Made by a program: the position numbers and the translations under genes | Assembly: GCF_003387075.1 (NCBI RefSeq) | Contig: NZ_QUMQ01000001.1 | Span: 6,944,001 to 7,008,000, forward strand | Direction of reading: 5' to 3' | Source: Asanoa ferruginea | GTDB lineage: Bacteria; Actinomycetota; Actinomycetes; Mycobacteriales; Micromonosporaceae | DNA: 64,000 nucleotides | In this document: positions 1 through 64,000 of the stretch, in pieces | Layout of the letters: each line of letters starts with the position of its first letter | Numbering within the stretch: the stretch's first letter is position 1 | The notes under the pieces: generated by a model | Seen by the model: the letters and a program-made list of their open reading frames with translations, nothing else | Told to the model about the DNA's origin: nothing | Database searches by the model: none

Positions 1-128
1 AGTTCGAGGAGAGCATGTCGACCCACTACGGCCGCATGATCCACGAAGACGACCGGACCATCATGTTCGCCAACCCCGAGGACGCCGCCGAATACATCGG
101 CTTCGACCTCACGGCCGGTGGGAGGTAA
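1..128 (+). CDS. Di-iron monooxygenase coupling protein, 3' end only
   Basis: Only the last 41 codons are present (frame begins at base 3, stop TAA at 126-128). The tail reads ...[13 protein letters not shown]... then [12 protein letters not shown], which resembles the C-terminus of MmoB/DmpM-type coupling proteins of soluble di-iron monooxygenases. In propane monooxygenase operons (prmABCD/mimABCD) this is the last oxygenase gene and is followed by the same set of accessory genes seen here. The coupling protein carries no cofactor and tunes the hydroxylase. The assignment rests on a short tail plus very characteristic context; the hydroxylase and reductase genes must lie to the left of the window. 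Confidence 0.7.
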
Positions 129-133
129 CCGCC

Positions 134-1179
134 TTGTACGAGAAGGACGGGGAGAAGTACTTCATCGTCGACAGCCACATGCACTACTGGCAGGCGGGCC
201 CGGAAACCTGGGTGCCCGGTGCCGAGAACTACGCCAAGGGCTGGATCGAGTGCTTCCACGCCTACCAGGGCCTCGGCCCGCCGGCGACGCACTGGTCGAT
301 CGAGAAGTTCATGTCCTACACCGAAGACGACCTGATGAAGGACGTCTTCCAGGACGGCTACGTCGACGTCGCGGTGTTCCAGCCGACCTACCTGACCGAG
401 TGGTACAAGGACGGCTTCAACACCACCGAGCGCAACGCGGCCCTGGGTGAGAAGCACCCGGGCAAGTTCATCGCCAACACGCGGTGGGACCCGCGCGAGG
501 GTGAAGACGGCCTGAAGAAGCTCGCCGAGAACGTCGAGCGCTACGGCTCCAAGGGCGTCAAGCTCTACACCGCCGAGTGGCGCGAGGGATCGCGCGGCTG
601 GACGCTGAAGGACCCGGCGGCTTACAAATATCTGGAGGCCTGCCAGGAGCTCGGCATCAAGAACATCCACGTCCACAAGGGACCGACGATCTGGCCGCTC
701 GACAAGGACGCGTTCGACGTGTCCGACATCGACCACGCCGCGACCGACTTCCCCGAGCTCAACTTCATCGTCGAGCACGTGGGCCTGCCGCGGATCGAAG
801 ACTTCTGCTTCATGGCGACCCAGGAGCCCAACGTGTACGCGGGCCTGTCGGTCGTCATCGGCGGGCTGATGCACGCCCGGCCGAAGTTCTTCGCGAAGGT
901 GATGGGCGAGCTGCTGTTCTGGGTCGGCGAAGACAAGATGACGTTCGGCAGCGACTACGGCATCTGGGAACCCAAGTGGCAGATCGAGGGGTTCGTCGAC
1001 TGGGACTACCCGAGCGACGAGTTCTCCGACTACCCGCGGGTCACCACCGCCACCAAGAAGAAGATCCTCGGGCTCAACGCGGCCAAGCTCTACGGCATCG
1101 ACGTGCCCGCGGAATATCAACTTCCGGCCGCGGCCGGAACCCCTGCGGCCCGGGAGGATGCCGCACTGGTCGAGTCGCA

Positions 1180-1183
<4 letters not shown>
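134..1183 (+). CDS. Amidohydrolase of the propane-type monooxygenase operon
   Basis: 349 aa member of the amidohydrolase-2 (TIM-barrel metal hydrolase) family. It has an N-terminal metal-binding HxH (VDSHMHYW, His15/His17), further metal or active-site candidates in HVHKGP and EHVGLPR, and the late Asp in FGSDYGIW. The start is TTG at 134, preceded by GGGAGG with about 8 nt spacing; no better ATG lies near. It begins 5 nt after the coupling-protein stop and overlaps the next gene by ATGA, so it is co-transcribed. Amidohydrolases of this type sit at this place in propane and other short-chain-alkane/ketone monooxygenase clusters, but their reaction is not established; a role in downstream substrate handling or enzyme maturation is inference. 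Confidence 0.85.
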
Positions 1184-4585
<3,402 letters not shown>

Positions 4586-4593
4586 GTCTGTCC

Positions 4594-5910
4594 ATGGGGC
4601 CGGTGAAGGGCGACGGCGTTCCCGCCGTCGCCCCGGTTGCCTCGGTTGTCTCTTCTGCCCCTGACGCCGAGTCGGCGCTGCGGCAGTTGCGGTCGCGGGG
4701 CCGGCTGCGCGGGGTGATCGCGCTGTTCGGCCCGGCGTTCGTCGCCGCCGTCGCCTACGTCGACCCGGGCAACTTCGCGACCAACTTCACCGCCGGAGCC
4801 AAGTTCGGCTACACGCTGGTCTGGGTCATCGTCGTCGCCAACCTGATGGCGATGCTGGTGCAGTACCTGTCGGCCAAGGCCGGCGTGGCCACCGGCCGCG
4901 ACCTGCCGGAACTGTGCCGCGAACACCTACCGAAGCCGGTCTCCCGCGGCCTGTGGGTGCAGGCCGAGATCATCGCGATGGCCACCGACCTGGCCGAGTT
5001 CGTCGGCGCCGCCGTCGGCCTCTACCTGCTGTTCGGGGTGCCGCTGTTCGCGGCCGGCATCATCACCGCGGTGGTCGCCTTCGCGATCCTGGCCCTGGAG
5101 CAGCGCGGCTACCGCCGCTTCGAGCTGGCGATCGTCGCGCTGCTCGGCATCGTCTTCCTCGGCTTCCTCTACGACCTGATCGTGGTCGGCGCCCACCCGG
5201 CCGCGTTCGCCGCCGGGCTGGTGCCGCACCTGGCCGGCGGCGACAGCCTGCTGCTGATCTGCGGCATCATCGGGGCGACGGTCATGCCGCACGTGGTCTA
5301 CCTGCACTCGGCCCTGACCAAGTCGCGGGTGGCCTGCCGCGACGACGCGGAACGCCGCGAGTTGCTGCGCTTCCAGCGCCTCGACGTGGTGGTCGGCCTG
5401 GGCGCGGCCGGCCTGATCAACCTGTCGATGCTGGTCATCGCGGCGTCGCTGTTCAACGGCCGCGGCCACGCCGACGTCGACTCGATCGAGGCGGCCCACG
5501 CCGGCCTGGGCCAACTCGTCGGCGGCGGTGCCGCGCTGGCCTTCGCCGTGGCCCTGCTGGCTTCGGGGCTGTCGTCGTCGAGCGTCGGCACGTACGCCGG
5601 TCAGGTCGTCATGCAGGGTTTCATCCGCCGCCAGATCCCGCTGTTCGTGCGGCGGGCGGTGACGATGGCGCCGGCGCTGGTGGTGCTCGGCCTGGGCCTG
5701 CCGGCCACGGACAGCCTGGTGATCTCCCAGGTGGTGCTGTCGTTCGGCATCCCGTTCGCGCTCGTGCCGCTGCTGATGCTGACCCGCCGCCGCGACATCA
5801 TGGGCACGTTCGTGAACAACCGCGTGACCAACCTGGTGGCCGCGACGATCGCGGGGTTGATCATCGCGCTGAACCTGTTCCTGCTCTACGACACGTTCCT
5901 CGGCGGCTAG
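4594..5910 (+). CDS. Nramp-family divalent metal (Mn2+/Fe2+) transporter
   Basis: 438 aa polytopic membrane protein. It has the two signature motifs of Nramp/MntH carriers: DPGN in the first transmembrane helix (YVDPGNFATN, about residue 50) and MPH in helix 6 (ATVMPHVVYLHSAL). About eleven hydrophobic helices can be traced. Nramp proteins import Mn2+ or Fe2+ with protons. It starts 8 nt after the chaperonin stop and is probably the last gene of the monooxygenase operon. Iron supply for the di-iron hydroxylase is a reasonable inference; a general manganese role cannot be excluded. I left the symbol mntH out because function here may be operon-specific. Confidence 0.9.
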   Translation: MGPVKGDGVPAVAPVASVVSSAPDAESALRQLRSRGRLRGVIALFGPAFVAAVAYVDPGNFATNFTAGAKFGYTLVWVIVVANLMAMLVQYLSAKAGVATGRDLPELCREHLPKPVSRGLWVQAEIIAMATDLAEFVGAAVGLYLLFGVPLFAAGIITAVVAFAILALEQRGYRRFELAIVALLGIVFLGFLYDLIVVGAHPAAFAAGLVPHLAGGDSLLLICGIIGATVMPHVVYLHSALTKSRVACRDDAERRELLRFQRLDVVVGLGAAGLINLSMLVIAASLFNGRGHADVDSIEAAHAGLGQLVGGGAALAFAVALLASGLSSSSVGTYAGQVVMQGFIRRQIPLFVRRAVTMAPALVVLGLGLPATDSLVISQVVLSFGIPFALVPLLMLTRRRDIMGTFVNNRVTNLVAATIAGLIIALNLFLLYDTFLGG

Positions 5911-6131
5911 AGCGCCATCATGATCAGGCCGGCAACGGTGACGCCGGCGCTGACGACCAGAAACGCCGGGTTGTGCGCACTCCACCAACGGATGCGGGCC
6001 TGCACACAACCCGGCACCTCGTCGATTCTCACCACGCGAAGAGCGAAGAGATTGAGCGTGGCGGTCAGGACCCCGAGCGCGCCGAGCCCGGCCACCAACT
6101 CGGCGACCTGCCCAAACGTCGTCGGCTCCAT
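5907..6131 (-). CDS. Small two-helix membrane protein
   Basis: 74 aa. An N-terminal hydrophobic stretch (about residues 10-30, VAGLGALGVLTATLNLFAL) and a C-terminal one (about 54-73, AFLVVSAGVTVAGLIMMAL) flank a short loop with Arg and Trp (ARIRWWSAHN). I do not recognise a family. It is convergent with the Nramp gene, overlapping it by 4 nt, and lies downstream of the large Sel1/NTPase gene on the same strand, separated from it by a strong hairpin. Function unknown. Confidence 0.6.
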   Translation of the reverse strand: MEPTTFGQVAELVAGLGALGVLTATLNLFALRVVRIDEVPGCVQARIRWWSAHNPAFLVVSAGVTVAGLIMMAL

Positions 6132-6158
6132 CTCCGCATCACACCGCCTGTCGGCGTC

Positions 6159-6187
6159 GTCCCCTGTCTCATCCTGAGACAGGGGAC
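6159..6187 (-). terminator. Perfect 13-bp hairpin, probable terminator
   Basis: A 13-bp perfect inverted repeat (arms 6159-6171 and 6175-6187) with a 3-nt loop. It lies 26 bp downstream of the stop of the minus-strand NTPase gene and 28 bp upstream of the next minus-strand ORF. No U-tract follows, as is usual for actinobacterial intrinsic terminators. A repressor operator for the small membrane-protein gene is the alternative reading. Confidence 0.6.
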
Positions 6188-6212
6188 AAGGTTTGTCGAG
6201 GACGCGGTGCCC

Positions 6213-8432
6213 TCACGAGCCGTCGCCCGCGGGGAAATGAGTCGCCAAGATCCTGGCGGCGTCCCGCGCGCCCGACGATTTCGCGTGGAGAAACCATTCC
6301 CGGGATTCGTCGATCCGGCCCGCGGCCAAGAACAACGCGCCCAGCAGCATCATGGCGGGAGCATGTTGCGTGTCCGCCGCGCGCCGCAGCCACGCCTCGG
6401 CCTCGGCGAGGTCGCCGTCCTCGGCGAAACGCCTCCCGAGCGCGGTCATGGCGGTGGGCTCGCCGCGTCGGGCGGCTTCTTGCAGCAGCTCCTCGGCCTC
6501 CTCGGTGGCACCCCGGTGGGCAAGCAGGCCGTGCAACACCATCATCCCCATCACGTCGCCGGCCTCGGCCGCGCCGCGCGCCACCCGCTCGGCGCGAGCC
6601 AGCTCGCCGCGCTCGGCATAGATGGTCGCGAGCAGGGCCTGCGCGTCTGCCCGTCCCGCATCGGCCGCCCGGCGCAACCGAGGCTCGGCCTGGCTCGGAT
6701 CCTGCTGTAACAGCGCGAGGGTCGTGAGGGCGGCGGAATGGCCGGCATCCACGGCGCGCTGCGCCCATTGATCTGCTTCCTCGACCGCGCCGCGCTCGGC
6801 AAGCAGCAGGGCGAGCCGCACCATGGCCTGCGGGTGGCCCGCGTCGGCGGCCTTCCGCAACCAACGCTCCGCCTCGGCGTCGTTGCCGGCACGCCGCAAC
6901 AGCAGGCCCAGGACGCTCATGGATCCGACGTCACCCGCGGTCGCGCCCTGCCTCATCCAGCGCTCGGCCTCGGTCGTGTCGCCGCGGAGCAGGAACAGAT
7001 AGCCCAGCGGTCCCAGCGCCGGGGTGCAGCCACCCTCCACCGCGCGCCGCAGCCATTCCTCGGCCTCGTCGGGCCGGCGGAGTTGGACGAGCAGCATTCC
7101 CAGGAGGAGCATCGCCCATTCGTTGCCATGGTGGGCGGCACGGAGCCACACCCGCTCGCTGACCTCGTACACCTGCTCCTGGGATGCCGCGAGTCCGATG
7201 GTGACCAGGTGGTGGTCGTCGCCGACGTCGGACAACGCCGCCCAGACCGGCGCCCGCACCCGCTGCGCGCCCACCGGCCCGGCACCGGCAGCGGTCCGGT
7301 CCAACAGATAGTCCGACGCCAGGTATCGCCGGCCGGCCAGCGGAATCAGGCAGGAACTCGCACCCATCATCGGCTGGGAGGCCCACTCCAACGCGGCGTC
7401 GAGACTGGGCAGGTCGCCCCGATTCCGCCACGGCGCCGGAAGGTAGTGGCGGTGCAGGACGTCGAGAACGGCGAAGGGCACTGGCGCGGCGTAACCGGCC
7501 CGCCGGCAGTCGACTGCGGCGCTGATCACCGCTTGGCCGCTTGCGAACAGCGCACCCTCCCCGACGGACCAGCGCTGCAACAGTGCCGGCGCCGCGGCCA
7601 GACTCTCGCCGAACCCGCCCTCGCCGTCGAGCGCGCCGCGGACCCGGTCATCGAGGGTCGACCGCGCCCGGCCGCGTTCCGCGTCGGTGAGCTGCGCCGA
7701 CACCGCGATCATGCGACGAGGGTCGAGCTGCGTCAACAGTCTCGCGCCCGCATCCGTGACCTCGGGAGCGCCCTCGTCGCGGATCCAGGCCGCGTGTTGG
7801 AGCTTGGCGAGTTCGGCATCGCGAATCGTGGCGATCACGACGACATCGGCCGGTGCGCAGAGGTGCTCCAGCAGCGCCGTGTCCAGTCCGCCGGGGCCGA
7901 GGAAACGCTCGAGGTCATCGAGCCACACGACGGCATTCGCGGTGCCAGCCAGCTTGAGCAGTGCGGCCGGCCCGTCGGGGCGAAACAGCCGACGCCCTTG
8001 GCACATCCGACGAATCGCCTCGGTCGCGCTGCGGGTCTTGCCTGCTGCCGCCGGCCCACGGAGGCAGACGAAGCCGCCGTCCGCGACCATCCACCGCAGA
8101 CTCTCGTCGAAGTCGCGCTCGACGTAGGTCGGCATTGTCGGCGCGGTGTCCGGTCCGCCAGGGACGGCGGGTTTGACGCCCATTGCCAACGGGTCCAATG
8201 TCGTCGACACCGTCAGCTCGGGCGGTGCCTTTCTTGACGGCTGTTGCACCACCCGGGCCGCGGCCGTCGCCAGCAATGTCGCGAGCGCGAGCGTGATCGT
8301 CCACGCCAGCAGAGGGTGGTCGTCGACCCACGCCTCAAGGTCATGGGACAACACGTTCGTCAGGAGCGGCAGGATCAAGATCGTGATCAAAGACGTCGCG
8401 AGGGCGCCGATCACCTGCCGCCGGTGTCGCAA
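6213..8432 (-). CDS. Membrane-anchored P-loop NTPase with C-terminal Sel1/TPR repeats
   Basis: 739 aa. Two N-terminal transmembrane helices (about 7-28 and 41-62) are followed by an NTPase module with Walker A GPAAAGKT (126-133) and Walker B VVWLDDLERF (about 168-177). A middle region of about 230 aa follows, then from about residue 440 to the end there are roughly eight Sel1/TPR-type helical repeats (AEEWLRRAVEGG, AERWLRKAADAGH, AEAWLRRAADTQH and others). This is the layout of STAND-type signalling ATPases: sensor repeats, switch NTPase, membrane output. The start is TTG at 8432 after GGGAGA. It is monocistronic. No adjacent effector or known defence gene is present, so biological role is unknown; a stress or phage sensor is speculation. 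Confidence 0.8.
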   Translation of the reverse strand: MRHRRQVIGALATSLITILILPLLTNVLSHDLEAWVDDHPLLAWTITLALATLLATAAARVVQQPSRKAPPELTVSTTLDPLAMGVKPAVPGGPDTAPTMPTYVERDFDESLRWMVADGGFVCLRGPAAAGKTRSATEAIRRMCQGRRLFRPDGPAALLKLAGTANAVVWLDDLERFLGPGGLDTALLEHLCAPADVVVIATIRDAELAKLQHAAWIRDEGAPEVTDAGARLLTQLDPRRMIAVSAQLTDAERGRARSTLDDRVRGALDGEGGFGESLAAAPALLQRWSVGEGALFASGQAVISAAVDCRRAGYAAPVPFAVLDVLHRHYLPAPWRNRGDLPSLDAALEWASQPMMGASSCLIPLAGRRYLASDYLLDRTAAGAGPVGAQRVRAPVWAALSDVGDDHHLVTIGLAASQEQVYEVSERVWLRAAHHGNEWAMLLLGMLLVQLRRPDEAEEWLRRAVEGGCTPALGPLGYLFLLRGDTTEAERWMRQGATAGDVGSMSVLGLLLRRAGNDAEAERWLRKAADAGHPQAMVRLALLLAERGAVEEADQWAQRAVDAGHSAALTTLALLQQDPSQAEPRLRRAADAGRADAQALLATIYAERGELARAERVARGAAEAGDVMGMMVLHGLLAHRGATEEAEELLQEAARRGEPTAMTALGRRFAEDGDLAEAEAWLRRAADTQHAPAMMLLGALFLAAGRIDESREWFLHAKSSGARDAARILATHFPAGDGS

Positions 8433-8451
8433 GCCGTCTCCCTTTGTGCGG

Positions 8452-8486
8452 GGTCTGCCCGGCCCGTGGCTGGGGCCGGGCAGACC
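8452..8486 (-). terminator. 14-bp GC-rich hairpin downstream of the S15 hydrolase gene
   Basis: Perfect 14-bp stem (arms 8452-8465 and 8473-8486, sequence GGTCTGCCCGGCCC and its complement) with a 7-nt loop. It begins 7 bp past the stop codon of the minus-strand hydrolase gene, a typical actinobacterial terminator without a U-tract. It also sits just upstream of the TTG start of the next minus-strand gene. Confidence 0.75.
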
Positions 8487-8493
8487 ACTGCTC

Positions 8494-10305
8494 TTATGGT
8501 CGCCCGCGGACGGCGAGCGGGAAGGTGCCCTCGCCGACGTCGGTCAGCGTGCGGGTGAACTGTCGCAGGTAGGTGTCGAGGAACGGCGACCGGTCGCCCT
8601 GGGTGGGCACGTCATACCGGGGGTTCTGGAGTTCCAGACCCAGCTTGGCCCGGCTGACCTGGATCGTGTTGCCGCTGGGGGTGTCGCGCCAGCTTCCGCT
8701 GCCGATCGTGCCGAGCTGAACGCCGAGTTGGTGGCCCAGCTCGAAGGTCCAGTCGGTCGACTTCAGGTCGAACGTCACCCGGCCGGCGCGTTCGATCAGC
8801 GCGACGTTCTCGTCGAACATCACCGCGGTGCCGTCCGGCGCGACATCCCAGAGCCGCACCATGACGTTGCCGGTCGCGCTGGCGTTCAGCGTGATGTCGG
8901 GGGTGGCGGTGATCCGCACCCGGGACGTGGTCGGTGTGGACCAGGTGAAGTAGCTGTGCGTGTCGGCCGCCGCCTGCATCGGCGCTCGGTTGCTGGCGGC
9001 GAGCGGGCTGGGATCGGTGTAGTGCTCCATGTCCCACTGCTGGTCAGCGTCGGCGTTCGCGGCGAGCGCCGAGGCGATGCCGTCGTCGACGTACTGGCCG
9101 TTCAGCAGGTCGGCCGTGGTGCGCGACGAGGCCGAGGTCGGCCAGGACGACTGCGCGCGCCACCCGCCGGTGTTGTCCTCGATGGCGAAGGCGGGATCCT
9201 GCACCGAGGGCTTGGCGCCCTTCAGGTAGTGGTCGTAGAGGCGCATGACCTCGTCGAAGAAACCGGCGCGGCCCTGGAGCAACTGCCCGGCCCCGTTGGT
9301 CTCGTTGCCGCGGACGTGCTCCCACTGTCCCATCCAACCCCGCTCGAAGCCGCGGTGGTTGTCGAGGTATTCCTCGGCGTCCTCGGGCTTGGTGTTGTTC
9401 TCGATGAAGCCCTGGGTGATGAACAACGGAGTGCTCGTGCCCTTGGCCTTCGCGGCGAGGTTGCGCGCCCGCCAGTAGGGCGAGTCGAGGTCAGGGTTGT
9501 TGTTGTTCGTCAGGTTGTCGGCGAGACACTCGGGGTGGCTCACCTCGTAGTCGGCATTCGCCTTGTAACGGTCGCTGTCGTCGGACAGCCCGGCCATCGT
9601 GGCGATCCCGTTGTAGGCGTTGGGCGTGCCGGTCACATTGGGCCGGGGGACACCGTTGCTGAACAGGTAGTTGTACATGTTCCACACCGGTTCCTGCGCC
9701 ACGACGGCCTTCAGCGCGGGGAGGCGCAGGTTGTTACCGACAAGACCGGTCACCGCGTCGTACGACTTCCCGTACATGCCGACCTTGCCCGTCGACCACG
9801 GCTGCTTCGCGACCCACTGGATCGCGGCCTTCACATCGGCCTGCTCGCCGGGCCCCACCCAGTCGAGGCAGCCGGTGCTCCCGCCGAAGCCGCGCAGGTC
9901 GACCATCACGTAGGTGTAGCCGCGGGCGAAGAGGTTGGTGCCGCTGGTGAAGTCTTCGAACCGGTTGGACGGCCCGGTCTGGGCCCACCCTTCCGGCCCG
10001 GTCTGACCGGCGTGCCCGAAGTAAGGCCCGACGGCGAGGATGACCGGCGTTATGGCGCGTTGCGGCAGGTTGGCGGGACGCAGAACGTCGGCGTGCAACT
10101 CGACGCCACTGTGGTCGGCGGACGGGAAGTAGTGCTCCGTCCACACGGCACCTTCGGGTACGCGCGGGTTCTCCTCGTGGGTGATCCCGTCGTGGACCGG
10201 CGTCGACGATGGAGTGGCGGCGGTGGCCGGCCCACTTACGGCGAGCGTCGCAATCGTGATCAGGGCACCGGCGGCAGCGGCTGTTATCCGCCTGCGTACG
10301 TTCAT
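8494..10305 (-). CDS. Secreted CocE/NonD-type hydrolase (Xaa-Pro dipeptidyl-peptidase S15-like)
   Basis: 603 aa. The N-terminus is a classic Sec signal peptide (MNVRRR, hydrophobic 8-25, cleavage likely after ATAA near residue 30). The alpha/beta-hydrolase core has DLRGFGGSTG (about 136-145) and the nucleophile elbow GMYGKSYDAV (Ser181); a His in GQWEHVRG may complete the triad. The C-terminal 250 aa form the jelly-roll domain usual for X-Pro dipeptidyl-peptidase/CocE enzymes. These hydrolyse Xaa-Pro peptides or ester substrates outside the cell; the exact substrate cannot be read from sequence. Start ATG with GGGAGG upstream. A terminator hairpin follows. The nucleophile motif GKSYD differs from the usual GxSYxG. 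Confidence 0.85.
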   Translation of the reverse strand: MNVRRRITAAAAGALITIATLAVSGPATAATPSSTPVHDGITHEENPRVPEGAVWTEHYFPSADHSGVELHADVLRPANLPQRAITPVILAVGPYFGHAGQTGPEGWAQTGPSNRFEDFTSGTNLFARGYTYVMVDLRGFGGSTGCLDWVGPGEQADVKAAIQWVAKQPWSTGKVGMYGKSYDAVTGLVGNNLRLPALKAVVAQEPVWNMYNYLFSNGVPRPNVTGTPNAYNGIATMAGLSDDSDRYKANADYEVSHPECLADNLTNNNNPDLDSPYWRARNLAAKAKGTSTPLFITQGFIENNTKPEDAEEYLDNHRGFERGWMGQWEHVRGNETNGAGQLLQGRAGFFDEVMRLYDHYLKGAKPSVQDPAFAIEDNTGGWRAQSSWPTSASSRTTADLLNGQYVDDGIASALAANADADQQWDMEHYTDPSPLAASNRAPMQAAADTHSYFTWSTPTTSRVRITATPDITLNASATGNVMVRLWDVAPDGTAVMFDENVALIERAGRVTFDLKSTDWTFELGHQLGVQLGTIGSGSWRDTPSGNTIQVSRAKLGLELQNPRYDVPTQGDRSPFLDTYLRQFTRTLTDVGEGTFPLAVRGRP

Positions 10306-10433
10306 CTGACCTCCCAGCGATAGAGCAGTATCTCTGCGAGAGTCGACGCTAGCCCTTCAGCGTCCGGTTTGACCGCCCGAGTGAGATTGTTTTGTCACCA
10401 TTGACAGCCGCCGATCATCGGTGTCTCGAACGC

Positions 10434-10697
10434 TCAGCGCACTGGGGCCGGGCCGTCCTGCTCGGCGCGGTGGATCAGCCGCTCGAGCCGGGCGCGTGCC
10501 GCTGGCCCGAGGTTGTCCGTCGGGTCGGTGTTGAGCTTCAGGGCGTGTAGGCGGGTCCAGGCGGCGGGATAGGCCTTCTCGAAGGCGGCGATCTCCGCTT
10601 TCGGTCGCGTCCTCGGTGAAGAAGCCCCAACGTCCGGCTTCGACCGTGTTGCGCACCTGGCGACAGAGCTTGGCGCGTGCACCTGGTCCTTCGACAT
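10434..10697 (-). pseudogene. Small gene with two compensating frameshifts
   Basis: Reading from ATG at 10697, the frame gives MSKDQVHA, then becomes unlike protein for about 65 bp, then resumes with a convincing helical tail (RPKAEIAAFEKAYPAAW..., LERLIHRAEQ). In the damaged interval another frame gives a natural-looking stretch, KLCRQVRNTVEAGRWGFFTED. Stitching the frames at about 10673 and about 10606 yields one coherent protein of roughly 88 aa, so two small indels that restore the frame appear to have hit the gene. I do not recognise the family. The rest of the 10306-10816 interval contains the hydrolase promoter region and nothing else I can support. Confidence 0.4.
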
Positions 10698-10816
10698 GGC
10701 GAAGATTAGGGGCACGCGGCCGGCAGGGCAGTAGTCGATTTCGATCCGGCCTTGTGCTCGCGAGACGGCGGTGAATACGCTGCCGGTCCTTTGATCGTTA
10801 CCGGAAGGTTGTGCCC

Positions 10817-11419
10817 GTGACCACCAGTTCTGATGCCCGACCGCCGCGGTCGGTGGTCCTCGCGTCGCTGCTGCTCGCTGGCACCGCCGTCTTCGGTGCG
10901 ATCGACGTCATCGCGACCTGGGTGGCCGCCGGTCAGGTCAACGACGCCGCGCCGGGCTTCCTGCAGGCGATGTCGGCGCTGGCGGTCGACGACGCGCCCG
11001 ACTGGGTGGACCGGGTCCAGGGTGCGCTGAACTACAGCGTCGCGGTGGCGGCCGGTGCCATCGTGGTTTTCGCCGTGCTCGCCCTTGTGGTGCGGCGCCG
11101 GACGCAAGCGGCGCGGGTGGCGGTCTGGGGTGCGGCGCTGCTTGCCGTGTTCCTCTTCGGGGTCGGGCTCGCCAACAGCCCGGAGAACTTCAGCCCGCCG
11201 GACGGTTCCCGTGAGGTGATCGAGCAGGCCTGGTCGGTGCTGCTGCCGGGCTGGTACGCGAACACACGCAGCCTCCTGATCACCGGCGAGTTGCTCACCG
11301 TGGTGGTGGCCTCGCTGGCACTGATGCGCACGTCCGCCGGCGAGTTCTACCGCCGCCAGGTGGCCGAGCCCGGCCTCGGCGCCTTCCTGGTCGAGCGGCA
11401 GGGCCAGCAGACCGACTGA
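10817..11419 (+). CDS. Four-helix membrane protein of unknown function
   Basis: 200 aa from GTG at 10817, which has GGAAGG 8 nt upstream; an in-frame GTG at 10811 is too close to that site. Four hydrophobic segments are visible (VVLASLLLAGTAVFGAIDVI, VAVAAGAIVVFAVLALVV, VAVWGAALLAVFLFGVGLA, SLLITGELLTVVVASLALM), with a cytoplasmic C-terminal tail. No family recognised. The next gene begins 13 nt downstream on the same strand, so the two are likely co-transcribed. Confidence 0.7.
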   Translation: MTTSSDARPPRSVVLASLLLAGTAVFGAIDVIATWVAAGQVNDAAPGFLQAMSALAVDDAPDWVDRVQGALNYSVAVAAGAIVVFAVLALVVRRRTQAARVAVWGAALLAVFLFGVGLANSPENFSPPDGSREVIEQAWSVLLPGWYANTRSLLITGELLTVVVASLALMRTSAGEFYRRQVAEPGLGAFLVERQGQQTD

Positions 11420-11432
11420 TCGACCGAGCACA

Positions 11433-12434
11433 ATGGACCCCGTGAGCGACGTCATCAGCTTCGGCTCGGACGGACCCCGACGGCCGCCGCGGTGGCTGAT
11501 CGCGATCACGCTGTGCGCCGTCGTCGTCGCGGTGGTCGCCTTCGTCGCGTTCCGCGGCCGTTTAGCGCAGCAGGCGGCACCCCCGCCGGCCCCGACCAGC
11601 GCACCGACCACCGACGCGGTCGACCTGACGCCGCCGTCAGGTCCGCCGTGCGTTCCCGTCGGCCGGGGGCAGCAGCCGGCACCCACCACGGAGGTGGCTG
11701 GACTCAGGCTGGCCGACACCGGCTCCGCCTCCGTCAGCTGCGACCGCGCCGCCCTCGACGGGCCGTGGACGGTGGTCGTTCGCCGGCCGAACGGCTCACT
11801 CGGCCGGCACGGCGCGGTGGTCACGTTCCCGGTGGATCCGCCTGCTCCTGGTCGGCCCGTCATGGTCGGCGGCGTGCGGGCAGTCGCCGCGGCGCGGCTG
11901 GTCACCTGGCCGGTGGCCGGCGCGCACGCCCAGGTGCGTGGGGATTTGAGCCAAGCCGACCTGATCGCGATCGCCGCGGCCACCAAGGTGGTCGACGACC
12001 GCCCGACCGTGTCGCCACCGGCCGGGTTGCGGGTGGTGGCCAGCGGACCATACCGACCGCCGAGCATCCACGAACTGCGCTACGGCGGCGAGTCGGTGGG
12101 GGAGGGCGCGATCTTCGGCGGCGGGCTCGTCTACACCGGAGTGACCAGTGGGGGTGGCTTCGAGGACCGGCTCTTCGCCGCCCCGGACGTCGTCGACGTC
12201 GGACCGGTCGACGGCTTTCCCGCCGTGGTGTCGACGGTGGCCGGCGGCAACGCCACGCTGGCCTGGGAGCCGCAACCGGGGGTGGTCGTCTACGTCGGCT
12301 ACAGCGGGCCGGAACTCAGCGACACCACCATCGCCGCACTGCGCCGCCTCGCGACCCGCAGCCAGCTCCTGGACAACGCCGCCTGGCAGGCGACCGCACC
12401 ACAGACCATCGACCAGCAAAACGACCCGAGCTGA
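11433..12434 (+). CDS. Membrane-anchored extracytoplasmic protein, unknown
   Basis: 333 aa. A short cytoplasmic head (to about residue 20) precedes one transmembrane helix (LIAITLCAVVVAVVAFVAF, about 22-40), then a Pro/Thr/Ala-rich linker (APPPAPTSAPTTD) and a globular extracytoplasmic region with scattered cysteines (GPPCVPV, VSCDRA). The fold is not recognisable to me. ATG at 11433 was taken as start; GTG at 11442 is an alternative. It likely forms a two-gene unit with the preceding membrane protein. It ends with a Gln/Asn-rich tail. Confidence 0.7.
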   Translation: MDPVSDVISFGSDGPRRPPRWLIAITLCAVVVAVVAFVAFRGRLAQQAAPPPAPTSAPTTDAVDLTPPSGPPCVPVGRGQQPAPTTEVAGLRLADTGSASVSCDRAALDGPWTVVVRRPNGSLGRHGAVVTFPVDPPAPGRPVMVGGVRAVAAARLVTWPVAGAHAQVRGDLSQADLIAIAAATKVVDDRPTVSPPAGLRVVASGPYRPPSIHELRYGGESVGEGAIFGGGLVYTGVTSGGGFEDRLFAAPDVVDVGPVDGFPAVVSTVAGGNATLAWEPQPGVVVYVGYSGPELSDTTIAALRRLATRSQLLDNAAWQATAPQTIDQQNDPS

Positions 12435-12541
12435 GTTCACCACGTTCTGCCGCTTCCTGGCGCACTCCGAGTCTGCTCCCGCGCTGAATGACTGCGAAGA
12501 ATTCCAGGAACGGCGCGGCGGAGGGTCGGCGGAGTTCTGGC

Positions 12542-13006
12542 ATGGCTGGTCGGCGGGGTGGTCAGGGCGGGCGGTTGATCCGCGCCGCGCTGCGCTACCT
12601 GAGGAAGGCCGAGAAGCGTGCGGGACATCATTCGCGGGCCACCGCGCCGCCGCGATCAGCCAGAGTTCCGGGCGCTCCGCCCGAAACGGTCCGGAAGTTC
12701 AGCGACTACATCTTCAAACCTGGCGCGACGCATGGGAAGGACAAGGTATTCCGGTCCTACGGCTACGACCGTGAGCACAGCGAGCAGTTGGCCACGGAGT
12801 TCACTCGACAAGGCAACGCCCGCTACGCGGCGGGCGAGTTCACGCTGGGCCGCGCGGATCAGCATGGACAACGGATTACCATTCCCGTCGACCTCGTCGG
12901 ACGCGGCGACGCCGCCGGGCGCTCGACGACCGTCAAGACTGGTTGGATGATTCGGCCGGATGGATCTATCACGCTCAACACACCGTTTACGGGGTTCGCA
13001 CGATGA
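12542..13006 (+). CDS. DUF6883 protein, probable polymorphic-toxin-type domain
   Basis: 154 aa from ATG 12542, chosen because GGAG lies 7 nt upstream; an earlier in-frame ATG at 12488 directly follows a stop and has no clear ribosome site. The N-terminal 40 aa are Arg/Lys/Gly-rich (GRRGGQGGRLIRAALRYLRK). The rest resembles DUF6883: KFSDYIFKPGATHGKDKVF, GYDREHSEQLATEF, and the closing STTVKTGWMIRPDG...TLNTPF. As I recall, DUF6883 occurs as the C-terminal module of secreted or phage-borne polymorphic proteins and is often next to DUF4926, exactly as here. A toxic activity is inferred, not shown. No signal peptide or delivery domain is present. Confidence 0.7.
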   Translation: MAGRRGGQGGRLIRAALRYLRKAEKRAGHHSRATAPPRSARVPGAPPETVRKFSDYIFKPGATHGKDKVFRSYGYDREHSEQLATEFTRQGNARYAAGEFTLGRADQHGQRITIPVDLVGRGDAAGRSTTVKTGWMIRPDGSITLNTPFTGFAR

Positions 13007-13203
13007 CCGAGATCCAGCTCTACGACCGGGTGCGCGTCGTCACGTCGCGATTCGTGGGTGACGGAGTCATGGCCGGCATGCACGGCTACGTCGTCGAGAA
13101 GTATGCCGACGGGGAGTTCGAGGTCGAGGTCTCCGATCCGGCCACCGGTGAGACGATCGCGCTGTTAACCGTGCGGCCTGGAGATGTCGAGCGCGACGCC
13201 TGA
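13003..13203 (+). CDS. DUF4926 protein, probable partner/immunity protein
   Basis: 66 aa, beginning with the ATGA overlap at 13003. It matches the small beta-barrel DUF4926 family: YDRVRVVTSRF, GMHGYVVEKYADGEFEVEVSD, and the closing IALLTVRPGDVE. Acidic overall, opposite to the very basic partner. Such proteins are typically encoded directly after DUF6883 modules, so a neutralising role is the best guess. Translational coupling to the upstream gene would keep the pair in step. Confidence 0.75.
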   Translation: MTEIQLYDRVRVVTSRFVGDGVMAGMHGYVVEKYADGEFEVEVSDPATGETIALLTVRPGDVERDA

Positions 13204-13206
13204 CCC

Positions 13207-13800
13207 TCAGTCGAAGCGTTCGCCCATCGCGGCCAGCATGCGGTCGATCTCGTCGGTCAGCGTGGCTTCGCCGCGGCGTTCGAGCCAGACGTCGGCGCCC
13301 AGGCGGACGCTCGCCGTGAACGCAGCGGCCAGCAGGCGGGCGCGCATCGCGTCGCCAACCCGGCGGGTGAGTTCTTCGGCGATGTCGTGCTCGAACTCGG
13401 CATGGCGGGCCAGCTGCTGGCCGATCAGTGACGGGTGGCGGCGGATCAGGCGGCTCTGGGCCACCCATTCCGGATCCGGCTCACCCTCCTCGTCGAACAG
13501 CGCGCGGGTGCTGGCGCGGATCGCCGACCAGGCCGGCTCGCCGGCCGGGCGGGCGCGCAGCGCCTGGAGGATGCGGTCCAGGCGTTCGCGTTCGCCGTGG
13601 AGGAGGGCGTCCTCCTTGTTGGCGAAGTAGTTGCTGAACGTCCGGCGCGACACCTCGGCCGCGTCGACGATCGCCTCGACCGTTACTTCGGGCAGGCCTC
13701 GCTCGATCGCCAACTCCATCGCCGCGCGATGGAGAGCGTCGGCGGTCGCCGCCTTCTTACGCTCGCGAAGGGTCTGCGCCTCCGCCGTCGCCGTCTCCAC
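13207..13800 (-). CDS. TetR-family transcriptional regulator
   Basis: 197 aa from GTG at 13800 (VETATAEAQTLRERKK); the open frame continues upstream but that part is not protein-like. The N-terminal helix-turn-helix reads VTVEAIVDAAEVSRRTFSNYFANKEDALL, with the usual ligand-binding helical domain after it. It is divergent from the universal stress protein gene, from which it is separated by about 196 bp, and converges on the DUF4926 gene with only 3 nt between. Target and ligand unknown. Confidence 0.85.
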   Translation of the reverse strand: METATAEAQTLRERKKAATADALHRAAMELAIERGLPEVTVEAIVDAAEVSRRTFSNYFANKEDALLHGERERLDRILQALRARPAGEPAWSAIRASTRALFDEEGEPDPEWVAQSRLIRRHPSLIGQQLARHAEFEHDIAEELTRRVGDAMRARLLAAAFTASVRLGADVWLERRGEATLTDEIDRMLAAMGERFD

Positions 13801-13996
13801 GCTTAGGACGATATCGCGCCCTCCGAAGCATTGCTCAATGGGCAACTTTGCGCATCGAGAAATCTGATGGCAAGCTGAACGCGCGTTGCGCTCACATCCG
13901 TGCGTCGGTGGCGGCCCGGCGGGTTGGCGACAAGGATGGGACGCGGAGCGCCGACACCTCGCAGGCCTCTGGTGACCCGAAAGGATCAGGCGCGAA

Positions 13997-14497
13997 ATGG
14001 GCACCTCGGTGGCGCGGCATCCGGATGAGGAACATTACGGTCCGGCCGTACGCGCAATGAAGTTCGAGCGTGGCACCGACGGCCCGCGCGTGGTCATGGT
14101 CGGTGTCGACGGCACCGACACCTCGCTGCGCGCGGCCGCGTCGGCGTTCGGGGTCGCCCGGCGCCAGGGCTGCGGGCTGACCATGGTCTTCGTGGCCGCG
14201 CCGGGGCTGCTGGCCTCGCTCGCGCCGCAGGTCGGCTACGCACAGCAGGAGGCGTTCGACGAGATCGCCGCCGAGTTGCGGGCCGAGGCGCACCGCGCGG
14301 CCGAGGAATACGGCGTGCCGATCACCCTGGTCACCCGGCGCGGCGACGCGTTCTCGGAGTTGTGCGCCGTGGCCGACCAGATCAAGGCCGATTTCGTCTT
14401 CGTCGGCGCCTCCGCGCAGGCCGGGCACAAGTTCGTCGGCTCGATCGCCACCCGCCTGGTCCGCCTCGGCCACTGGCCCGTCGTGGTCGTTCCCTAG
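13997..14497 (+). CDS. Universal stress protein (UspA family)
   Basis: 166 aa, single Usp domain starting at about residue 30 (VVMVGVDGTDTSLRAA). The ATP-binding region near the C-terminus has GASAQAGHKFVGSIATRLVRLGHWPVVVVP in family position (split motif G..G...S). ATG 13997 has AAAGGA about 12 nt upstream; a second in-frame ATG at 14057 would remove a non-conserved leader. Usp proteins bind ATP and support survival under stress. Divergent from the TetR gene and convergent with the HxlR gene. Confidence 0.85.
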   Translation: MGTSVARHPDEEHYGPAVRAMKFERGTDGPRVVMVGVDGTDTSLRAAASAFGVARRQGCGLTMVFVAAPGLLASLAPQVGYAQQEAFDEIAAELRAEAHRAAEEYGVPITLVTRRGDAFSELCAVADQIKADFVFVGASAQAGHKFVGSIATRLVRLGHWPVVVVP

Positions 14498-14518
14498 AAA
14501 GTCCGCGCCGGGCCAGGC

Positions 14519-14899
14519 CTAGCCCAAACGAGCCCGGTCGTAGGCCTCGCGGGCCACGAAAACGTCGTCGACCTTGGCCTCGACCCACCGGGTCAACGCC
14601 CACACCTGCTCGGCCACGTCGCGGCCCATCGGGGTCAGGGAGTAGTCGACCCGCGGCGGGATGACCGGCTTGGCGTCGCGGTTGACGAAGCCGTCGCGTT
14701 CCAGCGTCTGCAACGTCTGGGCGAGCATCTTCTCGCTCACCCCGCCCACCTCGCGGCGCAGCTCGCTGAACCGGTGCGACCGGTCGAGCAGCGCCGCCAG
14801 GACCAGCACGCCCCAGCGGCTGGTGACGTGCTCCAGCATGACCCGCGACGGGCAGTCGCTGCGGTTGACGTTGGGCGCCGGGAGTTCACTTACGGCCAT
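14519..14899 (-). CDS. HxlR-family regulator, QorR-like
   Basis: 126 aa winged helix protein of the HxlR/DUF24 class (CPSRVMLEHVTSRWGVLVLAALLDRSHRFSELRREVGGVSEKMLAQTLQTLERDGFV). It has the N-terminal cysteine in DCPSR (Cys16), which in QorR, YodB and HypR is the redox-sensing residue. It is divergent from a QorB-like quinone reductase gene with 93 bp between them, the same arrangement as qorR-qorB, so it probably represses both genes until oxidants or electrophiles modify it. Confidence 0.88.
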   Translation of the reverse strand: MAVSELPAPNVNRSDCPSRVMLEHVTSRWGVLVLAALLDRSHRFSELRREVGGVSEKMLAQTLQTLERDGFVNRDAKPVIPPRVDYSLTPMGRDVAEQVWALTRWVEAKVDDVFVAREAYDRARLG

Positions 14900-14902
14900 G
14901 TC

Positions 14903-14927
14903 AGTACCTTACTTCAAGGTGGGTACT
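14903..14927. promoter_or_regulatory. Candidate HxlR operator in the divergent promoter
   Basis: Inverted repeat AGTACC (14903-14908) / GGTACT (14922-14927) with a 13-bp spacer. An overlapping smaller repeat, ACCTT/AAGGT, lies at 14906-14920. It starts 4 bp from the HxlR start codon, ideal for autorepression, and lies within reach of the divergent reductase promoter. HxlR proteins are known to bind such short dyads. Confidence 0.5.
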
Positions 14928-14992
14928 TACGGCGAGAGGGGTACGCGACGTAGCGTTAGCATCGACCATCCACTCGGACAAAAGGAACAAGC

Positions 14993-15862
14993 ATGAGCAT
15001 CGTCATCACCGGCGCCAATGGGCAGCTCGGTCGCCTGGTCATCGGGGACCTGATCGCGCGCGGTGTGCCGGCGGAGGGGATCATCGCGGTCGTCCGCAGC
15101 GCCGAGAAGGGCGCCGACCTGGCCGGCCAAGGGGTGCGGCTACACCTGGCCGACTATGACCGGCCCGACAGCTTCGCCGGGGCGTTCGCCGCCGGTGACC
15201 GGGTGCTGCTCATCTCGGGCAGCGAGCCGGGCCGGCGCGGGCCGCAGCACAAGGCCGTGATCGACGCCGCGGCGGCCGCCGGGGTGGCCCAGTTCGCCTA
15301 CACCGGCATCTTCGGTGGCCCGGACGCCTGGTTCCACCTCGCCGACGACCACCGCGAGACCGAAGACCTGATCCTCGCCTCGGGCCTGCCCTACACGTTC
15401 CTGCGCAACAACTGGTATTCGGAGATGTACACCGGCGACGTCGCCGGGATCGTGGCCCGCGGCGCGATCGCCAATGCCGTCGCGCCGGAGAGTCGCGTCG
15501 CCACCGCGCCCCGGCGGGACTTCGCCGCTGCGGCCGCCGCCGTGCTCACGGGCGAGGGACACCTCAACACGGCGTACGAGCTCGGCGGCGACAACGCGTG
15601 GACCTTCGGCGAGTTCGCCGCTGAGGTGAGCCGGCAAAGTGGCAAGCCCGTCGCCCACGTCACCGTCGCCCCGGCCGAGCTCAAGGCGATCCTCGTCGGT
15701 GCCGGGCTGCCCGATGGGTTCGCCGACGTTCTCGTCGAGGTCGACGACGCGATCGACAAGGGCGCCCTGGCCGGCACGCCGGGCGACCTGTCCCGGTTGA
15801 TCGGCCGCCCGACGACCCCGATCGCCGACACGATCGCCGAGGACCTGGCGAAGCTGAGCTAG
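14993..15862 (+). CDS. NmrA-family NAD(P)H:quinone oxidoreductase, QorB-like
   Basis: 289 aa. N-terminal Rossmann motif ITGANGQLGRLV (residues 4-15), followed by an atypical-SDR core with FLRNNWYSEMY, as in QorB/YtfG. QorB reduces quinones using NADPH and protects against quinone and disulfide stress. It is divergent from its probable repressor (HxlR at 14519-14899). The stop overlaps the stop of the convergent mannosidase remnant by 4 nt (CTAG). Confidence 0.88.
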   Translation: MSIVITGANGQLGRLVIGDLIARGVPAEGIIAVVRSAEKGADLAGQGVRLHLADYDRPDSFAGAFAAGDRVLLISGSEPGRRGPQHKAVIDAAAAAGVAQFAYTGIFGGPDAWFHLADDHRETEDLILASGLPYTFLRNNWYSEMYTGDVAGIVARGAIANAVAPESRVATAPRRDFAAAAAAVLTGEGHLNTAYELGGDNAWTFGEFAAEVSRQSGKPVAHVTVAPAELKAILVGAGLPDGFADVLVEVDDAIDKGALAGTPGDLSRLIGRPTTPIADTIAEDLAKLS

Positions 15863-18823
15863 CGGCGCCGCAGCCGGATGGTCGCGATCTGGAACGGGCG
15901 CAACCGCAGGGTCAACCCTGAGCCCAACGCGTCCGGTTCCAGGTCGCGCTCCAGCAGGTCGGTTTCGACAGCGCCGGTTACGTCGAAGTCCGCAGAGATC
16001 GTCGCGGTCGCCCGGCCGCCGAGCGCCTCGTAGACCCGCAACACCACGTCACCACTGCGGTCGTCGGCCAGCTTGACCGCCTCGACCACCACGGCGTCCG
16101 CGGGCGTCGACTCCACCCGCAGCAGGGGAGCCAGGGCCGAGCCCGGCACAGTCCGCAACGGCAGATTGATCTCATACCCGGCCCGGACGGCAGCCGCCAC
16201 CGAGGCGCCCGGCACCAGCGCGTACCGCATGGCATGCACGCCCTGGTCCGTCTCCGGATCCGGGAAGCGCGGCGCCCGCAGCAGCGACAGCCGCACCACG
16301 CTGGCCGTGCCGCCGCCGGGCCGGGCCACCCGGCGCACGTCGTGCCCGTAGGTCGAGTCGTTGACCAGCGCCACCCCGTAGTCCGGCTCGGCGACCCGCA
16401 CCCATCGGTGCGCGCACACCTCGAACCGGGCCGCGTCCCAGGAGGTGTTCTCGTGCGTGGCCCGGGTCAGGTGCCCGTATTGCGTCTCGAACGCGGCGTG
16501 ATCGGTGTGCACGTCGATCGGGAAGGCCACCTTGAGGAACTTCTCCCGCTCGTGCCAGTCGACCTCGACCCGGAAGTCGACCCGCCGCGCGCCGGCCGCC
16601 AGCGTGATCTCCTGAGTGACGGTGGACGCGCCGAACGCCCGCGACACCCGCACCGTGTCGTCGGAGACGGCCAGGGCGGTTACGCCGTCCACATCGGTCA
16701 CCAGGTCGCGGTAGAACGGGTCGACGTCCCAGGCGTCCCAGCGGTTGGGCTCGTCGCGGTGGAGCTGCAACAGGTTGGCCGGCCCGGCCAGCACCTCGCG
16801 CCCGGCGGCCAGGTCGACCACCGAGACCACCACCCCGCGCCCGTCGAGGACGACCCGCAGCAGACCGTTGTCGAGCACCCAGCCACCGTCGTGCGTCTCG
16901 GCCCGCGTCGACCCTTCGGCGGGCACGGGGCGGCCGCCACCGAGGGCCGGGACGCCGTCGCGCGCGAAGGGCGAGGCGTTGAGCACGGTGTTGTCACCGC
17001 TACCGAAGAACGAGACGGAGCCGTGGATCAAACCTTCCAATTCACCAGCGATCCGGGCGTACGTTTCGCGCGCCTCGCGATGCACCCACGCGATCGACGA
17101 CCCTGGCAGGATGTCGTGGAACTGGTGCAACAGCACGGTTTTCCAGAGCCGGTCGAGCGTCTCATAAGGATAGTCGGCTCCGTGCCGGACGGTCCGCGGT
17201 CGTGCACCACAGCTCCGCCTCGCGCAGCAGGTGCTCGGCCCGCCGGTTGCCCTGCTTCGTCGCGGCCTGCGAGGTGTAGGTGGCCCGGTGCAGCTCCAGG
17301 TAGAGCTCGCCCACCCAGACCGGCGCGCGCGAACCGTATTCGGCCTCGGCCCCGGCGAAGAACGCGGCCGGCGACTCGACCGCGACGCGCGGGGAACCCT
17401 CCAGGTCGCGCAGCCGTCGGGCCCGGGCGAGCATCTCGCGGGTCGGTCCGCCGCCGCCGTCGCCGTGGCCGAACGGGAGCAGCGAGCGGGTCGCCTCGCC
17501 GTGGTCGCGGAAGTTGCGCACCGCGTGGGCCAGTTCGGCGCCGGTCAGCTCGCCGTTGTAGGTGTCGGCCGGCGGGAAGTGGGTGAACACCCGGGTGCCG
17601 TCGATGCCCTCCCACCAGAACGTGTGGTGTGGGAGCTTGTTGGTCTGGTTCCACGAGATCTTCTGGGTGAGAAACCAGCGGGTGCCGCTGAGCTTGACGA
17701 TCTGCGGCAGCGCGGCGGAATACCCGAACGAGTCGGGCAACCAGGCCTCGCGGGTCTCGATGCCGAAGCGGTCGAGGAAAAACCGCTTCCCGTGGGTGAA
17801 CTGGCGCGCCATCGCCTCCCCGCCCGGCAGGTTGGTGTCGGACTCGACCCACATCCCGCCGACCGGCACGAACCGACCGGCCCGCACGTGCTCGGCGACC
17901 CGGGCGAACACCTCGGGCCGGTGTTCCTCGAGCCAGGCGAACTGCTGTGCGGAGGACATGGCGTACACCAGGTCGGGATGGGTGTCGAGAAGGTCGACGA
18001 CGTTGGCCGCGGTACGCGCGACCTTGCGCACCGTCTCCCGCTGCGGCCAGAGCCACGCGGTGTCGATGTGCGCGTGGCCGACGGCGCTGATCCGGTGCGC
18101 GCTGGCGTCGGCCGGGCGGGCGAGCACCCCGGCCAGCTCGGCGCGGGCGGCCGCGGCGGTGCCGGACAGGTCGGCCGGGTCGAGCGCGTCCATCGCCCGC
18201 GACAGCGCGCGCAGGATCTGGTGGCGGCGCGGCTCACCGGCCTGTAGCTCGGCGAGGACCGAAAGGTCGTGCACCAGGTCGGCCAGGGTCTCGTCGCGCA
18301 CCGTGATGTCGGCGCGGACCAGCCGGTAGAGCGGCGCGTCGCCGGCGGTCGCCAGGTCGCCGAGGTGGGTCGGCCGGAACCCGTCGAGCACCGTCGGGTT
18401 GGCGGCGGCCTCGACGAACAGGTCCACCGTGGACCCCGATACCGGCACCCAGTCGTTGCGCGGGTGAAGTCCCTTGTGGACCGATCCGTCGGGCCGGTAG
18501 GCGAGCCCCTCGGCCTGGAAACCGGGCGACGCGGAGTTCCAGCCCAGGTCGACGACCACCTCGACGCGGGCGCCGGCCGGCACCGCGGGCACCGTGCCGG
18601 TCAGGTGGAACCAGGTGGTGCTCCACGGCGGCCCCCACGCCTCGCCGACCGGAAAGCGCTCGAACGCCTGGGACGCGAGCGCGACGGCGGGCGGCACCGG
18701 TTCGCCGGGTACGTGCCAGGCGGCCACGTCGAGGCCCGCGACCACGCGGTGCACCGCCGGCCGGAGCCGCTCCGCCAGGAGCCGGGAAAGACGATCTTCG
18801 ACAACGGTCCGGTCGTCATGCAC
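15859..18823 (-). pseudogene. GH38 alpha-mannosidase gene split by a frameshift
   Basis: Two reading frames together cover a full-length family 38 alpha-mannosidase of about 985 aa. The 5' part (18823 to 17162) has the catalytic domain: HAHIDTAWLWP (residues 250-260), ESDTNLPGGEAMARQF and the nucleophile Asp364 in WLPDSFGYS. It runs into a stop just after ELWCTTA. The next conserved block, DYPYETLDRLWKTVLLHQFHDILPGSS, and the C-terminal beta-sandwich continue in another frame down to 15859. Removing four bases (GGTC on the plus strand, about 17191-17194) restores a continuous protein (WCTTAVRHGADYPYE). Either a recent inactivating insertion or an assembly error. GTG start at 18823. Confidence 0.82.
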
Positions 18824-19087
18824 GCCCTGACCCTATCGACCTCCGTACCCCCGGATGATTTGCCTTATTTGCGGGAAAAGTCAGGCGTGCAGGTCTGGAA
18901 CACGCCGCCGGGCCGGCAGGGCATGCGGTGGCGGATCGAGGTGCGCGACACCGGCGCGGTGAGTGTCTTCCGGCGCACCGGGGTCCGGCTCGCGCACGCG
19001 CCCCTGCGGCACCCGCGTGACCTCTGGGAACTGGGCGAGTGGCTGGTCGACCGGGAGATCGACCCGGAGCAGCTGACCAGCAACTGA
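18818..19087 (+). CDS. Small conserved-looking protein, unknown
   Basis: 89 aa starting at ATG 18818. Typical codon use and a coherent sequence (YLREKSGVQVWNTPPGRQGMRW, LRHPRDLWELGEWLVDREIDPEQL) suggest a real gene. Its start overlaps the divergent mannosidase start by 6 nt, so either each gene uses a promoter inside the other or the true start here is a downstream TTG (about residue 15). Function unknown. Confidence 0.55.
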   Translation: MHALTLSTSVPPDDLPYLREKSGVQVWNTPPGRQGMRWRIEVRDTGAVSVFRRTGVRLAHAPLRHPRDLWELGEWLVDREIDPEQLTSN

Positions 19088-19183
19088 TCGACGTGACTCG
19101 TTTCTCAGTGGGAAAACTTGCCCAAAGCGCAAGATTGAGAGGATGCTGAGGGAGATCGACGACGTTCCGGAGGATCTCCCGAA

Positions 19184-20815
19184 ATGAGTGCCACCACCAC
19201 GACCGCGCGGCCGACCGGCCAACCGGGCCAGATGAGCCACCGGCAGACCCTGGAGGCCCTCAGCGGGCTGCTCCTGGTGCTGTTTGTCGCGCTGGTCAGC
19301 AGCACGGTCGTGTCGACCGCCCTGCCCCGCATCATCGGTGAGCTCAACGGCTCGCAGACCCAGTACACGTGGGTGGTCACCGCGACCCTGCTCACGGCGA
19401 CGGCGACCACGCCGATCTGGGGCAAGCTGGCCGACCTGTTCAACAAGAAACAGCTCATCCAGATCTCCATCGTGATCTTCGTGCTCGGCTCGGCGATCGC
19501 CGGGCTCAGCCAGAACGCGGGCCAGCTCATCGCCGCCCGCGCCTTCCAGGGCATCGGCGTCGGCGGCCTCCAGGCGCTGGTCCAGGTCGCGATCGCGGCG
19601 ATGATCCCGCCGCGCGAGCGCGGCCGCTACAACGGCTATCTCGGCGGCGTGATGGCGCTGGCCACGGTCGGCGGCCCGCTGCTCGGCGGCCTGATCGTCG
19701 ACACCTCGTGGCTCGGCTGGCGCTGGTGCTTCTTCGTCGGCGTGCCGATCGCGATCATCGCGCTGGTGCTGCTCCAGGCCACGCTGCGGCTGCCGACGAT
19801 CCGGCGCGACAACGTGAAGATCGACTATCTGGGCGCGACCCTGATCGCCGCCGGCGTCAGCGTGCTGCTGATCTGGATCTCCTTTGTCGACGGCACGTTC
19901 CCGTGGATCTCGTGGCAGACGTTCGCGATGGTCGGCGCCGCGGTCGTGCTGCTGGTGCTCGCGGTGCTGGTCGAGAAGCGGGCGGCCGAGCCGGTCGTGC
20001 CGCTGGGCATCGTCACCCAGCGGACCACCGCACTGTCCATCATCGGCAGTCTCGCGGTCGGCATGGCCATGTTCGGCGGCGCGGTCTTCCTCGGCCAGTA
20101 TTTCCAGATCGGCCGCGGCTACTCACCGACCCACGCCGGCCTGCTCACCATCCCGATGATGGCCGGCGTGCTGCTCTCCTCGATCATCGCCGGCCGGTTG
20201 ATCTCCCGGTCCGGGCGGATCAAGCCCTACATCGTGACCGGCGCGATCGTCCTGGTCGCCGGCTTCGTCATGCTCGGCACCATCGACCACACCACCTCAC
20301 TGGTGTTCGTCGGCGCCGGCATGCTGCTGGTCGGCATCGGCGTCGGCATGACCATGCAGAACCTGGTGCTCGCGGTGCAGAACACGGTGGCGCTCAAGGA
20401 CATCGGCGCGGCCAGCTCCTCGGTGGCGTTCTTCCGGTCGCTCGGCGGCGCGATGGGCGTCTCGATCCTCGGCGCCGTGCTGGCCCACCGGGTGACCAGC
20501 CAGATCACCCACGACCTGGCGGCCGCGGGCGTGCCGGCCGACCCGAGCTCGTCAGGCACGAGCGCGCTCAACCTCGAGGCGCTGCCCGACGCGTTCCAGC
20601 ACATCGTGCGGGCCGCCTACGGCGACGCGACCGGCCACATCTTCCTGATCTCGGCCGCGATCGCGGTGGTCGGCGTCGTCGCCGCGATCCTGCTCCGCCC
20701 GGTCACCCTGCGCACCAGCCTCGACCTGGCCGACACCGAGCAGTCGATCACGACAGCGGCCGCAGCGATCGACGGCGTCGCCGAGCCGGAGCCCCCGGTC
20801 ACCCGCCGCCGCTGA
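19184..20815 (+). CDS. DHA2-family (14-TMS) MFS drug exporter
   Basis: 543 aa major facilitator of the EmrB/QacA type with 14 hydrophobic helices. The motif A loop reads GKLADLFNKKQL, the motif C helix LATVGGPLLGGLIVD, and the first helix has STVVSTALPRIIGEL (motif D). ATG at 19184 with GGAGG about 10 nt upstream. These pumps export cationic or amphipathic toxicants using the proton gradient. No regulator gene is adjacent, but a short dyad (CTTGC/GCAAG, 19117-19133) lies in its promoter region. A terminator hairpin follows the gene. Confidence 0.9.
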   Translation: MSATTTTARPTGQPGQMSHRQTLEALSGLLLVLFVALVSSTVVSTALPRIIGELNGSQTQYTWVVTATLLTATATTPIWGKLADLFNKKQLIQISIVIFVLGSAIAGLSQNAGQLIAARAFQGIGVGGLQALVQVAIAAMIPPRERGRYNGYLGGVMALATVGGPLLGGLIVDTSWLGWRWCFFVGVPIAIIALVLLQATLRLPTIRRDNVKIDYLGATLIAAGVSVLLIWISFVDGTFPWISWQTFAMVGAAVVLLVLAVLVEKRAAEPVVPLGIVTQRTTALSIIGSLAVGMAMFGGAVFLGQYFQIGRGYSPTHAGLLTIPMMAGVLLSSIIAGRLISRSGRIKPYIVTGAIVLVAGFVMLGTIDHTTSLVFVGAGMLLVGIGVGMTMQNLVLAVQNTVALKDIGAASSSVAFFRSLGGAMGVSILGAVLAHRVTSQITHDLAAAGVPADPSSSGTSALNLEALPDAFQHIVRAAYGDATGHIFLISAAIAVVGVVAAILLRPVTLRTSLDLADTEQSITTAAAAIDGVAEPEPPVTRRR

Positions 20816-20822
20816 CCAGGAT

Positions 20823-20859
20823 CGGGCCCCTCGTTGCCGGGAAGCTGACGAGGGGCCCG
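20823..20859 (+). terminator. Terminator hairpin after the MFS gene
   Basis: Perfect 12-bp stem (20823-20834 and 20848-20859, core GGGCCCCTCGT and its complement) with a 13-nt loop, starting 7 bp beyond the exporter stop codon and ahead of the next gene. Confidence 0.75.
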
Positions 20860-20927
20860 CTCTTGACCCCACCGCGGGCCGGGATGACGATCGGGGTGCG
20901 GGGCTTCGAATCCGTTGGAGGTTGACC

Positions 20928-21488
20928 ATGACCAGAGTGCTCATCATTACTGGGGATGCGGCCGAGGATCTTGAGGTGATGTACCCCTACCAGCGGCTGC
21001 TGGAGGAGGGCTACGAGGTGGACATGGCCGCGCCGGCGGCCAAGAAGCTCCAGTTCGTGGTGCACGACTTCGTCGACGGCTTCGACACCTACACCGAGAA
21101 GGCCGGGCACACCTGGGCGGCCGACGTGGCGTTCGCCGATGTCGACCCGTCGGCCTACGCGGCGCTGGTGGTGCCGGGCGGCCGGGCGCCGGAATATATC
21201 CGGACCGACGAAGACTGCCTGCGGATCGTGCGGCACTTCGCCGAGGCCGGCAAGCCGATCGCGGCGCTGTGCCACGGCCCGCTGGTGCTCGCCGCGGCCG
21301 GGGTGCTCGAGGGCCGTTCGACCAGCGCCTACCCGGCCTGCGCACCCGACGTGAAGGCGGCCGGCGCCACCTGGGTCGACAGCGAGGCACACATCGACGG
21401 CGCGATCGTCTCCGGGCGCGCGTGGCCCGACCACCCGGCCTGGATGCGCGAGTTCCTCAAGGTGCTGCGCGTGGCGGCGCCGGCCTGA
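20928..21488 (+). CDS. DJ-1/PfpI-superfamily protein (class I glutamine amidotransferase-like)
   Basis: 186 aa. The nucleophile elbow AALCHGP places the reactive cysteine at residue 115 with His116 next to it; the glutamate that tunes it is probably Glu14 (DAAEDLEV). Family members act as glyoxalase III/deglycase-like or intracellular peptidase-like proteins; the substrate is not predictable. ATG at 20928 has a strong GGAGG 6 nt upstream, preferred over the TTG at 20922, which overlaps that site. It converges on the flotillin gene with a 2-nt gap. Confidence 0.88.
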   Translation: MTRVLIITGDAAEDLEVMYPYQRLLEEGYEVDMAAPAAKKLQFVVHDFVDGFDTYTEKAGHTWAADVAFADVDPSAYAALVVPGGRAPEYIRTDEDCLRIVRHFAEAGKPIAALCHGPLVLAAAGVLEGRSTSAYPACAPDVKAAGATWVDSEAHIDGAIVSGRAWPDHPAWMREFLKVLRVAAPA

Positions 21489-21490
21489 CC

Positions 21491-22996
21491 TCACTTCTTC
21501 TTGACGGCCGGCGGCTGGTCGCCGTTGCCGGCCTCGATCACGTTGCCCAGGCGGGCGAGCAGGCTCGGCAGGTCGACGCCGGTCAGGTCGGATCCGAGTT
21601 GCAGGCCCTGTGCGACATTGCCGGCCACCGACTTGGCGAGCGACGACGCGCCGTCGGTGGAGATCACCGTCATCTTGTCGATCGCGCTCATCGGCCGGCT
21701 CGCCGCCTCGACGACCTGGGGCAGCATCCGCACGAGCAGGTCGAGCACGGCGGCCTCGCCGTAGGTGGCGAACGCGTCGGCCTTGCGCGCCATCGCCTCG
21801 GCCTCCGCGTTGCCCTTGGCCAGGATCGCCGCGGCCTCCGCCGAACCCTCGCGCTCGATCGCGTCGGCGATGGCCGTGCGCCGGCGCTGCTCGGCCTCGC
21901 CCTCCTTGGCGCCTTCGATCGCGTTGGCCTCGGCCAGCGCGGCCCGCCGGGCCCGCTCGCCCTCGCCGGTCAGCCGGGACTGCTCGGCCTCGGCCTGCGC
22001 GGCGGCGATGGTCGCCTGCCGGGCCGCGTCGGCCTTGAGGACCGTGGCGTTGCGGGCCGCCTCGGCCTCCTGCTCCACCTTGTAGCGGGCGGCGTCGGCG
22101 GGCTTGCGTACTTCCGTGTCGAGTTGCCGTTGCTTGAGTTCGGCGTTGCGCTCGGCGACCTTCTGCTGCTCGGCCAGGATCGCCTGGTCGCGCTCCGCCT
22201 GGGCGAGCGGGCCGGCCGCCGCCGTGCGGGCCTTGGCCGCGTCGACCTCGGCCTGGATGCTGGCCTGCTTGAGCGACAGGTTGCGCTGCGCCTCGGCGAT
22301 CGCCTCCTCGGCCAGCAACCGCTCCTGCTCGGCGGCCTGCCGGGCGCGGGCCTCCGCGATCGCCGCCTCCTTGAGCACCCGCGCGGCCTCGGGCCGGCCG
22401 AGATCCTGGAGGTAGGAGCCCTCGGCCAGGATGTCCTGGAGTTGGAAGGTGTCGAGCACCAGGCCCTGGTTGGTCATCGAGTGCTCGGCCTCTTCGGCGA
22501 CCGCCGACGCGAACGCGGCCCGGTCGCGGATGATCTCCTCGACGGTGAGCCGGCCGACGATCGACCGCAGCGAGCCGGCCAGCACCTCGCGGGTGAACTG
22601 CTCGATCTCGCCCTGCTGGCGCAGGAACCGCTGCGCGGCGGCGCGGACCGAGTCTTCTGTGCCGCCGACCTTGACGATCGCGACGCCCTGCAACGTGGCC
22701 CGGATGCCGAGCTTGGTCACCGCGCCGGTGATCTCGACGTGGATGCGCCGGCTCGACAGGTCGAGGGACTGGATCTTCTGCACGACCGGCACGACGAAGA
22801 CGGAAGCGCCCATCACGACCTTCTGGCCGGACAGGTCGGTCTGCCGGCTGCCGTCGGACGAGACGGTCGCCCGCCCCTTGCGGCCGGTCACCACGAAAGC
22901 CTCGTTGGGCCCGGCCACCTTGATCCGGGAGAGCACGAACATGACCAGCAGGAGCACCAGCAGCGCGGCGCCGCCGAGCCCGATGAGCAGTGGCAT
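21491..22996 (-). CDS. Flotillin-family SPFH membrane-domain protein
   Basis: 501 aa. An N-terminal transmembrane hairpin (LLIGLGGAALLVLLLVMFVL) is followed by the SPFH/band-7 domain (about 30-200), then a long Ala/Glu-rich coiled coil (about 200-400; EAIAEAQRNL, AEQQKVAERNAELKQRQ, EAEQSRLTGEGERARRA), with a C-terminal tail ending in KKK. This is the layout of bacterial flotillin FloT/YqiK, which organises ordered membrane microdomains. ATG at 22996; the open frame continues upstream through the NfeD gene and is not used. It follows the NfeD-like gene by 11 nt, matching the yuaF-floT pairing. Confidence 0.9.
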   Translation of the reverse strand: MPLLIGLGGAALLVLLLVMFVLSRIKVAGPNEAFVVTGRKGRATVSSDGSRQTDLSGQKVVMGASVFVVPVVQKIQSLDLSSRRIHVEITGAVTKLGIRATLQGVAIVKVGGTEDSVRAAAQRFLRQQGEIEQFTREVLAGSLRSIVGRLTVEEIIRDRAAFASAVAEEAEHSMTNQGLVLDTFQLQDILAEGSYLQDLGRPEAARVLKEAAIAEARARQAAEQERLLAEEAIAEAQRNLSLKQASIQAEVDAAKARTAAAGPLAQAERDQAILAEQQKVAERNAELKQRQLDTEVRKPADAARYKVEQEAEAARNATVLKADAARQATIAAAQAEAEQSRLTGEGERARRAALAEANAIEGAKEGEAEQRRRTAIADAIEREGSAEAAAILAKGNAEAEAMARKADAFATYGEAAVLDLLVRMLPQVVEAASRPMSAIDKMTVISTDGASSLAKSVAGNVAQGLQLGSDLTGVDLPSLLARLGNVIEAGNGDQPPAVKKK

Positions 22997-23007
22997 CTGA
23001 CAGCCCT

Positions 23008-23517
23008 TCAGGTGAGGGGATGGACCGCCTCGACGACGACGCTCGTCTCGCTCGCGGCCTCGATGACGAAGATTTCGGCGCCCGCCGGGAGCGGCCGGTC
23101 GGCTTTCGCGTACAGCTTGATGGGCTGTCCGCCGAGACGGATCCGCACTTCGCCGTACCCGGTGGGGGTGATCGGTGTGACGACAACGCCGACCGTGCCG
23201 ATCAGGTCGGCACGGGTGGGCGTGGCGTCGGTGTGCATGTCGCGGGCCGCGCGGGACAGGCGGACGGCGAGGTAGGCGGTGGGTAGGGCGGCGAGCACCC
23301 CGACGGTGGCCGACACCGCGACCGCGCCACCCAACTCGTTGGTGATCGCGCCGGCGAAACCGAGCGCGCCGAGAAAGCCGGCCACCGCCTCGACCGAGAA
23401 GAAGTCGGGCAACCCCACGTGTCCGAAGTGGAGAATCTCGGCGCCGATCAGGGACAGGGCGAGGACCAGCGCACCCGCCCCACCGATGACCAGGAACACC
23501 ACGGTGGCCGTGTTCAT
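23008..23517 (-). CDS. NfeD/YuaF-like membrane protein
   Basis: 169 aa. Hydrophobic segments lie at about residues 6-28 (VVFLVIGGAGALVLALSLIGA) and two more between 45 and 88. A C-terminal OB-fold-like domain follows (LIGTVGVVVTPITPTGYGEVRI, ending GAEIFVIEAASETSVVVEAV), as in NfeD-type flotillin partners. It is the first gene of the flotillin operon. NfeD proteins are thought to support flotillin microdomain assembly. Confidence 0.82.
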   Translation of the reverse strand: MNTATVVFLVIGGAGALVLALSLIGAEILHFGHVGLPDFFSVEAVAGFLGALGFAGAITNELGGAVAVSATVGVLAALPTAYLAVRLSRAARDMHTDATPTRADLIGTVGVVVTPITPTGYGEVRIRLGGQPIKLYAKADRPLPAGAEIFVIEAASETSVVVEAVHPLT

Positions 23518-23575
23518 TTGACACCGCCCTCCCCACGTGCTGTATGCAGGGTAGCGACCACCCGCCACGCGGCGA

Positions 23576-23604
23576 TGTCGAGAAAGTGGCACCGGCTCCG
23601 CTCC
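23576..23604 (+). promoter_or_regulatory. Candidate ECF42-dependent promoter
   Basis: TGTCGA at 23576-23581 followed after 17 nt by CGCTCC (23599-23604). TGTCGA is, as I recall, the -35 motif described for ECF42 sigma factors, with a CGA/TC-type -10. It lies 75 bp before the YCII/DGPF gene of an ECF42 pair, where an autoregulated promoter is expected. The -10 match is imperfect. Confidence 0.45.
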
Positions 23605-23655
23605 ACAGGTGAGGCCACGAGAAAGCGGGGCCCATGACACCAGGAGAGATCAGAA

Positions 23656-24066
23656 ATGCCGAAATACCTTCTCCTCAAGCACTACCGCGGCGGCCCGGCT
23701 CCGCACCGGCCGATCCCACCGATGGACCAGTGGGCGCCCGAAGACGTGGAGGCGCACATGGCCTTCCTGCGGCACGTCGGCGAACTGCTCGAGAAGAACG
23801 GCGAGTTCGTCGACGCGCAGGCGCTCACCCAGGAGCAGACCTTCGTGCGCTACGGCGGCCCCGACGCCGCGCCGGTGACCAGTGACGGGCCGCTGCCCGA
23901 GACCAGCGACCTGGTGGCGGGGTGGTACATGATCGACGTCGACTCCTACGAGCGCGCGGTCGAGCTCGCGGCCTACGTGTCGTCCGAGCCCGGCCCCGGC
24001 GGCGAGCCGATGTATGAGTGGATCGACATCCGCGAGGTCATGTCCGACGCACCCGCGAGCGACTGA
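23656..24066 (+). CDS. YCII-related (DGPF) protein, ECF42 partner
   Basis: 136 aa single YCII-like ferredoxin-fold domain: MPKYLLLKHYRGG at the start, then TSDGPLPETSDLVAGWYMIDVDSYERAVELA, with the DGP core after which the DGPF family is named. It lies 6 nt upstream of the ECF42 sigma gene. Genes of this family are the characteristic partners and usual targets of ECF42; the molecular role is unknown, possibly an enzyme acting on small molecules. Confidence 0.88.
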   Translation: MPKYLLLKHYRGGPAPHRPIPPMDQWAPEDVEAHMAFLRHVGELLEKNGEFVDAQALTQEQTFVRYGGPDAAPVTSDGPLPETSDLVAGWYMIDVDSYERAVELAAYVSSEPGPGGEPMYEWIDIREVMSDAPASD

Positions 24067-24072
24067 CCGCGC

Positions 24073-25248
24073 GTGCCGACCGAATCGTTGGACGAGGGCG
24101 CCCTGCGCGCCCTCGTCCCGCGGGTGCTCGCGGCCCTGGTCCGCCGGGGAGAGGACTTCGACGCCGCAGAGGACGCGCTGCAGGAGGCGCTGCTGGAGGC
24201 GCTGCGGGTGTGGCCCGAGCACCCGCCGCGCGACCCGCGCGCGTGGCTGGCGACGGTCGCGACCCGGCGGCTCGTCGACGCCCGCCGCAGCGAGGCCGCC
24301 CGGGCCCGCCGGGAGGAGGCGACCTTTGCCGAGCCGCGGCCGGTCGCCACCGAGGCCGGCGACGACACCCTCTTCCTGCTCTTCTGCTGCTGCCACCCCG
24401 AACTCGCGCCCGCCTCCCAGGTGGCGCTGACCCTGCGCGCGGTCGGCGGCCTGACCACGCGCGAGATCGCCGACGCGTTCTACGTGCCGGAGGCGACGAT
24501 GGCGCAGCGGATCAGCCGCGCCAAGCGCACCGTGCGCGGCCGCAGCCTCGACCAGCCCGGTGACCTGGCCGTGGTGCTGCGGGTGCTCTACCTCGTCTAC
24601 ACGGCCGGCCACGCGGGCCGGGTCGACCTGGCCGCCGAGGCGATCCGGCTGGCCCGCCAACTCACCCTCGCCACCGACGAACCTGAGGCGCGCGGGCTGC
24701 TCGCGCTGATGCTGCTCAACCACGCCCGCCTGCCGGCCCGGCTCGACTCCGCCGGTCGCATCGTGACGCTCGACCGGCAGGACCGGAGCCGCTGGAACAC
24801 CAGAGAGATCGCCGAGGGCGTACGCGTGCTGCAGTCAGCCCTTTCCACGCACCAGCGGGGCCGTTACCAGGTCGAGGCCGCGATCGCCGCCCTGCACGAC
24901 GACGCCGCGAGCGCCGAGGAGACCGACTGGCCGCAGATCCTCGACTGGTACGACGACCTGGTCGCCCTCACCGACGACCCGGTGCGCAAGGACCCGGCCG
25001 CGGTGCTGGCCCGCGCGGTCGCGGTCGGCCACGTGCTGGGTGCGGCAGCGGGGCTGCGCGAGACCGACCGGCTGCGCGAGGTGCTCGGCGACCGCCACCG
25101 GTGGCATGCGGTCCGCGGCCACCTGTACGAGCTCGCCGGGGACCTGCCGGCCGCCGGCGCGGCCTACGCGGAGGCCGCCCATCGGGCCACCGACATCGCC
25201 GAGCGCGACCACCTGGTCCGGCAGGCCGCGCGAGCCCGGGCCGGCTGA
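24073..25248 (+). CDS. ECF42-type extracytoplasmic-function sigma factor
   Basis: 391 aa, twice the size of a minimal ECF sigma factor. Region 2 (EDALQEALLEALRVWP) and region 4 (LTTREIADAFYVPEATMAQRISRAKRTV) fill the first 155 aa. A C-terminal extension of about 200 aa with TPR-like helices follows, including DRQDRSRWNTREIAEG, similar to the conserved D-x-SRWD motif of this group. GTG start at 24073. No anti-sigma factor is adjacent; in ECF42 the extension itself is needed for activity. It probably controls its own operon. Confidence 0.88.
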   Translation: MPTESLDEGALRALVPRVLAALVRRGEDFDAAEDALQEALLEALRVWPEHPPRDPRAWLATVATRRLVDARRSEAARARREEATFAEPRPVATEAGDDTLFLLFCCCHPELAPASQVALTLRAVGGLTTREIADAFYVPEATMAQRISRAKRTVRGRSLDQPGDLAVVLRVLYLVYTAGHAGRVDLAAEAIRLARQLTLATDEPEARGLLALMLLNHARLPARLDSAGRIVTLDRQDRSRWNTREIAEGVRVLQSALSTHQRGRYQVEAAIAALHDDAASAEETDWPQILDWYDDLVALTDDPVRKDPAAVLARAVAVGHVLGAAAGLRETDRLREVLGDRHRWHAVRGHLYELAGDLPAAGAAYAEAAHRATDIAERDHLVRQAARARAG

Positions 25249-25251
25249 CCC

Positions 25252-26454
25252 TCAGGCGACCAGGGTTTCCTCGTCGGCCGGCGCGGATTCCAGCGGGCGG
25301 ACGCTGGCGCTGATCAACGCGGCCACGCCGAGCAGCACCGCGACGACGATCAGCGCGCGGAGCACGGTGACGTGCCGGCCGAGGAACCCGATGGCGGGCG
25401 GCCCGGCGAGGAACGCGCAGTAGCCGATCGACGCGACGACGCTGACCCGGGCGGCGGCGTGGCGCGGGTCGTCGCCACCGGCGCTCATGCCGACCGGGAA
25501 CCCGAGCGCGGTGCCCACGCCCCAGAGCAGCGTGCCGGCGAACGCGTAAGCCGGCGTCGGCCCGAACACGAACAGCGCGACGCCGGCGATCCCGACCAGC
25601 GACAGCAGGCGGACCACCGGAACCCGGCCGTAGCGGTCGAGCAGCCCGGGCCCGAACCAGCGGCCGACGGTCATCGCGGTGAGGAACGCCGCGAACGCCA
25701 GGGTGCCGGCGGCGGCCGGAACGCCGTGCCCGTCGATCGCCGCGATGCTGATCCAGTCGTTGCCCACCCCCTCGGCGAACGCGAAGGTGAGCACGAAGAC
25801 GCCGATGAGCAGCGTGCGCGGTTCGCGCCAGGCGGCCCATGCGCTGCCGCGGGGCTGGTCATCCTGGGCGCCCGGCCCGGTCTGGTCCTGATCGGGCACA
25901 AATCGTCTGGCGTACGCGGGTACGAGCACCCCCACGACCACCGCGACGGTCGTCAGGTGGGCGGCGACCGGCACGTGCAGCGCGACCATCGCGGCGCCCA
26001 CCAGAGCGCCGGTGACCGTGCCGAGGCTCCAGCCGGCGTGGAACCGCGACATGATCGACCGGCCGAGGTGGCGCTCGACAACCGTGCCCTGCACGTTCAT
26101 GGCGACGTCCCAGGCGCCGTTGGCGAAGCCCAGCAGGAACAGGCCCACCACCACCGGCAGCACGCCGAACTGCGCGCCGGCGGCGGCGGTGGTCAGGCCG
26201 ATCGCGAGCAGCAGCGCCATCGCCGTGACGGTGCGGGCCGAGCCGATCCGGGTGACGACGGGGCCCGACAGCGGCAACGCGAGCAGCGACCCGGCGGCGA
26301 TCGCGAGCAGGACGAGGCCGAGGGCGGCGGAGTCGAGGTCGAGGCGGTCGCGCACCTGCGGGATCCGGGCCGCCCAACTCGCGAACGCGAAGCCCGAGCC
26401 GATGAACGCGGCATAGGTCGCCGCGGTCGCGGCCCGAACGGTGGTCGCGGTCAT
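25252..26454 (-). CDS. MFS transporter, YbjJ-like
   Basis: 400 aa, 12 predicted helices. First helix AAFIGSGFAFASWAARIPQVRDRL and the helix-4/5 region LGFANGAWDVAMNVQGTVVER are as in YbjJ/FucP-like carriers of unknown substrate. The Pro/Asp/Gln-rich central loop (QDQTGPGAQDDQ) separates the two six-helix halves. It lies 15 nt downstream of the YciO gene on the same strand, so the two are likely co-transcribed. It converges on the ECF42 gene with a 3-nt gap. Confidence 0.85.
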   Translation of the reverse strand: MTATTVRAATAATYAAFIGSGFAFASWAARIPQVRDRLDLDSAALGLVLLAIAAGSLLALPLSGPVVTRIGSARTVTAMALLLAIGLTTAAAGAQFGVLPVVVGLFLLGFANGAWDVAMNVQGTVVERHLGRSIMSRFHAGWSLGTVTGALVGAAMVALHVPVAAHLTTVAVVVGVLVPAYARRFVPDQDQTGPGAQDDQPRGSAWAAWREPRTLLIGVFVLTFAFAEGVGNDWISIAAIDGHGVPAAAGTLAFAAFLTAMTVGRWFGPGLLDRYGRVPVVRLLSLVGIAGVALFVFGPTPAYAFAGTLLWGVGTALGFPVGMSAGGDDPRHAAARVSVVASIGYCAFLAGPPAIGFLGRHVTVLRALIVVAVLLGVAALISASVRPLESAPADEETLVA

Positions 26455-26469
26455 CGCTGAGATAGCCCT

Positions 26470-27090
26470 CTATTCGAAGCGGGACGGGTCGCCCGCGCCG
26501 CGGCGGAGGATGACTGGCTCGTCGTCGCTCCAGTCGATCACCGTGGTGGGGGTGGTGCCGCAGTCGCCCGAGTCGACGACGGCGTCGAGCGAGTGGTCGA
26601 GGCGTTCTTTGATCTCCCAGCCCTGGGTCATCGGCTCGTCGTCGCCCGGCAGCAGCAGTGAGCTCGACACCAGCGGCTCGCCGAGCGCCGCGAGCAGGGC
26701 CTGGGTCACGACGTGGTCGGGGATGCGCACGCCGACCGTGCGTTTCCGTGGGTGCTGCAACCGGCGCGGCACTTCCTTGGTCGCCGGCAGGATGAACGTG
26801 TAGCTGCCCGGCGTCGCGGCGCGCACGGCGCGGAAGCGGGTGTTGTTGATGTGCACGAACTGGCCGAGTTGGCTGAAGTCGCGGCAGACGAGGGTGAAAT
26901 GGTGTGCGCTGTCGAGGTGCCGGATGCGGCGGATCCGGTCGATGCCCTCGACGTTGCCGAGCTTGCAGCCGAACGCGTAGAGCGAGTCGGTCGGATACGC
27001 GATCAGCCCGCCGCCGTCGAGCAGGTCGACCACCTGGCCGACCGCCCGCGGCGCCGGGTTCTCCGGGTGCATGTCGAAGTACCTCGCCAC
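26470..27090 (-). CDS. YciO/YrdC-family protein (Sua5-like threonylcarbamoyl-AMP synthase fold)
   Basis: 206 aa YrdC domain: GGLIAYPTDSLYAFGCKL near the N-terminus, RIRHLDSAHHFTLVCRDFSQ, and GSYTFILPATKEVPRR. The HHFTLVC stretch and short length point to the YciO branch rather than Sua5/TsaC. YrdC proteins bind ATP and threonine in tRNA t6A synthesis; YciO has weaker, less certain activity. Monocistronic or leading the MFS gene; divergent from the dihydrofolate-reductase-like gene. Confidence 0.88.
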   Translation of the reverse strand: MARYFDMHPENPAPRAVGQVVDLLDGGGLIAYPTDSLYAFGCKLGNVEGIDRIRRIRHLDSAHHFTLVCRDFSQLGQFVHINNTRFRAVRAATPGSYTFILPATKEVPRRLQHPRKRTVGVRIPDHVVTQALLAALGEPLVSSSLLLPGDDEPMTQGWEIKERLDHSLDAVVDSGDCGTTPTTVIDWSDDEPVILRRGAGDPSRFE

Positions 27091-27193
27091 GGCGGGAGCC
27101 TAGCCTGCGCGCTGTCGTTTCCGTACAAGACGGCCCTGCTCCTCGGTTTTAGCCTGGTGCCACAACGCCTGACTATCGGGGAGAGAACCGCGG

Positions 27194-27766
27194 ATGCGTG
27201 ATCTGGTTTACACGGGCTTCATGTCGCTCGACGGTGTCCTGGACTCGCCGGGTGGTGGAGCGGGGGAGGAGCACCGCGGCAAGGGGTGGGTCGGCAGCGT
27301 CGAGTTCCTGCCCGAGGCGTTCGCGCTCAAGGGCGAGGAGTTGGCCGACACGACGGCGCTGATGTTCGGGCGGCGTAGCAACGAGGCGTTCGCACCGTTC
27401 TGGCGCGAGTCCAACGACCACGCCAGCTACAAGGGCCTGCCGAAGTATGTCGTTTCGGGCACGCTGGCCGACGACGCGCTGCTCGACGGCTGGGGTCCGA
27501 CGACGATCCTGCGCTCGACCGACGACGTGGCCGCGCTCAAGAAGAGCGACGGCGGCGCGATCTTCATCCACGGGAGCGCGGAACTCGCGCGCCGGCTCGC
27601 CGCCGCCGGTCTCATCGACCGATACAACTTGCTGGTCTTCCCGGTGCTGCTCGGCGCCGGCAAGGGGCTGTTCAGCCGGGCCGACGAGACCAAGCAGGCG
27701 CTGCGGCTGCGCGAGTCGGCCGCCTACCCGAACGGCGTGCTGAAGCTGATCTACGACGTCGGCTGA
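27194..27766 (+). CDS. Dihydrofolate reductase-like protein (RibD C-terminal domain)
   Basis: 190 aa. MRDLVYTGFMSLDGVLDSPGG at the N-terminus and IFIHGSAELARRLAAAGLIDRYNLLVFPVLLGAGKGLF later are hallmarks of the RibD_C/DHFR-like reductases of actinobacteria. It probably uses NADPH; substrate unknown. The last 16 nt overlap the end of the convergent AraC gene. Confidence 0.88.
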   Translation: MRDLVYTGFMSLDGVLDSPGGGAGEEHRGKGWVGSVEFLPEAFALKGEELADTTALMFGRRSNEAFAPFWRESNDHASYKGLPKYVVSGTLADDALLDGWGPTTILRSTDDVAALKKSDGGAIFIHGSAELARRLAAAGLIDRYNLLVFPVLLGAGKGLFSRADETKQALRLRESAAYPNGVLKLIYDVG

Positions 27767-28458
27767 TCCAGCGCCAGGGCGATCGCGCCGCCGGTGCCGC
27801 CCCGGAGTTGGCCCGCCGTGCGGCCGACGTAGCGGCGCAGCGCCCGGCTCAGGTGTGGCTCGTCGAAATAGTCGAGCTTGGTGACGACGTCGGCGACCGG
27901 GGTGCCGCCGGCCAGCAGCGTCGAGGCGTGGCGGGCGCGTTCGATCTGGCGCACGGCGCCCTGGGTCAGGCCCGTCGCCGCCTGGAAGCGACGCTCGACG
28001 GTCCGGGTCGAGATCGCCGGACGGTGGCCCCGGCGGACGTCGGCGACCAGCGGGTCACGCACCACCGCGCCGGCGCCGACAAGGCGGTGGACCAGGGCCT
28101 CGGCGTCGTCGGCACCCGGGGTCGCCCAGCGGGCGCCGTCGAGCCAGAACGCCCGGCGCGTCGCGTCGGGCAACTCGGCGCCGCGGTCGACCAGGTCGGG
28201 TGTGCGCACGGCCCGCAACGACGTGCCCACCGCGAACTCGATGCCGACGAACGTGGCGCCCTCGGGCACCGGCGCAGTGCCGGTCCTGGTCTCGGGGCCG
28301 GAGATGCTGGCGTACGCCGTGCCCTCGCGCTCCCAGAACACCAGGCCCCAGCAGACCGCGGCGACCGACGTCATCTCGGTGACGTGGTCGCTCGTGCAGG
28401 TCCACACCGTGTCGACCCAGGGCGAGTCGGACGAGCGTGTCTCGAACCGCAGTGCCAC
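27751..28458 (-). CDS. AraC-family transcriptional regulator
   Basis: 235 aa. A cupin-like N-terminal sensing half of about 150 aa precedes a C-terminal double helix-turn-helix (STRTVERRFQAATGLTQGAVRQIERARHA, then TPVADVVTKLDYFDEPHLSRALRRYVGRTAGQL). Target unknown. Convergent with the dihydrofolate-reductase-like gene. Confidence 0.87.
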   Translation of the reverse strand: MALRFETRSSDSPWVDTVWTCTSDHVTEMTSVAAVCWGLVFWEREGTAYASISGPETRTGTAPVPEGATFVGIEFAVGTSLRAVRTPDLVDRGAELPDATRRAFWLDGARWATPGADDAEALVHRLVGAGAVVRDPLVADVRRGHRPAISTRTVERRFQAATGLTQGAVRQIERARHASTLLAGGTPVADVVTKLDYFDEPHLSRALRRYVGRTAGQLRGGTGGAIALALDQPTS

Positions 28459-28510
28459 CTGCCGAGGATACGGTCCGGGCGGCGCGCGCCGCCCGGACCG
28501 CGAAACACGG

Positions 28511-29461
28511 CTAGCGGCGGCTGTCGGCGTGCAGCGAGCGGCAGGCCACCTGCTGGTAGCGGAACTGGCCGGCCTGGCGCCCGTTGACGAACACCGACAC
28601 CCGGCCGGACCGGAACCGCTCGACCACCGACCGCCCCGGCCGCACGATCTGGGTCCGCTCGTTGTTGAAGCGGACCGTGATGTTGATCCGACCCGTGTTG
28701 ACGACGGTCACCGCGCTCGACCGGTCACCGCACCGCGCCGGCGTGAAGGACACCTGCCACGACGGCACCGCGGGCGCCTTCCAGGCGAGCACCTGGCACA
28801 CCCGGCCTGCGGCGAACCGCACGTTGTTGACCCGGGCGACCGTGCCATTGTTGTAGGTGCCCTGCCCGATCGAGATCGCGACGATCCGCGCCTGCGGGTT
28901 GGCGTCCAGGATCTGCGCCAGCGTCTTGTTGTCGGCGTAGGACCCGCCGCCCTGCGTGACCATGCCCGGGATGGTCGCGCCCGTCCAGAACTTGCCGGCG
29001 TCGACGTCCCACGTCTGTGTCTGGCCCCGGGCCGGGTTGCCGCTGATCTGGTAGTAGGGCTCGAAGACGATCGCGCCGTCGACGGAACCGTTGTTGGTCA
29101 GGTCCAGGAACAGCCGGTAGGCCGGCAGCGCGGCGTCGTTGCCCGCCGGGATGTTGCCCGTTCCGTCCAGCTTGGTCGTCTGGTAGCTCAGCGTCGACAC
29201 CTCGGAGAGCCGCACCCGGGTCGGCAGGGTGTAGCGGTACTGCACCGACGAGTCCTGGCCCGGCGTGGCCACCTGGACGCCGTCCGGCACGATCTTCACC
29301 GTGCCGCCCGCGGTGGTCGTCCAACCCCGCGTGTTCTCCAACGTCGACGTCGCACACCGGTTCTGCGGCGCCGTCGCCGACGCCGACACGGCCGACACCG
29401 CGACGATGCCGCTCGTCACCGCCAGGGCGGCGAGCAGCCCGCCCAACGCACGTTTCAACAA
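28511..29461 (-). CDS. Secreted protein of unknown function
   Basis: 316 aa with a clear Sec signal peptide (MLKRALGGLLAALAVTSG..., cleavage after SASA, about residue 30). The mature part begins APQNRCATSTLENTRGWT and looks like an all-beta secreted domain of about 190 aa (QVATPGQDSSVQYRYTLP, ARVNNVRFAAGRVC), followed by a second small beta domain (VTVVNTGRINITVRFNNE). Six cysteines could make disulfides. TTG start at 29461 with GAGGAG about 7 nt upstream. The mRNA leader contains a stable hairpin directly before the ribosome site. Confidence 0.75.
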   Translation of the reverse strand: MLKRALGGLLAALAVTSGIVAVSAVSASATAPQNRCATSTLENTRGWTTTAGGTVKIVPDGVQVATPGQDSSVQYRYTLPTRVRLSEVSTLSYQTTKLDGTGNIPAGNDAALPAYRLFLDLTNNGSVDGAIVFEPYYQISGNPARGQTQTWDVDAGKFWTGATIPGMVTQGGGSYADNKTLAQILDANPQARIVAISIGQGTYNNGTVARVNNVRFAAGRVCQVLAWKAPAVPSWQVSFTPARCGDRSSAVTVVNTGRINITVRFNNERTQIVRPGRSVVERFRSGRVSVFVNGRQAGQFRYQQVACRSLHADSRR

Positions 29462-29472
29462 GGGACACTCCT

Positions 29473-29510
29473 CGATAGCCGGCGCGTCCCGGTTGGACGC
29501 GGCTCTATCG
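29473..29510 (-). promoter_or_regulatory. Stem-loop in the leader of the secreted-protein mRNA
   Basis: Two-part stem: CGATAG/CTATCG (29473-29478 and 29505-29510) outside CGCGTCC/GGACGCG (29483-29489 and 29495-29501), with a 5-nt loop. On the mRNA strand the 3' arm ends exactly where GAGGAG (the ribosome site) begins, so it could stabilise the 5' end or control ribosome access. Confidence 0.45.
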
Positions 29511-29587
29511 ACATCAACGACTGACCTGCCAGCTCTGAACGGACGGTCACCCCCACCGGTCGACTCCTCGACTTACCGGGTGACCCG

Positions 29588-29614
29588 CGTCACCTCGCGT
29601 CAGGTTCTGTCGTT
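29588..29614 (+). promoter_or_regulatory. Weak candidate for an ECF41-type promoter
   Basis: CGTCACC (29588-29594), 16 nt, then CGTT (29611-29614), 18 nt before the oxidoreductase start. It resembles the TGTCACA / CGTC motif I recall for ECF41 sigma factors and sits in front of the operon that encodes one, but both elements are degenerate. Confidence 0.25.
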
Positions 29615-29632
29615 CAGCGGTGTCTTGGTGGC

Positions 29633-30790
29633 ATGACTGAGCACATGACACGTCACCAGGTCGTCGTCATCGGCGGCGGCTACGCCGGCGCGCTGGCCGC
29701 CAACCACCTGCGGTTGCGCGCCGACGTCGAGATCACCCTGGTCAATCCCCGGCCGGACTTCGTCGAACGGGTGCGGCTGCACCAACTCGCGGCAGGCACC
29801 GCCGACGCCACGGTCTCCTACGGCGAGTTGCTCGGCGCGGGCGTCCGGCTGGTGGTCGACAGCGCTACCCGGATCGACACCGCCGCCCGCGTGGTGCGGC
29901 TGGCGTCGGGCGCCACGCTGGACTACGACCACGTCATCTACGCGGTCGGCAGCACGGCGGCGATACCGGCGTCGGTGCCGGGCGCGGCCGAGTTCGCCCA
30001 CCCCATCGCCGAGTACGAGGGTGCCCGGCGGCTGCGTACCCGGTTGGCCGAATTGCCCTTCGACGCGCCGATCACCGTCGTCGGCGGCGGGCTGACCGGC
30101 ATCGAGACGGCCGCCGAACTGGCCGAGCAGGGCCGCGCCGTCACGATGGTGTGCGGTGGAACGCTGATGCCGGCCGTCAGCGCGCCCGGTCGCCGCTACG
30201 CGGCCAGATGGCTGTCGCGGCACGGTGTCACCGTGCGCGAAGCTGACCGGGTGGCGGAGGTGCGGCCGGGTGCGATCGTGTTCGCCGACGGCACGGTGCG
30301 GTCGAGCGCGCTGACGATCTGGGCGACCGGGTTCGGCGTGCCGGAGTTGGCGGCCGCGAGCGGGCTGCGCACCGACCCGCTCGGCCGGCTGCTCACCGAC
30401 GAGACGTTGACCAGCCTCGACGACGACCGAGTGGTGGCGGCCGGCGACGCCGCGGCACCGTCGGGCCAGCCGTTGCGGATGAGCTGCCAGGCCGCCGGCC
30501 CGCTGGGCGCGCAGGCCGCCAACACGGTGCTGAGCCACATCGCCGGCACCGAGCCCGCGGTGATCAACCAGGCCCTCACCGGGTCGTGCGTCAGCCTCGG
30601 CCGGAGCGCCGCCATGCGACAGCTCGCCCGCAGGGACGACAGCGTGGTGAACGTCTTCATCGGCGGGCGCCCCGGCGCCATGATCAAGGAGATGGCCTGC
30701 AAGGTCGCGGTGGGCCGGATCCGGCGCGAGGCCAGCAGGCCGGGCTCGGCGGCCTGGGTCAAGGGCGGCCGGGCGGTCGCGTCCGCGTGA
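29633..30790 (+). CDS. FAD-dependent pyridine-nucleotide oxidoreductase, ECF41 partner
   Basis: 385 aa of the NDH-2/ferredoxin-reductase-like family. The FAD-binding GGGYAGALAANHL is at residues 14-26, the NAD(P) motif VVGGGLTGIETAAELAEQG near 145, and the FAD-ribityl segment VVAAGDAAAPSG near 265. It overlaps the ECF41 sigma gene by GTGA. ECF41 sigma factors are typically encoded next to a carboxymuconolactone decarboxylase, an oxidoreductase or an epimerase, so this is the expected partner and likely regulon member. No transmembrane helix, so not clearly a respiratory NDH-2. Confidence 0.88.
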   Translation: MTEHMTRHQVVVIGGGYAGALAANHLRLRADVEITLVNPRPDFVERVRLHQLAAGTADATVSYGELLGAGVRLVVDSATRIDTAARVVRLASGATLDYDHVIYAVGSTAAIPASVPGAAEFAHPIAEYEGARRLRTRLAELPFDAPITVVGGGLTGIETAAELAEQGRAVTMVCGGTLMPAVSAPGRRYAARWLSRHGVTVREADRVAEVRPGAIVFADGTVRSSALTIWATGFGVPELAAASGLRTDPLGRLLTDETLTSLDDDRVVAAGDAAAPSGQPLRMSCQAAGPLGAQAANTVLSHIAGTEPAVINQALTGSCVSLGRSAAMRQLARRDDSVVNVFIGGRPGAMIKEMACKVAVGRIRREASRPGSAAWVKGGRAVASA

Positions 30791-31686
30791 ACACCCACGC
30801 CGAGCACGCCGAGCGGTTCACGCTGTTCCGGCCGCTGCTGTTCACGATCGCCTACGAGCTGCTCGGCTCCGCGACCGAGGCCGACGACGTGCTCCAGGAC
30901 AGCTATCTGCGGTGGGCGCGGGTCGACCTCGCGACGGTCCGGGACAGCCGGTCCTACCTGGCCCGGCTGGTGACCCGGCAGGCCCTCAACGCGGTGCGGG
31001 CCAACGCGCGCCGGCGCGAGGACTACGTCGGCCCGTGGTTGCCCGAACCGCTGTTGCTCGACCAGCACGACCCCGCCGCCGACGTCGTGCTCGCCGAGTC
31101 GGTGTCGATGGCGATGCTGGTGGTCCTCGAGACGCTGGGACCCGACGAGCGTGCGGTGTTCGTGCTGCGCGAGGTGTTCGGCTTCGACTACGACGAGATC
31201 GCCGCCGCGGTGGGCCGGTCGGTGCCGACCGTGCACCAGATGGCCCACCGCGCCCGCTCGCACGTGCGGGCCCGGCGACGGCGGTTCCAGCCCGCCGACG
31301 CCGCGCGGACGGCCCAGGTCACCGAGCGGTTCATGACCGCGGCGGCCACCGGTGACCTGGGTGGGCTGCTCGCCCTGCTCGCGCCCGACGTCACCTGGAC
31401 CGCCGACAGCGGCGGCAAGGCCACCGCCGCGCGCCGGCCGGTGGTCGGCGCCCGGAAGGTGGCCGCCGTCATGATGGACCTCTTCCACGGCCGGGGGCAG
31501 CTTCCGGGCCTGCGGCTGCGGATCACCACCTGCAACAGCGTGCCGGCGGTGGTCGCCCGGGTCGGCGACCACACCGAGGGCGTTTTCCTGATCGAGATCA
31601 TCGACCACAAGATCACCAATGTGTACGCCGTCCGCAACCCCGACAAGCTCGCCGCCCTGTCGGTCCCGCGCCGGATCGGCCGGTAA
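30787..31686 (+). CDS. ECF41-type sigma factor (SigJ-like) with C-terminal SnoaL-like domain
   Basis: 299 aa from GTG 30787. Region 2 has ATEADDVLQDSYLRW, region 4 LREVFGFDYDEIAAAVGRSVPTVHQMAHRARSHV. The linker and a C-terminal SnoaL/NTF2-like domain follow (TERFMTAAATGDLGGLLALLAPDVTWTADSGGK), including a variant of the D-x-GGK motif that contacts the sigma core. In ECF41 this extension replaces a separate anti-sigma factor and both inhibits and supports activity. Translation is coupled to the oxidoreductase by a GTGA overlap. Confidence 0.9.
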   Translation: MNTHAEHAERFTLFRPLLFTIAYELLGSATEADDVLQDSYLRWARVDLATVRDSRSYLARLVTRQALNAVRANARRREDYVGPWLPEPLLLDQHDPAADVVLAESVSMAMLVVLETLGPDERAVFVLREVFGFDYDEIAAAVGRSVPTVHQMAHRARSHVRARRRRFQPADAARTAQVTERFMTAAATGDLGGLLALLAPDVTWTADSGGKATAARRPVVGARKVAAVMMDLFHGRGQLPGLRLRITTCNSVPAVVARVGDHTEGVFLIEIIDHKITNVYAVRNPDKLAALSVPRRIGR

Positions 31687-31716
31687 GTCGCCCGGCGGTC
31701 GCCGTCGGGTGCCGTA

Positions 31717-33144
31717 ATGTCCGAGAACGTGGTGGACGCGCGCTGGCGGGCGATGACGGTCGCGCTGATCGCGGCGTTCATGACGCTGCTCGACGTCAGC
31801 ATCGTCAACGTGGCGCTGCCGTCGATCCAGAACGACCTGGGTCTCAGCTCCGGCGGCCTCCAGTGGGTGCTGTCCGGCTACGCCCTCGCGTTCGGTCTCG
31901 TGCTGGTGCCGGCCGGGCGGTTCGGCGACGCACACGGCCGGCGCCGGCTGTTCGTCCTCGGGCTGGCCGGGTTCACCGTGGCCAGTGCGGCCGCGGGCTT
32001 CGCGCAGAGTGAGCTGTGGCTGATCTGCGCCCGGCTGGTGCAGGGCGCGTCCGCCGGCGTGGTCAACCCGCAGGTGTCGGGTCTGGTCCAGCAGATGTTC
32101 AAGCCGGCCGAACGCGGCCGTCCGTTCGGGGCGCTCGGCGCGACCATCGGCGTGTCCACCGCCCTCGGGCCGCTGCTCGGCGGTGCGATCATCGCGATCG
32201 CCGGCGCCGAGTCGGGCTGGCGATGGATCTTCTTCATCAACATCCCGGTCGGCGTCGTCGCGATCACGCTGGGTTCGCGGTGGATCCCCGGCACGCCCGC
32301 CGAGCACCGCCAGCGGCGCGGCGTCGACCCGGTCGGCGTCGTGCTGCTGGGCGGCGGCGTCGCGCTGATCCTGCTGCCGCTGGTGCAGCAACAGCAGTGG
32401 CACGGCCCGATCGTGTGGATCCTGATCGTGGCCGGCCTGGCGGTCCTCGGGCTCTTCGTGATCTGGGAGCTGCGGCAACTGCGCGGCGGCGGGTCGCCGC
32501 TGGTCGACCTGCGCCTGTTCCGCCGGCGCTCGTTCGCGCTCGGGTCGCTGGTCGCCCTCACCTACTTCGCGGGGTTCACCACGACCTTCTTCATCTTCAC
32601 GCTGTTCCTCCAGAACGGGCTGCGCTACTCGCCGCTGGAGGCCGGCCTGTCGGTGACACCGTTCGCGCTCGGCTCGGCCTCGGGCGCGCTGCTCGGTGGG
32701 CGGATCGTCAACCGCTACGGGCGGGCGCTGGTCGTCACCGGCCTGTGCATGGTGATCGGCGGCCTGGCCTTCGTGATGCTCGCGCTGCATTTCGTGGCCG
32801 GCCGGGGCGTGGGCTTCGCGACCGCGCTGCCGCTGCTGGTCGCCGGCATCGGCAGCGGGCTGGTGATCAGCCCCAACCAGAACCTCACGCTGAGCCAGGT
32901 GCCGGTGGCCGAGGCGGGCAGCGCCGGCGGAGTGCTCCAGACCGGGCAGCGGATCGGTTCCGCGATCGGCATCGCGGCGATCGGCGCGGTCTTCTTCGAC
33001 CGGCTCGCGTCCTCCCGAGGCGACTATTCGGAGGCGTTCCGCACCGGTCTGCTGGTGACGATACTGTTCATGGCTATCGCGTTGGTCGCGGCGACCTCAG
33101 ACGTGGTCGCCGGTCACCGAGCCCGAGGCTCTTCGCAGGTGTGA
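31717..33144 (+). CDS. DHA2-family MFS exporter
   Basis: 475 aa, 14-helix EmrB/QacA type. Motif D LLDVSIVNVALPSIQ, motif A GRFGDAHGRRRLFVLG, motif C IGVSTALGPLLGG. ATG at 31717, 30 nt after the ECF41 gene, so possibly the third gene of that operon and a target of its stress response. Substrate unknown. Confidence 0.9.
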   Translation: MSENVVDARWRAMTVALIAAFMTLLDVSIVNVALPSIQNDLGLSSGGLQWVLSGYALAFGLVLVPAGRFGDAHGRRRLFVLGLAGFTVASAAAGFAQSELWLICARLVQGASAGVVNPQVSGLVQQMFKPAERGRPFGALGATIGVSTALGPLLGGAIIAIAGAESGWRWIFFINIPVGVVAITLGSRWIPGTPAEHRQRRGVDPVGVVLLGGGVALILLPLVQQQQWHGPIVWILIVAGLAVLGLFVIWELRQLRGGGSPLVDLRLFRRRSFALGSLVALTYFAGFTTTFFIFTLFLQNGLRYSPLEAGLSVTPFALGSASGALLGGRIVNRYGRALVVTGLCMVIGGLAFVMLALHFVAGRGVGFATALPLLVAGIGSGLVISPNQNLTLSQVPVAEAGSAGGVLQTGQRIGSAIGIAAIGAVFFDRLASSRGDYSEAFRTGLLVTILFMAIALVAATSDVVAGHRARGSSQV

Positions 33145-33235
33145 CGGATAGCCGACTCCGCTCGGCGAACCAGATCCGATGTGGGCGCATCGAACCTCAC
33201 GACAACAGCCCAATCGGAACCGCCAGGAGTCATTG

Positions 33236-33841
33236 ATGCGTGCAACACGTTTGATCGGGGTCGTCGCCTGCCTGCTGTTCGCAGCGGCCTGCTCGCCCGT
33301 GCAACACCAGGTCGGTGACGCGGCGCCGGCCGGCTCACCGGCGCCGACCGTGGCCGCGCCTACCGCGACCGCTCCCACGGTCACCCCGACCACCCCGGCT
33401 TCGACGCCTTCTTCCACCATCGAGGCCACCAGGGCGCCGCTTCTGCTCGGGCCGGCCGGCTACGGCGCACTGAAGATCGGCATGACCGAGAAGCAGGCCA
33501 AGGCGACCGGGATGCTGACGCCCTTCACGAACTCCGGCTGCCGGATCGCTTATCTGCGCGGCTTCCCGCAGGGCAAGGGCGCCGTCTTCGTCTCGCCCAC
33601 GCTCGGGCTCATCGCCATCAACGCTTGGGGCACCATGAAGACGCCCGAGGGAGTACGCGTGGGCACCTCGACCGCCGAGATGCGACGGATCTACCCGAAG
33701 CGGCAGTTCGTCGACGGGGACGGCGACTACGAGAAGGTCTTCGTGAAGGTGAGCAACCAGGCCGTCTACCGCATCGCCGTGAACGGCGGCAAGGTCACCG
33801 AGTTGACCCTCCAGCATGCGCACCAGGACTGCTACGAGTAG
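33236..33841 (+). CDS. Probable lipoprotein, unknown function
   Basis: 201 aa. Signal MRATRLIGVVACLLFAAAC, with Cys19 a likely lipidation site though the -3 residue is Ala rather than Leu. A Thr/Pro/Ala-rich linker to about residue 65 precedes a compact domain beginning GYGALKIGMTEKQAKATGML, a pattern shared with other small actinobacterial secreted proteins; two cysteines (GCRIA, DCYE) may pair. ATG 33236 with CAGGAG upstream. Its 3' end overlaps the convergent kinase gene by 10 nt. Confidence 0.75.
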   Translation: MRATRLIGVVACLLFAAACSPVQHQVGDAAPAGSPAPTVAAPTATAPTVTPTTPASTPSSTIEATRAPLLLGPAGYGALKIGMTEKQAKATGMLTPFTNSGCRIAYLRGFPQGKGAVFVSPTLGLIAINAWGTMKTPEGVRVGTSTAEMRRIYPKRQFVDGDGDYEKVFVKVSNQAVYRIAVNGGKVTELTLQHAHQDCYE

Positions 33842-35262
33842 CGGCCGGCCTGCGGTGCCAGCCTGTTGGACACCCGCAGGCTGGCCAGGATCTCGTCGGT
33901 GACGTCGGCGTCGCCGACCTGCTTGACCTGCACGTAGACGCCGAAGCCACGACCCGGCACGGCGAACACCACCTCGCTGAAAGAGACGGAGGAGCCACAC
34001 GATGTCCAGCGCCGCACCCGGGCGAGATTGCCGTCCACATACACGGTGCGCTGTGGCTCCTCCACACACGACGGGTGGCTGGGCAGCGCCGGGGTCGGGC
34101 TGCCGGCGAGCAGGGCCCGGCTGGCGCCGACGAACACGCCGGGCATGGCGCTGGCGGGGTCGGGCCAGACGGCGAGGTCCGGTGCGGCCACCAGCCCCGG
34201 CGCGTGGCCGGCGGGAAGGCGCAGCACCGACGGGTTCCAGCCGTCGTCCTTCAGCTCGCCGGCCCAGCCCGGTGGCACCGCGACAGACAGATCACCACCG
34301 GCATCGTGTACGCGTACCCAGCCGTACCGAGCCGGCAGCGTGGCGCTGGCACCCGTGGCCGCCAGCACCGCGGCGATCGAGATGCCGGCGCCGACGGTCC
34401 GCCGCAGCCACCGGAGCGCCCGGGTGCGGCTGGTCTCGCGTTCGAGCGCCGCGGTGACCCGCTCCAGTTCGTCGACCATGGCGGTGGCGGAGTCCCAGCG
34501 TTGCCGGGGGTCGGGTTGCAGGGCGCGGGTCACCAGTTCGTCCACCATGGACGGTAGGCCGGGCCGCGCCTGCGACGGCCGGCGGGTCCTGGCCGAACCC
34601 GACCAACCCGGCTCGGGCGGGCGGCCGGTCAGCATGTGGTAGAGGGTGGCGCCGATCGCGTACACGTCGGCTCTGGTGTCCAGACCACCGCCGGGGGTGG
34701 CCTGCTCGGGCGGCATATAGCCGGGCGTGCCGGCGGCGATCGTGAAGCCCGACGCGTTGGCCAGCGCCTTGGCCAGGCCGAGGTCGGCGACCAGGACCCG
34801 ATCCCGGCCGGCCGTGGGTTCGAAGAGCACATTGGACGGTTTGAGGTCGCGGTGCAGCACGCCGGCCTCGTGCAACGCCGCGACGGCGCGGCCGATGTCG
34901 ACGGCGACGCGCAGGGCCTCCCGCACCGGCAACGGTCCGGCGGAAAGCCGATCGGCGAGCGTGCCGCCGGCCACGAAGGGCATCACCAGATAGGGCCGGC
35001 CGTCGGGCAGCTCACCCACGTCGAGCACCCGCACCAGCAGCACCGAGTCGGCCCGGCGCATGATCCGCGCTTCCTGCTCGAACCGCATGCGCAGGTCGGA
35101 GTGGTAGGACCAGTTGTCGGCCAGCACCTTGATGGCCACCTGGGCGTCGAGCGCGTCGTCGGCCCCGAGCCACACCGTGGCGAACGCTCCAGACCCGATA
35201 CGCCGCACGATGCGATATCGGCCGATCTTTTCCGGCACTGACACGCCCGTATTATGGGGCAC
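33832..35262 (-). CDS. Membrane Ser/Thr protein kinase (Hanks type)
   Basis: 476 aa. Kinase domain residues 15-270: glycine loop IGSGAFATVWLG, Lys45 in VAIKVL, catalytic loop HRDLKPSN (Asp139), DLG in place of DFG (160-162), activation segment GTPGYMPPEQ. A juxtamembrane stretch of about 20 aa leads to one transmembrane helix (about 289-310). The 165-aa outer domain starts ARYGWVRVHDAGGDLSVAVPPGW and has a Cys pair (PSCVEE, TSCGSS) but no PASTA repeats. It is divergent from an ECF sigma gene with only 26 bp between starts, suggesting shared control and perhaps sigma-factor phosphorylation. Confidence 0.9.
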   Translation of the reverse strand: MPHNTGVSVPEKIGRYRIVRRIGSGAFATVWLGADDALDAQVAIKVLADNWSYHSDLRMRFEQEARIMRRADSVLLVRVLDVGELPDGRPYLVMPFVAGGTLADRLSAGPLPVREALRVAVDIGRAVAALHEAGVLHRDLKPSNVLFEPTAGRDRVLVADLGLAKALANASGFTIAAGTPGYMPPEQATPGGGLDTRADVYAIGATLYHMLTGRPPEPGWSGSARTRRPSQARPGLPSMVDELVTRALQPDPRQRWDSATAMVDELERVTAALERETSRTRALRWLRRTVGAGISIAAVLAATGASATLPARYGWVRVHDAGGDLSVAVPPGWAGELKDDGWNPSVLRLPAGHAPGLVAAPDLAVWPDPASAMPGVFVGASRALLAGSPTPALPSHPSCVEEPQRTVYVDGNLARVRRWTSCGSSVSFSEVVFAVPGRGFGVYVQVKQVGDADVTDEILASLRVSNRLAPQAGRYS

Positions 35263-35288
35263 CCAACGCGAAGAAACGGGGACCGCGG

Positions 35289-35849
35289 ATGGCCGACGAT
35301 CGTCACCTCGAAGACCTGGCCGCCCGCGCGGCGACCGGCGACACCGGCGCGCTGGACGCGCTGCTCAGCGCGATCGGCCCCCAGGTGTTGCGGCAGTGCC
35401 AGCGCTTCCTGCCGTGCCGGCAGGACGCCGAGGAAGCCTGCCAGGACGTGCTGTTGCAGGTCGCGCGCAACATCGACGGTTTCGCGGGGAGGTCGCGCTT
35501 CTCGACCTGGCTCTACGTCGTCACGGCCAACTGCGCCCGCCAGACCTACCGCACCCTCAAACGCCGGTCCAGCGAACAACCCACGGCGTTGCTCCCCATC
35601 GACGCCGCCGATCCGCGCACGACGAGCGTGATCGCGGGGTCGCGGCTCGACCTCCTCGACGCCCTCGAACGACTCGAAGCGCACCGCCCGGAGTTGGTCG
35701 CCCCGCTGGTGCTGCGCGACGTGTGCCAGTTGAGCTACGAGGAGATCGCCGAGCACCTGGCCATCCCGCTCGGCACCCTGAAGTCACGCATCCACGACGC
35801 CCGCCGCCACGTCCGCGCCTCCCTGGCCGGCACGACCGCCGACCGGTGA
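35289..35849 (+). CDS. ECF sigma factor next to a Ser/Thr kinase
   Basis: 186 aa minimal sigma-70 of the ECF class. Region 2 has CRQDAEEACQDVLLQVARNIDGFAGRS with FSTWLYVVTANCAR; region 4 has LVLRDVCQLSYEEIAEHLAIPLGTLKSRIHDARRHV. No anti-sigma gene is adjacent. The divergent kinase suggests it belongs to the kinase-linked ECF groups in which phosphorylation rather than an anti-sigma factor controls activity. Its stop overlaps the start of the propeller gene (GTGA). Confidence 0.88.
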   Translation: MADDRHLEDLAARAATGDTGALDALLSAIGPQVLRQCQRFLPCRQDAEEACQDVLLQVARNIDGFAGRSRFSTWLYVVTANCARQTYRTLKRRSSEQPTALLPIDAADPRTTSVIAGSRLDLLDALERLEAHRPELVAPLVLRDVCQLSYEEIAEHLAIPLGTLKSRIHDARRHVRASLAGTTADR

Positions 35850-37000
35850 TCCGGGCGGTCGTCCCTGGGCCCGTGGTCGAGCGGCTCGTGTGCCGTCCGC
35901 GCCTGCCGCTGGTCGCCGGCCTGGACGCCGGGCGTCCGGCGGTCCACGTCTGGGAGACCCCCGGCCTTCGTCAGGTCGGCAGCGTCGGCGCGGACTCGCC
36001 TGCCTACGCTGACGATCGGGCCGGGGGGACGCCGGCGGTGGCGTGGCATCCGCACGAGCCGTCGCTGATGGTGGCACTACCCGGTCGGGTCGTGCGGTGG
36101 ACGGCGGCCGGGGCTTCCGACGTGGACGGTGTCGCTCCGGCCTACAGCGGTCTGGCGTTCAGCCCGGACGGCCGGGAGCTGTGGGCGTCACCGTCCGGCA
36201 CCGGGTCAGCCATCCTCGACGTCCCTTCGGGAGTCGTCAGCTCCGGTCCGTGGTGGGACACCGGGATCGCGCCGCACCCGGCCGGCGGGCTGGTCGCCAC
36301 GGTCCATAGCGAGCAGGGTGCGACCCACGTGCTGTTCGCGCTCGTCGACGGCCGGGGCCCGATGCGCGTCCTGCGCAAGGCCTTGATCCTGGCGGCCGAC
36401 TCCTACGCGCCGCCGATCTTCAGCCGCGACGGTCGATACCTCGCGATCCGCGGCAACGCGTACGAGAACTCGTTGGATGTCTTCGCGTTTCCCTCGCTCG
36501 AGCTGGTGCTGAAGACCACGCTCGGCCAGCCCTACCCGGGCTATCCGCCGCCGGCGGACTGGCTCGAGAAGGCGAGCGCCTGGTCGCGGCACAACATCGC
36601 CTTCGCCAACCAGTCCGGCGTGCTCTGGGTGGGCACCCGGACCGGGCCGCTCGTCGAACTCGACCTGGCCAACCGCACGTGGGTCACCCACGACCCACTG
36701 CCTGGTTGTCGGGTGACCGCCCTGGCCGCCACGGCGGCCGGCGACCTCGTTGTCGCGACCGCCGCGGGTGAACTCGCGCTCGTGGCGACGCCCGACCGTC
36801 CGGCCGCGGACGCTGCCTCGCGGGATCTGGTCACCGCGTTCGTGGACAGCACCGAGGAAGTCGGCGACGGCGAACACGTGGTGACCGATGGGGATCGGAC
36901 CTGGACGCCCGAGGACCTGGCGACCGTGACCACCGCGGAGGATGACGATCCGATGTGGTTGCGGCACCGGGCCGCCATCAACAAGGTGATCCGCCGCTAG
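35846..37000 (+). CDS. Cytoplasmic WD40-like beta-propeller protein
   Basis: 384 aa from GTG 35846. Repeated blade-like segments include PAVAWHPHEPSLMVALPGRVVRW, GLAFSPDGRELWASPSG, PPIFSRDGRYLAIRGN and VTALAATAAGDLVVATAAGEL. No signal peptide or membrane helix is visible. The last 60 aa are acidic, then basic. Translation is coupled to the sigma factor by the GTGA overlap. It may act as the sigma factor's partner or sensor; that is inference. It converges on the methyltransferase gene with 4-nt overlap. Confidence 0.75.
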   Translation: MIRAVVPGPVVERLVCRPRLPLVAGLDAGRPAVHVWETPGLRQVGSVGADSPAYADDRAGGTPAVAWHPHEPSLMVALPGRVVRWTAAGASDVDGVAPAYSGLAFSPDGRELWASPSGTGSAILDVPSGVVSSGPWWDTGIAPHPAGGLVATVHSEQGATHVLFALVDGRGPMRVLRKALILAADSYAPPIFSRDGRYLAIRGNAYENSLDVFAFPSLELVLKTTLGQPYPGYPPPADWLEKASAWSRHNIAFANQSGVLWVGTRTGPLVELDLANRTWVTHDPLPGCRVTALAATAAGDLVVATAAGELALVATPDRPAADAASRDLVTAFVDSTEEVGDGEHVVTDGDRTWTPEDLATVTTAEDDDPMWLRHRAAINKVIRR

Positions 37001-37725
37001 GCCGGGGCTGCTGCCAGTGGCTTGCGGGCCAGGATGAGTTGGCAGCGCGGGCTGCCGTCGCCGTGCTGGCCGAGTTCGGTCAGGGCTACGGACTCCGCGG
37101 CGAAGCCGGCCGTGGTCAGGTCGGTGAGAACGTCGCGCAGCGGGTTGGTGCGGTAGTACATGACGAACGGTGGGCGCCACACCGCGTTGCGGACGCGCAT
37201 GGTCAGGTCGAAGCCGAGGGTGACCCAGTGCGCGACCGCCGTGCGGGGCGGCATGGTGCCGATCGGGAAGGCGAAGAGCCCGCCGGGTCGCAGGGCGCGG
37301 TGGACTCCCTCGAACAGGGCGGGAAGCTCTTCGGGCAGGAAGTGGCCGAGCGCACCGAAGCTGACCGCCAGGTCGAAACGGGGTGCGAAGGGCATCGCGC
37401 GCACGTCGGCGCGTACCCAGGTGGCGTCCGGATGTGCGCTCTTCGCCTGTGCCAGCATGCCCGCGCTGAAGTCGACGCCGATGGTCCGGCCCTGGCACAG
37501 CGACCGGAGCACCGACATGCCCGCGCCGCTGCCGCAGCACACGTCGAGGCCGTCGGTGAAGGGGCCGCGTGCGGACAGGGCCTGGGTGGTCGCGCCGAGA
37601 ATGCTGTCCGGCGTGCGGAAGGGCGTGTAGTCGAACTTCGGCGCCAGCAGGTCGTAGCCGCGCTCGACCGACGAGAGCGCCTGGACGGTCAGTTCGCGCA
37701 GCGACGGGCCTTGTGGCGAGAACAC
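36997..37725 (-). CDS. Class I SAM-dependent methyltransferase
   Basis: 242 aa. Motif I GLDVCCGSGAGMSVL (residues about 59-73), motif II IGVDFSAGMLAQAK, and FDLAVSFGALGHFLPEELPALFEGVHRALRPGGLFAFPIG. A Methyltransf_11/25-type small-molecule enzyme; substrate unknown. It may follow the sigma/propeller operon on the same strand, but the 9-nt gap is from that operon's downstream end, so co-transcription is possible. Confidence 0.85.
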   Translation of the reverse strand: MFSPQGPSLRELTVQALSSVERGYDLLAPKFDYTPFRTPDSILGATTQALSARGPFTDGLDVCCGSGAGMSVLRSLCQGRTIGVDFSAGMLAQAKSAHPDATWVRADVRAMPFAPRFDLAVSFGALGHFLPEELPALFEGVHRALRPGGLFAFPIGTMPPRTAVAHWVTLGFDLTMRVRNAVWRPPFVMYYRTNPLRDVLTDLTTAGFAAESVALTELGQHGDGSPRCQLILARKPLAAAPA

Positions 37726-37734
37726 CGACCGAGA

Positions 37735-39111
37735 CTACCCGCGGGACCGCGTCACCCGCCGGTCGTCGAGCCAGAGCGCCAGGCCTTTGCGACGGCGGAA
37801 GGCCACGATCGCGGCCAGCAGGAGGGGGATGAACGAGGTCCAGACCCAGAATCGGGGACCGACCCCGCCGGGTGGGTGCGCCTCGCGGGTGCGACCGCCG
37901 TGGACCACGGCGTCGGCGACGTCGATCGAGACCACGTCGTCGGGTGCGACCAGCAGGGTGGTCGGCGCGCTGGCGCCGGGCGAGAGGGCCAGGATCCGGA
38001 CGGTGCCGACATTGAAGTAGTCGATTCGGGAGTCCACATCGAGCGGTGAGTTGAACGCACCCGGCGCGTGCGGGCCGGGCACATAGGCGACCACCCGAGC
38101 CGACCCGTCCACGGCCCAGCCGAGCAGCCGGATGGCGGTCACGTTGGTGACGGTGGGCGTGTCGACCAGGCCGAGGTCCCGACCGGTGGCCGCGTCGACC
38201 CGCCCGAGGCGCCAACTGTCGATGCCGCGCCGGGCGACAGTGAGCGTCTGGGCATCGGCGCTCCAGGCGCCCTTGCCGGCAAGCTCGGCGTCGGCGGCGA
38301 GGGTGAACGACGCGAGCCGCCGGCCGTCCACGTCGCCGACGGTGACCGTCCGCCCGGTCTGGAACGCGAGCCTGGTGCCGTCGGGTGCGAACGCCACCGC
38401 CGTTCCCAGCCCGTCCTCGTTCTCGGCCTCGCCCAGCCGGGTGTGCCGGTCGGTGCCGGGCCAGACGACGCTCAGCACGTGCCGGTAGTCGGTGCGCTCG
38501 GCATCGACGGGAACCGTGGATCGCACCACGAGCGCCCGGCCGTCCGGTGACCAGGCCACCGGGTCGATCATGACCGTGCCGTCCACCCCGCTGCCCACGT
38601 CGCGACTATGTCCCGTCACCAGGTCGACGATCTCCACGGCAGAACGCAGGGAGGAGACGGCTCTGAAGGCGACCTGGCGGCCGTCGGCGGACAGCACCGT
38701 GTCCACACCGGCCCGCGCCTCGATCTCGCCCCGGATGATCCGGTAGCGGTCGTCGTGCGCGCCGACGACCGTGATGAGGCTGCCTTCATCGCCGTATTCC
38801 AGGCCCGAACCCTGACCCGTGAAGATCACCGAGGCCGAGCCGAGCCGCGGCCGATCCGTCGCGTGCAAGCTGCCGAGGGGCGGCACGCCGATCCGGTCGG
38901 GCAAGGCGGCGTCCGTCTTCCCGTCAGTGGTCGGAGCCGGGCTGGTGTCCACAAGGGGCAGCGCCGTGCCGACGAGAGCCAGCACCGCGGCGGCCGCGAG
39001 CCCGGCACGCCGGCGGGAGCGGCGTGCGGTGGCGAGGGCTTTCTCATAGACGGGGTACGCGGGCACGTCGCCCGCCGCGCCGTGCAGCGACTCACGCAGC
39101 CGGGTCGTCAT
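37735..39111 (-). CDS. Membrane beta-propeller (TolB-like) protein of a SigE-family operon
   Basis: 458 aa from ATG 39111, overlapping the sigma gene stop (ATGA). An N-terminal cytoplasmic segment of about 35 aa (RLRESLHGAAGDVPAYPVYEKAL) leads to a helix (about 37-52). A TolB-like propeller follows with blades such as DPVAWSPDGRALVVRS and TAVAFAPDGTRLAFQTGRTVTV. A second helix near the C-terminus (FWVWTSFIPLLLAAIVAF) precedes a basic tail. The topology would let an outer propeller talk to a cytoplasmic head that could hold the sigma factor, like an anti-sigma factor; no ZAS motif is seen. Confidence 0.8.
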   Translation of the reverse strand: MTTRLRESLHGAAGDVPAYPVYEKALATARRSRRRAGLAAAAVLALVGTALPLVDTSPAPTTDGKTDAALPDRIGVPPLGSLHATDRPRLGSASVIFTGQGSGLEYGDEGSLITVVGAHDDRYRIIRGEIEARAGVDTVLSADGRQVAFRAVSSLRSAVEIVDLVTGHSRDVGSGVDGTVMIDPVAWSPDGRALVVRSTVPVDAERTDYRHVLSVVWPGTDRHTRLGEAENEDGLGTAVAFAPDGTRLAFQTGRTVTVGDVDGRRLASFTLAADAELAGKGAWSADAQTLTVARRGIDSWRLGRVDAATGRDLGLVDTPTVTNVTAIRLLGWAVDGSARVVAYVPGPHAPGAFNSPLDVDSRIDYFNVGTVRILALSPGASAPTTLLVAPDDVVSIDVADAVVHGGRTREAHPPGGVGPRFWVWTSFIPLLLAAIVAFRRRKGLALWLDDRRVTRSRG

Positions 39112-39611
39112 CGCGGGCTCCTCTCCGGGGCGCGGTCGACCAGGTCGGGCGCGATGACCCGCAACCGGCGGATCGCGTCGTGCCCGTGCCGTTTCACGGT
39201 GCCGAGCGAGCAGCCGAGCACGTCGGCCACCTGTGCCTCGGTCAGATCCTCGAAGAACCGCAACACGACCACGGCCCGCTGGCGTGGGGTGAGCTGGCGC
39301 AGCGCCGCAGCCACGGCCAACCGGAGGGTGGTCGCGTCGGAGTGGTCGACGGCGTGCCGGTCGGTGGGCTCCGGCTCGAGGCGCTCGGCCGGCCGGCGCC
39401 GGCGCCACCAGGAGATCTGCTGGTGATACATCACGCGCCGGACGTAGGCCTCGGGATCGCCGTCCCTGATCCGCCGCCAGTGCCGGTAGGTCTTCGCGAG
39501 GGCGCTCTGCAACAGATCCTCGGCGAGCTGGTGGTCACCGGTGAGCAGGTAGGCCCGCCGCGACAACGCCGGCGAACGGGACACCACGAACTCGTGGAAC
39601 GTCTCGGCCAT
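39108..39611 (-). CDS. SigE-family ECF RNA polymerase sigma factor
   Basis: 167 aa. FHEFVVSRSPALSRRAYLLTGDHQLAEDLLQSALAKTYRHW is the signature of the actinobacterial SigE-family (ECF) group; region 4 reads LTPRQRAVVVLRFFEDLTEAQVADVLGCSLGTVKRHGHDAIRRL. The first gene of a two-gene unit with the membrane propeller protein (ATGA overlap). Likely responds to a cell-surface signal via that partner. Confidence 0.9.
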   Translation of the reverse strand: MAETFHEFVVSRSPALSRRAYLLTGDHQLAEDLLQSALAKTYRHWRRIRDGDPEAYVRRVMYHQQISWWRRRRPAERLEPEPTDRHAVDHSDATTLRLAVAAALRQLTPRQRAVVVLRFFEDLTEAQVADVLGCSLGTVKRHGHDAIRRLRVIAPDLVDRAPERSPR

Positions 39612-39690
39612 CGCACCCCCTCGCCCGGTAGAACGCCGCCCGGCGCCTTAATGGTTGGGGCAGGGATTCAAGGTTGGGCACACTGTCGGC

Positions 39691-39978
39691 GTGGAGTTGG
39701 TCATCCTGGTCGGGTTGCAGGCGTCGGGCAAGAGCACCTACTGCCGGCAGGCGTTGGCGGCCAGCCACACCGTCGTGAGCAAGGACGACTTCGGCAACGC
39801 CCGGCACCGTCAGCGGCGGCAGCTGCGGCTGATCAACGACCTCCTGACCGACGGGCGCGATGTCGTGGTGGACAACACCAACCCGTCCCCGGATGATTGG
39901 CAGCCGCTGATCACCGTGGAGCGGGAGCTGCCGATGAAAGACGCCTACCGCGACCTCGTCGAACGGCTCGCGGCCTAG
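39691..39978 (+). CDS. P-loop kinase-like ATPase, C-terminally truncated
   Basis: 95 aa from GTG 39691. Walker A VGLQASGKSTYCRQ (residues 7-20), then SKDDFGNARHRQRRQLRLINDLL and VVVDNTNPSPDDWQPLI are all typical of the small polynucleotide-kinase-like ATPase family of about 150 aa. After PLI the usual next 50-60 aa are missing and an unrelated ending (RELPMKDAYRDLVERLAA) follows, so the protein lacks its lid/C-terminal part. Probably a remnant. Overlaps the end of the convergent histidine kinase by 4 nt. Confidence 0.65.
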   Translation: MELVILVGLQASGKSTYCRQALAASHTVVSKDDFGNARHRQRRQLRLINDLLTDGRDVVVDNTNPSPDDWQPLITVERELPMKDAYRDLVERLAA

Positions 39979-41468
39979 TCGCCCTCCGGGGCGGTCTCGG
40001 TGAGCGGCAGCCGGAGGGCGAACGTCGTGCCCACGCCCGGCTCGCTGTGCACCCGGACCGTGCCGCCGTGGGCCGCGACCAAAGCCGCCACGATGGCGAG
40101 GCCCAGGCCTGTGCTGGTGGAGCCGTCCCGGCGGGTGCGGGCGTCGTCGACGCGGTAGAAGCGTTCGAAGACGCGATCCGCCTGCTCGGGTGACAGGCCC
40201 GGACCCGTGTCGTGTACGTCGATCACCGCGAACCCGTCGTCTTCCGCCCGCAGCGCGATGTTGATCGTGGCCGTCGGCGGCGTGTGGGTGACCGCGTTGC
40301 TCAGCAGGTTGCTCAGCACCTGCCGCAACCGGCGGTCGTCGCCGTTCACCACCAGCGGGCCGGGGGCCGCGGTCGTGTCCATGGTGATCTCGCGTTCGGG
40401 TGCGCTCGCGCGGGCCGCCAGCATCGCGTCGGCGACCAGCACCCGCAGGTCGACCGGCGCCAGGGTGACCGGGCGTTCCTGGTCCAAGCGGGCCAGCAGC
40501 AGGAGGTCTTCGACGAGCAGGCCCATCCGGGCGGCCTCGTCTTCGATGCGGCGGACCAGTTTGGCCGTGTCGGCCGTCGTGGCCACGGCGCCCTGCCGGT
40601 AGAGCTCCGCGAAGCCGCGGATCGTGGTCAGCGGGGTACGCAGTTCGTGTGAGGCGTCGGCGATGAACTGGCGCATCCGCTCCTCCGAGCGGCGGGCCCT
40701 CGATTCGGATGCCTGCGCCGCCGCGGCGGCGTCGCGGGCCGTGGCCTCCGAGCGGGCCCGGGCGGTGAACGCCGACTCGATCTGGGTCAGCATCGCGTTG
40801 AGGGCGCGGGACAGGCGGCCCAGCTCGGACCGGGGGCGGGCGACGCCGGGCTCCGGGTCGGGGATGCGCCTCGACAGGTCGCCGGCGGCGATCGCTCCCG
40901 CGGTCTGTTCGATCTCGTTGAGGGGGCGCAGGCTGCTGCGGACGATGCCGGCGCCCGCGATGGCCAGCAGGATCAGCACCGTGCCGCCGGCCAGGGCGTC
41001 GATCCAGATCAGGCGGGCGACGGCATAGTCCACGTCGGAGAGATCCTGGCCGACCGCGACGTAGCGGTCGTCGCCCAGGTCGCCCACGACGACCCGCCAG
41101 CGCAGCGCCTTGCTGCCCGAGCCCGCGGTGAACGGGTCGGCGCCGGCGTGCTGCTGGTAGAACGCCGCGCTGTCGATCGCGCCCGGCAGGTCGGCCTTTG
41201 TGAACCGGTCGTCGCGGAGGACCTCCACTGTGGCCCGGTCGGGGTCCGTCGCGGCGACCAGGTAGTCGGACGGCAGGCCGCCGGGGCTGTCCGACGGCAT
41301 CGACTGCTCGAACCGGCTCAGGTAGCGGACCAGTTCCTCGTCGATGCGGCCGACCAGGTAGCTGCGCAGGAAGTAGGCGCTGCTGGCGCCGATGATCAGC
41401 AGGGCCGCGGTGACCAGCGTGAGCACCGCGGCGACGAGCTTGACCCGCAGCGGGATCGACCCGGTCAT
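39975..41468 (-). CDS. HAMP-containing sensor histidine kinase, orphan
   Basis: 497 aa from ATG 41468. TM1 about 9-30 (LVAAVLTLVTAALLIIGASSAYFL); an extracytoplasmic sensor of about 120 aa; TM2 (ALAGGTVLILLAIAGAGIVRSS); a HAMP domain; a phosphoacceptor box SHELRTPLTTIRGF; then N-box NLLSNAVTH, G1 DTGPGL and G2 GLGLAIVAALVAAHGG. A typical MprB/TcrY-like kinase. Its partner would normally be just upstream, but only 115 bp of non-response-regulator sequence precede it, followed by an ABM gene, so it is an orphan here. Confidence 0.9.
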   Translation of the reverse strand: MTGSIPLRVKLVAAVLTLVTAALLIIGASSAYFLRSYLVGRIDEELVRYLSRFEQSMPSDSPGGLPSDYLVAATDPDRATVEVLRDDRFTKADLPGAIDSAAFYQQHAGADPFTAGSGSKALRWRVVVGDLGDDRYVAVGQDLSDVDYAVARLIWIDALAGGTVLILLAIAGAGIVRSSLRPLNEIEQTAGAIAAGDLSRRIPDPEPGVARPRSELGRLSRALNAMLTQIESAFTARARSEATARDAAAAAQASESRARRSEERMRQFIADASHELRTPLTTIRGFAELYRQGAVATTADTAKLVRRIEDEAARMGLLVEDLLLLARLDQERPVTLAPVDLRVLVADAMLAARASAPEREITMDTTAAPGPLVVNGDDRRLRQVLSNLLSNAVTHTPPTATINIALRAEDDGFAVIDVHDTGPGLSPEQADRVFERFYRVDDARTRRDGSTSTGLGLAIVAALVAAHGGTVRVHSEPGVGTTFALRLPLTETAPEGD

Positions 41469-41583
41469 CGTCGGCACATCCCTCCCCGAGGAAAACCCGG
41501 ACCGGGTGTTCCCCAGCAGCATGCCCGACATCGACAGCCCCACGCACCGCCCGCCTGCTGGCAGTTAGCTGTGAGTCAGCGGG

Positions 41584-41910
41584 TCACTCCGGGACCGCCA
41601 GCTCGCCGAGCAGCGACCAGTCGTCCTGGTCGAGGGTGGCGTTGACGATCTTCGGCGTGGCCACGAGGTAGGCCGGCAGCGTCTTCTGCGCCTGTGCGAA
41701 GTGGTCGGAGCCGACGTGGGCGCCGCCCGCGTCGCCGTCGCGGAACGCTTCGACCAGCACGTATTCGGTGGGGTCGTCGAGGCTGCGGGACCAGTCGAAC
41801 CAGAGGCAGCCGGGCTCGGCGCGGGTGGCCTCGGTGAAGTCGCGCGAGATGGCCGGCCACTGCTCGGCGTGCTCGGGCTTGACTCGGAACTTGGCGGTAA
41901 TGAAGATCAT
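41584..41910 (-). CDS. Antibiotic-biosynthesis-monooxygenase (ABM) domain protein
   Basis: 108 aa dimeric alpha/beta-barrel protein, YgiN-like: MIFITAKFRVKPEHAEQWPAI, TRAEPGCLWFDWSRSLDDP, EYVLVEAFRDGDAGGAHVGSDHF. Family members are cofactor-free quinol or polyketide monooxygenases. Strong ribosome site (AGGAGG) before ATG 41910. Downstream of, and on the same strand as, an HxlR gene (93 bp). Confidence 0.88.
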   Translation of the reverse strand: MIFITAKFRVKPEHAEQWPAISRDFTEATRAEPGCLWFDWSRSLDDPTEYVLVEAFRDGDAGGAHVGSDHFAQAQKTLPAYLVATPKIVNATLDQDDWSLLGELAVPE

Positions 41911-42003
41911 CCGAAGCCTCCTCTTGACCGGGCGACCCCTCGTGGACCGCGCCGGCTCATTGTCCCCGCGTGGGGCCCCGGAGGGTGTCGCAGAATGATC
42001 CGC

Positions 42004-42540
42004 TCATCCGCGTACGCCGGTCGTGGTGATGGGTTCGAGCAGGAGCCGGGGCGTGTTCATCGCCTGGGACACGGGATCGACGTCGGCGGCCTCCGGCGCG
42101 AAGCCGGGACCGGGCTCCATCCGGGTCTCGGCGACCGGGACGATCCGCCCACACAGCGCACAGCGCCCGTCGATGTCGAGCAGGCCGCCGTCGTCATCGT
42201 GGCGCTGGGTGCGTCGCACGCCGGCGGGGGAGTAGTGGGCGTCGCCCCAGGCCATCAGCGTGCGCAGGGCCGGCCACAGCTCGATGCCCTTGGCCGTGAG
42301 CCGGTATTCGACGCTGCCGGCCGCGTCCTCGCCACGGGCCAGCACGCCCTCGGCCACGAGAAACTTGAGCCTGCTGGTGAGGCTGGCGCGCGGGATGCCG
42401 AGTTGAGTGGCGAAATCACCGAATCGGCGTACGCCGTAGAAGGCGTCCCGAATGATCAACAGCGTCCAGCGCTCGCCGAGGACTTCCAGCGCTCGCGCCA
42501 ATGAACAGTTGCGGTCCGGGTAGGTGCTGGGTAGCGACAC
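42004..42540 (-). CDS. HxlR-family regulator with C-terminal Cys pair
   Basis: 178 aa. Winged helix: NCSLARALEVLGERWTLLIIRDAFYGVRRFGDFATQLGIPRASLTSRLKFLVAEGVL. The N-terminal Cys12 may sense electrophiles. The C-terminal extension of about 70 aa carries a CxxC (GRCALCGRIV), a possible zinc or redox site. It is divergent from an ABM monooxygenase, and two palindromic operators sit between the start codons. Confidence 0.88.
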   Translation of the reverse strand: MSLPSTYPDRNCSLARALEVLGERWTLLIIRDAFYGVRRFGDFATQLGIPRASLTSRLKFLVAEGVLARGEDAAGSVEYRLTAKGIELWPALRTLMAWGDAHYSPAGVRRTQRHDDDGGLLDIDGRCALCGRIVPVAETRMEPGPGFAPEAADVDPVSQAMNTPRLLLEPITTTGVRG

Positions 42541-42561
42541 AACTCGAGTCTACCCGTTTGG

Positions 42562-42613
42562 GTTCAGTCATTGAACTGGCGGTGCTAGGCTGACCTAGTT
42601 CAGTCACTGAACC
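42562..42613. promoter_or_regulatory. Twin palindromic operators for the HxlR regulator
   Basis: Site 1 GTTCAGTCATTGAAC (42562-42576) and site 2 GTTCAGTCACTGAAC (42599-42613) share 14 of 15 bases; site 2 is a perfect palindrome around one central base. The centres are 37 bp apart (about 3.5 helical turns). Site 1 lies 22 bp from the regulator start, site 2 24 bp from the ABM start, so both divergent promoters should be controlled by the HxlR protein. Confidence 0.72.
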
Positions 42614-42636
42614 AGCCGCTTCGAGGAGGCTTTTCG

Positions 42637-42942
42637 ATGTACCAGTTCCTGGTTTCGTTCACTGTCCAGCCCGACCACCGCGACGACTTCGTGCGGGCCG
42701 CCAAGAAGACCGCGCGCGACTCGATGGCCAACGAGCCCGGCTCGGAGCGGTTCGAGGTGATCGCCGACGAGAAGAACCCGGACCTCTTCTACCTCAACGA
42801 GGTCTACGCCGACGCCGACGCGTTCAACACCCACGCCAGCGGCCCCTACTTCGGCGCGTTCTTCGCCGAGGCGAGCAACTACGCCGAGGGTCCTAACTGG
42901 CTCATGCGCGGCAACCTCATCGGCGACAAGGCCAACGCATAA
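42637..42942 (+). CDS. ABM-domain putative quinol monooxygenase
   Basis: 101 aa: YQFLVSFTVQPDHRDDFVRAAKK, NEPGSERFEVIADEKNPDLFYLNEVYADADAFNTHASGPYF. This is the compact YgiN/ABM ferredoxin fold with the conserved His in the HASGPYF stretch. Probably detoxifies quinones or phenols, induced through the adjacent HxlR repressor. GAGGAGG ribosome site. Confidence 0.88.
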   Translation: MYQFLVSFTVQPDHRDDFVRAAKKTARDSMANEPGSERFEVIADEKNPDLFYLNEVYADADAFNTHASGPYFGAFFAEASNYAEGPNWLMRGNLIGDKANA

Positions 42943-43031
42943 CGGGATCCAAGCGGCGACCGGGCCAGGACGGGCCACCGAAAATGACCGAAACTCTGGA
43001 TTCGCATACCTAGATCCGCCACTCTGCACGG

Positions 43032-44219
43032 ATGCCGTTCCGTCGCACGGTCATCGTGGGGGCCGCTTTCCTGTTGGTGTTCGGCCCAGGCCTGTTGGCT
43101 GACGCCGGATCCGGCCCGGCCGCCGCTGTCCGCGCGGCACCGAAGACGACGCCCGGCACGGGCGGTGCCGCGCCCGCCTTCAAGCTCGAGCAATGGCCGG
43201 CACCCACGCCGGCGCCGTCCGCTCCCGCCTGGGTTCCCCGCACGTTCACGGTCCTGGCCAGCGGCGACGTGTTGCTCCACTCTGGACTGTGGCAGAATTT
43301 CGCGCCCTTGTTCAGGGACGTCGCGCCGGTGGTCCGGGCCGCCGACCTGGCGATCTGCCACCTCGAGACGCCGGTCGGGCGGCCGGGCGGCCCGTTCTCG
43401 GGCTATCCCATCTTCTCGGTGCCGCCGCAGATCGCCCCGGCACTGCGCAACACCGGTTACGACGCCTGCTCGACGGCGTCGAACCACAGCCTCGACGGTG
43501 GCGCGGCCGGCATCGACCGTACCCTCGACGCCCTGGATGCCGTTGGCATTTCACACACCGGAACCGCGCGCAGTGCCGCTGAGGCCGCGCGCCCCACCAT
43601 CTACGACGTCGACGGCGTGCGGGTCGGGCACGTGTCCTTCACGTTCAGCTTCAACGGCCTGGTCGAGCCGAAGGACAAGCCCTGGCTGGCCAACGAACTC
43701 GACGTCGCCGCGCTGCTGCGCCAGGCGCACAACGCCAAGGCGGCCGGCGCCGAGTTCGTCATCGCGTCCATCCACTGGGGAACGGAGTATTCGCACGAAC
43801 CCAACGCGCAGCAGCGCGCGGTGGCCCGCCAGGTGCTCCGCTCGCCCGACGTCGACCTGATCCTCGGCCACCACGCGCACGTGGTGCAGCCGTTCGAGCG
43901 CATCGGGTCGAAGTGGGTGGCCTACGGCCTCGGCAACCACGTCTCGGGCCAGGACTTCTCCCTCGACACCCGGGACGGGACGATGGCCCGCTTCACCGTC
44001 GCCGAGGTGGCACCGGGCCGGTTCCAGGTGGCCCGTGCCGAGGCGCTGCCGACCTGGATGCTGCTGGGCAGCGGCCCGGCGCGGGTGCTCGACGCGGCCC
44101 GCTGCGCCGCGAACCCGCGCAACTCAGCCGCTCTCCGCCGGGATTGCCAGGCGTCGCGGCGCCGCACCGCGGGTCACGTGTCCGGTCGCGCCGCCCCGGG
44201 CCTGGTCGTCGAGCGCTGA
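43032..44219 (+). CDS. CapA-family protein (metallophosphoesterase-like, exported)
   Basis: 395 aa. N-terminal signal-like helix (VIVGAAFLLVFGPGLLA) followed by a Pro/Ala linker. The CapA domain has VLASGDVLLHSG, LAICHLETPVG, YDACSTASNHSLDGG, VIASIHWGTEY and ILGHHAHVVQPFE, all metal-site motifs of the family. CapA/PgsA proteins are linked to poly-gamma-glutamate or other surface-polymer export; with no pgs genes here it is more likely a stand-alone cell-envelope phosphoesterase. The last 40 aa are Arg/Ala-rich. Confidence 0.88.
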   Translation: MPFRRTVIVGAAFLLVFGPGLLADAGSGPAAAVRAAPKTTPGTGGAAPAFKLEQWPAPTPAPSAPAWVPRTFTVLASGDVLLHSGLWQNFAPLFRDVAPVVRAADLAICHLETPVGRPGGPFSGYPIFSVPPQIAPALRNTGYDACSTASNHSLDGGAAGIDRTLDALDAVGISHTGTARSAAEAARPTIYDVDGVRVGHVSFTFSFNGLVEPKDKPWLANELDVAALLRQAHNAKAAGAEFVIASIHWGTEYSHEPNAQQRAVARQVLRSPDVDLILGHHAHVVQPFERIGSKWVAYGLGNHVSGQDFSLDTRDGTMARFTVAEVAPGRFQVARAEALPTWMLLGSGPARVLDAARCAANPRNSAALRRDCQASRRRTAGHVSGRAAPGLVVER

Positions 44220-44222
44220 GCC

Positions 44223-44320
44223 CGCGGCCTGAGCCGCGCCAACAGCCGCAGCGGCCTCAGCCGCTGCACCAACTTGAGCGGCCTCAGCCGCTGCACCAGC
44301 TGAGCGGCCTCAGCCGCTGC
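44223..44320. repeat. Four tandem hairpins between convergent genes
   Basis: One copy of CGCGGC-CTGA-GCCGCG (44223-44238) is followed by three copies of a 21-base unit built on GCGGC-CTCA-GCCGC starting at 44251, 44278 and 44304 (period 26-27 bp). Copies 1 and 2 share 23 bases including CTGCACCA. The last copy overlaps the stop of the minus-strand small-protein gene. Each unit folds into a short GC hairpin, so the array probably works as a two-way terminator. Confidence 0.7.
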
Positions 44321-44513
44321 GGCGGCTGCCGTAGTTGCGGGGCGGCTGGAAAGTGCCGCCCTTGCCGGTGAAGCCGCCGCTGCCGTGCTGGTGCTGCTGG
44401 CTGCCCTTGGTCTTGCCCTTGGCGCGGCGCTCGGCCCGGTTGGCGAAGGTCGGTGTCTCCTCGGCCGCCTCGTCGGGCGTCTCGTCCGTCGGGGTGTTCT
44501 CTTCGTCGGACAT
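44310..44513 (-). CDS. Small acidic/basic low-complexity protein
   Basis: 67 aa. The N-terminal third is acidic (MSDEENTPTDETPDEAAEE), the middle basic (NRAERRAKGKTKG), then Gln/His/Gly-rich (QQHQHGSGGFTGKGG) and RNYGSRRSG at the end. The biased but consistent composition and a normal start suggest a real, probably intrinsically disordered protein. I know no function. Its stop lies inside the hairpin array. Confidence 0.65.
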   Translation of the reverse strand: MSDEENTPTDETPDEAAEETPTFANRAERRAKGKTKGSQQHQHGSGGFTGKGGTFQPPRNYGSRRSG

Positions 44514-44554
44514 GAGTTTTCTCCCGGGTGCCGCACAACGTGGTCGGCACCAGC

Positions 44555-45547
44555 CTAGCCCGATCCGTCGAGGGTCAGGACGACGCGGCCCTTGCCCGCG
44601 CTGTGTTCGGCGAGTTCCTGCGCCTCGGCGATCTCCGCCAGCGGAAACCGGGCCGCGATCGGGTAGTGCAGGTCGCCGGCGACCAGCGCGGCGGTCAGAT
44701 CGGCCGCGGCGGCCTCGTTCGCCGGCTCGGGGAAGTCGTCGTTGCTCAGGAACTGGAGCGTGATGTTCTTGAAGGCGAGCTGCCAGTACGGGACGGTCGG
44801 CTCGGCCGCGGTCGTGGCGTAGGTGGCGATCGTGCCGCCGTACCCCAGGATCTCCAGGTTGGTCAGCAGGTTCGTGTCGAAGGCCAACTCGGCCACCTGG
44901 TCGATCGGTTCGCCGCCGGTCTTCCGGAGGATCTTCGCGGCCACGTCGCCGCTCTCGGTCGCGACCGCGTGGTGGGCACCCGCGGCCAGCGCCTGCTTGA
45001 CCTGGCCGGCGGTGTGCACGGTGGCGATCACGGTGGCCCCGCCCCGCCGGGCCACCGCCACCGCGGCCCGGCCGACGGCACCCAGGGCGCCGGTGACCAC
45101 GATCCGCTGGCCGTCGACCGGCCCGCTGGCGAAGATCGCCCGGTGGCCGGTGATGCCCGGGATGCCGAGCCCGGCCGCCTGCTCGAAGGGCACGCTCTCG
45201 GGCAGCGGGACGGCGTGGTTGGCCGGCACCACGGTGTATTCGGCGGCGGTGCCGAACGGGCGGTAGGACTGGGCCAGGTAGACCCAGACCCGTTCACCCA
45301 CCCGGGACCGGTCGACGCCCGGCCCGACGGCGTCGATCGTCCCGGCGCCGTCGCCGTGCGGTACGACCCGCGGGAACGGCATGGTGGACCCCCACCAGCC
45401 CTGCCGTTTGCCCAGATCGCCGACGTGGATGCCGGAGACGGACACCCGCACCCGGACCTCGCCGTCGCCGGGCCGCGGATCGGGCAGTTCGCCGACCTCG
45501 AGCACCTCGCGCGCCGGACCCTGCCGGTCATACCAGGCGGCCCGCAT
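44555..45547 (-). CDS. Quinone oxidoreductase-like MDR protein (no zinc)
   Basis: 330 aa zinc-free medium-chain reductase, Qor type. PHGDGAGTIDAVGPGV lacks the zinc ligands, and the NADPH motif VVTGALGAVGRAAVAVARRGG is at about 143-163. Probably reduces quinones or alpha,beta-unsaturated carbonyls with NADPH. ATG 45547 shares a base with the stop of the preceding ABM-like gene, so the two form an operon. Confidence 0.88.
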   Translation of the reverse strand: MRAAWYDRQGPAREVLEVGELPDPRPGDGEVRVRVSVSGIHVGDLGKRQGWWGSTMPFPRVVPHGDGAGTIDAVGPGVDRSRVGERVWVYLAQSYRPFGTAAEYTVVPANHAVPLPESVPFEQAAGLGIPGITGHRAIFASGPVDGQRIVVTGALGAVGRAAVAVARRGGATVIATVHTAGQVKQALAAGAHHAVATESGDVAAKILRKTGGEPIDQVAELAFDTNLLTNLEILGYGGTIATYATTAAEPTVPYWQLAFKNITLQFLSNDDFPEPANEAAAADLTAALVAGDLHYPIAARFPLAEIAEAQELAEHSAGKGRVVLTLDGSG

Positions 45548-45846
45548 CAGGCACCGACCGGATCGCTGGTGGTCCCTTCCTCGGAGCTGATCACCTCGTC
45601 GATCAGCCCGAAGAAAGTCTTGATGCCCGGCCGGTCGGCGCCGCGGCGGCGGGACTCGGCGAAGTCTTCGCTGGTGCGCCAGAAGACGATGTCGAGCCAT
45701 TCGTCGGCGCCCAGCCGGATCAGCCGCGCGCCGAGGAAGCCGGCGCGGTCGCTCTGGAAGTCGCTCAGCATGGCCGGTCGGGCGGCCAGCAGGGCCTCGG
45801 CGCGCGCTTCGGGCACGCGGAAACGCGTCATTTCGACGGTGGTCAT
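45547..45846 (-). CDS. ABM-like dimeric alpha/beta-barrel protein
   Basis: 99 aa: MTTVEMTRFRVPEARAEALLAARPAML, ARLIRLGADEWLDIVFWRTSEDFAESRRR. It resembles the ABM/YgiN superfamily, although no catalytic residue is certain. First gene of a two-gene unit with the Qor-like reductase, divergent from the BBE-type oxidase. Confidence 0.78.
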   Translation of the reverse strand: MTTVEMTRFRVPEARAEALLAARPAMLSDFQSDRAGFLGARLIRLGADEWLDIVFWRTSEDFAESRRRGADRPGIKTFFGLIDEVISSEEGTTSDPVGA

Positions 45847-45891
45847 AGCTCCTCGATTCCTCGTCGTACCCGGTCGAAACTAGTCCCGATC

Positions 45892-45904
45892 TGTGACTGT
45901 CACA
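45892..45904. promoter_or_regulatory. Palindrome TGTGACTGTCACA in divergent promoter region
   Basis: Perfect 13-bp dyad (6-bp arms, 1-bp centre) 46 bp from the minus-strand start and 66 bp from the plus-strand start. A likely regulator site, owner unknown; the spacing does not fit the Crp consensus. Confidence 0.5.
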
Positions 45905-45930
45905 AATCTGGACCAATTTTGGGTCCGGTC

Positions 45931-45958
45931 GGTACGGCGGTACCGTATTGGGATACCG
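45931..45958. promoter_or_regulatory. Overlapping GGTAC/CGGTA dyads before the first BBE oxidase
   Basis: GGTAC-GGCG-GTACC (45931-45944) overlaps CGGTA-N11-TACCG (45938-45958), ending 11 bp before the oxidase start. This position would block the promoter or ribosome site, so it is a good candidate operator for the TetR protein encoded between the two oxidase genes. Confidence 0.45.
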
Positions 45959-45969
45959 AAAGGCGTGAT

Positions 45970-47331
45970 ATGTCGAACATTCCAGCGCTGCTGACCTCGG
46001 TCCGCGGACCCGTCCTCTTCCCGGACGACGCCGGTTTCGCCGACGAGGCGGCGGTGTTCAACACAGTCGTTACCCACGAACCACACGTGATCATCGGGGC
46101 CACCCACGCGACCGACGTCCAGGCGGCGGTCCGGTTCGCGGCGGAGGAGGGCCGCTCGGTCGCGGTGCTCAACAGCGGGCACGGCCCCTCCCTGCCGGTC
46201 TCGGGGGAGGCGGTCCTGATCACCACCCGGCGGATGACCCGGGTGACCGTCGACAGCGTGCGCCGCACCGCCCGGGTGGAAGCGGGCGTCACCTGGGGAC
46301 AGGTGGTGGAGGCGGCGGCCAACGTGGGCCTGGCTCCGCTGGCCGGTTCCTCGCCACAGGTCGGCGTCGTCGGCTACACGCTCGGCGGTGGGGTGAGCAT
46401 CGCGCTCGGCCGGGCGTTCGGTTATGCCGCCGACCACGTGCGCGCGGTCGACCTCGTGACCGCCGACGGCGAACTCCGCCACGTCACGCCGGCCTCCGAC
46501 CCGGACCTGTTCGCCGCCCTGCTCGGCGGGAAGGGCAACTTCGGCGTCGTCACCGCGCTCGAGTTCAGCCTCTTCCCGGTCGCGGAGGTCTACGCGGGCT
46601 CGCTGCAATACGCGGGTGAAGACGCGGCGGCCGTCCTGGCGGCCTACGGGTCACTCGCCGCCACCGCGCCCGACGCGCTGACCTCGTCGATCATCTTCCT
46701 GCGCGCGCCCGACCTGCCGTTCGTGCCCGAGTCGATGCGCGGCAAGCTCAGCATCTTCGTGCGGGTGGCCTACCCGGGCCCGGCGGTCGACGGCGAAGCG
46801 CTCATCGCCCCGTTGCGGGCAGCGGCCCCGGTGCTCGCCGACACCGTGACCATGTTGCCCGTCGGGCAGATCGCGTCGATCGCCAACGATCCGACCGATC
46901 CGGCCACCGGCGTCGAGCATTTCGTGCTGCTCGACGAGCTGACACCATCCATGATGGACACGATTCTGGCGTACGCCGGTCCCGACTCCGACGGAAGCCT
47001 CACGCTGGTCAACCTGACCCAGCTCGGTGGTGCGTTCGCGACACCGCCGCAGCCGCCCAACGCCGTACGCCGTGATGTCGCCTTCGCTCTGTTGGCCCTG
47101 ACCTTCGTGCCGCCCGGTGCGCCGGTCAACCAGCAGGAGGCGGGGTCGGCCCTGACCGGCCGGCTCGGCGACAAGCGGCACCCCGGCTATCTGTCGCCGG
47201 CGGACGCGTCCGTCGACGGGGTGCGGGCGGCCTATGACGAGGCGACCTACGAGCGCCTCCGGACGGTCAAGACCACCTGGGACCCGGGGAACATGTTCCG
47301 CTGGACCTTCAACATCCCGCCCCGCACGTGA
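45970..47331 (+). CDS. BBE-type FAD-linked oxidase, paralogue 1
   Basis: 453 aa of the VAO/PCMH flavoprotein fold with C-terminal BBE segment (DPGNMFRWTFNIPP). FAD-binding LGGGVSIALGRAFGYAADHV. The histidine that links FAD in bicovalent oxidases is present (NSGHGPS, His71), but the second attachment residue, normally Cys, is Ser in LAGSSPQVGVVGYTLGGG, so only single covalent FAD attachment is expected. Oxidises a secondary metabolite or sugar. ATG 45970 with GAAAGG upstream. Its stop overlaps the TetR start. Confidence 0.88.
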   Translation: MSNIPALLTSVRGPVLFPDDAGFADEAAVFNTVVTHEPHVIIGATHATDVQAAVRFAAEEGRSVAVLNSGHGPSLPVSGEAVLITTRRMTRVTVDSVRRTARVEAGVTWGQVVEAAANVGLAPLAGSSPQVGVVGYTLGGGVSIALGRAFGYAADHVRAVDLVTADGELRHVTPASDPDLFAALLGGKGNFGVVTALEFSLFPVAEVYAGSLQYAGEDAAAVLAAYGSLAATAPDALTSSIIFLRAPDLPFVPESMRGKLSIFVRVAYPGPAVDGEALIAPLRAAAPVLADTVTMLPVGQIASIANDPTDPATGVEHFVLLDELTPSMMDTILAYAGPDSDGSLTLVNLTQLGGAFATPPQPPNAVRRDVAFALLALTFVPPGAPVNQQEAGSALTGRLGDKRHPGYLSPADASVDGVRAAYDEATYERLRTVKTTWDPGNMFRWTFNIPPRT

Positions 47332-47945
47332 ACGCCATGGCGGTGCGACGCAGGCGGGCTGGTGGCGAGCGGCGCACCGCCGTCCTTTCCGCGGTGGCGA
47401 CCGTGCTCGCCGAGCGAGGCTACGAGAACACCCGGTTCACCGACGTGTCGGCGGCCAGCGGCGTCGCGATCAGCACCCTCCAGAACTACTTCGGTTCGCG
47501 CGAAGACATGGTGATCGAGGCCATGGAGGCGTTCACCGACCAGGAGGTGACCGCCCTGGAGGCGGTGGCCACCGCGGAACCCGACCCGTGGCGACGGCTG
47601 GTCGCGATGGTCGACCGGAGCCTGCACAACCCGGCCGGCACCCGGCAGTTGCTGGTCGAGTTCTGGCGGTCGGCGATGCGCGACGCCGACCTGCGCGGCT
47701 ACAGCGCGGAGGTGCAGGCGCGTTACCGGGCGCCGTTCCTGGCGGCGGTGCGGGAGGGCGCCGAGCGCGGCGACTTCACGCTCCCCTACAGCGCCGAGGC
47801 CGTCACCGACCTGCTGCTCGCGGCCCTGGTCGGGCTGATCGTCTCGCGGGTGCAGGACCAGCCCATGCCGTCGCCGGTGGAGTTCCGCGACGTCCTGTTG
47901 GCCCAGCTCCGGCTGATGCTGGGCGCCGGGCCACCCGGACGATAG
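47328..47945 (+). CDS. TetR-family regulator between two BBE oxidases
   Basis: 205 aa. Helix-turn-helix GYENTRFTDVSAASGVAISTLQNYFGSREDMVIEAM; C-terminal ligand-binding domain. GTG 47328 overlaps the oxidase stop (GTGA); ATG 47337 is an alternative. Probably represses the flanking oxidase genes. Confidence 0.85.
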   Translation: MNAMAVRRRRAGGERRTAVLSAVATVLAERGYENTRFTDVSAASGVAISTLQNYFGSREDMVIEAMEAFTDQEVTALEAVATAEPDPWRRLVAMVDRSLHNPAGTRQLLVEFWRSAMRDADLRGYSAEVQARYRAPFLAAVREGAERGDFTLPYSAEAVTDLLLAALVGLIVSRVQDQPMPSPVEFRDVLLAQLRLMLGAGPPGR

Positions 47946-48002
47946 CGTCGATGGCGGAGAGCCCCCCGGCTTGAGGTGTCAGCGAGACCAGAGGGGCGAC
48001 GC

Positions 48003-49394
48003 ATGACCTACGTGATCGATCAGGACAATCTCGAGCGGCTGGCCGCCGACGTGACCGGCCCGGTGCTGGCACGCGGCGACAAGGGCTTCGGGCCGGAGAC
48101 GACCGGCTGGAACATGTCTCTGGTGGAGCATCCGGCCGTCGTGGTCGGTGCGACCTCCGCCGCCGACGTGCAGGCCGCCGTCCGCTTCGCCGGCGCGCAC
48201 GACCTCCCGGTCGATCCGGTCGCCACCGGTCACCAGGCGCCGATGCCCGCCGACGGCGCTCTCATGATCAACCTGGAGCGGATGGACGGCATCGAGGTCG
48301 ATGCGGAAGGCCGCACGGCGACCATCGGCGCCGCCGTCCGGGCCCAGCCACTGGTCGACGCGGCGGCGCGGGCGGGCCTGGCGCCGCTGGCCGGCTCGTC
48401 GCCCAACGTCGGCGTGGTCGGCTACGCCCTCGGTGGCGGGCTCAGCGCGACCCTGGGCCGCAGCTACGGCTGGGCTGCCGATCATGTGCGCTCCGCCGAG
48501 GTCGTCACCGCCGACGGCGAGCTCCGGCACGTCGACCCCGACCAGGAACCCGACCTCTTCTGGGCGATCCGCGGTGGCAAGGGCAACTTCGGCGTGGTCA
48601 CCTCGCTCACCATGGACCTGGTGCCGGTGACGCAGCTCTACGGCGGCGGGATCTACTTCGCGGGCGAGCACGTCCGGCCCGTGGTCGACGCGTTCCGCCG
48701 GCTGCTCGTCTCCGCGCCGCGCGAGCTGACGATCTCGTTCGCGTTCATGCGGCTGCCCGACGCGCCGGTCATCCCGGAACCGCTGCGCGACCGCTTCACG
48801 GTGCACGTGCGGATCTCCTACCTGGGCCCGCCGGCCGAGGGGGAGCGGCTGATCGCCGACCTGCGCGCCGCCGCGCCCGCGCTGATCGACACGGTGACCG
48901 AGATGCCCTACACCGGCTTCGCCTCCATCCACCAGGACCCGGTCGACCCGGCAGCCACGTACGAGATGTCGTCATTGCTCGGCGAGTTTCCGGCGGAGGC
49001 GGCCGACGCGCTGATCGAGGCGGCCGGCCCGGGCGTCGACCTCCCGATCGCGCTGATCGAGGTGCGCCAGCTCGGCGGGGAGCTCGCTGACGAACCCAGC
49101 CTGCCCAACTCCGTCGGCAACCGGGACGCCGCTTTCCACGTCTTCGCCGGCGCGGCCGGTGAACCCGGCGAGGGGGAGCAGTTCCGTGCGCCGCTGAAGG
49201 CCATCTCCGACGCGATGGCCCCATGGGCAACGGGCGGCAAACAGGCCAACTTCCTCACCGGGTACGACACGACGCCGGAAGCGGTCGCCCGCGCCTGGAA
49301 ACCGGACATCTACCATCGGCTGGTGGAGGTCAAGCGGGAGTACGACCCGGCCAACATGTTCCGCGTCAACCACAACATCGCGCCGGGAGTGTGA
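48003..49394 (+). CDS. BBE-type FAD-linked oxidase, paralogue 2
   Basis: 463 aa. Close paralogue of the oxidase at 45970-47331: the same LAGSSPNVGVVGYALGGGLSATLGRSYGWAADHV block, the same Ser at the second flavin position, His77 (ATGHQAP) as the single attachment site, and the same BBE ending (DPANMFRVNHNIAPG). ATG 48003 with GAGGGG upstream. Likely arose by tandem duplication around or with the TetR gene; followed closely by a nitroreductase gene. Confidence 0.88.
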   Translation: MTYVIDQDNLERLAADVTGPVLARGDKGFGPETTGWNMSLVEHPAVVVGATSAADVQAAVRFAGAHDLPVDPVATGHQAPMPADGALMINLERMDGIEVDAEGRTATIGAAVRAQPLVDAAARAGLAPLAGSSPNVGVVGYALGGGLSATLGRSYGWAADHVRSAEVVTADGELRHVDPDQEPDLFWAIRGGKGNFGVVTSLTMDLVPVTQLYGGGIYFAGEHVRPVVDAFRRLLVSAPRELTISFAFMRLPDAPVIPEPLRDRFTVHVRISYLGPPAEGERLIADLRAAAPALIDTVTEMPYTGFASIHQDPVDPAATYEMSSLLGEFPAEAADALIEAAGPGVDLPIALIEVRQLGGELADEPSLPNSVGNRDAAFHVFAGAAGEPGEGEQFRAPLKAISDAMAPWATGGKQANFLTGYDTTPEAVARAWKPDIYHRLVEVKREYDPANMFRVNHNIAPGV

Positions 49395-49399
49395 GTCGC

Positions 49400-49903
49400 A
49401 TGGAGACCTGGGACGCCATCCGAGCCCGACGCAACGTCCGCGCCTACACTCACGATCCGGTGTCCGATGAGGACCTCAATCGGATCCTGGAGGCCGGCTG
49501 GCGCGCGCCGTCGGCGTCGAACCGCCAGCATTGGGACTTCGTCGTGGTCACCGACCGCGCCCAGTTGGCCGAGTTGGCGACGGTGTGGCAGTCGGCGGGC
49601 CACATCGCGGTCGCGGCGGCCGCCATCGCGCTGGTGCTGCCGGCGCCGGAGGCGGTGCTCGACCAATACGACCTGGGCCAGGCCACCTACGCGATGATGC
49701 TCGCGGCGGCCGACCTGGGCATCGGCACGGGCCACTCGTCGGTCGGCGACCATGCCAAGGCCCGCGCGATCCTGGGCGTGCCGGACACCCATGACGTGGC
49801 CTACCTGATCGGCGTGGGCTATCCGGCCGACCGGCCGCTGCGCCCGCTCCGGCGACCCAACCGCCGTCCCTTCGACGAGGTCGTGCATCGCGGCCGTTGG
49901 TGA
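49400..49903 (+). CDS. Nitroreductase-family FMN enzyme
   Basis: 167 aa: AIRARRNVRAYTHDPVSDEDLNRILEAGWRAPSASNRQHWDFVVVTD is the FMN-site signature, with ATYAMMLAAADLGIGTG later. NAD(P)H-dependent reductase of nitro compounds, quinones or enones. ATG 49400 chosen; GTG 49391 overlaps the preceding stop. Belongs to the BBE/TetR operon. Confidence 0.88.
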   Translation: METWDAIRARRNVRAYTHDPVSDEDLNRILEAGWRAPSASNRQHWDFVVVTDRAQLAELATVWQSAGHIAVAAAAIALVLPAPEAVLDQYDLGQATYAMMLAAADLGIGTGHSSVGDHAKARAILGVPDTHDVAYLIGVGYPADRPLRPLRRPNRRPFDEVVHRGRW

Positions 49904-49984
49904 CATCATTTTCGTTCAGTCGCCGTCAAGTGCGCGGTCGTATGGTGAGCCCGAGGTGACACCCCGAGACCAAGGAGCCTTGAG

Positions 49985-50491
49985 ATGCCAACTCGAGTCA
50001 ACCGGCAGACGGTCGACTTGTCCGAATACCCGGACTTGATCGTCATGTATCTCGGCATGCGGGTGAACCACCTCTACGGCATCCGCACCTTCTTCAGCTT
50101 CGGCCGCAAGATCAGCCAGTCGGTGGCCGGCAAGCCCGAGGGGTTGCTGCTGCACGAGCCGGTCTACTACTCGATCTTCCCGATGAACATGGGGATGCGG
50201 CAGTACTGGCGGGACCTGCCGTCACTGCTCGAATACGCGCGGACCGCCGAACACCGCGAGTGGTGGATGAGCTTCCTGAAAGACTCGGGCGGCACGGGCT
50301 TCTGGCACGAGACCTACGCGGTCAAGGGCGGCATGGAGGCGGTCTACGACGACGTGCCGAAACCGCTGGGCTTCGGCCAGTTCGCGGGGCTGCAGCGCGC
50401 GCGTGGGCCGATGTTCGGCTCGGCGGCGCGCCTGGGCCGCACCGACGCGGGCGCCCCGGTCCTCAGCGAGAAGGAACTCTACGAGGCGTAG
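49985..50491 (+). CDS. DUF4188 (monooxygenase-like) protein
   Basis: 168 aa: DLSEYPDLIVMYLGMRVNHLYGIRTFFSFGRKISQSV and GTGFWHETYAVKGGMEAVYDDVPKPLGFGQF are typical of the DUF4188 ferredoxin-fold family, sometimes called monooxygenase family or phenylacetaldoxime dehydratase-like. Activity unproven. AAGGAG ribosome site. Confidence 0.82.
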   Translation: MPTRVNRQTVDLSEYPDLIVMYLGMRVNHLYGIRTFFSFGRKISQSVAGKPEGLLLHEPVYYSIFPMNMGMRQYWRDLPSLLEYARTAEHREWWMSFLKDSGGTGFWHETYAVKGGMEAVYDDVPKPLGFGQFAGLQRARGPMFGSAARLGRTDAGAPVLSEKELYEA

Positions 50492-50604
50492 TCCGCTTGG
50501 CGGAGTCGCGGCCCGGGAGGATGACCACCGCGATGAAGGGCTGCCCCCGCCGACCCATCTCCAGGTGCTTCGCCGCTAAGGTCGGTGATCAGGGGGAGGC
50601 GTCG

Positions 50605-51261
50605 ATGACGGGGTTGCCCGGCGCTGTGGCGGCGGTCGTGTTCGATTGCGACGGGTTGTTGGTCGACACCGAGACGTGCTGGACCCGCGCCGAGACGGCC
50701 ATCTTCGCCGAGCACGGGCACGGGTTCGGGATCGCGGAGAAGAAGCTGCTCATCGGTGGCACGCTCGAAGCCGCCGGTGTCGCGATGGCCGCTCGTTTCG
50801 GACGGCCCGGGGAAGGTCCGGCTCTGGCAAGCCGACTGCGCGACCTTGTCGCCGGTGAGCTCGCGGCTGGTGCCGATGCGCTGCCGGGAGCGCTTGAACT
50901 GGTCAAGACGCTGCGCGAGCGCGTTCCGGTCGCCGTCGCGAGCAACAGCCCGCGCGCCTTCGTCGACGCCGCGCTGGACTCGGCCGGGCTGACGGACCTG
51001 TTCGAGTTCGTCTACGCGGCCGAAGACGTCGAGCGGCCGAAGCCGGCGCCGGATCTCTACCTCGCGGCGTGCGCGGGACTCGGCGCCGAACCGGCGCGCA
51101 GCGTGGCCTTCGAGGATTCCCGCACCGGCGTGGCCTCGGCGAGGGCGGCGGGGATGTATGTCATCGGCGTGCCCTCGATCCCCGACACGACGCTCGACAC
51201 GGACCGGACCTACGCTTCGCTCACCGATGACGAGCTCACCGCCTGGGCTGCGCAGGCGTGA
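50605..51261 (+). CDS. HAD-superfamily phosphatase (beta-phosphoglucomutase-like)
   Basis: 218 aa from ATG 50605 (AGGGGGA upstream). HAD motif I VVFDCDGLLVDTE, motif II VASNSPRAF, motif III/IV RPKPAPDLYLAAC and VAFEDSRTGVASARAAGM. Subclass I cap suggests a small sugar- or nucleoside-phosphate substrate. Converges on and overlaps the SDR gene by 26 nt. Confidence 0.9.
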   Translation: MTGLPGAVAAVVFDCDGLLVDTETCWTRAETAIFAEHGHGFGIAEKKLLIGGTLEAAGVAMAARFGRPGEGPALASRLRDLVAGELAAGADALPGALELVKTLRERVPVAVASNSPRAFVDAALDSAGLTDLFEFVYAAEDVERPKPAPDLYLAACAGLGAEPARSVAFEDSRTGVASARAAGMYVIGVPSIPDTTLDTDRTYASLTDDELTAWAAQA

Positions 51262-51964
51262 GCGCCGACTGTTCGAAGCGGAACTCGCGGATGAAGCAGT
51301 CGCGCGGCTGACCGACCGCGAACAGCACGCAGTCGACGACCGAACTCGCGGTCAGGTCGCCGTCGGCAGCGCGCGGCCCGTCCTGCACGAAGTCCGGCGG
51401 GAACAACGAGATGACCCGGATGCCCTCCGGCCGCAGCCGATACGACAGGATCTCCGCGAGCCCGGCATGGGCGTGCTTCGCCGCGTAGAACGCCGGATGG
51501 GCGCCGGACCGGTGATGCCCCGGCTCCCCGCACGCCGAGATCAGGTTGACGATGTCCGGCCGCGCCGAGACCCGCAGCAACGGCAGCAGGTGTCTGGTCA
51601 ACAGCATCGTGCCCGTCGCGCCGGCGGCCATCACCGTTTCGATCGTGTCGTCCGACGCGTCGGCCAGGTCGGCTCCGTCGACGTAGACGGCGCCGTTGTT
51701 GATTAGCACGTCGAGGAACGGCGTCCGGGCCGCCACGAAATCCGCGAACGCGCGGACCGAGTCCGGCACGGCCAGGTCGCACGGAAACGCTTCGGCCTGC
51801 GCTGCCCCGCGCGAGTTGATCAGGGTGGCGACCCGCGCGGCCGCCGCCGGGTCGCGGGCCGAGAGAAAGACCCGGGCGCCGCGCGCGGCGAAGGCCTCGG
51901 CCAGCATCTGCCCGGTGTCTCGACCGGCGCCGGTGACAGCGACGCGTAGCCCCGTGAGATCCAT
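51236..51964 (-). CDS. Short-chain dehydrogenase/reductase
   Basis: 242 aa. The cofactor motif is TGAGRDTGQML (residues 11-21), an unusual TGxxxDTG variant of TGxxxGxG. VLINNGAVYV gives the NNAG-like stretch, and the active-site pair is in HPAFYAAKHAHAG (YxxxK). NAD(P)-dependent; substrate unknown. Confidence 0.87.
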   Translation of the reverse strand: MDLTGLRVAVTGAGRDTGQMLAEAFAARGARVFLSARDPAAAARVATLINSRGAAQAEAFPCDLAVPDSVRAFADFVAARTPFLDVLINNGAVYVDGADLADASDDTIETVMAAGATGTMLLTRHLLPLLRVSARPDIVNLISACGEPGHHRSGAHPAFYAAKHAHAGLAEILSYRLRPEGIRVISLFPPDFVQDGPRAADGDLTASSVVDCVLFAVGQPRDCFIREFRFEQSALTPAQPRR

Positions 51965-51982
51965 GGCGGACAGCCAAACACC

Positions 51983-52504
51983 TCAAGCCGGGTTGAGCTC
52001 AACCCCGTCCCGCAGGCGCTCATACTCGGCGACCGTCGGCACGACCGGCAGGAACAGCAGCAGGATCAGATAGGCCACGCCGAGCAGGCCCCCGGTGACC
52101 AGGGTCAGCAGCAGGACCACGGTGCGCACCCAGTCGACGTCGAACTCACCGCGGGCCGCGATGCCGAGGCAGACCCCGCCGAACCAGTTGCCCTCCTTGA
52201 TCCGGCACCAGAAACGGCCACGCGGCTGGACACGGGCGGCCGGCACCGTGGGGCGCACCGGGCCGAGTTCGGCCAGGACCGCCGCCATCTCGGCGCCGGT
52301 CACCGGGCCGGGAAATGAGCTCAACCGGTCGCCGATCGCCGACTCGAGATCGCGGACGATCTCGTCGGCGTCCGGGTCGGCGAGCAACTGCCGCCGGGCG
52401 CCGTCGAGATAGCTCCGCAGGGCGTCGCGCGCCGCGAGGGTGGCGGGAAAAGCCGTGACATGACCGGTCAGGCGTACGAAAGTCGGCTCGTCCATGGGTC
52501 TCAT
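51983..52504 (-). CDS. PspC-domain membrane protein
   Basis: 173 aa. A helical cytoplasmic head of about 100 aa, then the PspC-like segment IKEGNWFGGVCLGIAARGEFDVDWVRTVVLLLTLVTGGLLGVAYLILLLFLPV with two hydrophobic helices. The ATG 52504 overlaps the PadR stop (ATGA). A second ATG at 52495 is an alternative. PadR plus a PspC/DUF1700-like protein is a common envelope-stress pairing. Confidence 0.8.
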   Translation of the reverse strand: MRPMDEPTFVRLTGHVTAFPATLAARDALRSYLDGARRQLLADPDADEIVRDLESAIGDRLSSFPGPVTGAEMAAVLAELGPVRPTVPAARVQPRGRFWCRIKEGNWFGGVCLGIAARGEFDVDWVRTVVLLLTLVTGGLLGVAYLILLLFLPVVPTVAEYERLRDGVELNPA

Positions 52505-52824
52505 CGTCCGATCGTGTTGATCATGTGAGAAAGCTCGTTCCAGTGGTCGCGGAACGCGGCGAGTTGGCCCTTGCCGGCGGCGGTGAGGGAGAAATATTTG
52601 CGGGGAGGGCCGGCCGGCGACTCGCGCCATTCGTGGTCAAGCAGCCCGTCGCGGCGCAGTTTGCTCAGCAGCGGGTAGAGCGTGCCCTCCTGCGCCGGGA
52701 AGCCGGCGTCCTGCAGCGCGGCGAGGATCTCCGCCACGTAGCGCTGCCGCGACTCGACGGCGGCGAGCACGAGCGGTTCGAGCAGGCCGCGCCGCAACGC
52801 CACCAGTTTGGGGTCTGCCTGCAT
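52501..52824 (-). CDS. PadR-family regulator
   Basis: 107 aa: LRRGLLEPLVLAAVESRQRYVAEILAALQDAGFPAQEGTLYPLLSKLRRDGLLDHEWRESPAGPPRKYFSLTAAGK is the PadR winged helix. ATG 52824; the earlier ATG in frame lies inside the operator. First gene of the operon with the PspC protein. Confidence 0.9.
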   Translation of the reverse strand: MQADPKLVALRRGLLEPLVLAAVESRQRYVAEILAALQDAGFPAQEGTLYPLLSKLRRDGLLDHEWRESPAGPPRKYFSLTAAGKGQLAAFRDHWNELSHMINTIGR

Positions 52825-52829
52825 GTCAC

Positions 52830-52849
52830 TACCTTGGCAGAGCAAGGTA
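52830..52849. promoter_or_regulatory. PadR operator candidate
   Basis: TACCTTG-GCAGAG-CAAGGTA, a perfect 7-bp dyad with 6-bp spacer, 5 bp upstream of the padR-like start. An imperfect second copy (ACCTT...AAGGG) follows at about 52849-52863. Suits autorepression by the PadR dimer. Confidence 0.6.
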
Positions 52850-52863
52850 CCTTCGGCCAAGGG

Positions 52864-53712
52864 TTATGACGTCGACCCGACTCTGACCGGGGTGGATTCC
52901 GCCGGCAACGTGCCCAGCAGCGCGAGCGCGTCCGCGCTCGGCGAGCCCGGCGCGGCGCGGTAGACGACGAGCAGTTGTCCGTCGGCGCCGGTGACGGCGA
53001 ACTTCTCGTAGTGCAGTTCGAGCTCGCCGACGATCGGGTGACGCATCCGGTGCAGGCCGCCGCCCGGGTGCGGCTTGGCGTCGTGCCGCGACCAGAGCCG
53101 GCGGAACAGGTCGCTCTTCACCGACAGCTCGCCGACCAGGTCGGTCAGCCGCGGGTCGTCGACGTCGGGGCCGACCATCAACCGCAGCGCGGCGACCAGG
53201 CTGCCGACCCGCTCCTCCCAGCCGGGCAGGAACGCCTGCACCGCCGGATCGAGCAGCACCGACCGGATGATGTTGCCGCCCGGCGTGAAGATCGGCGACA
53301 ACGCGACGGCCAGCCGGTTGGCGGCCAACACGTCCTGGAGCGGGCCCTGCACGTACGCCGGCGTGGTGTGCCAGGCATCAAGGAGCAGTTGTACGCCCGG
53401 TCGCACCCGCTCCGGTCGCCGCCGCCGAGGGGTCTGCGGTGCGCCGAGGGCGTGCAGGTGCGCGGTGGCGTCCTCGTCGAGGCCGAGCGCGCGGGCGATC
53501 GCGTCGAGCACCTGCGGCGACGGACGCCGGTCACGGCCCTGCTCGAGCCGCGTGTAGTACTCGGTGCTCACCCCGGCGAGCATCGCCAACTCGTCGCGGC
53601 GCAGCCCCGGCACCCGCCGATGGCCGCTGTCGCGCAGCCCGACGTCCTCGGGCCGGATCAGCTCGCGCCGGGCCCGCAGGTATTCGCCGATCAGGTTCAC
53701 GCGTTCGACCAT
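52864..53712 (-). CDS. XRE-family regulator with MmyB-like ligand-binding domain
   Basis: 282 aa from ATG 53712. HTH: VPGLRRDELAMLAGVSTEYYTRLEQGRDRRPSPQVLDAIARAL; then the MmyB-type PAS-like domain (LLLDAWHTTPAYVQGPLQDVLAANRLAVAL). Often controls the divergent oxidoreductase gene, here an SDR 91 bp away. Confidence 0.88.
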   Translation of the reverse strand: MVERVNLIGEYLRARRELIRPEDVGLRDSGHRRVPGLRRDELAMLAGVSTEYYTRLEQGRDRRPSPQVLDAIARALGLDEDATAHLHALGAPQTPRRRRPERVRPGVQLLLDAWHTTPAYVQGPLQDVLAANRLAVALSPIFTPGGNIIRSVLLDPAVQAFLPGWEERVGSLVAALRLMVGPDVDDPRLTDLVGELSVKSDLFRRLWSRHDAKPHPGGGLHRMRHPIVGELELHYEKFAVTGADGQLLVVYRAAPGSPSADALALLGTLPAESTPVRVGSTS

Positions 53713-53803
53713 ATGCCGGTGCCGCCCACCGCTGGGTAGCCCTGACAGCACCCCTCTCACCAGGGAAATGGCTGATCCGCCGCGGTGGCCGCAGGTTGGT
53801 GGC

Positions 53804-54637
53804 ATGACTTCCCGAACCTGGCTCATCACGGGTGCGAACAGCGGCTTCGGCCGGCACCTCAGCGAGCAACTCCTGTCCCGCGGCGACCGCGTCGCCGGCA
53901 CGTTCCGCACTCCTGGCAGCGTCGACGACCTCGCGGCCCGCTGGCCGGACGCCTTCCACGCCGCCCACCTCGACGTCACGGACGCGGCCGAGATCACCAC
54001 GGTCGTCGACAAGGCCTGGGCCGACCTGGGCCGGATCGACGTGGTCGTCAGCAACGCCGGGTATGGCCTGATGGGCGCCGCCGAGGAACTGACCGACGAC
54101 CAGGTGGTGCACCAGATCGCGACCAACCTCACCGGTTCGATCCGGCTGATCCGGGCCGCGCTGCCACACCTGCGCCGGCAGGGCGGCGGCCGGATCCTGC
54201 AACTGTCCTCGGTCGGCGGCCAGGTGGCGTGGCCGGGCGGGTCGCTCTACCACGCCACGAAGTGGGGCGTCGAAGGCTTCGCGGACGCGCTCGCGGCGGA
54301 GGTCGCCCCGCTCGGCATCGGTGTCACGATCGTCGAGCCGGGCGGTGCGCACACCAACTTCCGCTACGGCGGATCGGTGCTCGCGGACCGCATCGAGGCC
54401 TACGACGCCACCCCCGCCGCCGGAATCCGCCGCATCCTCACGGAACGCACGACCGTCGGCATCGGCGACCCGGCCCGGATGGCCACCGCCATGATCGCCA
54501 GCGTCGACCAGGACACCGCGCCGCGCCGACTGGTGCTGGGCAGCGACGCGTTCGCCGCCATGGAAGCCGCCCTGACCGCCCGGCTCGCCGACGTGCGCAC
54601 CCAACGGGAGTCGGCGGCGGCGACCGACAAGGCGTAG
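53804..54637 (+). CDS. Short-chain dehydrogenase/reductase, XRE-linked
   Basis: 277 aa classical SDR: TGANSGFGRHL (9-19), VVSNAGYGLMG, catalytic Ser in LSSVGGQ and YxxxK in YHATKWGVEG. The GFGR cofactor loop with Arg suggests NADPH preference. Typical target of the divergent MmyB-type XRE regulator. Confidence 0.9.
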   Translation: MTSRTWLITGANSGFGRHLSEQLLSRGDRVAGTFRTPGSVDDLAARWPDAFHAAHLDVTDAAEITTVVDKAWADLGRIDVVVSNAGYGLMGAAEELTDDQVVHQIATNLTGSIRLIRAALPHLRRQGGGRILQLSSVGGQVAWPGGSLYHATKWGVEGFADALAAEVAPLGIGVTIVEPGGAHTNFRYGGSVLADRIEAYDATPAAGIRRILTERTTVGIGDPARMATAMIASVDQDTAPRRLVLGSDAFAAMEAALTARLADVRTQRESAAATDKA

Positions 54638-55315
54638 CTACAGCCGCGCCAGCGCCGCGCGCAGGAACTCGTCGCGGCGCGCGGTGTGCTCCGGGGGATC
54701 GCATTCGGTCGGCGTGTTCAACGCGGCGACCGCGTCCCAGTAGGCCCCGTCGGCGGTCTTCCAGTCGATCAACGTCTGTCCGACCAGATTTCCAGGCCAC
54801 ACATCCCCGTGTACGAGGATCGGCGCGCCCGCCGTGACCCGGACATCGCGGATCACCGCGTCGGCCCGATCGAGCAGTCGCGTGGTCGGCATCTTCCCCA
54901 GCCGCCGCTCTTTCGCGAAGTCGTCGACCGCGATCGGCCGTTCCCGCAGCGGCAGGTGGGCCGACGGTGCGATCGCTATCCGATGGACCCTGGCAATCGC
55001 AGCGCCGGCGGCCCGGAGGTGGTCGACGCTGGCCCGCGCCGGCCAGGCACTCGATCCTTCGACGAGGGTCTCGACGCTGGCCGGCACGCCCGTGGTCCGG
55101 CCGTCCACGTCAGCGCCGAGAAGCCGCGGGGCCGGGAGGGAATGCCGCTCCGCCACGAGGAGCGCGGCGACGTTGGTGGCGATCATGTCGCCATCGATCC
55201 GCGGCGTCGGCGCCCGCAGCACCACCTCGACCGACCGCCTCGCCGACTCGACCCGGAGCAACCAGGGACCGTCGCCGGCGTGCAACGCCCGCACGCTCAC
55301 GACCCCGGGCGGCAC
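54638..55315 (-). CDS. Aminoglycoside-phosphotransferase homologue with internal losses
   Basis: 225 aa. Retains HGDVWPGNL (catalytic loop) and LIDWKTA (metal site) near residues 168-185. Related family members are about 290-320 aa; here the segment between the metal site and AYWDAVAALNTPTE is missing, and the stretch after TPTE jumps to TARRDEFLRAALARL. The N-terminus also begins late (GTG 55315, PPGVVSVRAL). The losses keep the frame, so it could still be translated, but a working kinase is doubtful. Adjacent to, and convergent with, the SDR gene. Confidence 0.65.
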   Translation of the reverse strand: MPPGVVSVRALHAGDGPWLLRVESARRSVEVVLRAPTPRIDGDMIATNVAALLVAERHSLPAPRLLGADVDGRTTGVPASVETLVEGSSAWPARASVDHLRAAGAAIARVHRIAIAPSAHLPLRERPIAVDDFAKERRLGKMPTTRLLDRADAVIRDVRVTAGAPILVHGDVWPGNLVGQTLIDWKTADGAYWDAVAALNTPTECDPPEHTARRDEFLRAALARL

Positions 55316-55416
55316 TGTCGACGCACGACGCGGCCCACTCGAGCGATCTACCCATCCGCCACAGGAAGCACCGTATATGGCTGGACACCAGCCCGGTGGT
55401 CCTTCATGGTCGGCGG

Positions 55417-56505
55417 ATGGGTGAGGATGTGCGGGCCGCGTTCGAGGCCAACCTGGCCAGCGGTGACGACGTGGGCGCCTCGTTCGCGGTCACCGTCGAC
55501 GGCGCGACGGTCATCGACCTATGGGCCGGTTTCGCCGACGCGGCCCGCACCCGCCCGTGGCAGGCCGACACGATCGTCGGCGTCTACTCCACCACGAAGA
55601 CCATGACGGCGCTGACCGCGCTGCTGGTCGCCGACCGCGGCGAACTCGACTTCGCGGCGCCGGTGGCGCGCTACTGGCCGGAGTTCGCTGCCGCGGGCAA
55701 GCACGACGTGACGGTCGCACACCTGATGAGCCACTCGTCCGGCCTGTGCGGTTGGCGGGAGCCGATCACCGAGGACGACCTCTACGACTGGGACAAGGCG
55801 ACCGCGCTGCTGGCCGCCCAGGAACCGTTCTGGAAACCCGGCACGGCGTCGGGCTATCACGGTCTGACCCAGGGCTACCTCGTGGGCGAGGTGGTGCGGC
55901 GGATCACCGGGCGCTCGCTGGGCACGGTGTTCCGCGAGGAGGTCGCGGCGCCGCTGGGCGCCGACTTCCACATCGGCCTGCCGGCGTCCGAGGACGCGCG
56001 GGTCGCCGACCTGATCCCACCGGCGGCACCGCCCCCGGTGGGCGACAGCGAGTTGCAGGTGAACGTGGCGGAGAACCCGCACCTGGAAGTCGACGTCACG
56101 CGGACGCGGCGGTTTCGCGGCGCGGAGATCCCGGCGATCGGCGGCATCGGCAACGCCCGCGCGGTGGCGACGATCCACGCGATCCTCGCCAACGGCGGCA
56201 CGGTGGGTGGGCGCCGCTTCCTGTCCGAGGCCGGCTGCCGGCGGGCGCTGGAGCCGCAGGTCGACGGTGTCGACCTGGTCCTGGGCGTGCCGATCAGGTT
56301 CGGGCTGGGCTTCGCGCTGAACTCGGGCTTCATGCCCAACCCGAACACCCTCTACTGGGGAGGGTACGGCGGCTCGCTGGCCATCATCGACCTGGACGCC
56401 CGCACGACCATGGCGTACGCCATGAACAAGATGTCCGGCACCACCACCGGCGACCTCCGCGCTTTCGCCCTCGCGATGGCATTCTGGGACAGCTCCTCCA
56501 GCTGA
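55417..56505 (+). CDS. Beta-lactamase-family serine hydrolase (EstB-like)
   Basis: 362 aa. SxxK motif STTK (Ser58-Lys61), a Tyr in SGYHGLTQGY as the base, and WGGYGGSLAIID as the third motif. Resembles EstB-type esterases and penicillin-binding-protein-like hydrolases of the class C fold. No signal peptide, so cytoplasmic ester hydrolysis is more likely than beta-lactam resistance. ATG 55417. Confidence 0.87.
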   Translation: MGEDVRAAFEANLASGDDVGASFAVTVDGATVIDLWAGFADAARTRPWQADTIVGVYSTTKTMTALTALLVADRGELDFAAPVARYWPEFAAAGKHDVTVAHLMSHSSGLCGWREPITEDDLYDWDKATALLAAQEPFWKPGTASGYHGLTQGYLVGEVVRRITGRSLGTVFREEVAAPLGADFHIGLPASEDARVADLIPPAAPPPVGDSELQVNVAENPHLEVDVTRTRRFRGAEIPAIGGIGNARAVATIHAILANGGTVGGRRFLSEAGCRRALEPQVDGVDLVLGVPIRFGLGFALNSGFMPNPNTLYWGGYGGSLAIIDLDARTTMAYAMNKMSGTTTGDLRAFALAMAFWDSSSS

Positions 56506-56577
56506 GCTGAACCGGGCGGATGGCCGGTCACTGGGGCCGCCGCGAAGATCGTTCGTCAATGTCTCACACTGGTTCAC

Positions 56578-57354
56578 ATGTGGACATTCGTCGCCGCACT
56601 GGCGGCGTTGCTCGGCGGCGGGCTCGCCGGCGTCCTGGCCGACGCCATGGTCGACAAAACCCACCGCCTCCGGCCCTACCTCGCCGGGCTGGTGGTGGGC
56701 CTGCTCGTGTTCGCCGGCGTCCAAACCGCGGCCCAGCTCATGTCTCAACCCGACAGCGACACGCCAACCAGGGGCGAGGGTCCCACGCCGGCGCCGGGCT
56801 CGACGACGCCCGCGCCACCGACCCGGTCGCAGGAGCCTCCTGCGCCTTCGACCACACCGACAGACGTGGACCCGCCGCTGATCATGGCCAGCTCCCTGCT
56901 CGATCTGCCCTCCGTGAGCGTCGACACCAACAGCAGCATCGATCTCGACGAATCCGGCACGATCGAAATCGATGGCACGACCTACGGCCGGGCACTGGTC
57001 TACGAATGTTCGTTGTACTGCGACGGATCTTCCCCACAAACGCGCGAGGTGACGCTGGGCAGAAAGTTCGCCCGCTTCACCGCCACGGCCGCGGTCCTGG
57101 ACACCAGCACCGGCAACTACCGGGTCGACGTCACCCTCGACGGCCGCCCACCCAAGACCTTCACCACCACACCTGGCAATCCGGCGAAGATCGACCTCAG
57201 CGTGGCCGGCATTTCGCGAATGCGGATCCAGCTCTACGCGCCGGGGAAGCTCAAGAGCCCGTTGCAGGCAGGTGTCGACGCCGCCGGCGGGCAAAACGGT
57301 GGCGGGCTGCCCGGCATCGGTCTGGGCGACCCTCTTCTGCTTCCGCCGCAGTAG
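56578..57354 (+). CDS. Membrane-anchored protein with NPCBM-like domain
   Basis: 258 aa. Two N-terminal helices (about 2-22 and 33-54), a Pro/Thr/Ser linker (about 60-98), then a beta domain with GRKFARFTATAAVLDTSTGNYRVDVTLDG and RMRIQLYAPG resembling the NPCBM/NEW2 carbohydrate-binding fold. Ligand unknown. Ends Gly/Leu/Pro-rich. Confidence 0.7.
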   Translation: MWTFVAALAALLGGGLAGVLADAMVDKTHRLRPYLAGLVVGLLVFAGVQTAAQLMSQPDSDTPTRGEGPTPAPGSTTPAPPTRSQEPPAPSTTPTDVDPPLIMASSLLDLPSVSVDTNSSIDLDESGTIEIDGTTYGRALVYECSLYCDGSSPQTREVTLGRKFARFTATAAVLDTSTGNYRVDVTLDGRPPKTFTTTPGNPAKIDLSVAGISRMRIQLYAPGKLKSPLQAGVDAAGGQNGGGLPGIGLGDPLLLPPQ

Positions 57355-57356
57355 CC

Positions 57357-57380
57357 AGGGGCACCGTTGCCAGTGCCCCT
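57357..57380. terminator. Two-way terminator hairpin
   Basis: AGGGGCAC (57357-57364) and GTGCCCCT (57373-57380) with an 8-nt loop, 2 bp after one stop codon and 14 bp from the convergent stop. Confidence 0.65.
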
Positions 57381-57394
57381 CGGCTTCGTTCCCC

Positions 57395-58258
57395 TCACCC
57401 GGCGACCCGTTCGGCGTAGAACGCGTTGACGGCGTCGACGATCTCCTCGAGCCGGTCTTCCACGGCCATGTGCCCGGAGTCGAGGCGCACCAGTTGGGCG
57501 TCGGGCAGGTCGCGCAGGTAGGCCTCGCCGCCCTCCGGGGTCAGGAAGATGTCGTTCTGCCCCCACAGCACCAGCGTCTTGGGCTGGTAGGTGCGCAGCG
57601 CCTCCTGCCACTGTGGGTAGAGGGCCAGGTTGGACTGGTAGTCGTAGAACAGATCGAGCTGCACCTTGTGCGCGTGGGGGCGGCTCAGGAACCACAGGTC
57701 CATGTTCCAGTTGTCCGGGCTGATCAGAGTCGGATCCTTCGCGCCGTGGACGTAGACGGTCTCGATGCCCTCGGGCCCGAGCAGCCCCTCCACGGGTGCT
57801 TCGGTCTGCGGATTCCGGTCCTGCCACATCGCCTTGACGCCGGCCCATACGTCGGTGAAGCCTTCGACGTACAAATTGGCGTTCTGAATGACCTGCCACG
57901 AGAGCCAGTCGCGGTGCCGGTCAATCAGCCGGTTGCCGATCGGGCCGCCGTAGTCCTGCATGTAGATGCCCATCGGCCCGGTGAACCCGATCCGCTCCAA
58001 CAGCTCGTCGACGACATCGGCCAGGTGGTCGAAGGTGTAGTCGAACTGCGCCGGATCGGGCATCTCGGTGTTGCCGAACCCGGGGTAGTCGGGCGAAACG
58101 ACGTGGAACCGGTCAGCCAGGGCCGGAATCAGATTCCGGAACTGGTGCGACGAGGCCGGAAAGCCACCGAGTAACAGCAGCTTAGGGGCGCCCGGATCAC
58201 CGGCTTCCCGGAAGAAGACATCAACACCACCGGCTTTGACGGTACGAAAAGTAGTCAT
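57395..58258 (-). CDS. Alpha/beta hydrolase (haloalkane dehalogenase/epoxide hydrolase-like)
   Basis: 287 aa from ATG 58258 (GGGGGA 5 nt upstream). The nucleophile elbow is YMQDYGGPIG, with Asp102 as nucleophile rather than Ser, typical of dehalogenases and epoxide hydrolases. The HGFP-like oxyanion loop is LLGGFPASSHQF, the acid lies near WGQNDIFLTPEGG, and the catalytic His is in SGHMAVED. Substrate unknown. Confidence 0.88.
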   Translation of the reverse strand: MTTFRTVKAGGVDVFFREAGDPGAPKLLLLGGFPASSHQFRNLIPALADRFHVVSPDYPGFGNTEMPDPAQFDYTFDHLADVVDELLERIGFTGPMGIYMQDYGGPIGNRLIDRHRDWLSWQVIQNANLYVEGFTDVWAGVKAMWQDRNPQTEAPVEGLLGPEGIETVYVHGAKDPTLISPDNWNMDLWFLSRPHAHKVQLDLFYDYQSNLALYPQWQEALRTYQPKTLVLWGQNDIFLTPEGGEAYLRDLPDAQLVRLDSGHMAVEDRLEEIVDAVNAFYAERVAG

Positions 58259-58353
58259 CACGTTCCCCCGATCACGAGACTTGAGCCGAGCCCAAAGCCT
58301 GCGCGCGGGGGTTGGCCGCCCGCATCCGCCACTGGCCAGTGGGCCACGCCAGC

Positions 58354-58617
58354 TCAGCCACCAGCGCCCTCCAGCCCGACCTGCCTGGCGCTCGGCGGTC
58401 GAGGGCTATGCGCCTCCCGGTGCTGGAGCAGGCGGCGCACCTCGTCGACGGTGAAGATCGTGAGTGCCCAGCTCGATCCATCGGGCAGGTCGACGAACGC
58501 ATCGACATTGTCCACGACCTTTATCTCGCTGGCGTCGAGGACAAATCGTGCGACGAAGGTGGGTTCGTGCACGATGACGAAGGGTGTGTCGATCGTCATC
58601 CGGCTTGCGGAATCCAT
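58354..58617 (-). CDS. Small hypothetical protein
   Basis: 87 aa: DTPFVIVHEPTFVARFVLDASEIKVVDNVDAFVDLPDGSSWALTIFTVDEVRRLLQHRE. A coherent alpha/beta sequence likely to be real; family unknown, reminiscent of small immunity-like proteins but without any toxin neighbour. Start 58617 or 58599. Confidence 0.55.
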   Translation of the reverse strand: MDSASRMTIDTPFVIVHEPTFVARFVLDASEIKVVDNVDAFVDLPDGSSWALTIFTVDEVRRLLQHREAHSPRPPSARQVGLEGAGG

Positions 58618-58686
58618 CGCTTGATCATCCCGCTCGTGCTTCCCGCCGGTAACGGACGGCAGCGTTGTCTTGGCTTGGTCGTGGCC

Positions 58687-59475
58687 TCAGGGTTTGCGGG
58701 CCACCCCGCCGAAGGCGTCGGTCTGCTCCGGCTCCTCGTCGGGGTCGGCGTGCCAGGCCGTGATCTGAGCGAGGCCCGGCTCGACCAGGTCCAGGCCCGT
58801 GAAGATCGAGGCCAGTTCGGCCTGGCTGCGCAGGTGGTATTCGTCGCCGCCGCTTTCCACGAGGCGTTTGGCGCCCTCGACGACGCTGGGGGTTGTGTCG
58901 GTGCTGTCCCAGAAGACCAGATAGCTGCCCGACGCCGTCGCGGCGACTACCCGGTCGATGATCGAGCGCACCACCGTCAGGTCGGGCTCGTAGCCCATTA
59001 CGCCCATGAACATCACGGCCACCGGCGCGGAGAAGTCGAGGGTGTTCGCGGCCGCCGCGATGATTTTCTCGGGCTCGTAATAGTCGGCCTGCAAATAGGT
59101 GACCTGCTCGTCGGAGCCGGCCTCGCCGAGCAACGCCTGGGCGTGCACCAGCACCAGCGGGTCCTTGTCGACGTAGACCGTGCGGGTCTCCGGCGCGATC
59201 TCGCGCGCGATCTCGTGGGTGTTCTGCATGACCGGCAGGCCTGTGCCGATGTCGAGGAACTGCCGGATGCCTCGCTCGGCGGCCAGGAAGCGCACCGCGC
59301 GCGTCAGGAACCGGCGCGAGTCGCGGGCCATCAGGCGGATCTCCGGGTAGACGCTTGCGACGGCGTCACCGGCCGCGCGGTCGGCGGGGTAGTTGTCGAC
59401 CCCGCCCATCCAGTAGTTCCAGATGCGGGCGGCGTGCGGGATGTCGGACTGAAGCTGCGCCGTGAGGTCGGTCAT
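58687..59475 (-). CDS. SAM-dependent methyltransferase of the PF04672 (DUF574) family
   Basis: 262 aa: PHAARIWNYWMGGVDNYPADRAAGD at the N-terminus and FLDIGTGLPVMQNTHEIA (motif I), VYVDKDPLVLVHAQALL (motif II) are diagnostic of this actinobacteria-restricted group, often present in many copies and linked to regulation. Substrate unknown. 15 nt downstream of the mycothiol dehydrogenase gene, same strand. Confidence 0.9.
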   Translation of the reverse strand: MTDLTAQLQSDIPHAARIWNYWMGGVDNYPADRAAGDAVASVYPEIRLMARDSRRFLTRAVRFLAAERGIRQFLDIGTGLPVMQNTHEIAREIAPETRTVYVDKDPLVLVHAQALLGEAGSDEQVTYLQADYYEPEKIIAAAANTLDFSAPVAVMFMGVMGYEPDLTVVRSIIDRVVAATASGSYLVFWDSTDTTPSVVEGAKRLVESGGDEYHLRSQAELASIFTGLDLVEPGLAQITAWHADPDEEPEQTDAFGGVARKP

Positions 59476-59490
59476 CCACAGGCTCCTGTT

Positions 59491-60591
59491 CTAGAAGATG
59501 ACGACGGACCGGAGGGCGTCGCCGCGGTGCATGGTGTCGAACGCCGCCTCGACGTCGGTCAGGGCGATCTCCTCGGTGACGAACGCGTCGAGGTCGAGGC
59601 GGCCCTGGCGGTAGAGGTCGACCAGCATGGGGAAGTCGCGGCTGGGCAGGCAGTCGCCGTACCAGCTCGACTTCAGCGCGCCGCCGCGGCCGAAGACGTC
59701 GATCAGCGGCAGGTCGGGCACCTTCATGTCGGGGGTCGGCACGCCGACCAGGACGACCGTGCCGGCCAGGTCGCGGGCGTAGAACGCCTGCTTCCAGGTC
59801 TCCGGGCGGCCGACGGCCTCGATGACGACGTCGGCGCCGTCGGCACCTTCGTACACCTGGGCGCAGATTCTTTTGATCTCCTCGACCGGGTCGGTCTTCG
59901 AGGAGTCGACGGTGTGGGTGGCACCCAGCTCCTTGGCCTTGGCCAGCTTCTTCGCGTCGATGTCGACGGCGATGATCGGGCTCGCGCCGGCCAGGGCCGC
60001 ACCGGCGATCGCGGCCACGCCGACGCCGCCGCAGCCGATGACCGCGATGCTCCGGCCGCGGGTGATCCCGCCGGTGTGGATCGCGGCGCCGATGCCGGCC
60101 ATCACGCCGCAGCCGAGCAGGCCGACCGCCGCGGGTCGGGCCGCCGGGTCGACCTTCGTGCACTGGCCGGCGGCCACCAGGGTCTTCTCGGCGAGCGAGC
60201 CGATGCCGAGGGCCGCCGAGAGTTCGGTGCCGTCGTCGAGCGTCATCTTCTGCTTGGCGTTGTGCGTCGCGAAGCAGTAGTGCAGGTCGCCGCGCGTGCA
60301 GGCGCGGCACTGGCCGCAGACCGCGCGCCAGTTGAGCACCACGAAGTCACCGGGCGCCAGGCCCCTGACGTCGGGGCCGACCGACTCGACGATGCCGGCG
60401 GCCTCGTGGCCGAGCAGGAACGGGAAGTCGTCGTTGATCCCACCGTCGCGATAGTGCAGGTCGGTGTGGCAGACCCCGCAGGACTGCACCTTGACCACGG
60501 CCTCGCCCGGGCCCGGGTCGGGCACGTTGATCGTGACGATCTCGACCGGGGCACCCTTCTTGCGGGCGACCACGCCCTGAACCTGCTGCAT
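59491..60591 (-). CDS. mscR: S-(hydroxymethyl)mycothiol dehydrogenase
   Basis: 366 aa. MDR enzyme with [18 protein letters not shown] at the start, catalytic zinc Cys41 (CGVCHTDLH), GHE at 61-63, the structural zinc lobe [15 protein letters not shown] (Cys92, 95, 98, 106) and NAD motif [11 protein letters not shown]. Closely resembles MscR, which oxidises the formaldehyde-mycothiol adduct to S-formylmycothiol and also removes S-nitrosomycothiol. It places the host among mycothiol-producing actinobacteria. Confidence 0.93.
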
Positions 60592-60667
60592 CTCGACGCT
60601 CCTTGCCTGCTGAGCCTTGAGCCGCGCGGCTGCGACGTGCCTATTGAACCCTAAAGATGACCCGGGT

Positions 60668-61420
60668 TCACGCGTCGTCGCGGCGCGCGGTGATCAGCCA
60701 GGCACGCGAGTCGAAGAAGACGCCGTCGGCGGTTTCGCGCGCCGCGACGGCGGCCCGCAACCGCGCGCGGGCCTCGTCGGCGGTTGCCGGATCGAGCGCC
60801 GCCAGCACGCCGGTGGGTTGCTGAAGTTCAAGGATCGCGTGGTAGGCCGCCGCGGTGTCCGGCCCGTAGTAGACCGGCTCACGGACGTCGGTGAAGCCGA
60901 TCCCGGTGAACCCGGCCGCTGTCAGGATCTTCTCCGTCGCGGTGGGGTCGGCCAGCGAGAACGCGTTGGGGCCGGCCTTGGCGGGGGCGCTGAGGGCCTG
61001 CCGGACCACCGTCGACCACTCGTTGCGGTCGGCGTCCTGCCAGACCAGCAGCACCAGCCGGGCCCCGGGGCGCAGGGCGAGCGCGATGTTGCTGAACGCG
61101 GCGACCGGATCGGCGAAGAACATCGTGCCGAAGCGGCTGATGCAGACGTCGAAGGAGGCGCGCTGGAACGGGTGAACCTGGGCGTCGGCCTGTTCGAAGG
61201 CGACGTTGGGCAGCCCCGCACTGCGCGCGCGGGCCTGTTCGAGCAGTCGCGGGGAGATGTCGACGCCCACCGCACTGCCGTTGACCGCGGCCTCGGCGGC
61301 CTCCCGGGTGGTCTGACCGCCGCCACAACCGATGTCGAGCACCCGGTCGTGCGGTCCGACCGCGGCGGCGGCGCGCAGCCGAAGGTTGTGCTGGCGCAGT
61401 TCGGCGTCGTAGTCGAACAA
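60668..61420 (-). CDS. SAM-dependent methyltransferase (UbiE/Methyltransf_25 type)
   Basis: 250 aa from TTG 61420, with a perfect AGGAGG 7 nt upstream; longer upstream frames cross the PhyH gene. Motif [13 protein letters not shown], motif [52 protein letters not shown]. Small-molecule methyltransferase, 11 nt after the PhyH gene, same operon. Confidence 0.87.
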
Positions 61421-61431
61421 GCTTCTTCCTC

Positions 61432-62337
61432 CTAGGCGGGCTGCCAGGGGCGCAGGTCGAGCGCCGGGTAGCGCTGGGCCATGCCGGCCAGGGTCTCCGG
61501 CGTCCAGTAAGCATGCCCCGGTGGCGGGAATCCGAACGCCCGCAACTGGCGCGGGGTGGCCCGCGGGACGAATTCGGCCCACGCGTCGGAGAAACTCCGC
61601 TCGGCCCAGCCGACGCGCTGACCCCAGTGGACGCTGGCCGGCCGGAAGCACAGTTGCATGCTGTAGCGCGCGCCGCCGGGAGCGGTCAGCCCGGTGCCCC
61701 GGTGGAACGTGCCGGGCTCGAACGCGATGACGGTGCCGGCCGGCCCGGCGCCGGAGACCTCGGCCGCGTAGAGGTCGGGGCTGCCGCTGTCGTTGGCGAA
61801 GCGCGAGCCGCCGTCTTGTCCGGCCCGCAGAAACCAGTTGGGCACGGCCGGCAGGTGTGCGGTGTGGCGGCGGGAGACCAGGTGCGGTGGGCCGAGCTCT
61901 TCCGGGACGTCGTGGAGGAAGACGAACATCTCGACCTGCCGGCAACCCGGTGTGCTGCTGGGCACCAGGAGCGTGTGGCCGAGGTAGTCGCGGTGCAGGT
62001 CCTGGTCGTAGTCGCAGGCCCCGGTGTATTTGGCCCAGGCCTCGGCACCGTAGATGAGGATGTCGTCGTCGCCCAGCAGGTGCGCGGCCAGCGCCAGGAC
62101 GCGGTCGTGCACGGCGAGCAGGTTCAATCGTGGGCTGGCGAACGGAAACGTGTCGATGCCGGCGAACTCGTCGCCGATGAAGCGGTCGCGACGGGGATCG
62201 GTGCCCGAATGGAAGCCGTGAGCGGACGGGAACATCAGGTCGAGCTCGGGGGTGGCCAACGCGAGGTCGTCGGCGGGGACGAAGCCCGGCAGGATCAGGA
62301 AACCGTCGCGCTGCCAGGTGTCGAGGTCCACGTCCAC
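61432..62337 (-). CDS. Phytanoyl-CoA dioxygenase (PhyH)-family Fe(II)/2-oxoglutarate oxygenase
   Basis: 301 aa from GTG 62337. The iron triad is HxD (LHRDYLG, His115/Asp117) and His212 in GTFHRGTG, with an Arg shortly after (GGARYSM) for 2-oxoglutarate. An upstream TTG at 62373 lacks a ribosome site. Such enzymes hydroxylate small molecules; with the coupled methyltransferase and a TetR/MFS pair they suggest a small tailoring or resistance unit. Confidence 0.87.
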   Translation of the reverse strand: MDVDLDTWQRDGFLILPGFVPADDLALATPELDLMFPSAHGFHSGTDPRRDRFIGDEFAGIDTFPFASPRLNLLAVHDRVLALAAHLLGDDDILIYGAEAWAKYTGACDYDQDLHRDYLGHTLLVPSSTPGCRQVEMFVFLHDVPEELGPPHLVSRRHTAHLPAVPNWFLRAGQDGGSRFANDSGSPDLYAAEVSGAGPAGTVIAFEPGTFHRGTGLTAPGGARYSMQLCFRPASVHWGQRVGWAERSFSDAWAEFVPRATPRQLRAFGFPPPGHAYWTPETLAGMAQRYPALDLRPWQPA

Positions 62338-62383
62338 CCGGCCAGGATCCCGGCGCGCGAGCCGCGCTGGCAACCGGATTTCG

Positions 62384-62965
62384 TCAGGCGCCCGGCAGCA
62401 GCGCGTGGAAGAGATCTTCGATGGGGCCGATCAGATCCTGCTCCCGCGCCGACGCCAGGGGCTCCATTGTGGTCGTTGACCGGAGCAGAGCGAGCCCGAG
62501 GGCGGCCGAGAGGGCGATCTGGGCGCGGAGCAGGTGCTCGTCGTCGCCGTCCGGAGGGCGGCCGGTCGCGGCCGCCAGGCGTTCGGCGAACGAGCGCAGG
62601 ATGCCCAGCCGGATCTCCTCGGCCCGCTCGTCGCCGGACGACCGCAGCAGGAGCAGCAGTTGGTTGGGGTGCTCGCCGACGTGCTGGCCGGAAAGTTGGC
62701 GGGCGATGGTGCGGGGCACCTGGTCGAAGCCCACGTCGGAGCGGACCGTGTCGCCGAGTTCGTGGCCGACACCCTGGAGGCACGCCTCGAACAGGCCTTC
62801 CTTGGACGCGAAGTAGCGGCTGATCAGCGCCACGTTGACGCCGGCCTCGTCGGCGATGTCGCGGACGGTCGTCGCCGCGTACCCGTTGCGCGCGAACCGG
62901 CTCCGGGCGGCACGCAGCAGCAGCTGACGGGTGCCGGCCGCGTCGCGGCGCCGGGCGATGGTCAT
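62384..62965 (-). CDS. TetR-family regulator
   Basis: 193 aa from ATG 62965 with GGAGG 10 nt upstream. HTH: GYAATTVRDIADEAGVNVALISRYFASKEGLFEACL. Divergent from the MFS exporter; likely its repressor, acting on the inverted repeat between them. It also heads the dioxygenase/methyltransferase genes on its strand. Confidence 0.9.
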   Translation of the reverse strand: MTIARRRDAAGTRQLLLRAARSRFARNGYAATTVRDIADEAGVNVALISRYFASKEGLFEACLQGVGHELGDTVRSDVGFDQVPRTIARQLSGQHVGEHPNQLLLLLRSSGDERAEEIRLGILRSFAERLAAATGRPPDGDDEHLLRAQIALSAALGLALLRSTTTMEPLASAREQDLIGPIEDLFHALLPGA

Positions 62966-63013
62966 CAGTCGGTCCTCCTTTCGTGGCCAGCGTACAAGCG
63001 GATCAAGTGTGAG

Positions 63014-63074
63014 GTAAACCATTGTTGACTTATGGCTTGAGGTGCGGATACTGGCCAAGTCAGCAACTGTTTAC
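63014..63074 (+). promoter_or_regulatory. Exporter promoter inside a large imperfect inverted repeat
   Basis: 18-bp arms GTAAACCATTGTTGACTT (63014-63031) and the near-complement 63057-63074 (15 of 18 pairs), 25 bp apart. Within them lies a promoter-like pair TTGACT (63025-63030) and GATACT (63047-63052), 16 nt apart, which would start transcription about 63059 for the exporter. Probably the TetR operator. Confidence 0.6.
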
Positions 63075-63093
63075 AACGCGCTTCGGGGATTCC

Positions 63094-64000
63094 ATGACAG
63101 AGATCATCGAGCTAACGCGCCAAGCCGCCCGCCCCGCCGGCCGGCGCCCCAACAGCACGCTCGTCGTGCTCTACCTGTCGCTGGGCGGTCTGGCCTTCGC
63201 GGTGCTCCAGTCGCTGGTCGCGCCGGCGTTGTCGACGATCGGGCAGGACCTGAACGCCTCGACGGCCGACGTGAGCTGGATTCTGACCGCCTACCTGCTG
63301 TCCGCGTCGGTGCTGACGCCGATCCTCGGCCGGCTCGGTGACATGGTCGGCAAGCGCCGCGTGCTCATCGTGGTGCTGGCGGTGCTGCTGCTCGGCACGT
63401 TGCTGGCCGCGCTCGCACCCAACCTGATCGTGCTGATCATCGCCCGCGCCCTCCAGGGCGCCGCCGGCGCCATCCTGCCGCTGTCGATCGGCATCGTCCG
63501 CGACGAACTGCCCCGCGAAAAGGTCGGCGTCACCGTCGGCCTGCTGTCGGCCATCTTCGGCGTCGGCGCCGGCGTCGGCATCGTGGCCGCCGGCCCGATC
63601 GTCGAGCACCTGTCGTGGCACTGGCTGTTCTGGCTCCCGCTGGTGGTCGTGGTCATCGCCCTGGTCGGAGCGATCTTCGGCATCCCCGAGTCGCCGGTCC
63701 GCAAACCGGGTCGCCTCGACGTGCTCGGCGCCGGGATCCTGTCCGTGGCGCTGGTCTCGCTGCTCCTCGCGATCAGCAAGGGCCAGAGCTGGGGCTGGGG
63801 CGCGACCTCGACCGTCGGCCTGCTCGTGCTCGGCCTCGTCGCCCTGGTCGTCTTCGTCCTGGTCGAGTTGCGGGTCGGCGAGCCGCTCGTCGACATGCGG
63901 CTGATGCGCCTGCGTGGCGTCTGGGCCACCGACGTCGTCGCCCTGGGTCTCGGCTTCGCGATGTTCGGCACGTTCCTGCTGATCCCGACGCTGCTGCAAC
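63094..64000 (+). CDS. DHA2-family MFS exporter, 5' part
   Basis: The first 302 codons of a 14-helix EmrB/QacA-type exporter, cut by the window end. Motif D LVAPALSTIGQDL, motif A GRLGDMVGKRRVLI, motif C GVGAGVGIVAAGPIVEH. ATG 63094. Divergent from its probable TetR repressor, an arrangement typical of inducible efflux. Confidence 0.88.
   Translation, partial: MTEIIELTRQAARPAGRRPNSTLVVLYLSLGGLAFAVLQSLVAPALSTIGQDLNASTADVSWILTAYLLSASVLTPILGRLGDMVGKRRVLIVVLAVLLLGTLLAALAPNLIVLIIARALQGAAGAILPLSIGIVRDELPREKVGVTVGLLSAIFGVGAGVGIVAAGPIVEHLSWHWLFWLPLVVVVIALVGAIFGIPESPVRKPGRLDVLGAGILSVALVSLLLAISKGQSWGWGATSTVGLLVLGLVALVVFVLVELRVGEPLVDMRLMRLRGVWATDVVALGLGFAMFGTFLLIPTLLQ

Follow-up and report, generated by a model that had tools for sequence, protein, structure and literature searches.

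The locus examined here, from Asanoa ferruginea, raises the question of how an ECF sigma factor is controlled when a transmembrane Ser/Thr kinase is encoded divergently beside it. An earlier note on the same window (the whole stretch of DNA analysed, 64,000 nucleotides) had proposed a signal chain from the kinase to the sigma factor, with a following WD40-like protein as third partner. The features of the locus are listed in Table 1.

Table 1: Features of the kinase–ECF locus (positions of the window).
Feature	Position	Strand	Basis or remark
Transmembrane Hanks-type Ser/Thr kinase	33832..35244	-	GTG 35244 likely start; ORF start at 35262 also possible
Kinase domain	34483..35217	-	Pfam, residues 16-260
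Single hydrophobic segment, probable membrane span	34333..34395	-	by eye from translation
Kinase outer domain, PsbP/Mog1/LpqN-like predicted fold, two invariant Cys	33835..34326	-	AlphaFold2 and Foldseek
TATTAT/CATAAT hexamer in divergent gap	35250..35256	.	6 nt before kinase GTG
ECF sigma factor	35289..35849	+	Sigma70_r2 1.9e-13, Sigma70_r4_2 2.2e-10 (Pfam)
Region 2.2 acidic motif DAEE, retained	35424..35435	+	alignment
Sigma2-sigma4 linker motif DPRTTSVIAGSR	35610..35645	+	T112 (candidate phospho-switch), codon 35622-35624; then S113
Lipoprotein gene	33251..33841	+	tail-to-tail with kinase, 10-bp overlap
WD40-type beta-propeller gene, judged outside the module	35846..37000	+	alternative start 35873

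Hanks-type Ser/Thr kinases are recognised by a catalytic lysine and by HRD-K-N and DFG-type motifs. The minus-strand kinase matches Pkinase in Pfam (2.1e-38) and its K39, H131-R-D-L-K-P-S-N138 and D154-L-G are invariant in 15 aligned kinases, which together place it in this class, and one hydrophobic segment seen by eye between the kinase and the outer domain agrees with its earlier description as a transmembrane protein. As also stated before, PASTA repeats were unmatched in Pfam, and with 208.6 bits against a cut-off of 450 for the NCBIfam model PknB_PASTA the protein does not belong to the PASTA kinases (PknB/Stk1). The outer domain, which matched no Pfam family, was modelled by AlphaFold2 with a pLDDT of 93.5, and two of its cysteines, C87 and C110, are invariant across 63 aligned sequences out of 89 available domains. 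Foldseek matches of this model point consistently but weakly (TM about 0.5) to the fold of PsbP/Mog1/DcrB/LpqN proteins, with a single match at E ≤ 0.001 (best E 5e-4) and with the other small folds BT_1490 and Tsi3 scoring similarly.

The sigma factor (186 aa) consists solely of sigma2 and sigma4 domains as expected for an ECF (sigma-70 group 4) protein. Like the members of ECF43 it has a kinase gene beside it, but the region 2.2 acidic motif, which is replaced there by a threonine phosphosite, is kept as DAEE with no Ser or Thr inside. Thus the protein is not of the ECF43/EcfP type, and a switch in region 2.2 as in ECF43 is ruled out. The absence of an anti-sigma factor held for the zf-HC2 type, which was unmatched in the window and found at least seven times elsewhere in the genome (150 of 185 candidates scored); neither the lipoprotein nor the kinase outer domain has a Pfam match. 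With a conserved kinase neighbour and no anti-sigma gene of the zf-HC2 type, as searched in its own genome, the family resembles the other kinase-linked groups and may be ECF283, an actinobacterial one.

The divergent arrangement of both genes was confirmed, whereas the reported gap of 26 bp is more likely about 44 bp, because a start codon is kept at the position of GTG 35244 in 13 of 14 close relatives and at that of 35262 only in one (L058). When 15 gaps were aligned, visual inspection showed a hexamer similar to TATTAT/CATAAT in most of them; it is possibly the -10 element of a leaderless kinase transcript. For the target promoter of the sigma factor the earlier note had suggested a search in the gap; a scan with the sigma-70 consensus, which is not an ECF-specific motif, found no complete promoter there.

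For the third gene the proposed WD40-like fold is supported by the predicted structure (pLDDT 77.7; Foldseek to the WD40 domain 5yzv with E 5e-14 and TMt 0.70), with only sub-threshold matches in Pfam. Its translational coupling to the ECF gene is possible, but the start is ambiguous: a start at 35846 would overlap the stop codon of the ECF gene in GTGA, the alternative at 35873 would not. Both the fold and the possible overlap would suit a single signalling module of kinase, sigma factor and propeller, but no propeller was seen beside the ECF in any of 194 related loci (40 from the family, 80 from named genomes and 74 from a class-wide survey, with some loci included twice), and 11 relatives of the propeller are located without ECF or kinase (nine of the 12 propellers were aligned; L102, L103 with its internal stop, and the fragmentary L108 were omitted). 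Moreover, the gene following the ECF varies within the family and is shared just among close relatives. We therefore regard a three-part module as highly improbable and the propeller, which is no conserved partner and for which a role as scaffold or sensor finds no support, as what looks like a chance neighbour here.

Lack of conservation, which the earlier note had named as evidence against its proposal, thus applies to the three genes together, while kinase and sigma factor as a pair are conserved. Among the 80 closest ECF relatives from named genomes, 79 have a divergent, adjacent kinase upstream. In the class-wide survey (394 genomes with eight candidates scored in each, 76 matches, 74 new loci fetched) 59 ECFs carry a threonine at position 112, and 58 of them have a kinase inside the 10-kb stretch, within 450 bp in 51 and at 0.9–2.0 kb in seven. 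By chance, a Pkinase match would lie this close (3 kb or less) in about 2% of cases, based on 31 matches in the 9.07 Mb of the own genome. The remaining 15 ECFs of this survey possess a valine instead (V112) and none has a kinase nearby. Nor was the kinase outer domain matched in these 15 genomes, mostly with 150 candidates scored per genome, while it was matched in six out of six kinase-bearing control genomes. Individual loci had to be read with care: the kinase of L282 is present but escaped the script, that of L081 runs across two reading frames, and L279, where the 5' ends overlap, was scored as 'down'. In seven of 13 Streptomycetaceae-type loci a gene for a SpoIIE-type (PP2C-like) phosphatase lies at most 1.5 kb from the ECF.

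The threonine in question belongs to the stretch DPR(T/R)TSV in the linker between sigma2 and sigma4. T112 and S113 are invariant in 33 aligned ECFs. Of 22 more distant members of the family this alignment omits four, L078, L086, L090 and L091, which also read RTSV. The 194 loci, which do not include the ECF match of genome G104, and the window gave 178 distinct ECF sequences, among which T112 occurs in 152 of the 153 with a kinase at the locus and in eight of the 25 without (L086, L176 and L240 scored by pairwise alignment), making it the Ser/Thr column that tracks the kinase most closely; S69 does so in part. Since the seeds that retrieved the 80 named loci include the TSV stretch, selection partly accounts for T112 there, but not for the kinases. 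As the 15 V112 ECFs form one clade, the change to valine and the loss of the kinase count as one event, and with just two changes of T112 on the tree (counted without L090 and L092, which are cut at contig ends) a sign test against the kinase is unable to reach significance for want of independent events. Speaking against the link, T112 was found with no kinase in view in L129, L269, L087, L091 and L072, the genome of the last having the outer domain elsewhere, and in the two contig-end loci L090 and L092.

Beyond the family (96–132 bits against at least 196 within it; eight candidates scored per genome) TSV is absent from the 20 sequences fetched out of 69 next matches. Two of them show a basic-Ser motif instead, RRLSSV, in L327 with an adjoining kinase and in L329 at a contig end, and L094, a further kinase-linked ECF, has RRMSSV. 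Against the link, the motif is absent in L335, which has a kinase-like neighbour, and L337 has a Thr-rich linker (DPTTTT) and no kinase.

Similar lipoproteins are frequent at the same place in related Micromonosporaceae loci. A pattern of a lipobox followed by a G.A.P-like stretch was detected near the kinase end in 42 of 160 distinct kinase-bearing loci, with 45 matches in 0.50 Mb there against 11 in 1.27 Mb elsewhere. Since the pattern was built after inspecting the same loci, has a few spurious-looking matches (L065, L167, L266) and hardly occurs in Actinomadura loci, we consider this association as a lead only.

The conserved pair and the linker threonine that goes along with the kinase support signalling from kinase to sigma factor without an anti-sigma factor. 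We think it probable, with some reserve, that the membrane kinase controls the divergent ECF by phosphorylating its linker. Through its PsbP/Mog1-like outer domain the kinase would sense a signal from the envelope, perhaps joined in many relatives by the lipoprotein of the adjoining gene, and would then phosphorylate DPR(T/R)TSV with T112 as first and S113 as second candidate. The negative charge might change how the sigma factor contacts RNA polymerase, or release the sigma4 helix starting at this site, and no anti-sigma factor would be required. We infer that activation of the sigma factor is more likely than inhibition, and T112 is the likely on/off switch.

Two other explanations accept the pair but not the switch. 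T112 might be retained for structural reasons, for instance as a helix cap, with the kinase acting on a phosphosite elsewhere or on an unlinked anti-sigma factor. The location of T112-S113 where the sigma4 helix starts, the conservation of other Ser/Thr residues, the partial tracking by S69 and the persistence of T112 in a few loci without kinase would all fit, yet no other Ser/Thr column follows the kinase as closely and no zf-HC2 match is present in the window, so we rate this explanation as rather unlikely. Somewhat less likely still is a link by transcription alone, in which the kinase gene is a target of the sigma factor, or both genes are expressed jointly, while the kinase itself acts on other proteins. 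It would agree with the short shared promoter region and its -10-like hexamer, but leaves unexplained why T112 has changed in the clade without kinase and why other kinase-linked ECFs carry a basic-Ser motif in the corresponding position.

Linker phosphorylation of this kind would have parallels in known systems. ECF43, with EcfP/PknT of Vibrio parahaemolyticus and EcfK/PknS of Xanthomonas citri, also combines an ECF with an adjacent Hanks-type kinase and no anti-sigma factor. In its members the acidic motif of region 2.2 is typically absent and a phospho-Thr is found there instead (PMC8999054, PMC13147305), and EcfK needs the linker phosphosite T106 in vivo (PMC13147305); the ECF studied here differs by keeping DAEE and having its candidate site in the linker. 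In Mycobacterium tuberculosis PknB, likewise of Hanks type, phosphorylates T106 and T110 in the sigma2-sigma4 loop of SigH with unknown meaning (PMC13147305), but SigH has the anti-sigma factor RshA, itself phosphorylated by PknB. For ECF59, 61, 62, 217 and ECF283 (example from Nocardioides) control by Ser/Thr kinases has been predicted from gene neighbourhood, and PMC8999054 states that kinase-linked groups besides ECF43 keep the acidic motif and may act in another, still-to-be-found way. Our pair resembles these groups in both respects, above all ECF283, and is a variant among such kinase-linked groups already described. It lacks the motif replacement that PMC8103513 gives for kinase-regulated ECFs, where ECF59 and the former ECF60 have a Ser. 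WD40-like repeats also occur in ECF57, as C-terminal extensions of the sigma factor itself (PMC8999054), whereas here they are encoded by a separate, unconserved gene. No characterised member of the kinase-paired DPR(T/R)TSV family was found in the open-licence literature.

In summary the module is corrected: the kinase belongs together with the sigma factor, frequently accompanied by a lipoprotein, and the propeller falls outside it. In a broader and more tentative reading, which we hold to be possible though not the safer bet, widespread actinomycete ECFs that keep the acidic core-binding motif would be switched by phosphorylation of the linker where sigma4 begins (DPRxTSV) and not in region 2.2. 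Their kinase would serve this purpose alone and would have a PsbP/Mog1-like sensor and a lipoprotein encoded next to it, with domains exchanged between lineages. This would give kinases a second way to control sigma factors, used also with RRxSSV in another kinase-linked family. As the family supplies a named residue, a kinase-loss clade in which this residue is changed and a second kinase-linked family with a similar motif, the mode of action of kinase-linked ECFs with an acidic motif can now be tested with point mutants.

The divergent kinase-ECF pair at this locus is conserved and the trio that it forms here with the propeller is not. The arrangement of the two divergent genes described in the earlier note holds, while the gap is more likely about 44 bp than the 26 bp given there, with the kinase probably starting at GTG 35244, the place of a start codon in 13 of 14 close relatives. 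A TATTAT/CATAAT hexamer lies in this gap, 6 nt before the kinase start.

Genes at the kinase-ECF locus and a second ECF gene of the window
Feature	Position	Strand	Remarks
Lipoprotein	33251-33841	+	beside kinase end, tail-to-tail, 10-bp overlap
Hanks-type kinase	33832-35244	-	Pfam 2.1e-38; one hydrophobic segment; 164-residue outer domain
ECF sigma factor	35289-35849	+	divergent from kinase
WD40-type propeller gene	35846 (or 35873)-37000	+	next after ECF gene
PD40 beta-propeller gene	37735-39111	-	27.6 bits vs cut-off 20.9
Second ECF gene	39108-39611	-	overlaps PD40 gene

Within the Micromonosporaceae the kinase including its outer domain is divergent from and adjacent to the ECF gene in all 14 loci with an ECF identity of at least 69%. 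In a more distant family group (49–59% ECF identity) a kinase is found in 17 of 22 loci, tail-to-tail with the ECF gene and usually one gene away, and two of the five loci without a visible kinase end at contig ends. A search of the whole collection yielded 562 relatives, and the best 80 by ECF similarity, seeded with DAEEACQD or the TSV stretch, belong to Thermomonosporaceae (45), Micromonosporaceae (24), Nocardiopsidaceae (5), Streptomycetaceae (4), Streptosporangiaceae (1) and Pseudonocardiaceae (1). A divergent kinase is present in 79 of these 80, the exception being the Pseudonocardiaceae locus L129. The A. ferruginea genome (9.07 Mb) has 31 Pkinase matches, giving a chance of about 2% for one within 3 kb, and 3 of its 28 ECF matches have one at this distance. 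A zf-HC2 search of the same genome gave no match near the ECF gene of the pair, in agreement with the reported absence of an anti-sigma factor, whereas five other ECFs have one within about 310 bp.

Propeller matches occur in 12 of 150 family genomes, A. ferruginea counted, and neither this ECF nor the kinase was seen in the 11 propeller loci from the other genomes (one fetched per genome; L099 covers only 6.6 kb). For the ECF, 38 family genomes gave 42 matches at E ≤ 1e-20. No propeller was seen in 40 family ECF loci (of the 41 matches besides the ECF of the pair itself), 80 loci from named genomes and 74 class-wide loci, thus in none of 194 related loci, which include some loci twice and some short stretches. 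The gene following the ECF is variable within the family and in other families often common to one clade, as the sulfotransferase-like gene (named by reading) in Actinomadura. As the second ECF gene overlaps the PD40-propeller gene (37735-39611), the window holds two ECF-propeller neighbours of unlike kinds.

The linker motif DPR(T/R)TSV contains T112 and S113, both invariant in 33 aligned ECFs, and T112 is a candidate switch of the sigma factor. Among 394 Actinomycetes genomes 76 ECF matches were found in 72 genomes (74 loci new), well separated by score with at least 196 bits vs at most 132 bits for the next matches. T112 is present in 59 of the 74 loci and 58 of these show a kinase (57 from the first scan, L282 on later inspection), 51 no more than 450 bp from the ECF and seven at 0.9–2.0 kb. 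The remaining 15 read R-V-S-V, with V112 and S113 retained. No kinase was seen in any of their fetched stretches and no outer-domain match in their genomes (mostly 150 first-look candidates scored per genome), and the same search detected the outer domain in all six kinase-bearing control genomes. Because the V112 group is one clade, this counts as one event. For 178 distinct ECF sequences T112 is found in 152 of 153 with a kinase at the locus. It is also found in 8 of the 25 that were scored as lacking one; two of these eight are cut at contig ends and L282 does carry a kinase. Loci L129, L269, L087 and L091, which retain T112 with no kinase seen nearby, count against T112 as the switch; L072 also has T112 without a nearby kinase, but the outer domain is encoded elsewhere in its genome. 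Five of the 15 V112 loci looked at (L222, L226, L227, L232, L247) have a divergent trehalose-phosphate synthase-like gene (read from the N-terminus) at the usual place of the kinase.

Of the 69 next-best survey matches 20 were fetched, two of them from lower in the ranking and the others 18 of the top 19, and none has the TSV motif. Among these 20 a basic-Ser motif, RRLSSV, occurs only in L327, where a kinase adjoins the ECF (197 bits), and L329, which is cut off by the end of its contig. At L335 and L334 the kinase-like neighbour is weaker and no such motif is present, and L337 has DPTTTT in the linker without a kinase. L094 is another kinase-linked ECF (linker RRMSSV); in L327 and L094 the kinase lies once upstream on the same strand and once divergent. 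R.TSV is absent from the 12 of 20 other A. ferruginea ECF loci alignable through the linker; L304, with a weak kinase match 1.1 kb away, has DRPTGV.

Kinase-linked ECFs are a known kind, with groups ECF43, 59, 61, 62, 217 and 283 described in PMC8999054. The present family may correspond to ECF283. Different from ECF43, the ECF of the pair retains DAEE in region 2.2 with no Ser/Thr inside, and an ECF43-type switch there was rejected. As a candidate phosphosite T112 resembles that of EcfK, whose linker is phosphorylated and whose T106 is needed in vivo (PMC13147305). No description of a linker motif tracking the kinase, of a PsbP/Mog1-like sensor or of the lipoprotein neighbour was found in the open-licence literature searched.

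The outer domain was predicted with high confidence (pLDDT 93.5), and its fold matches include PsbP, Mog1p, DcrB, Apa, MTC28 and LpqN. They are weak but consistent (one at E ≤ 0.001, TM ~0.5), along with some unrelated-looking folds, and two Cys are invariant across 63 outer-domain sequences. At L129, where no kinase was seen, a small lipoprotein (5347-5958) directly upstream of the ECF shows a VP..W stretch resembling that in the outer domain. Seven of 13 Streptomycetaceae-type loci carry a PAS/GAF/SpoIIE-type phosphatase gene no more than 1.5 kb from the ECF (L149 at 6675-9092, L127, L171, L228, L251, L259, L262; Pfam check for L149 and L228), these 13 being four Streptomycetaceae and nine assigned there by inference (f21). 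This phosphatase could possibly serve as off-switch, a candidate counter-enzyme to the kinase.

Lipoproteins at the kinase end of related loci have in common a signal peptide and a short stretch of the G-x-A-x-P type and differ in the rest, a pattern noticed post hoc that may be taken as a lead. Those tail-to-tail with the kinase (L058-L071, L109-L132 and the window) have unlike C-terminal parts, one of them DUF4232, while for others no Pfam family scored above its cut-off. It is possible that sensor domains are exchanged here on a constant kinase-sigma core.
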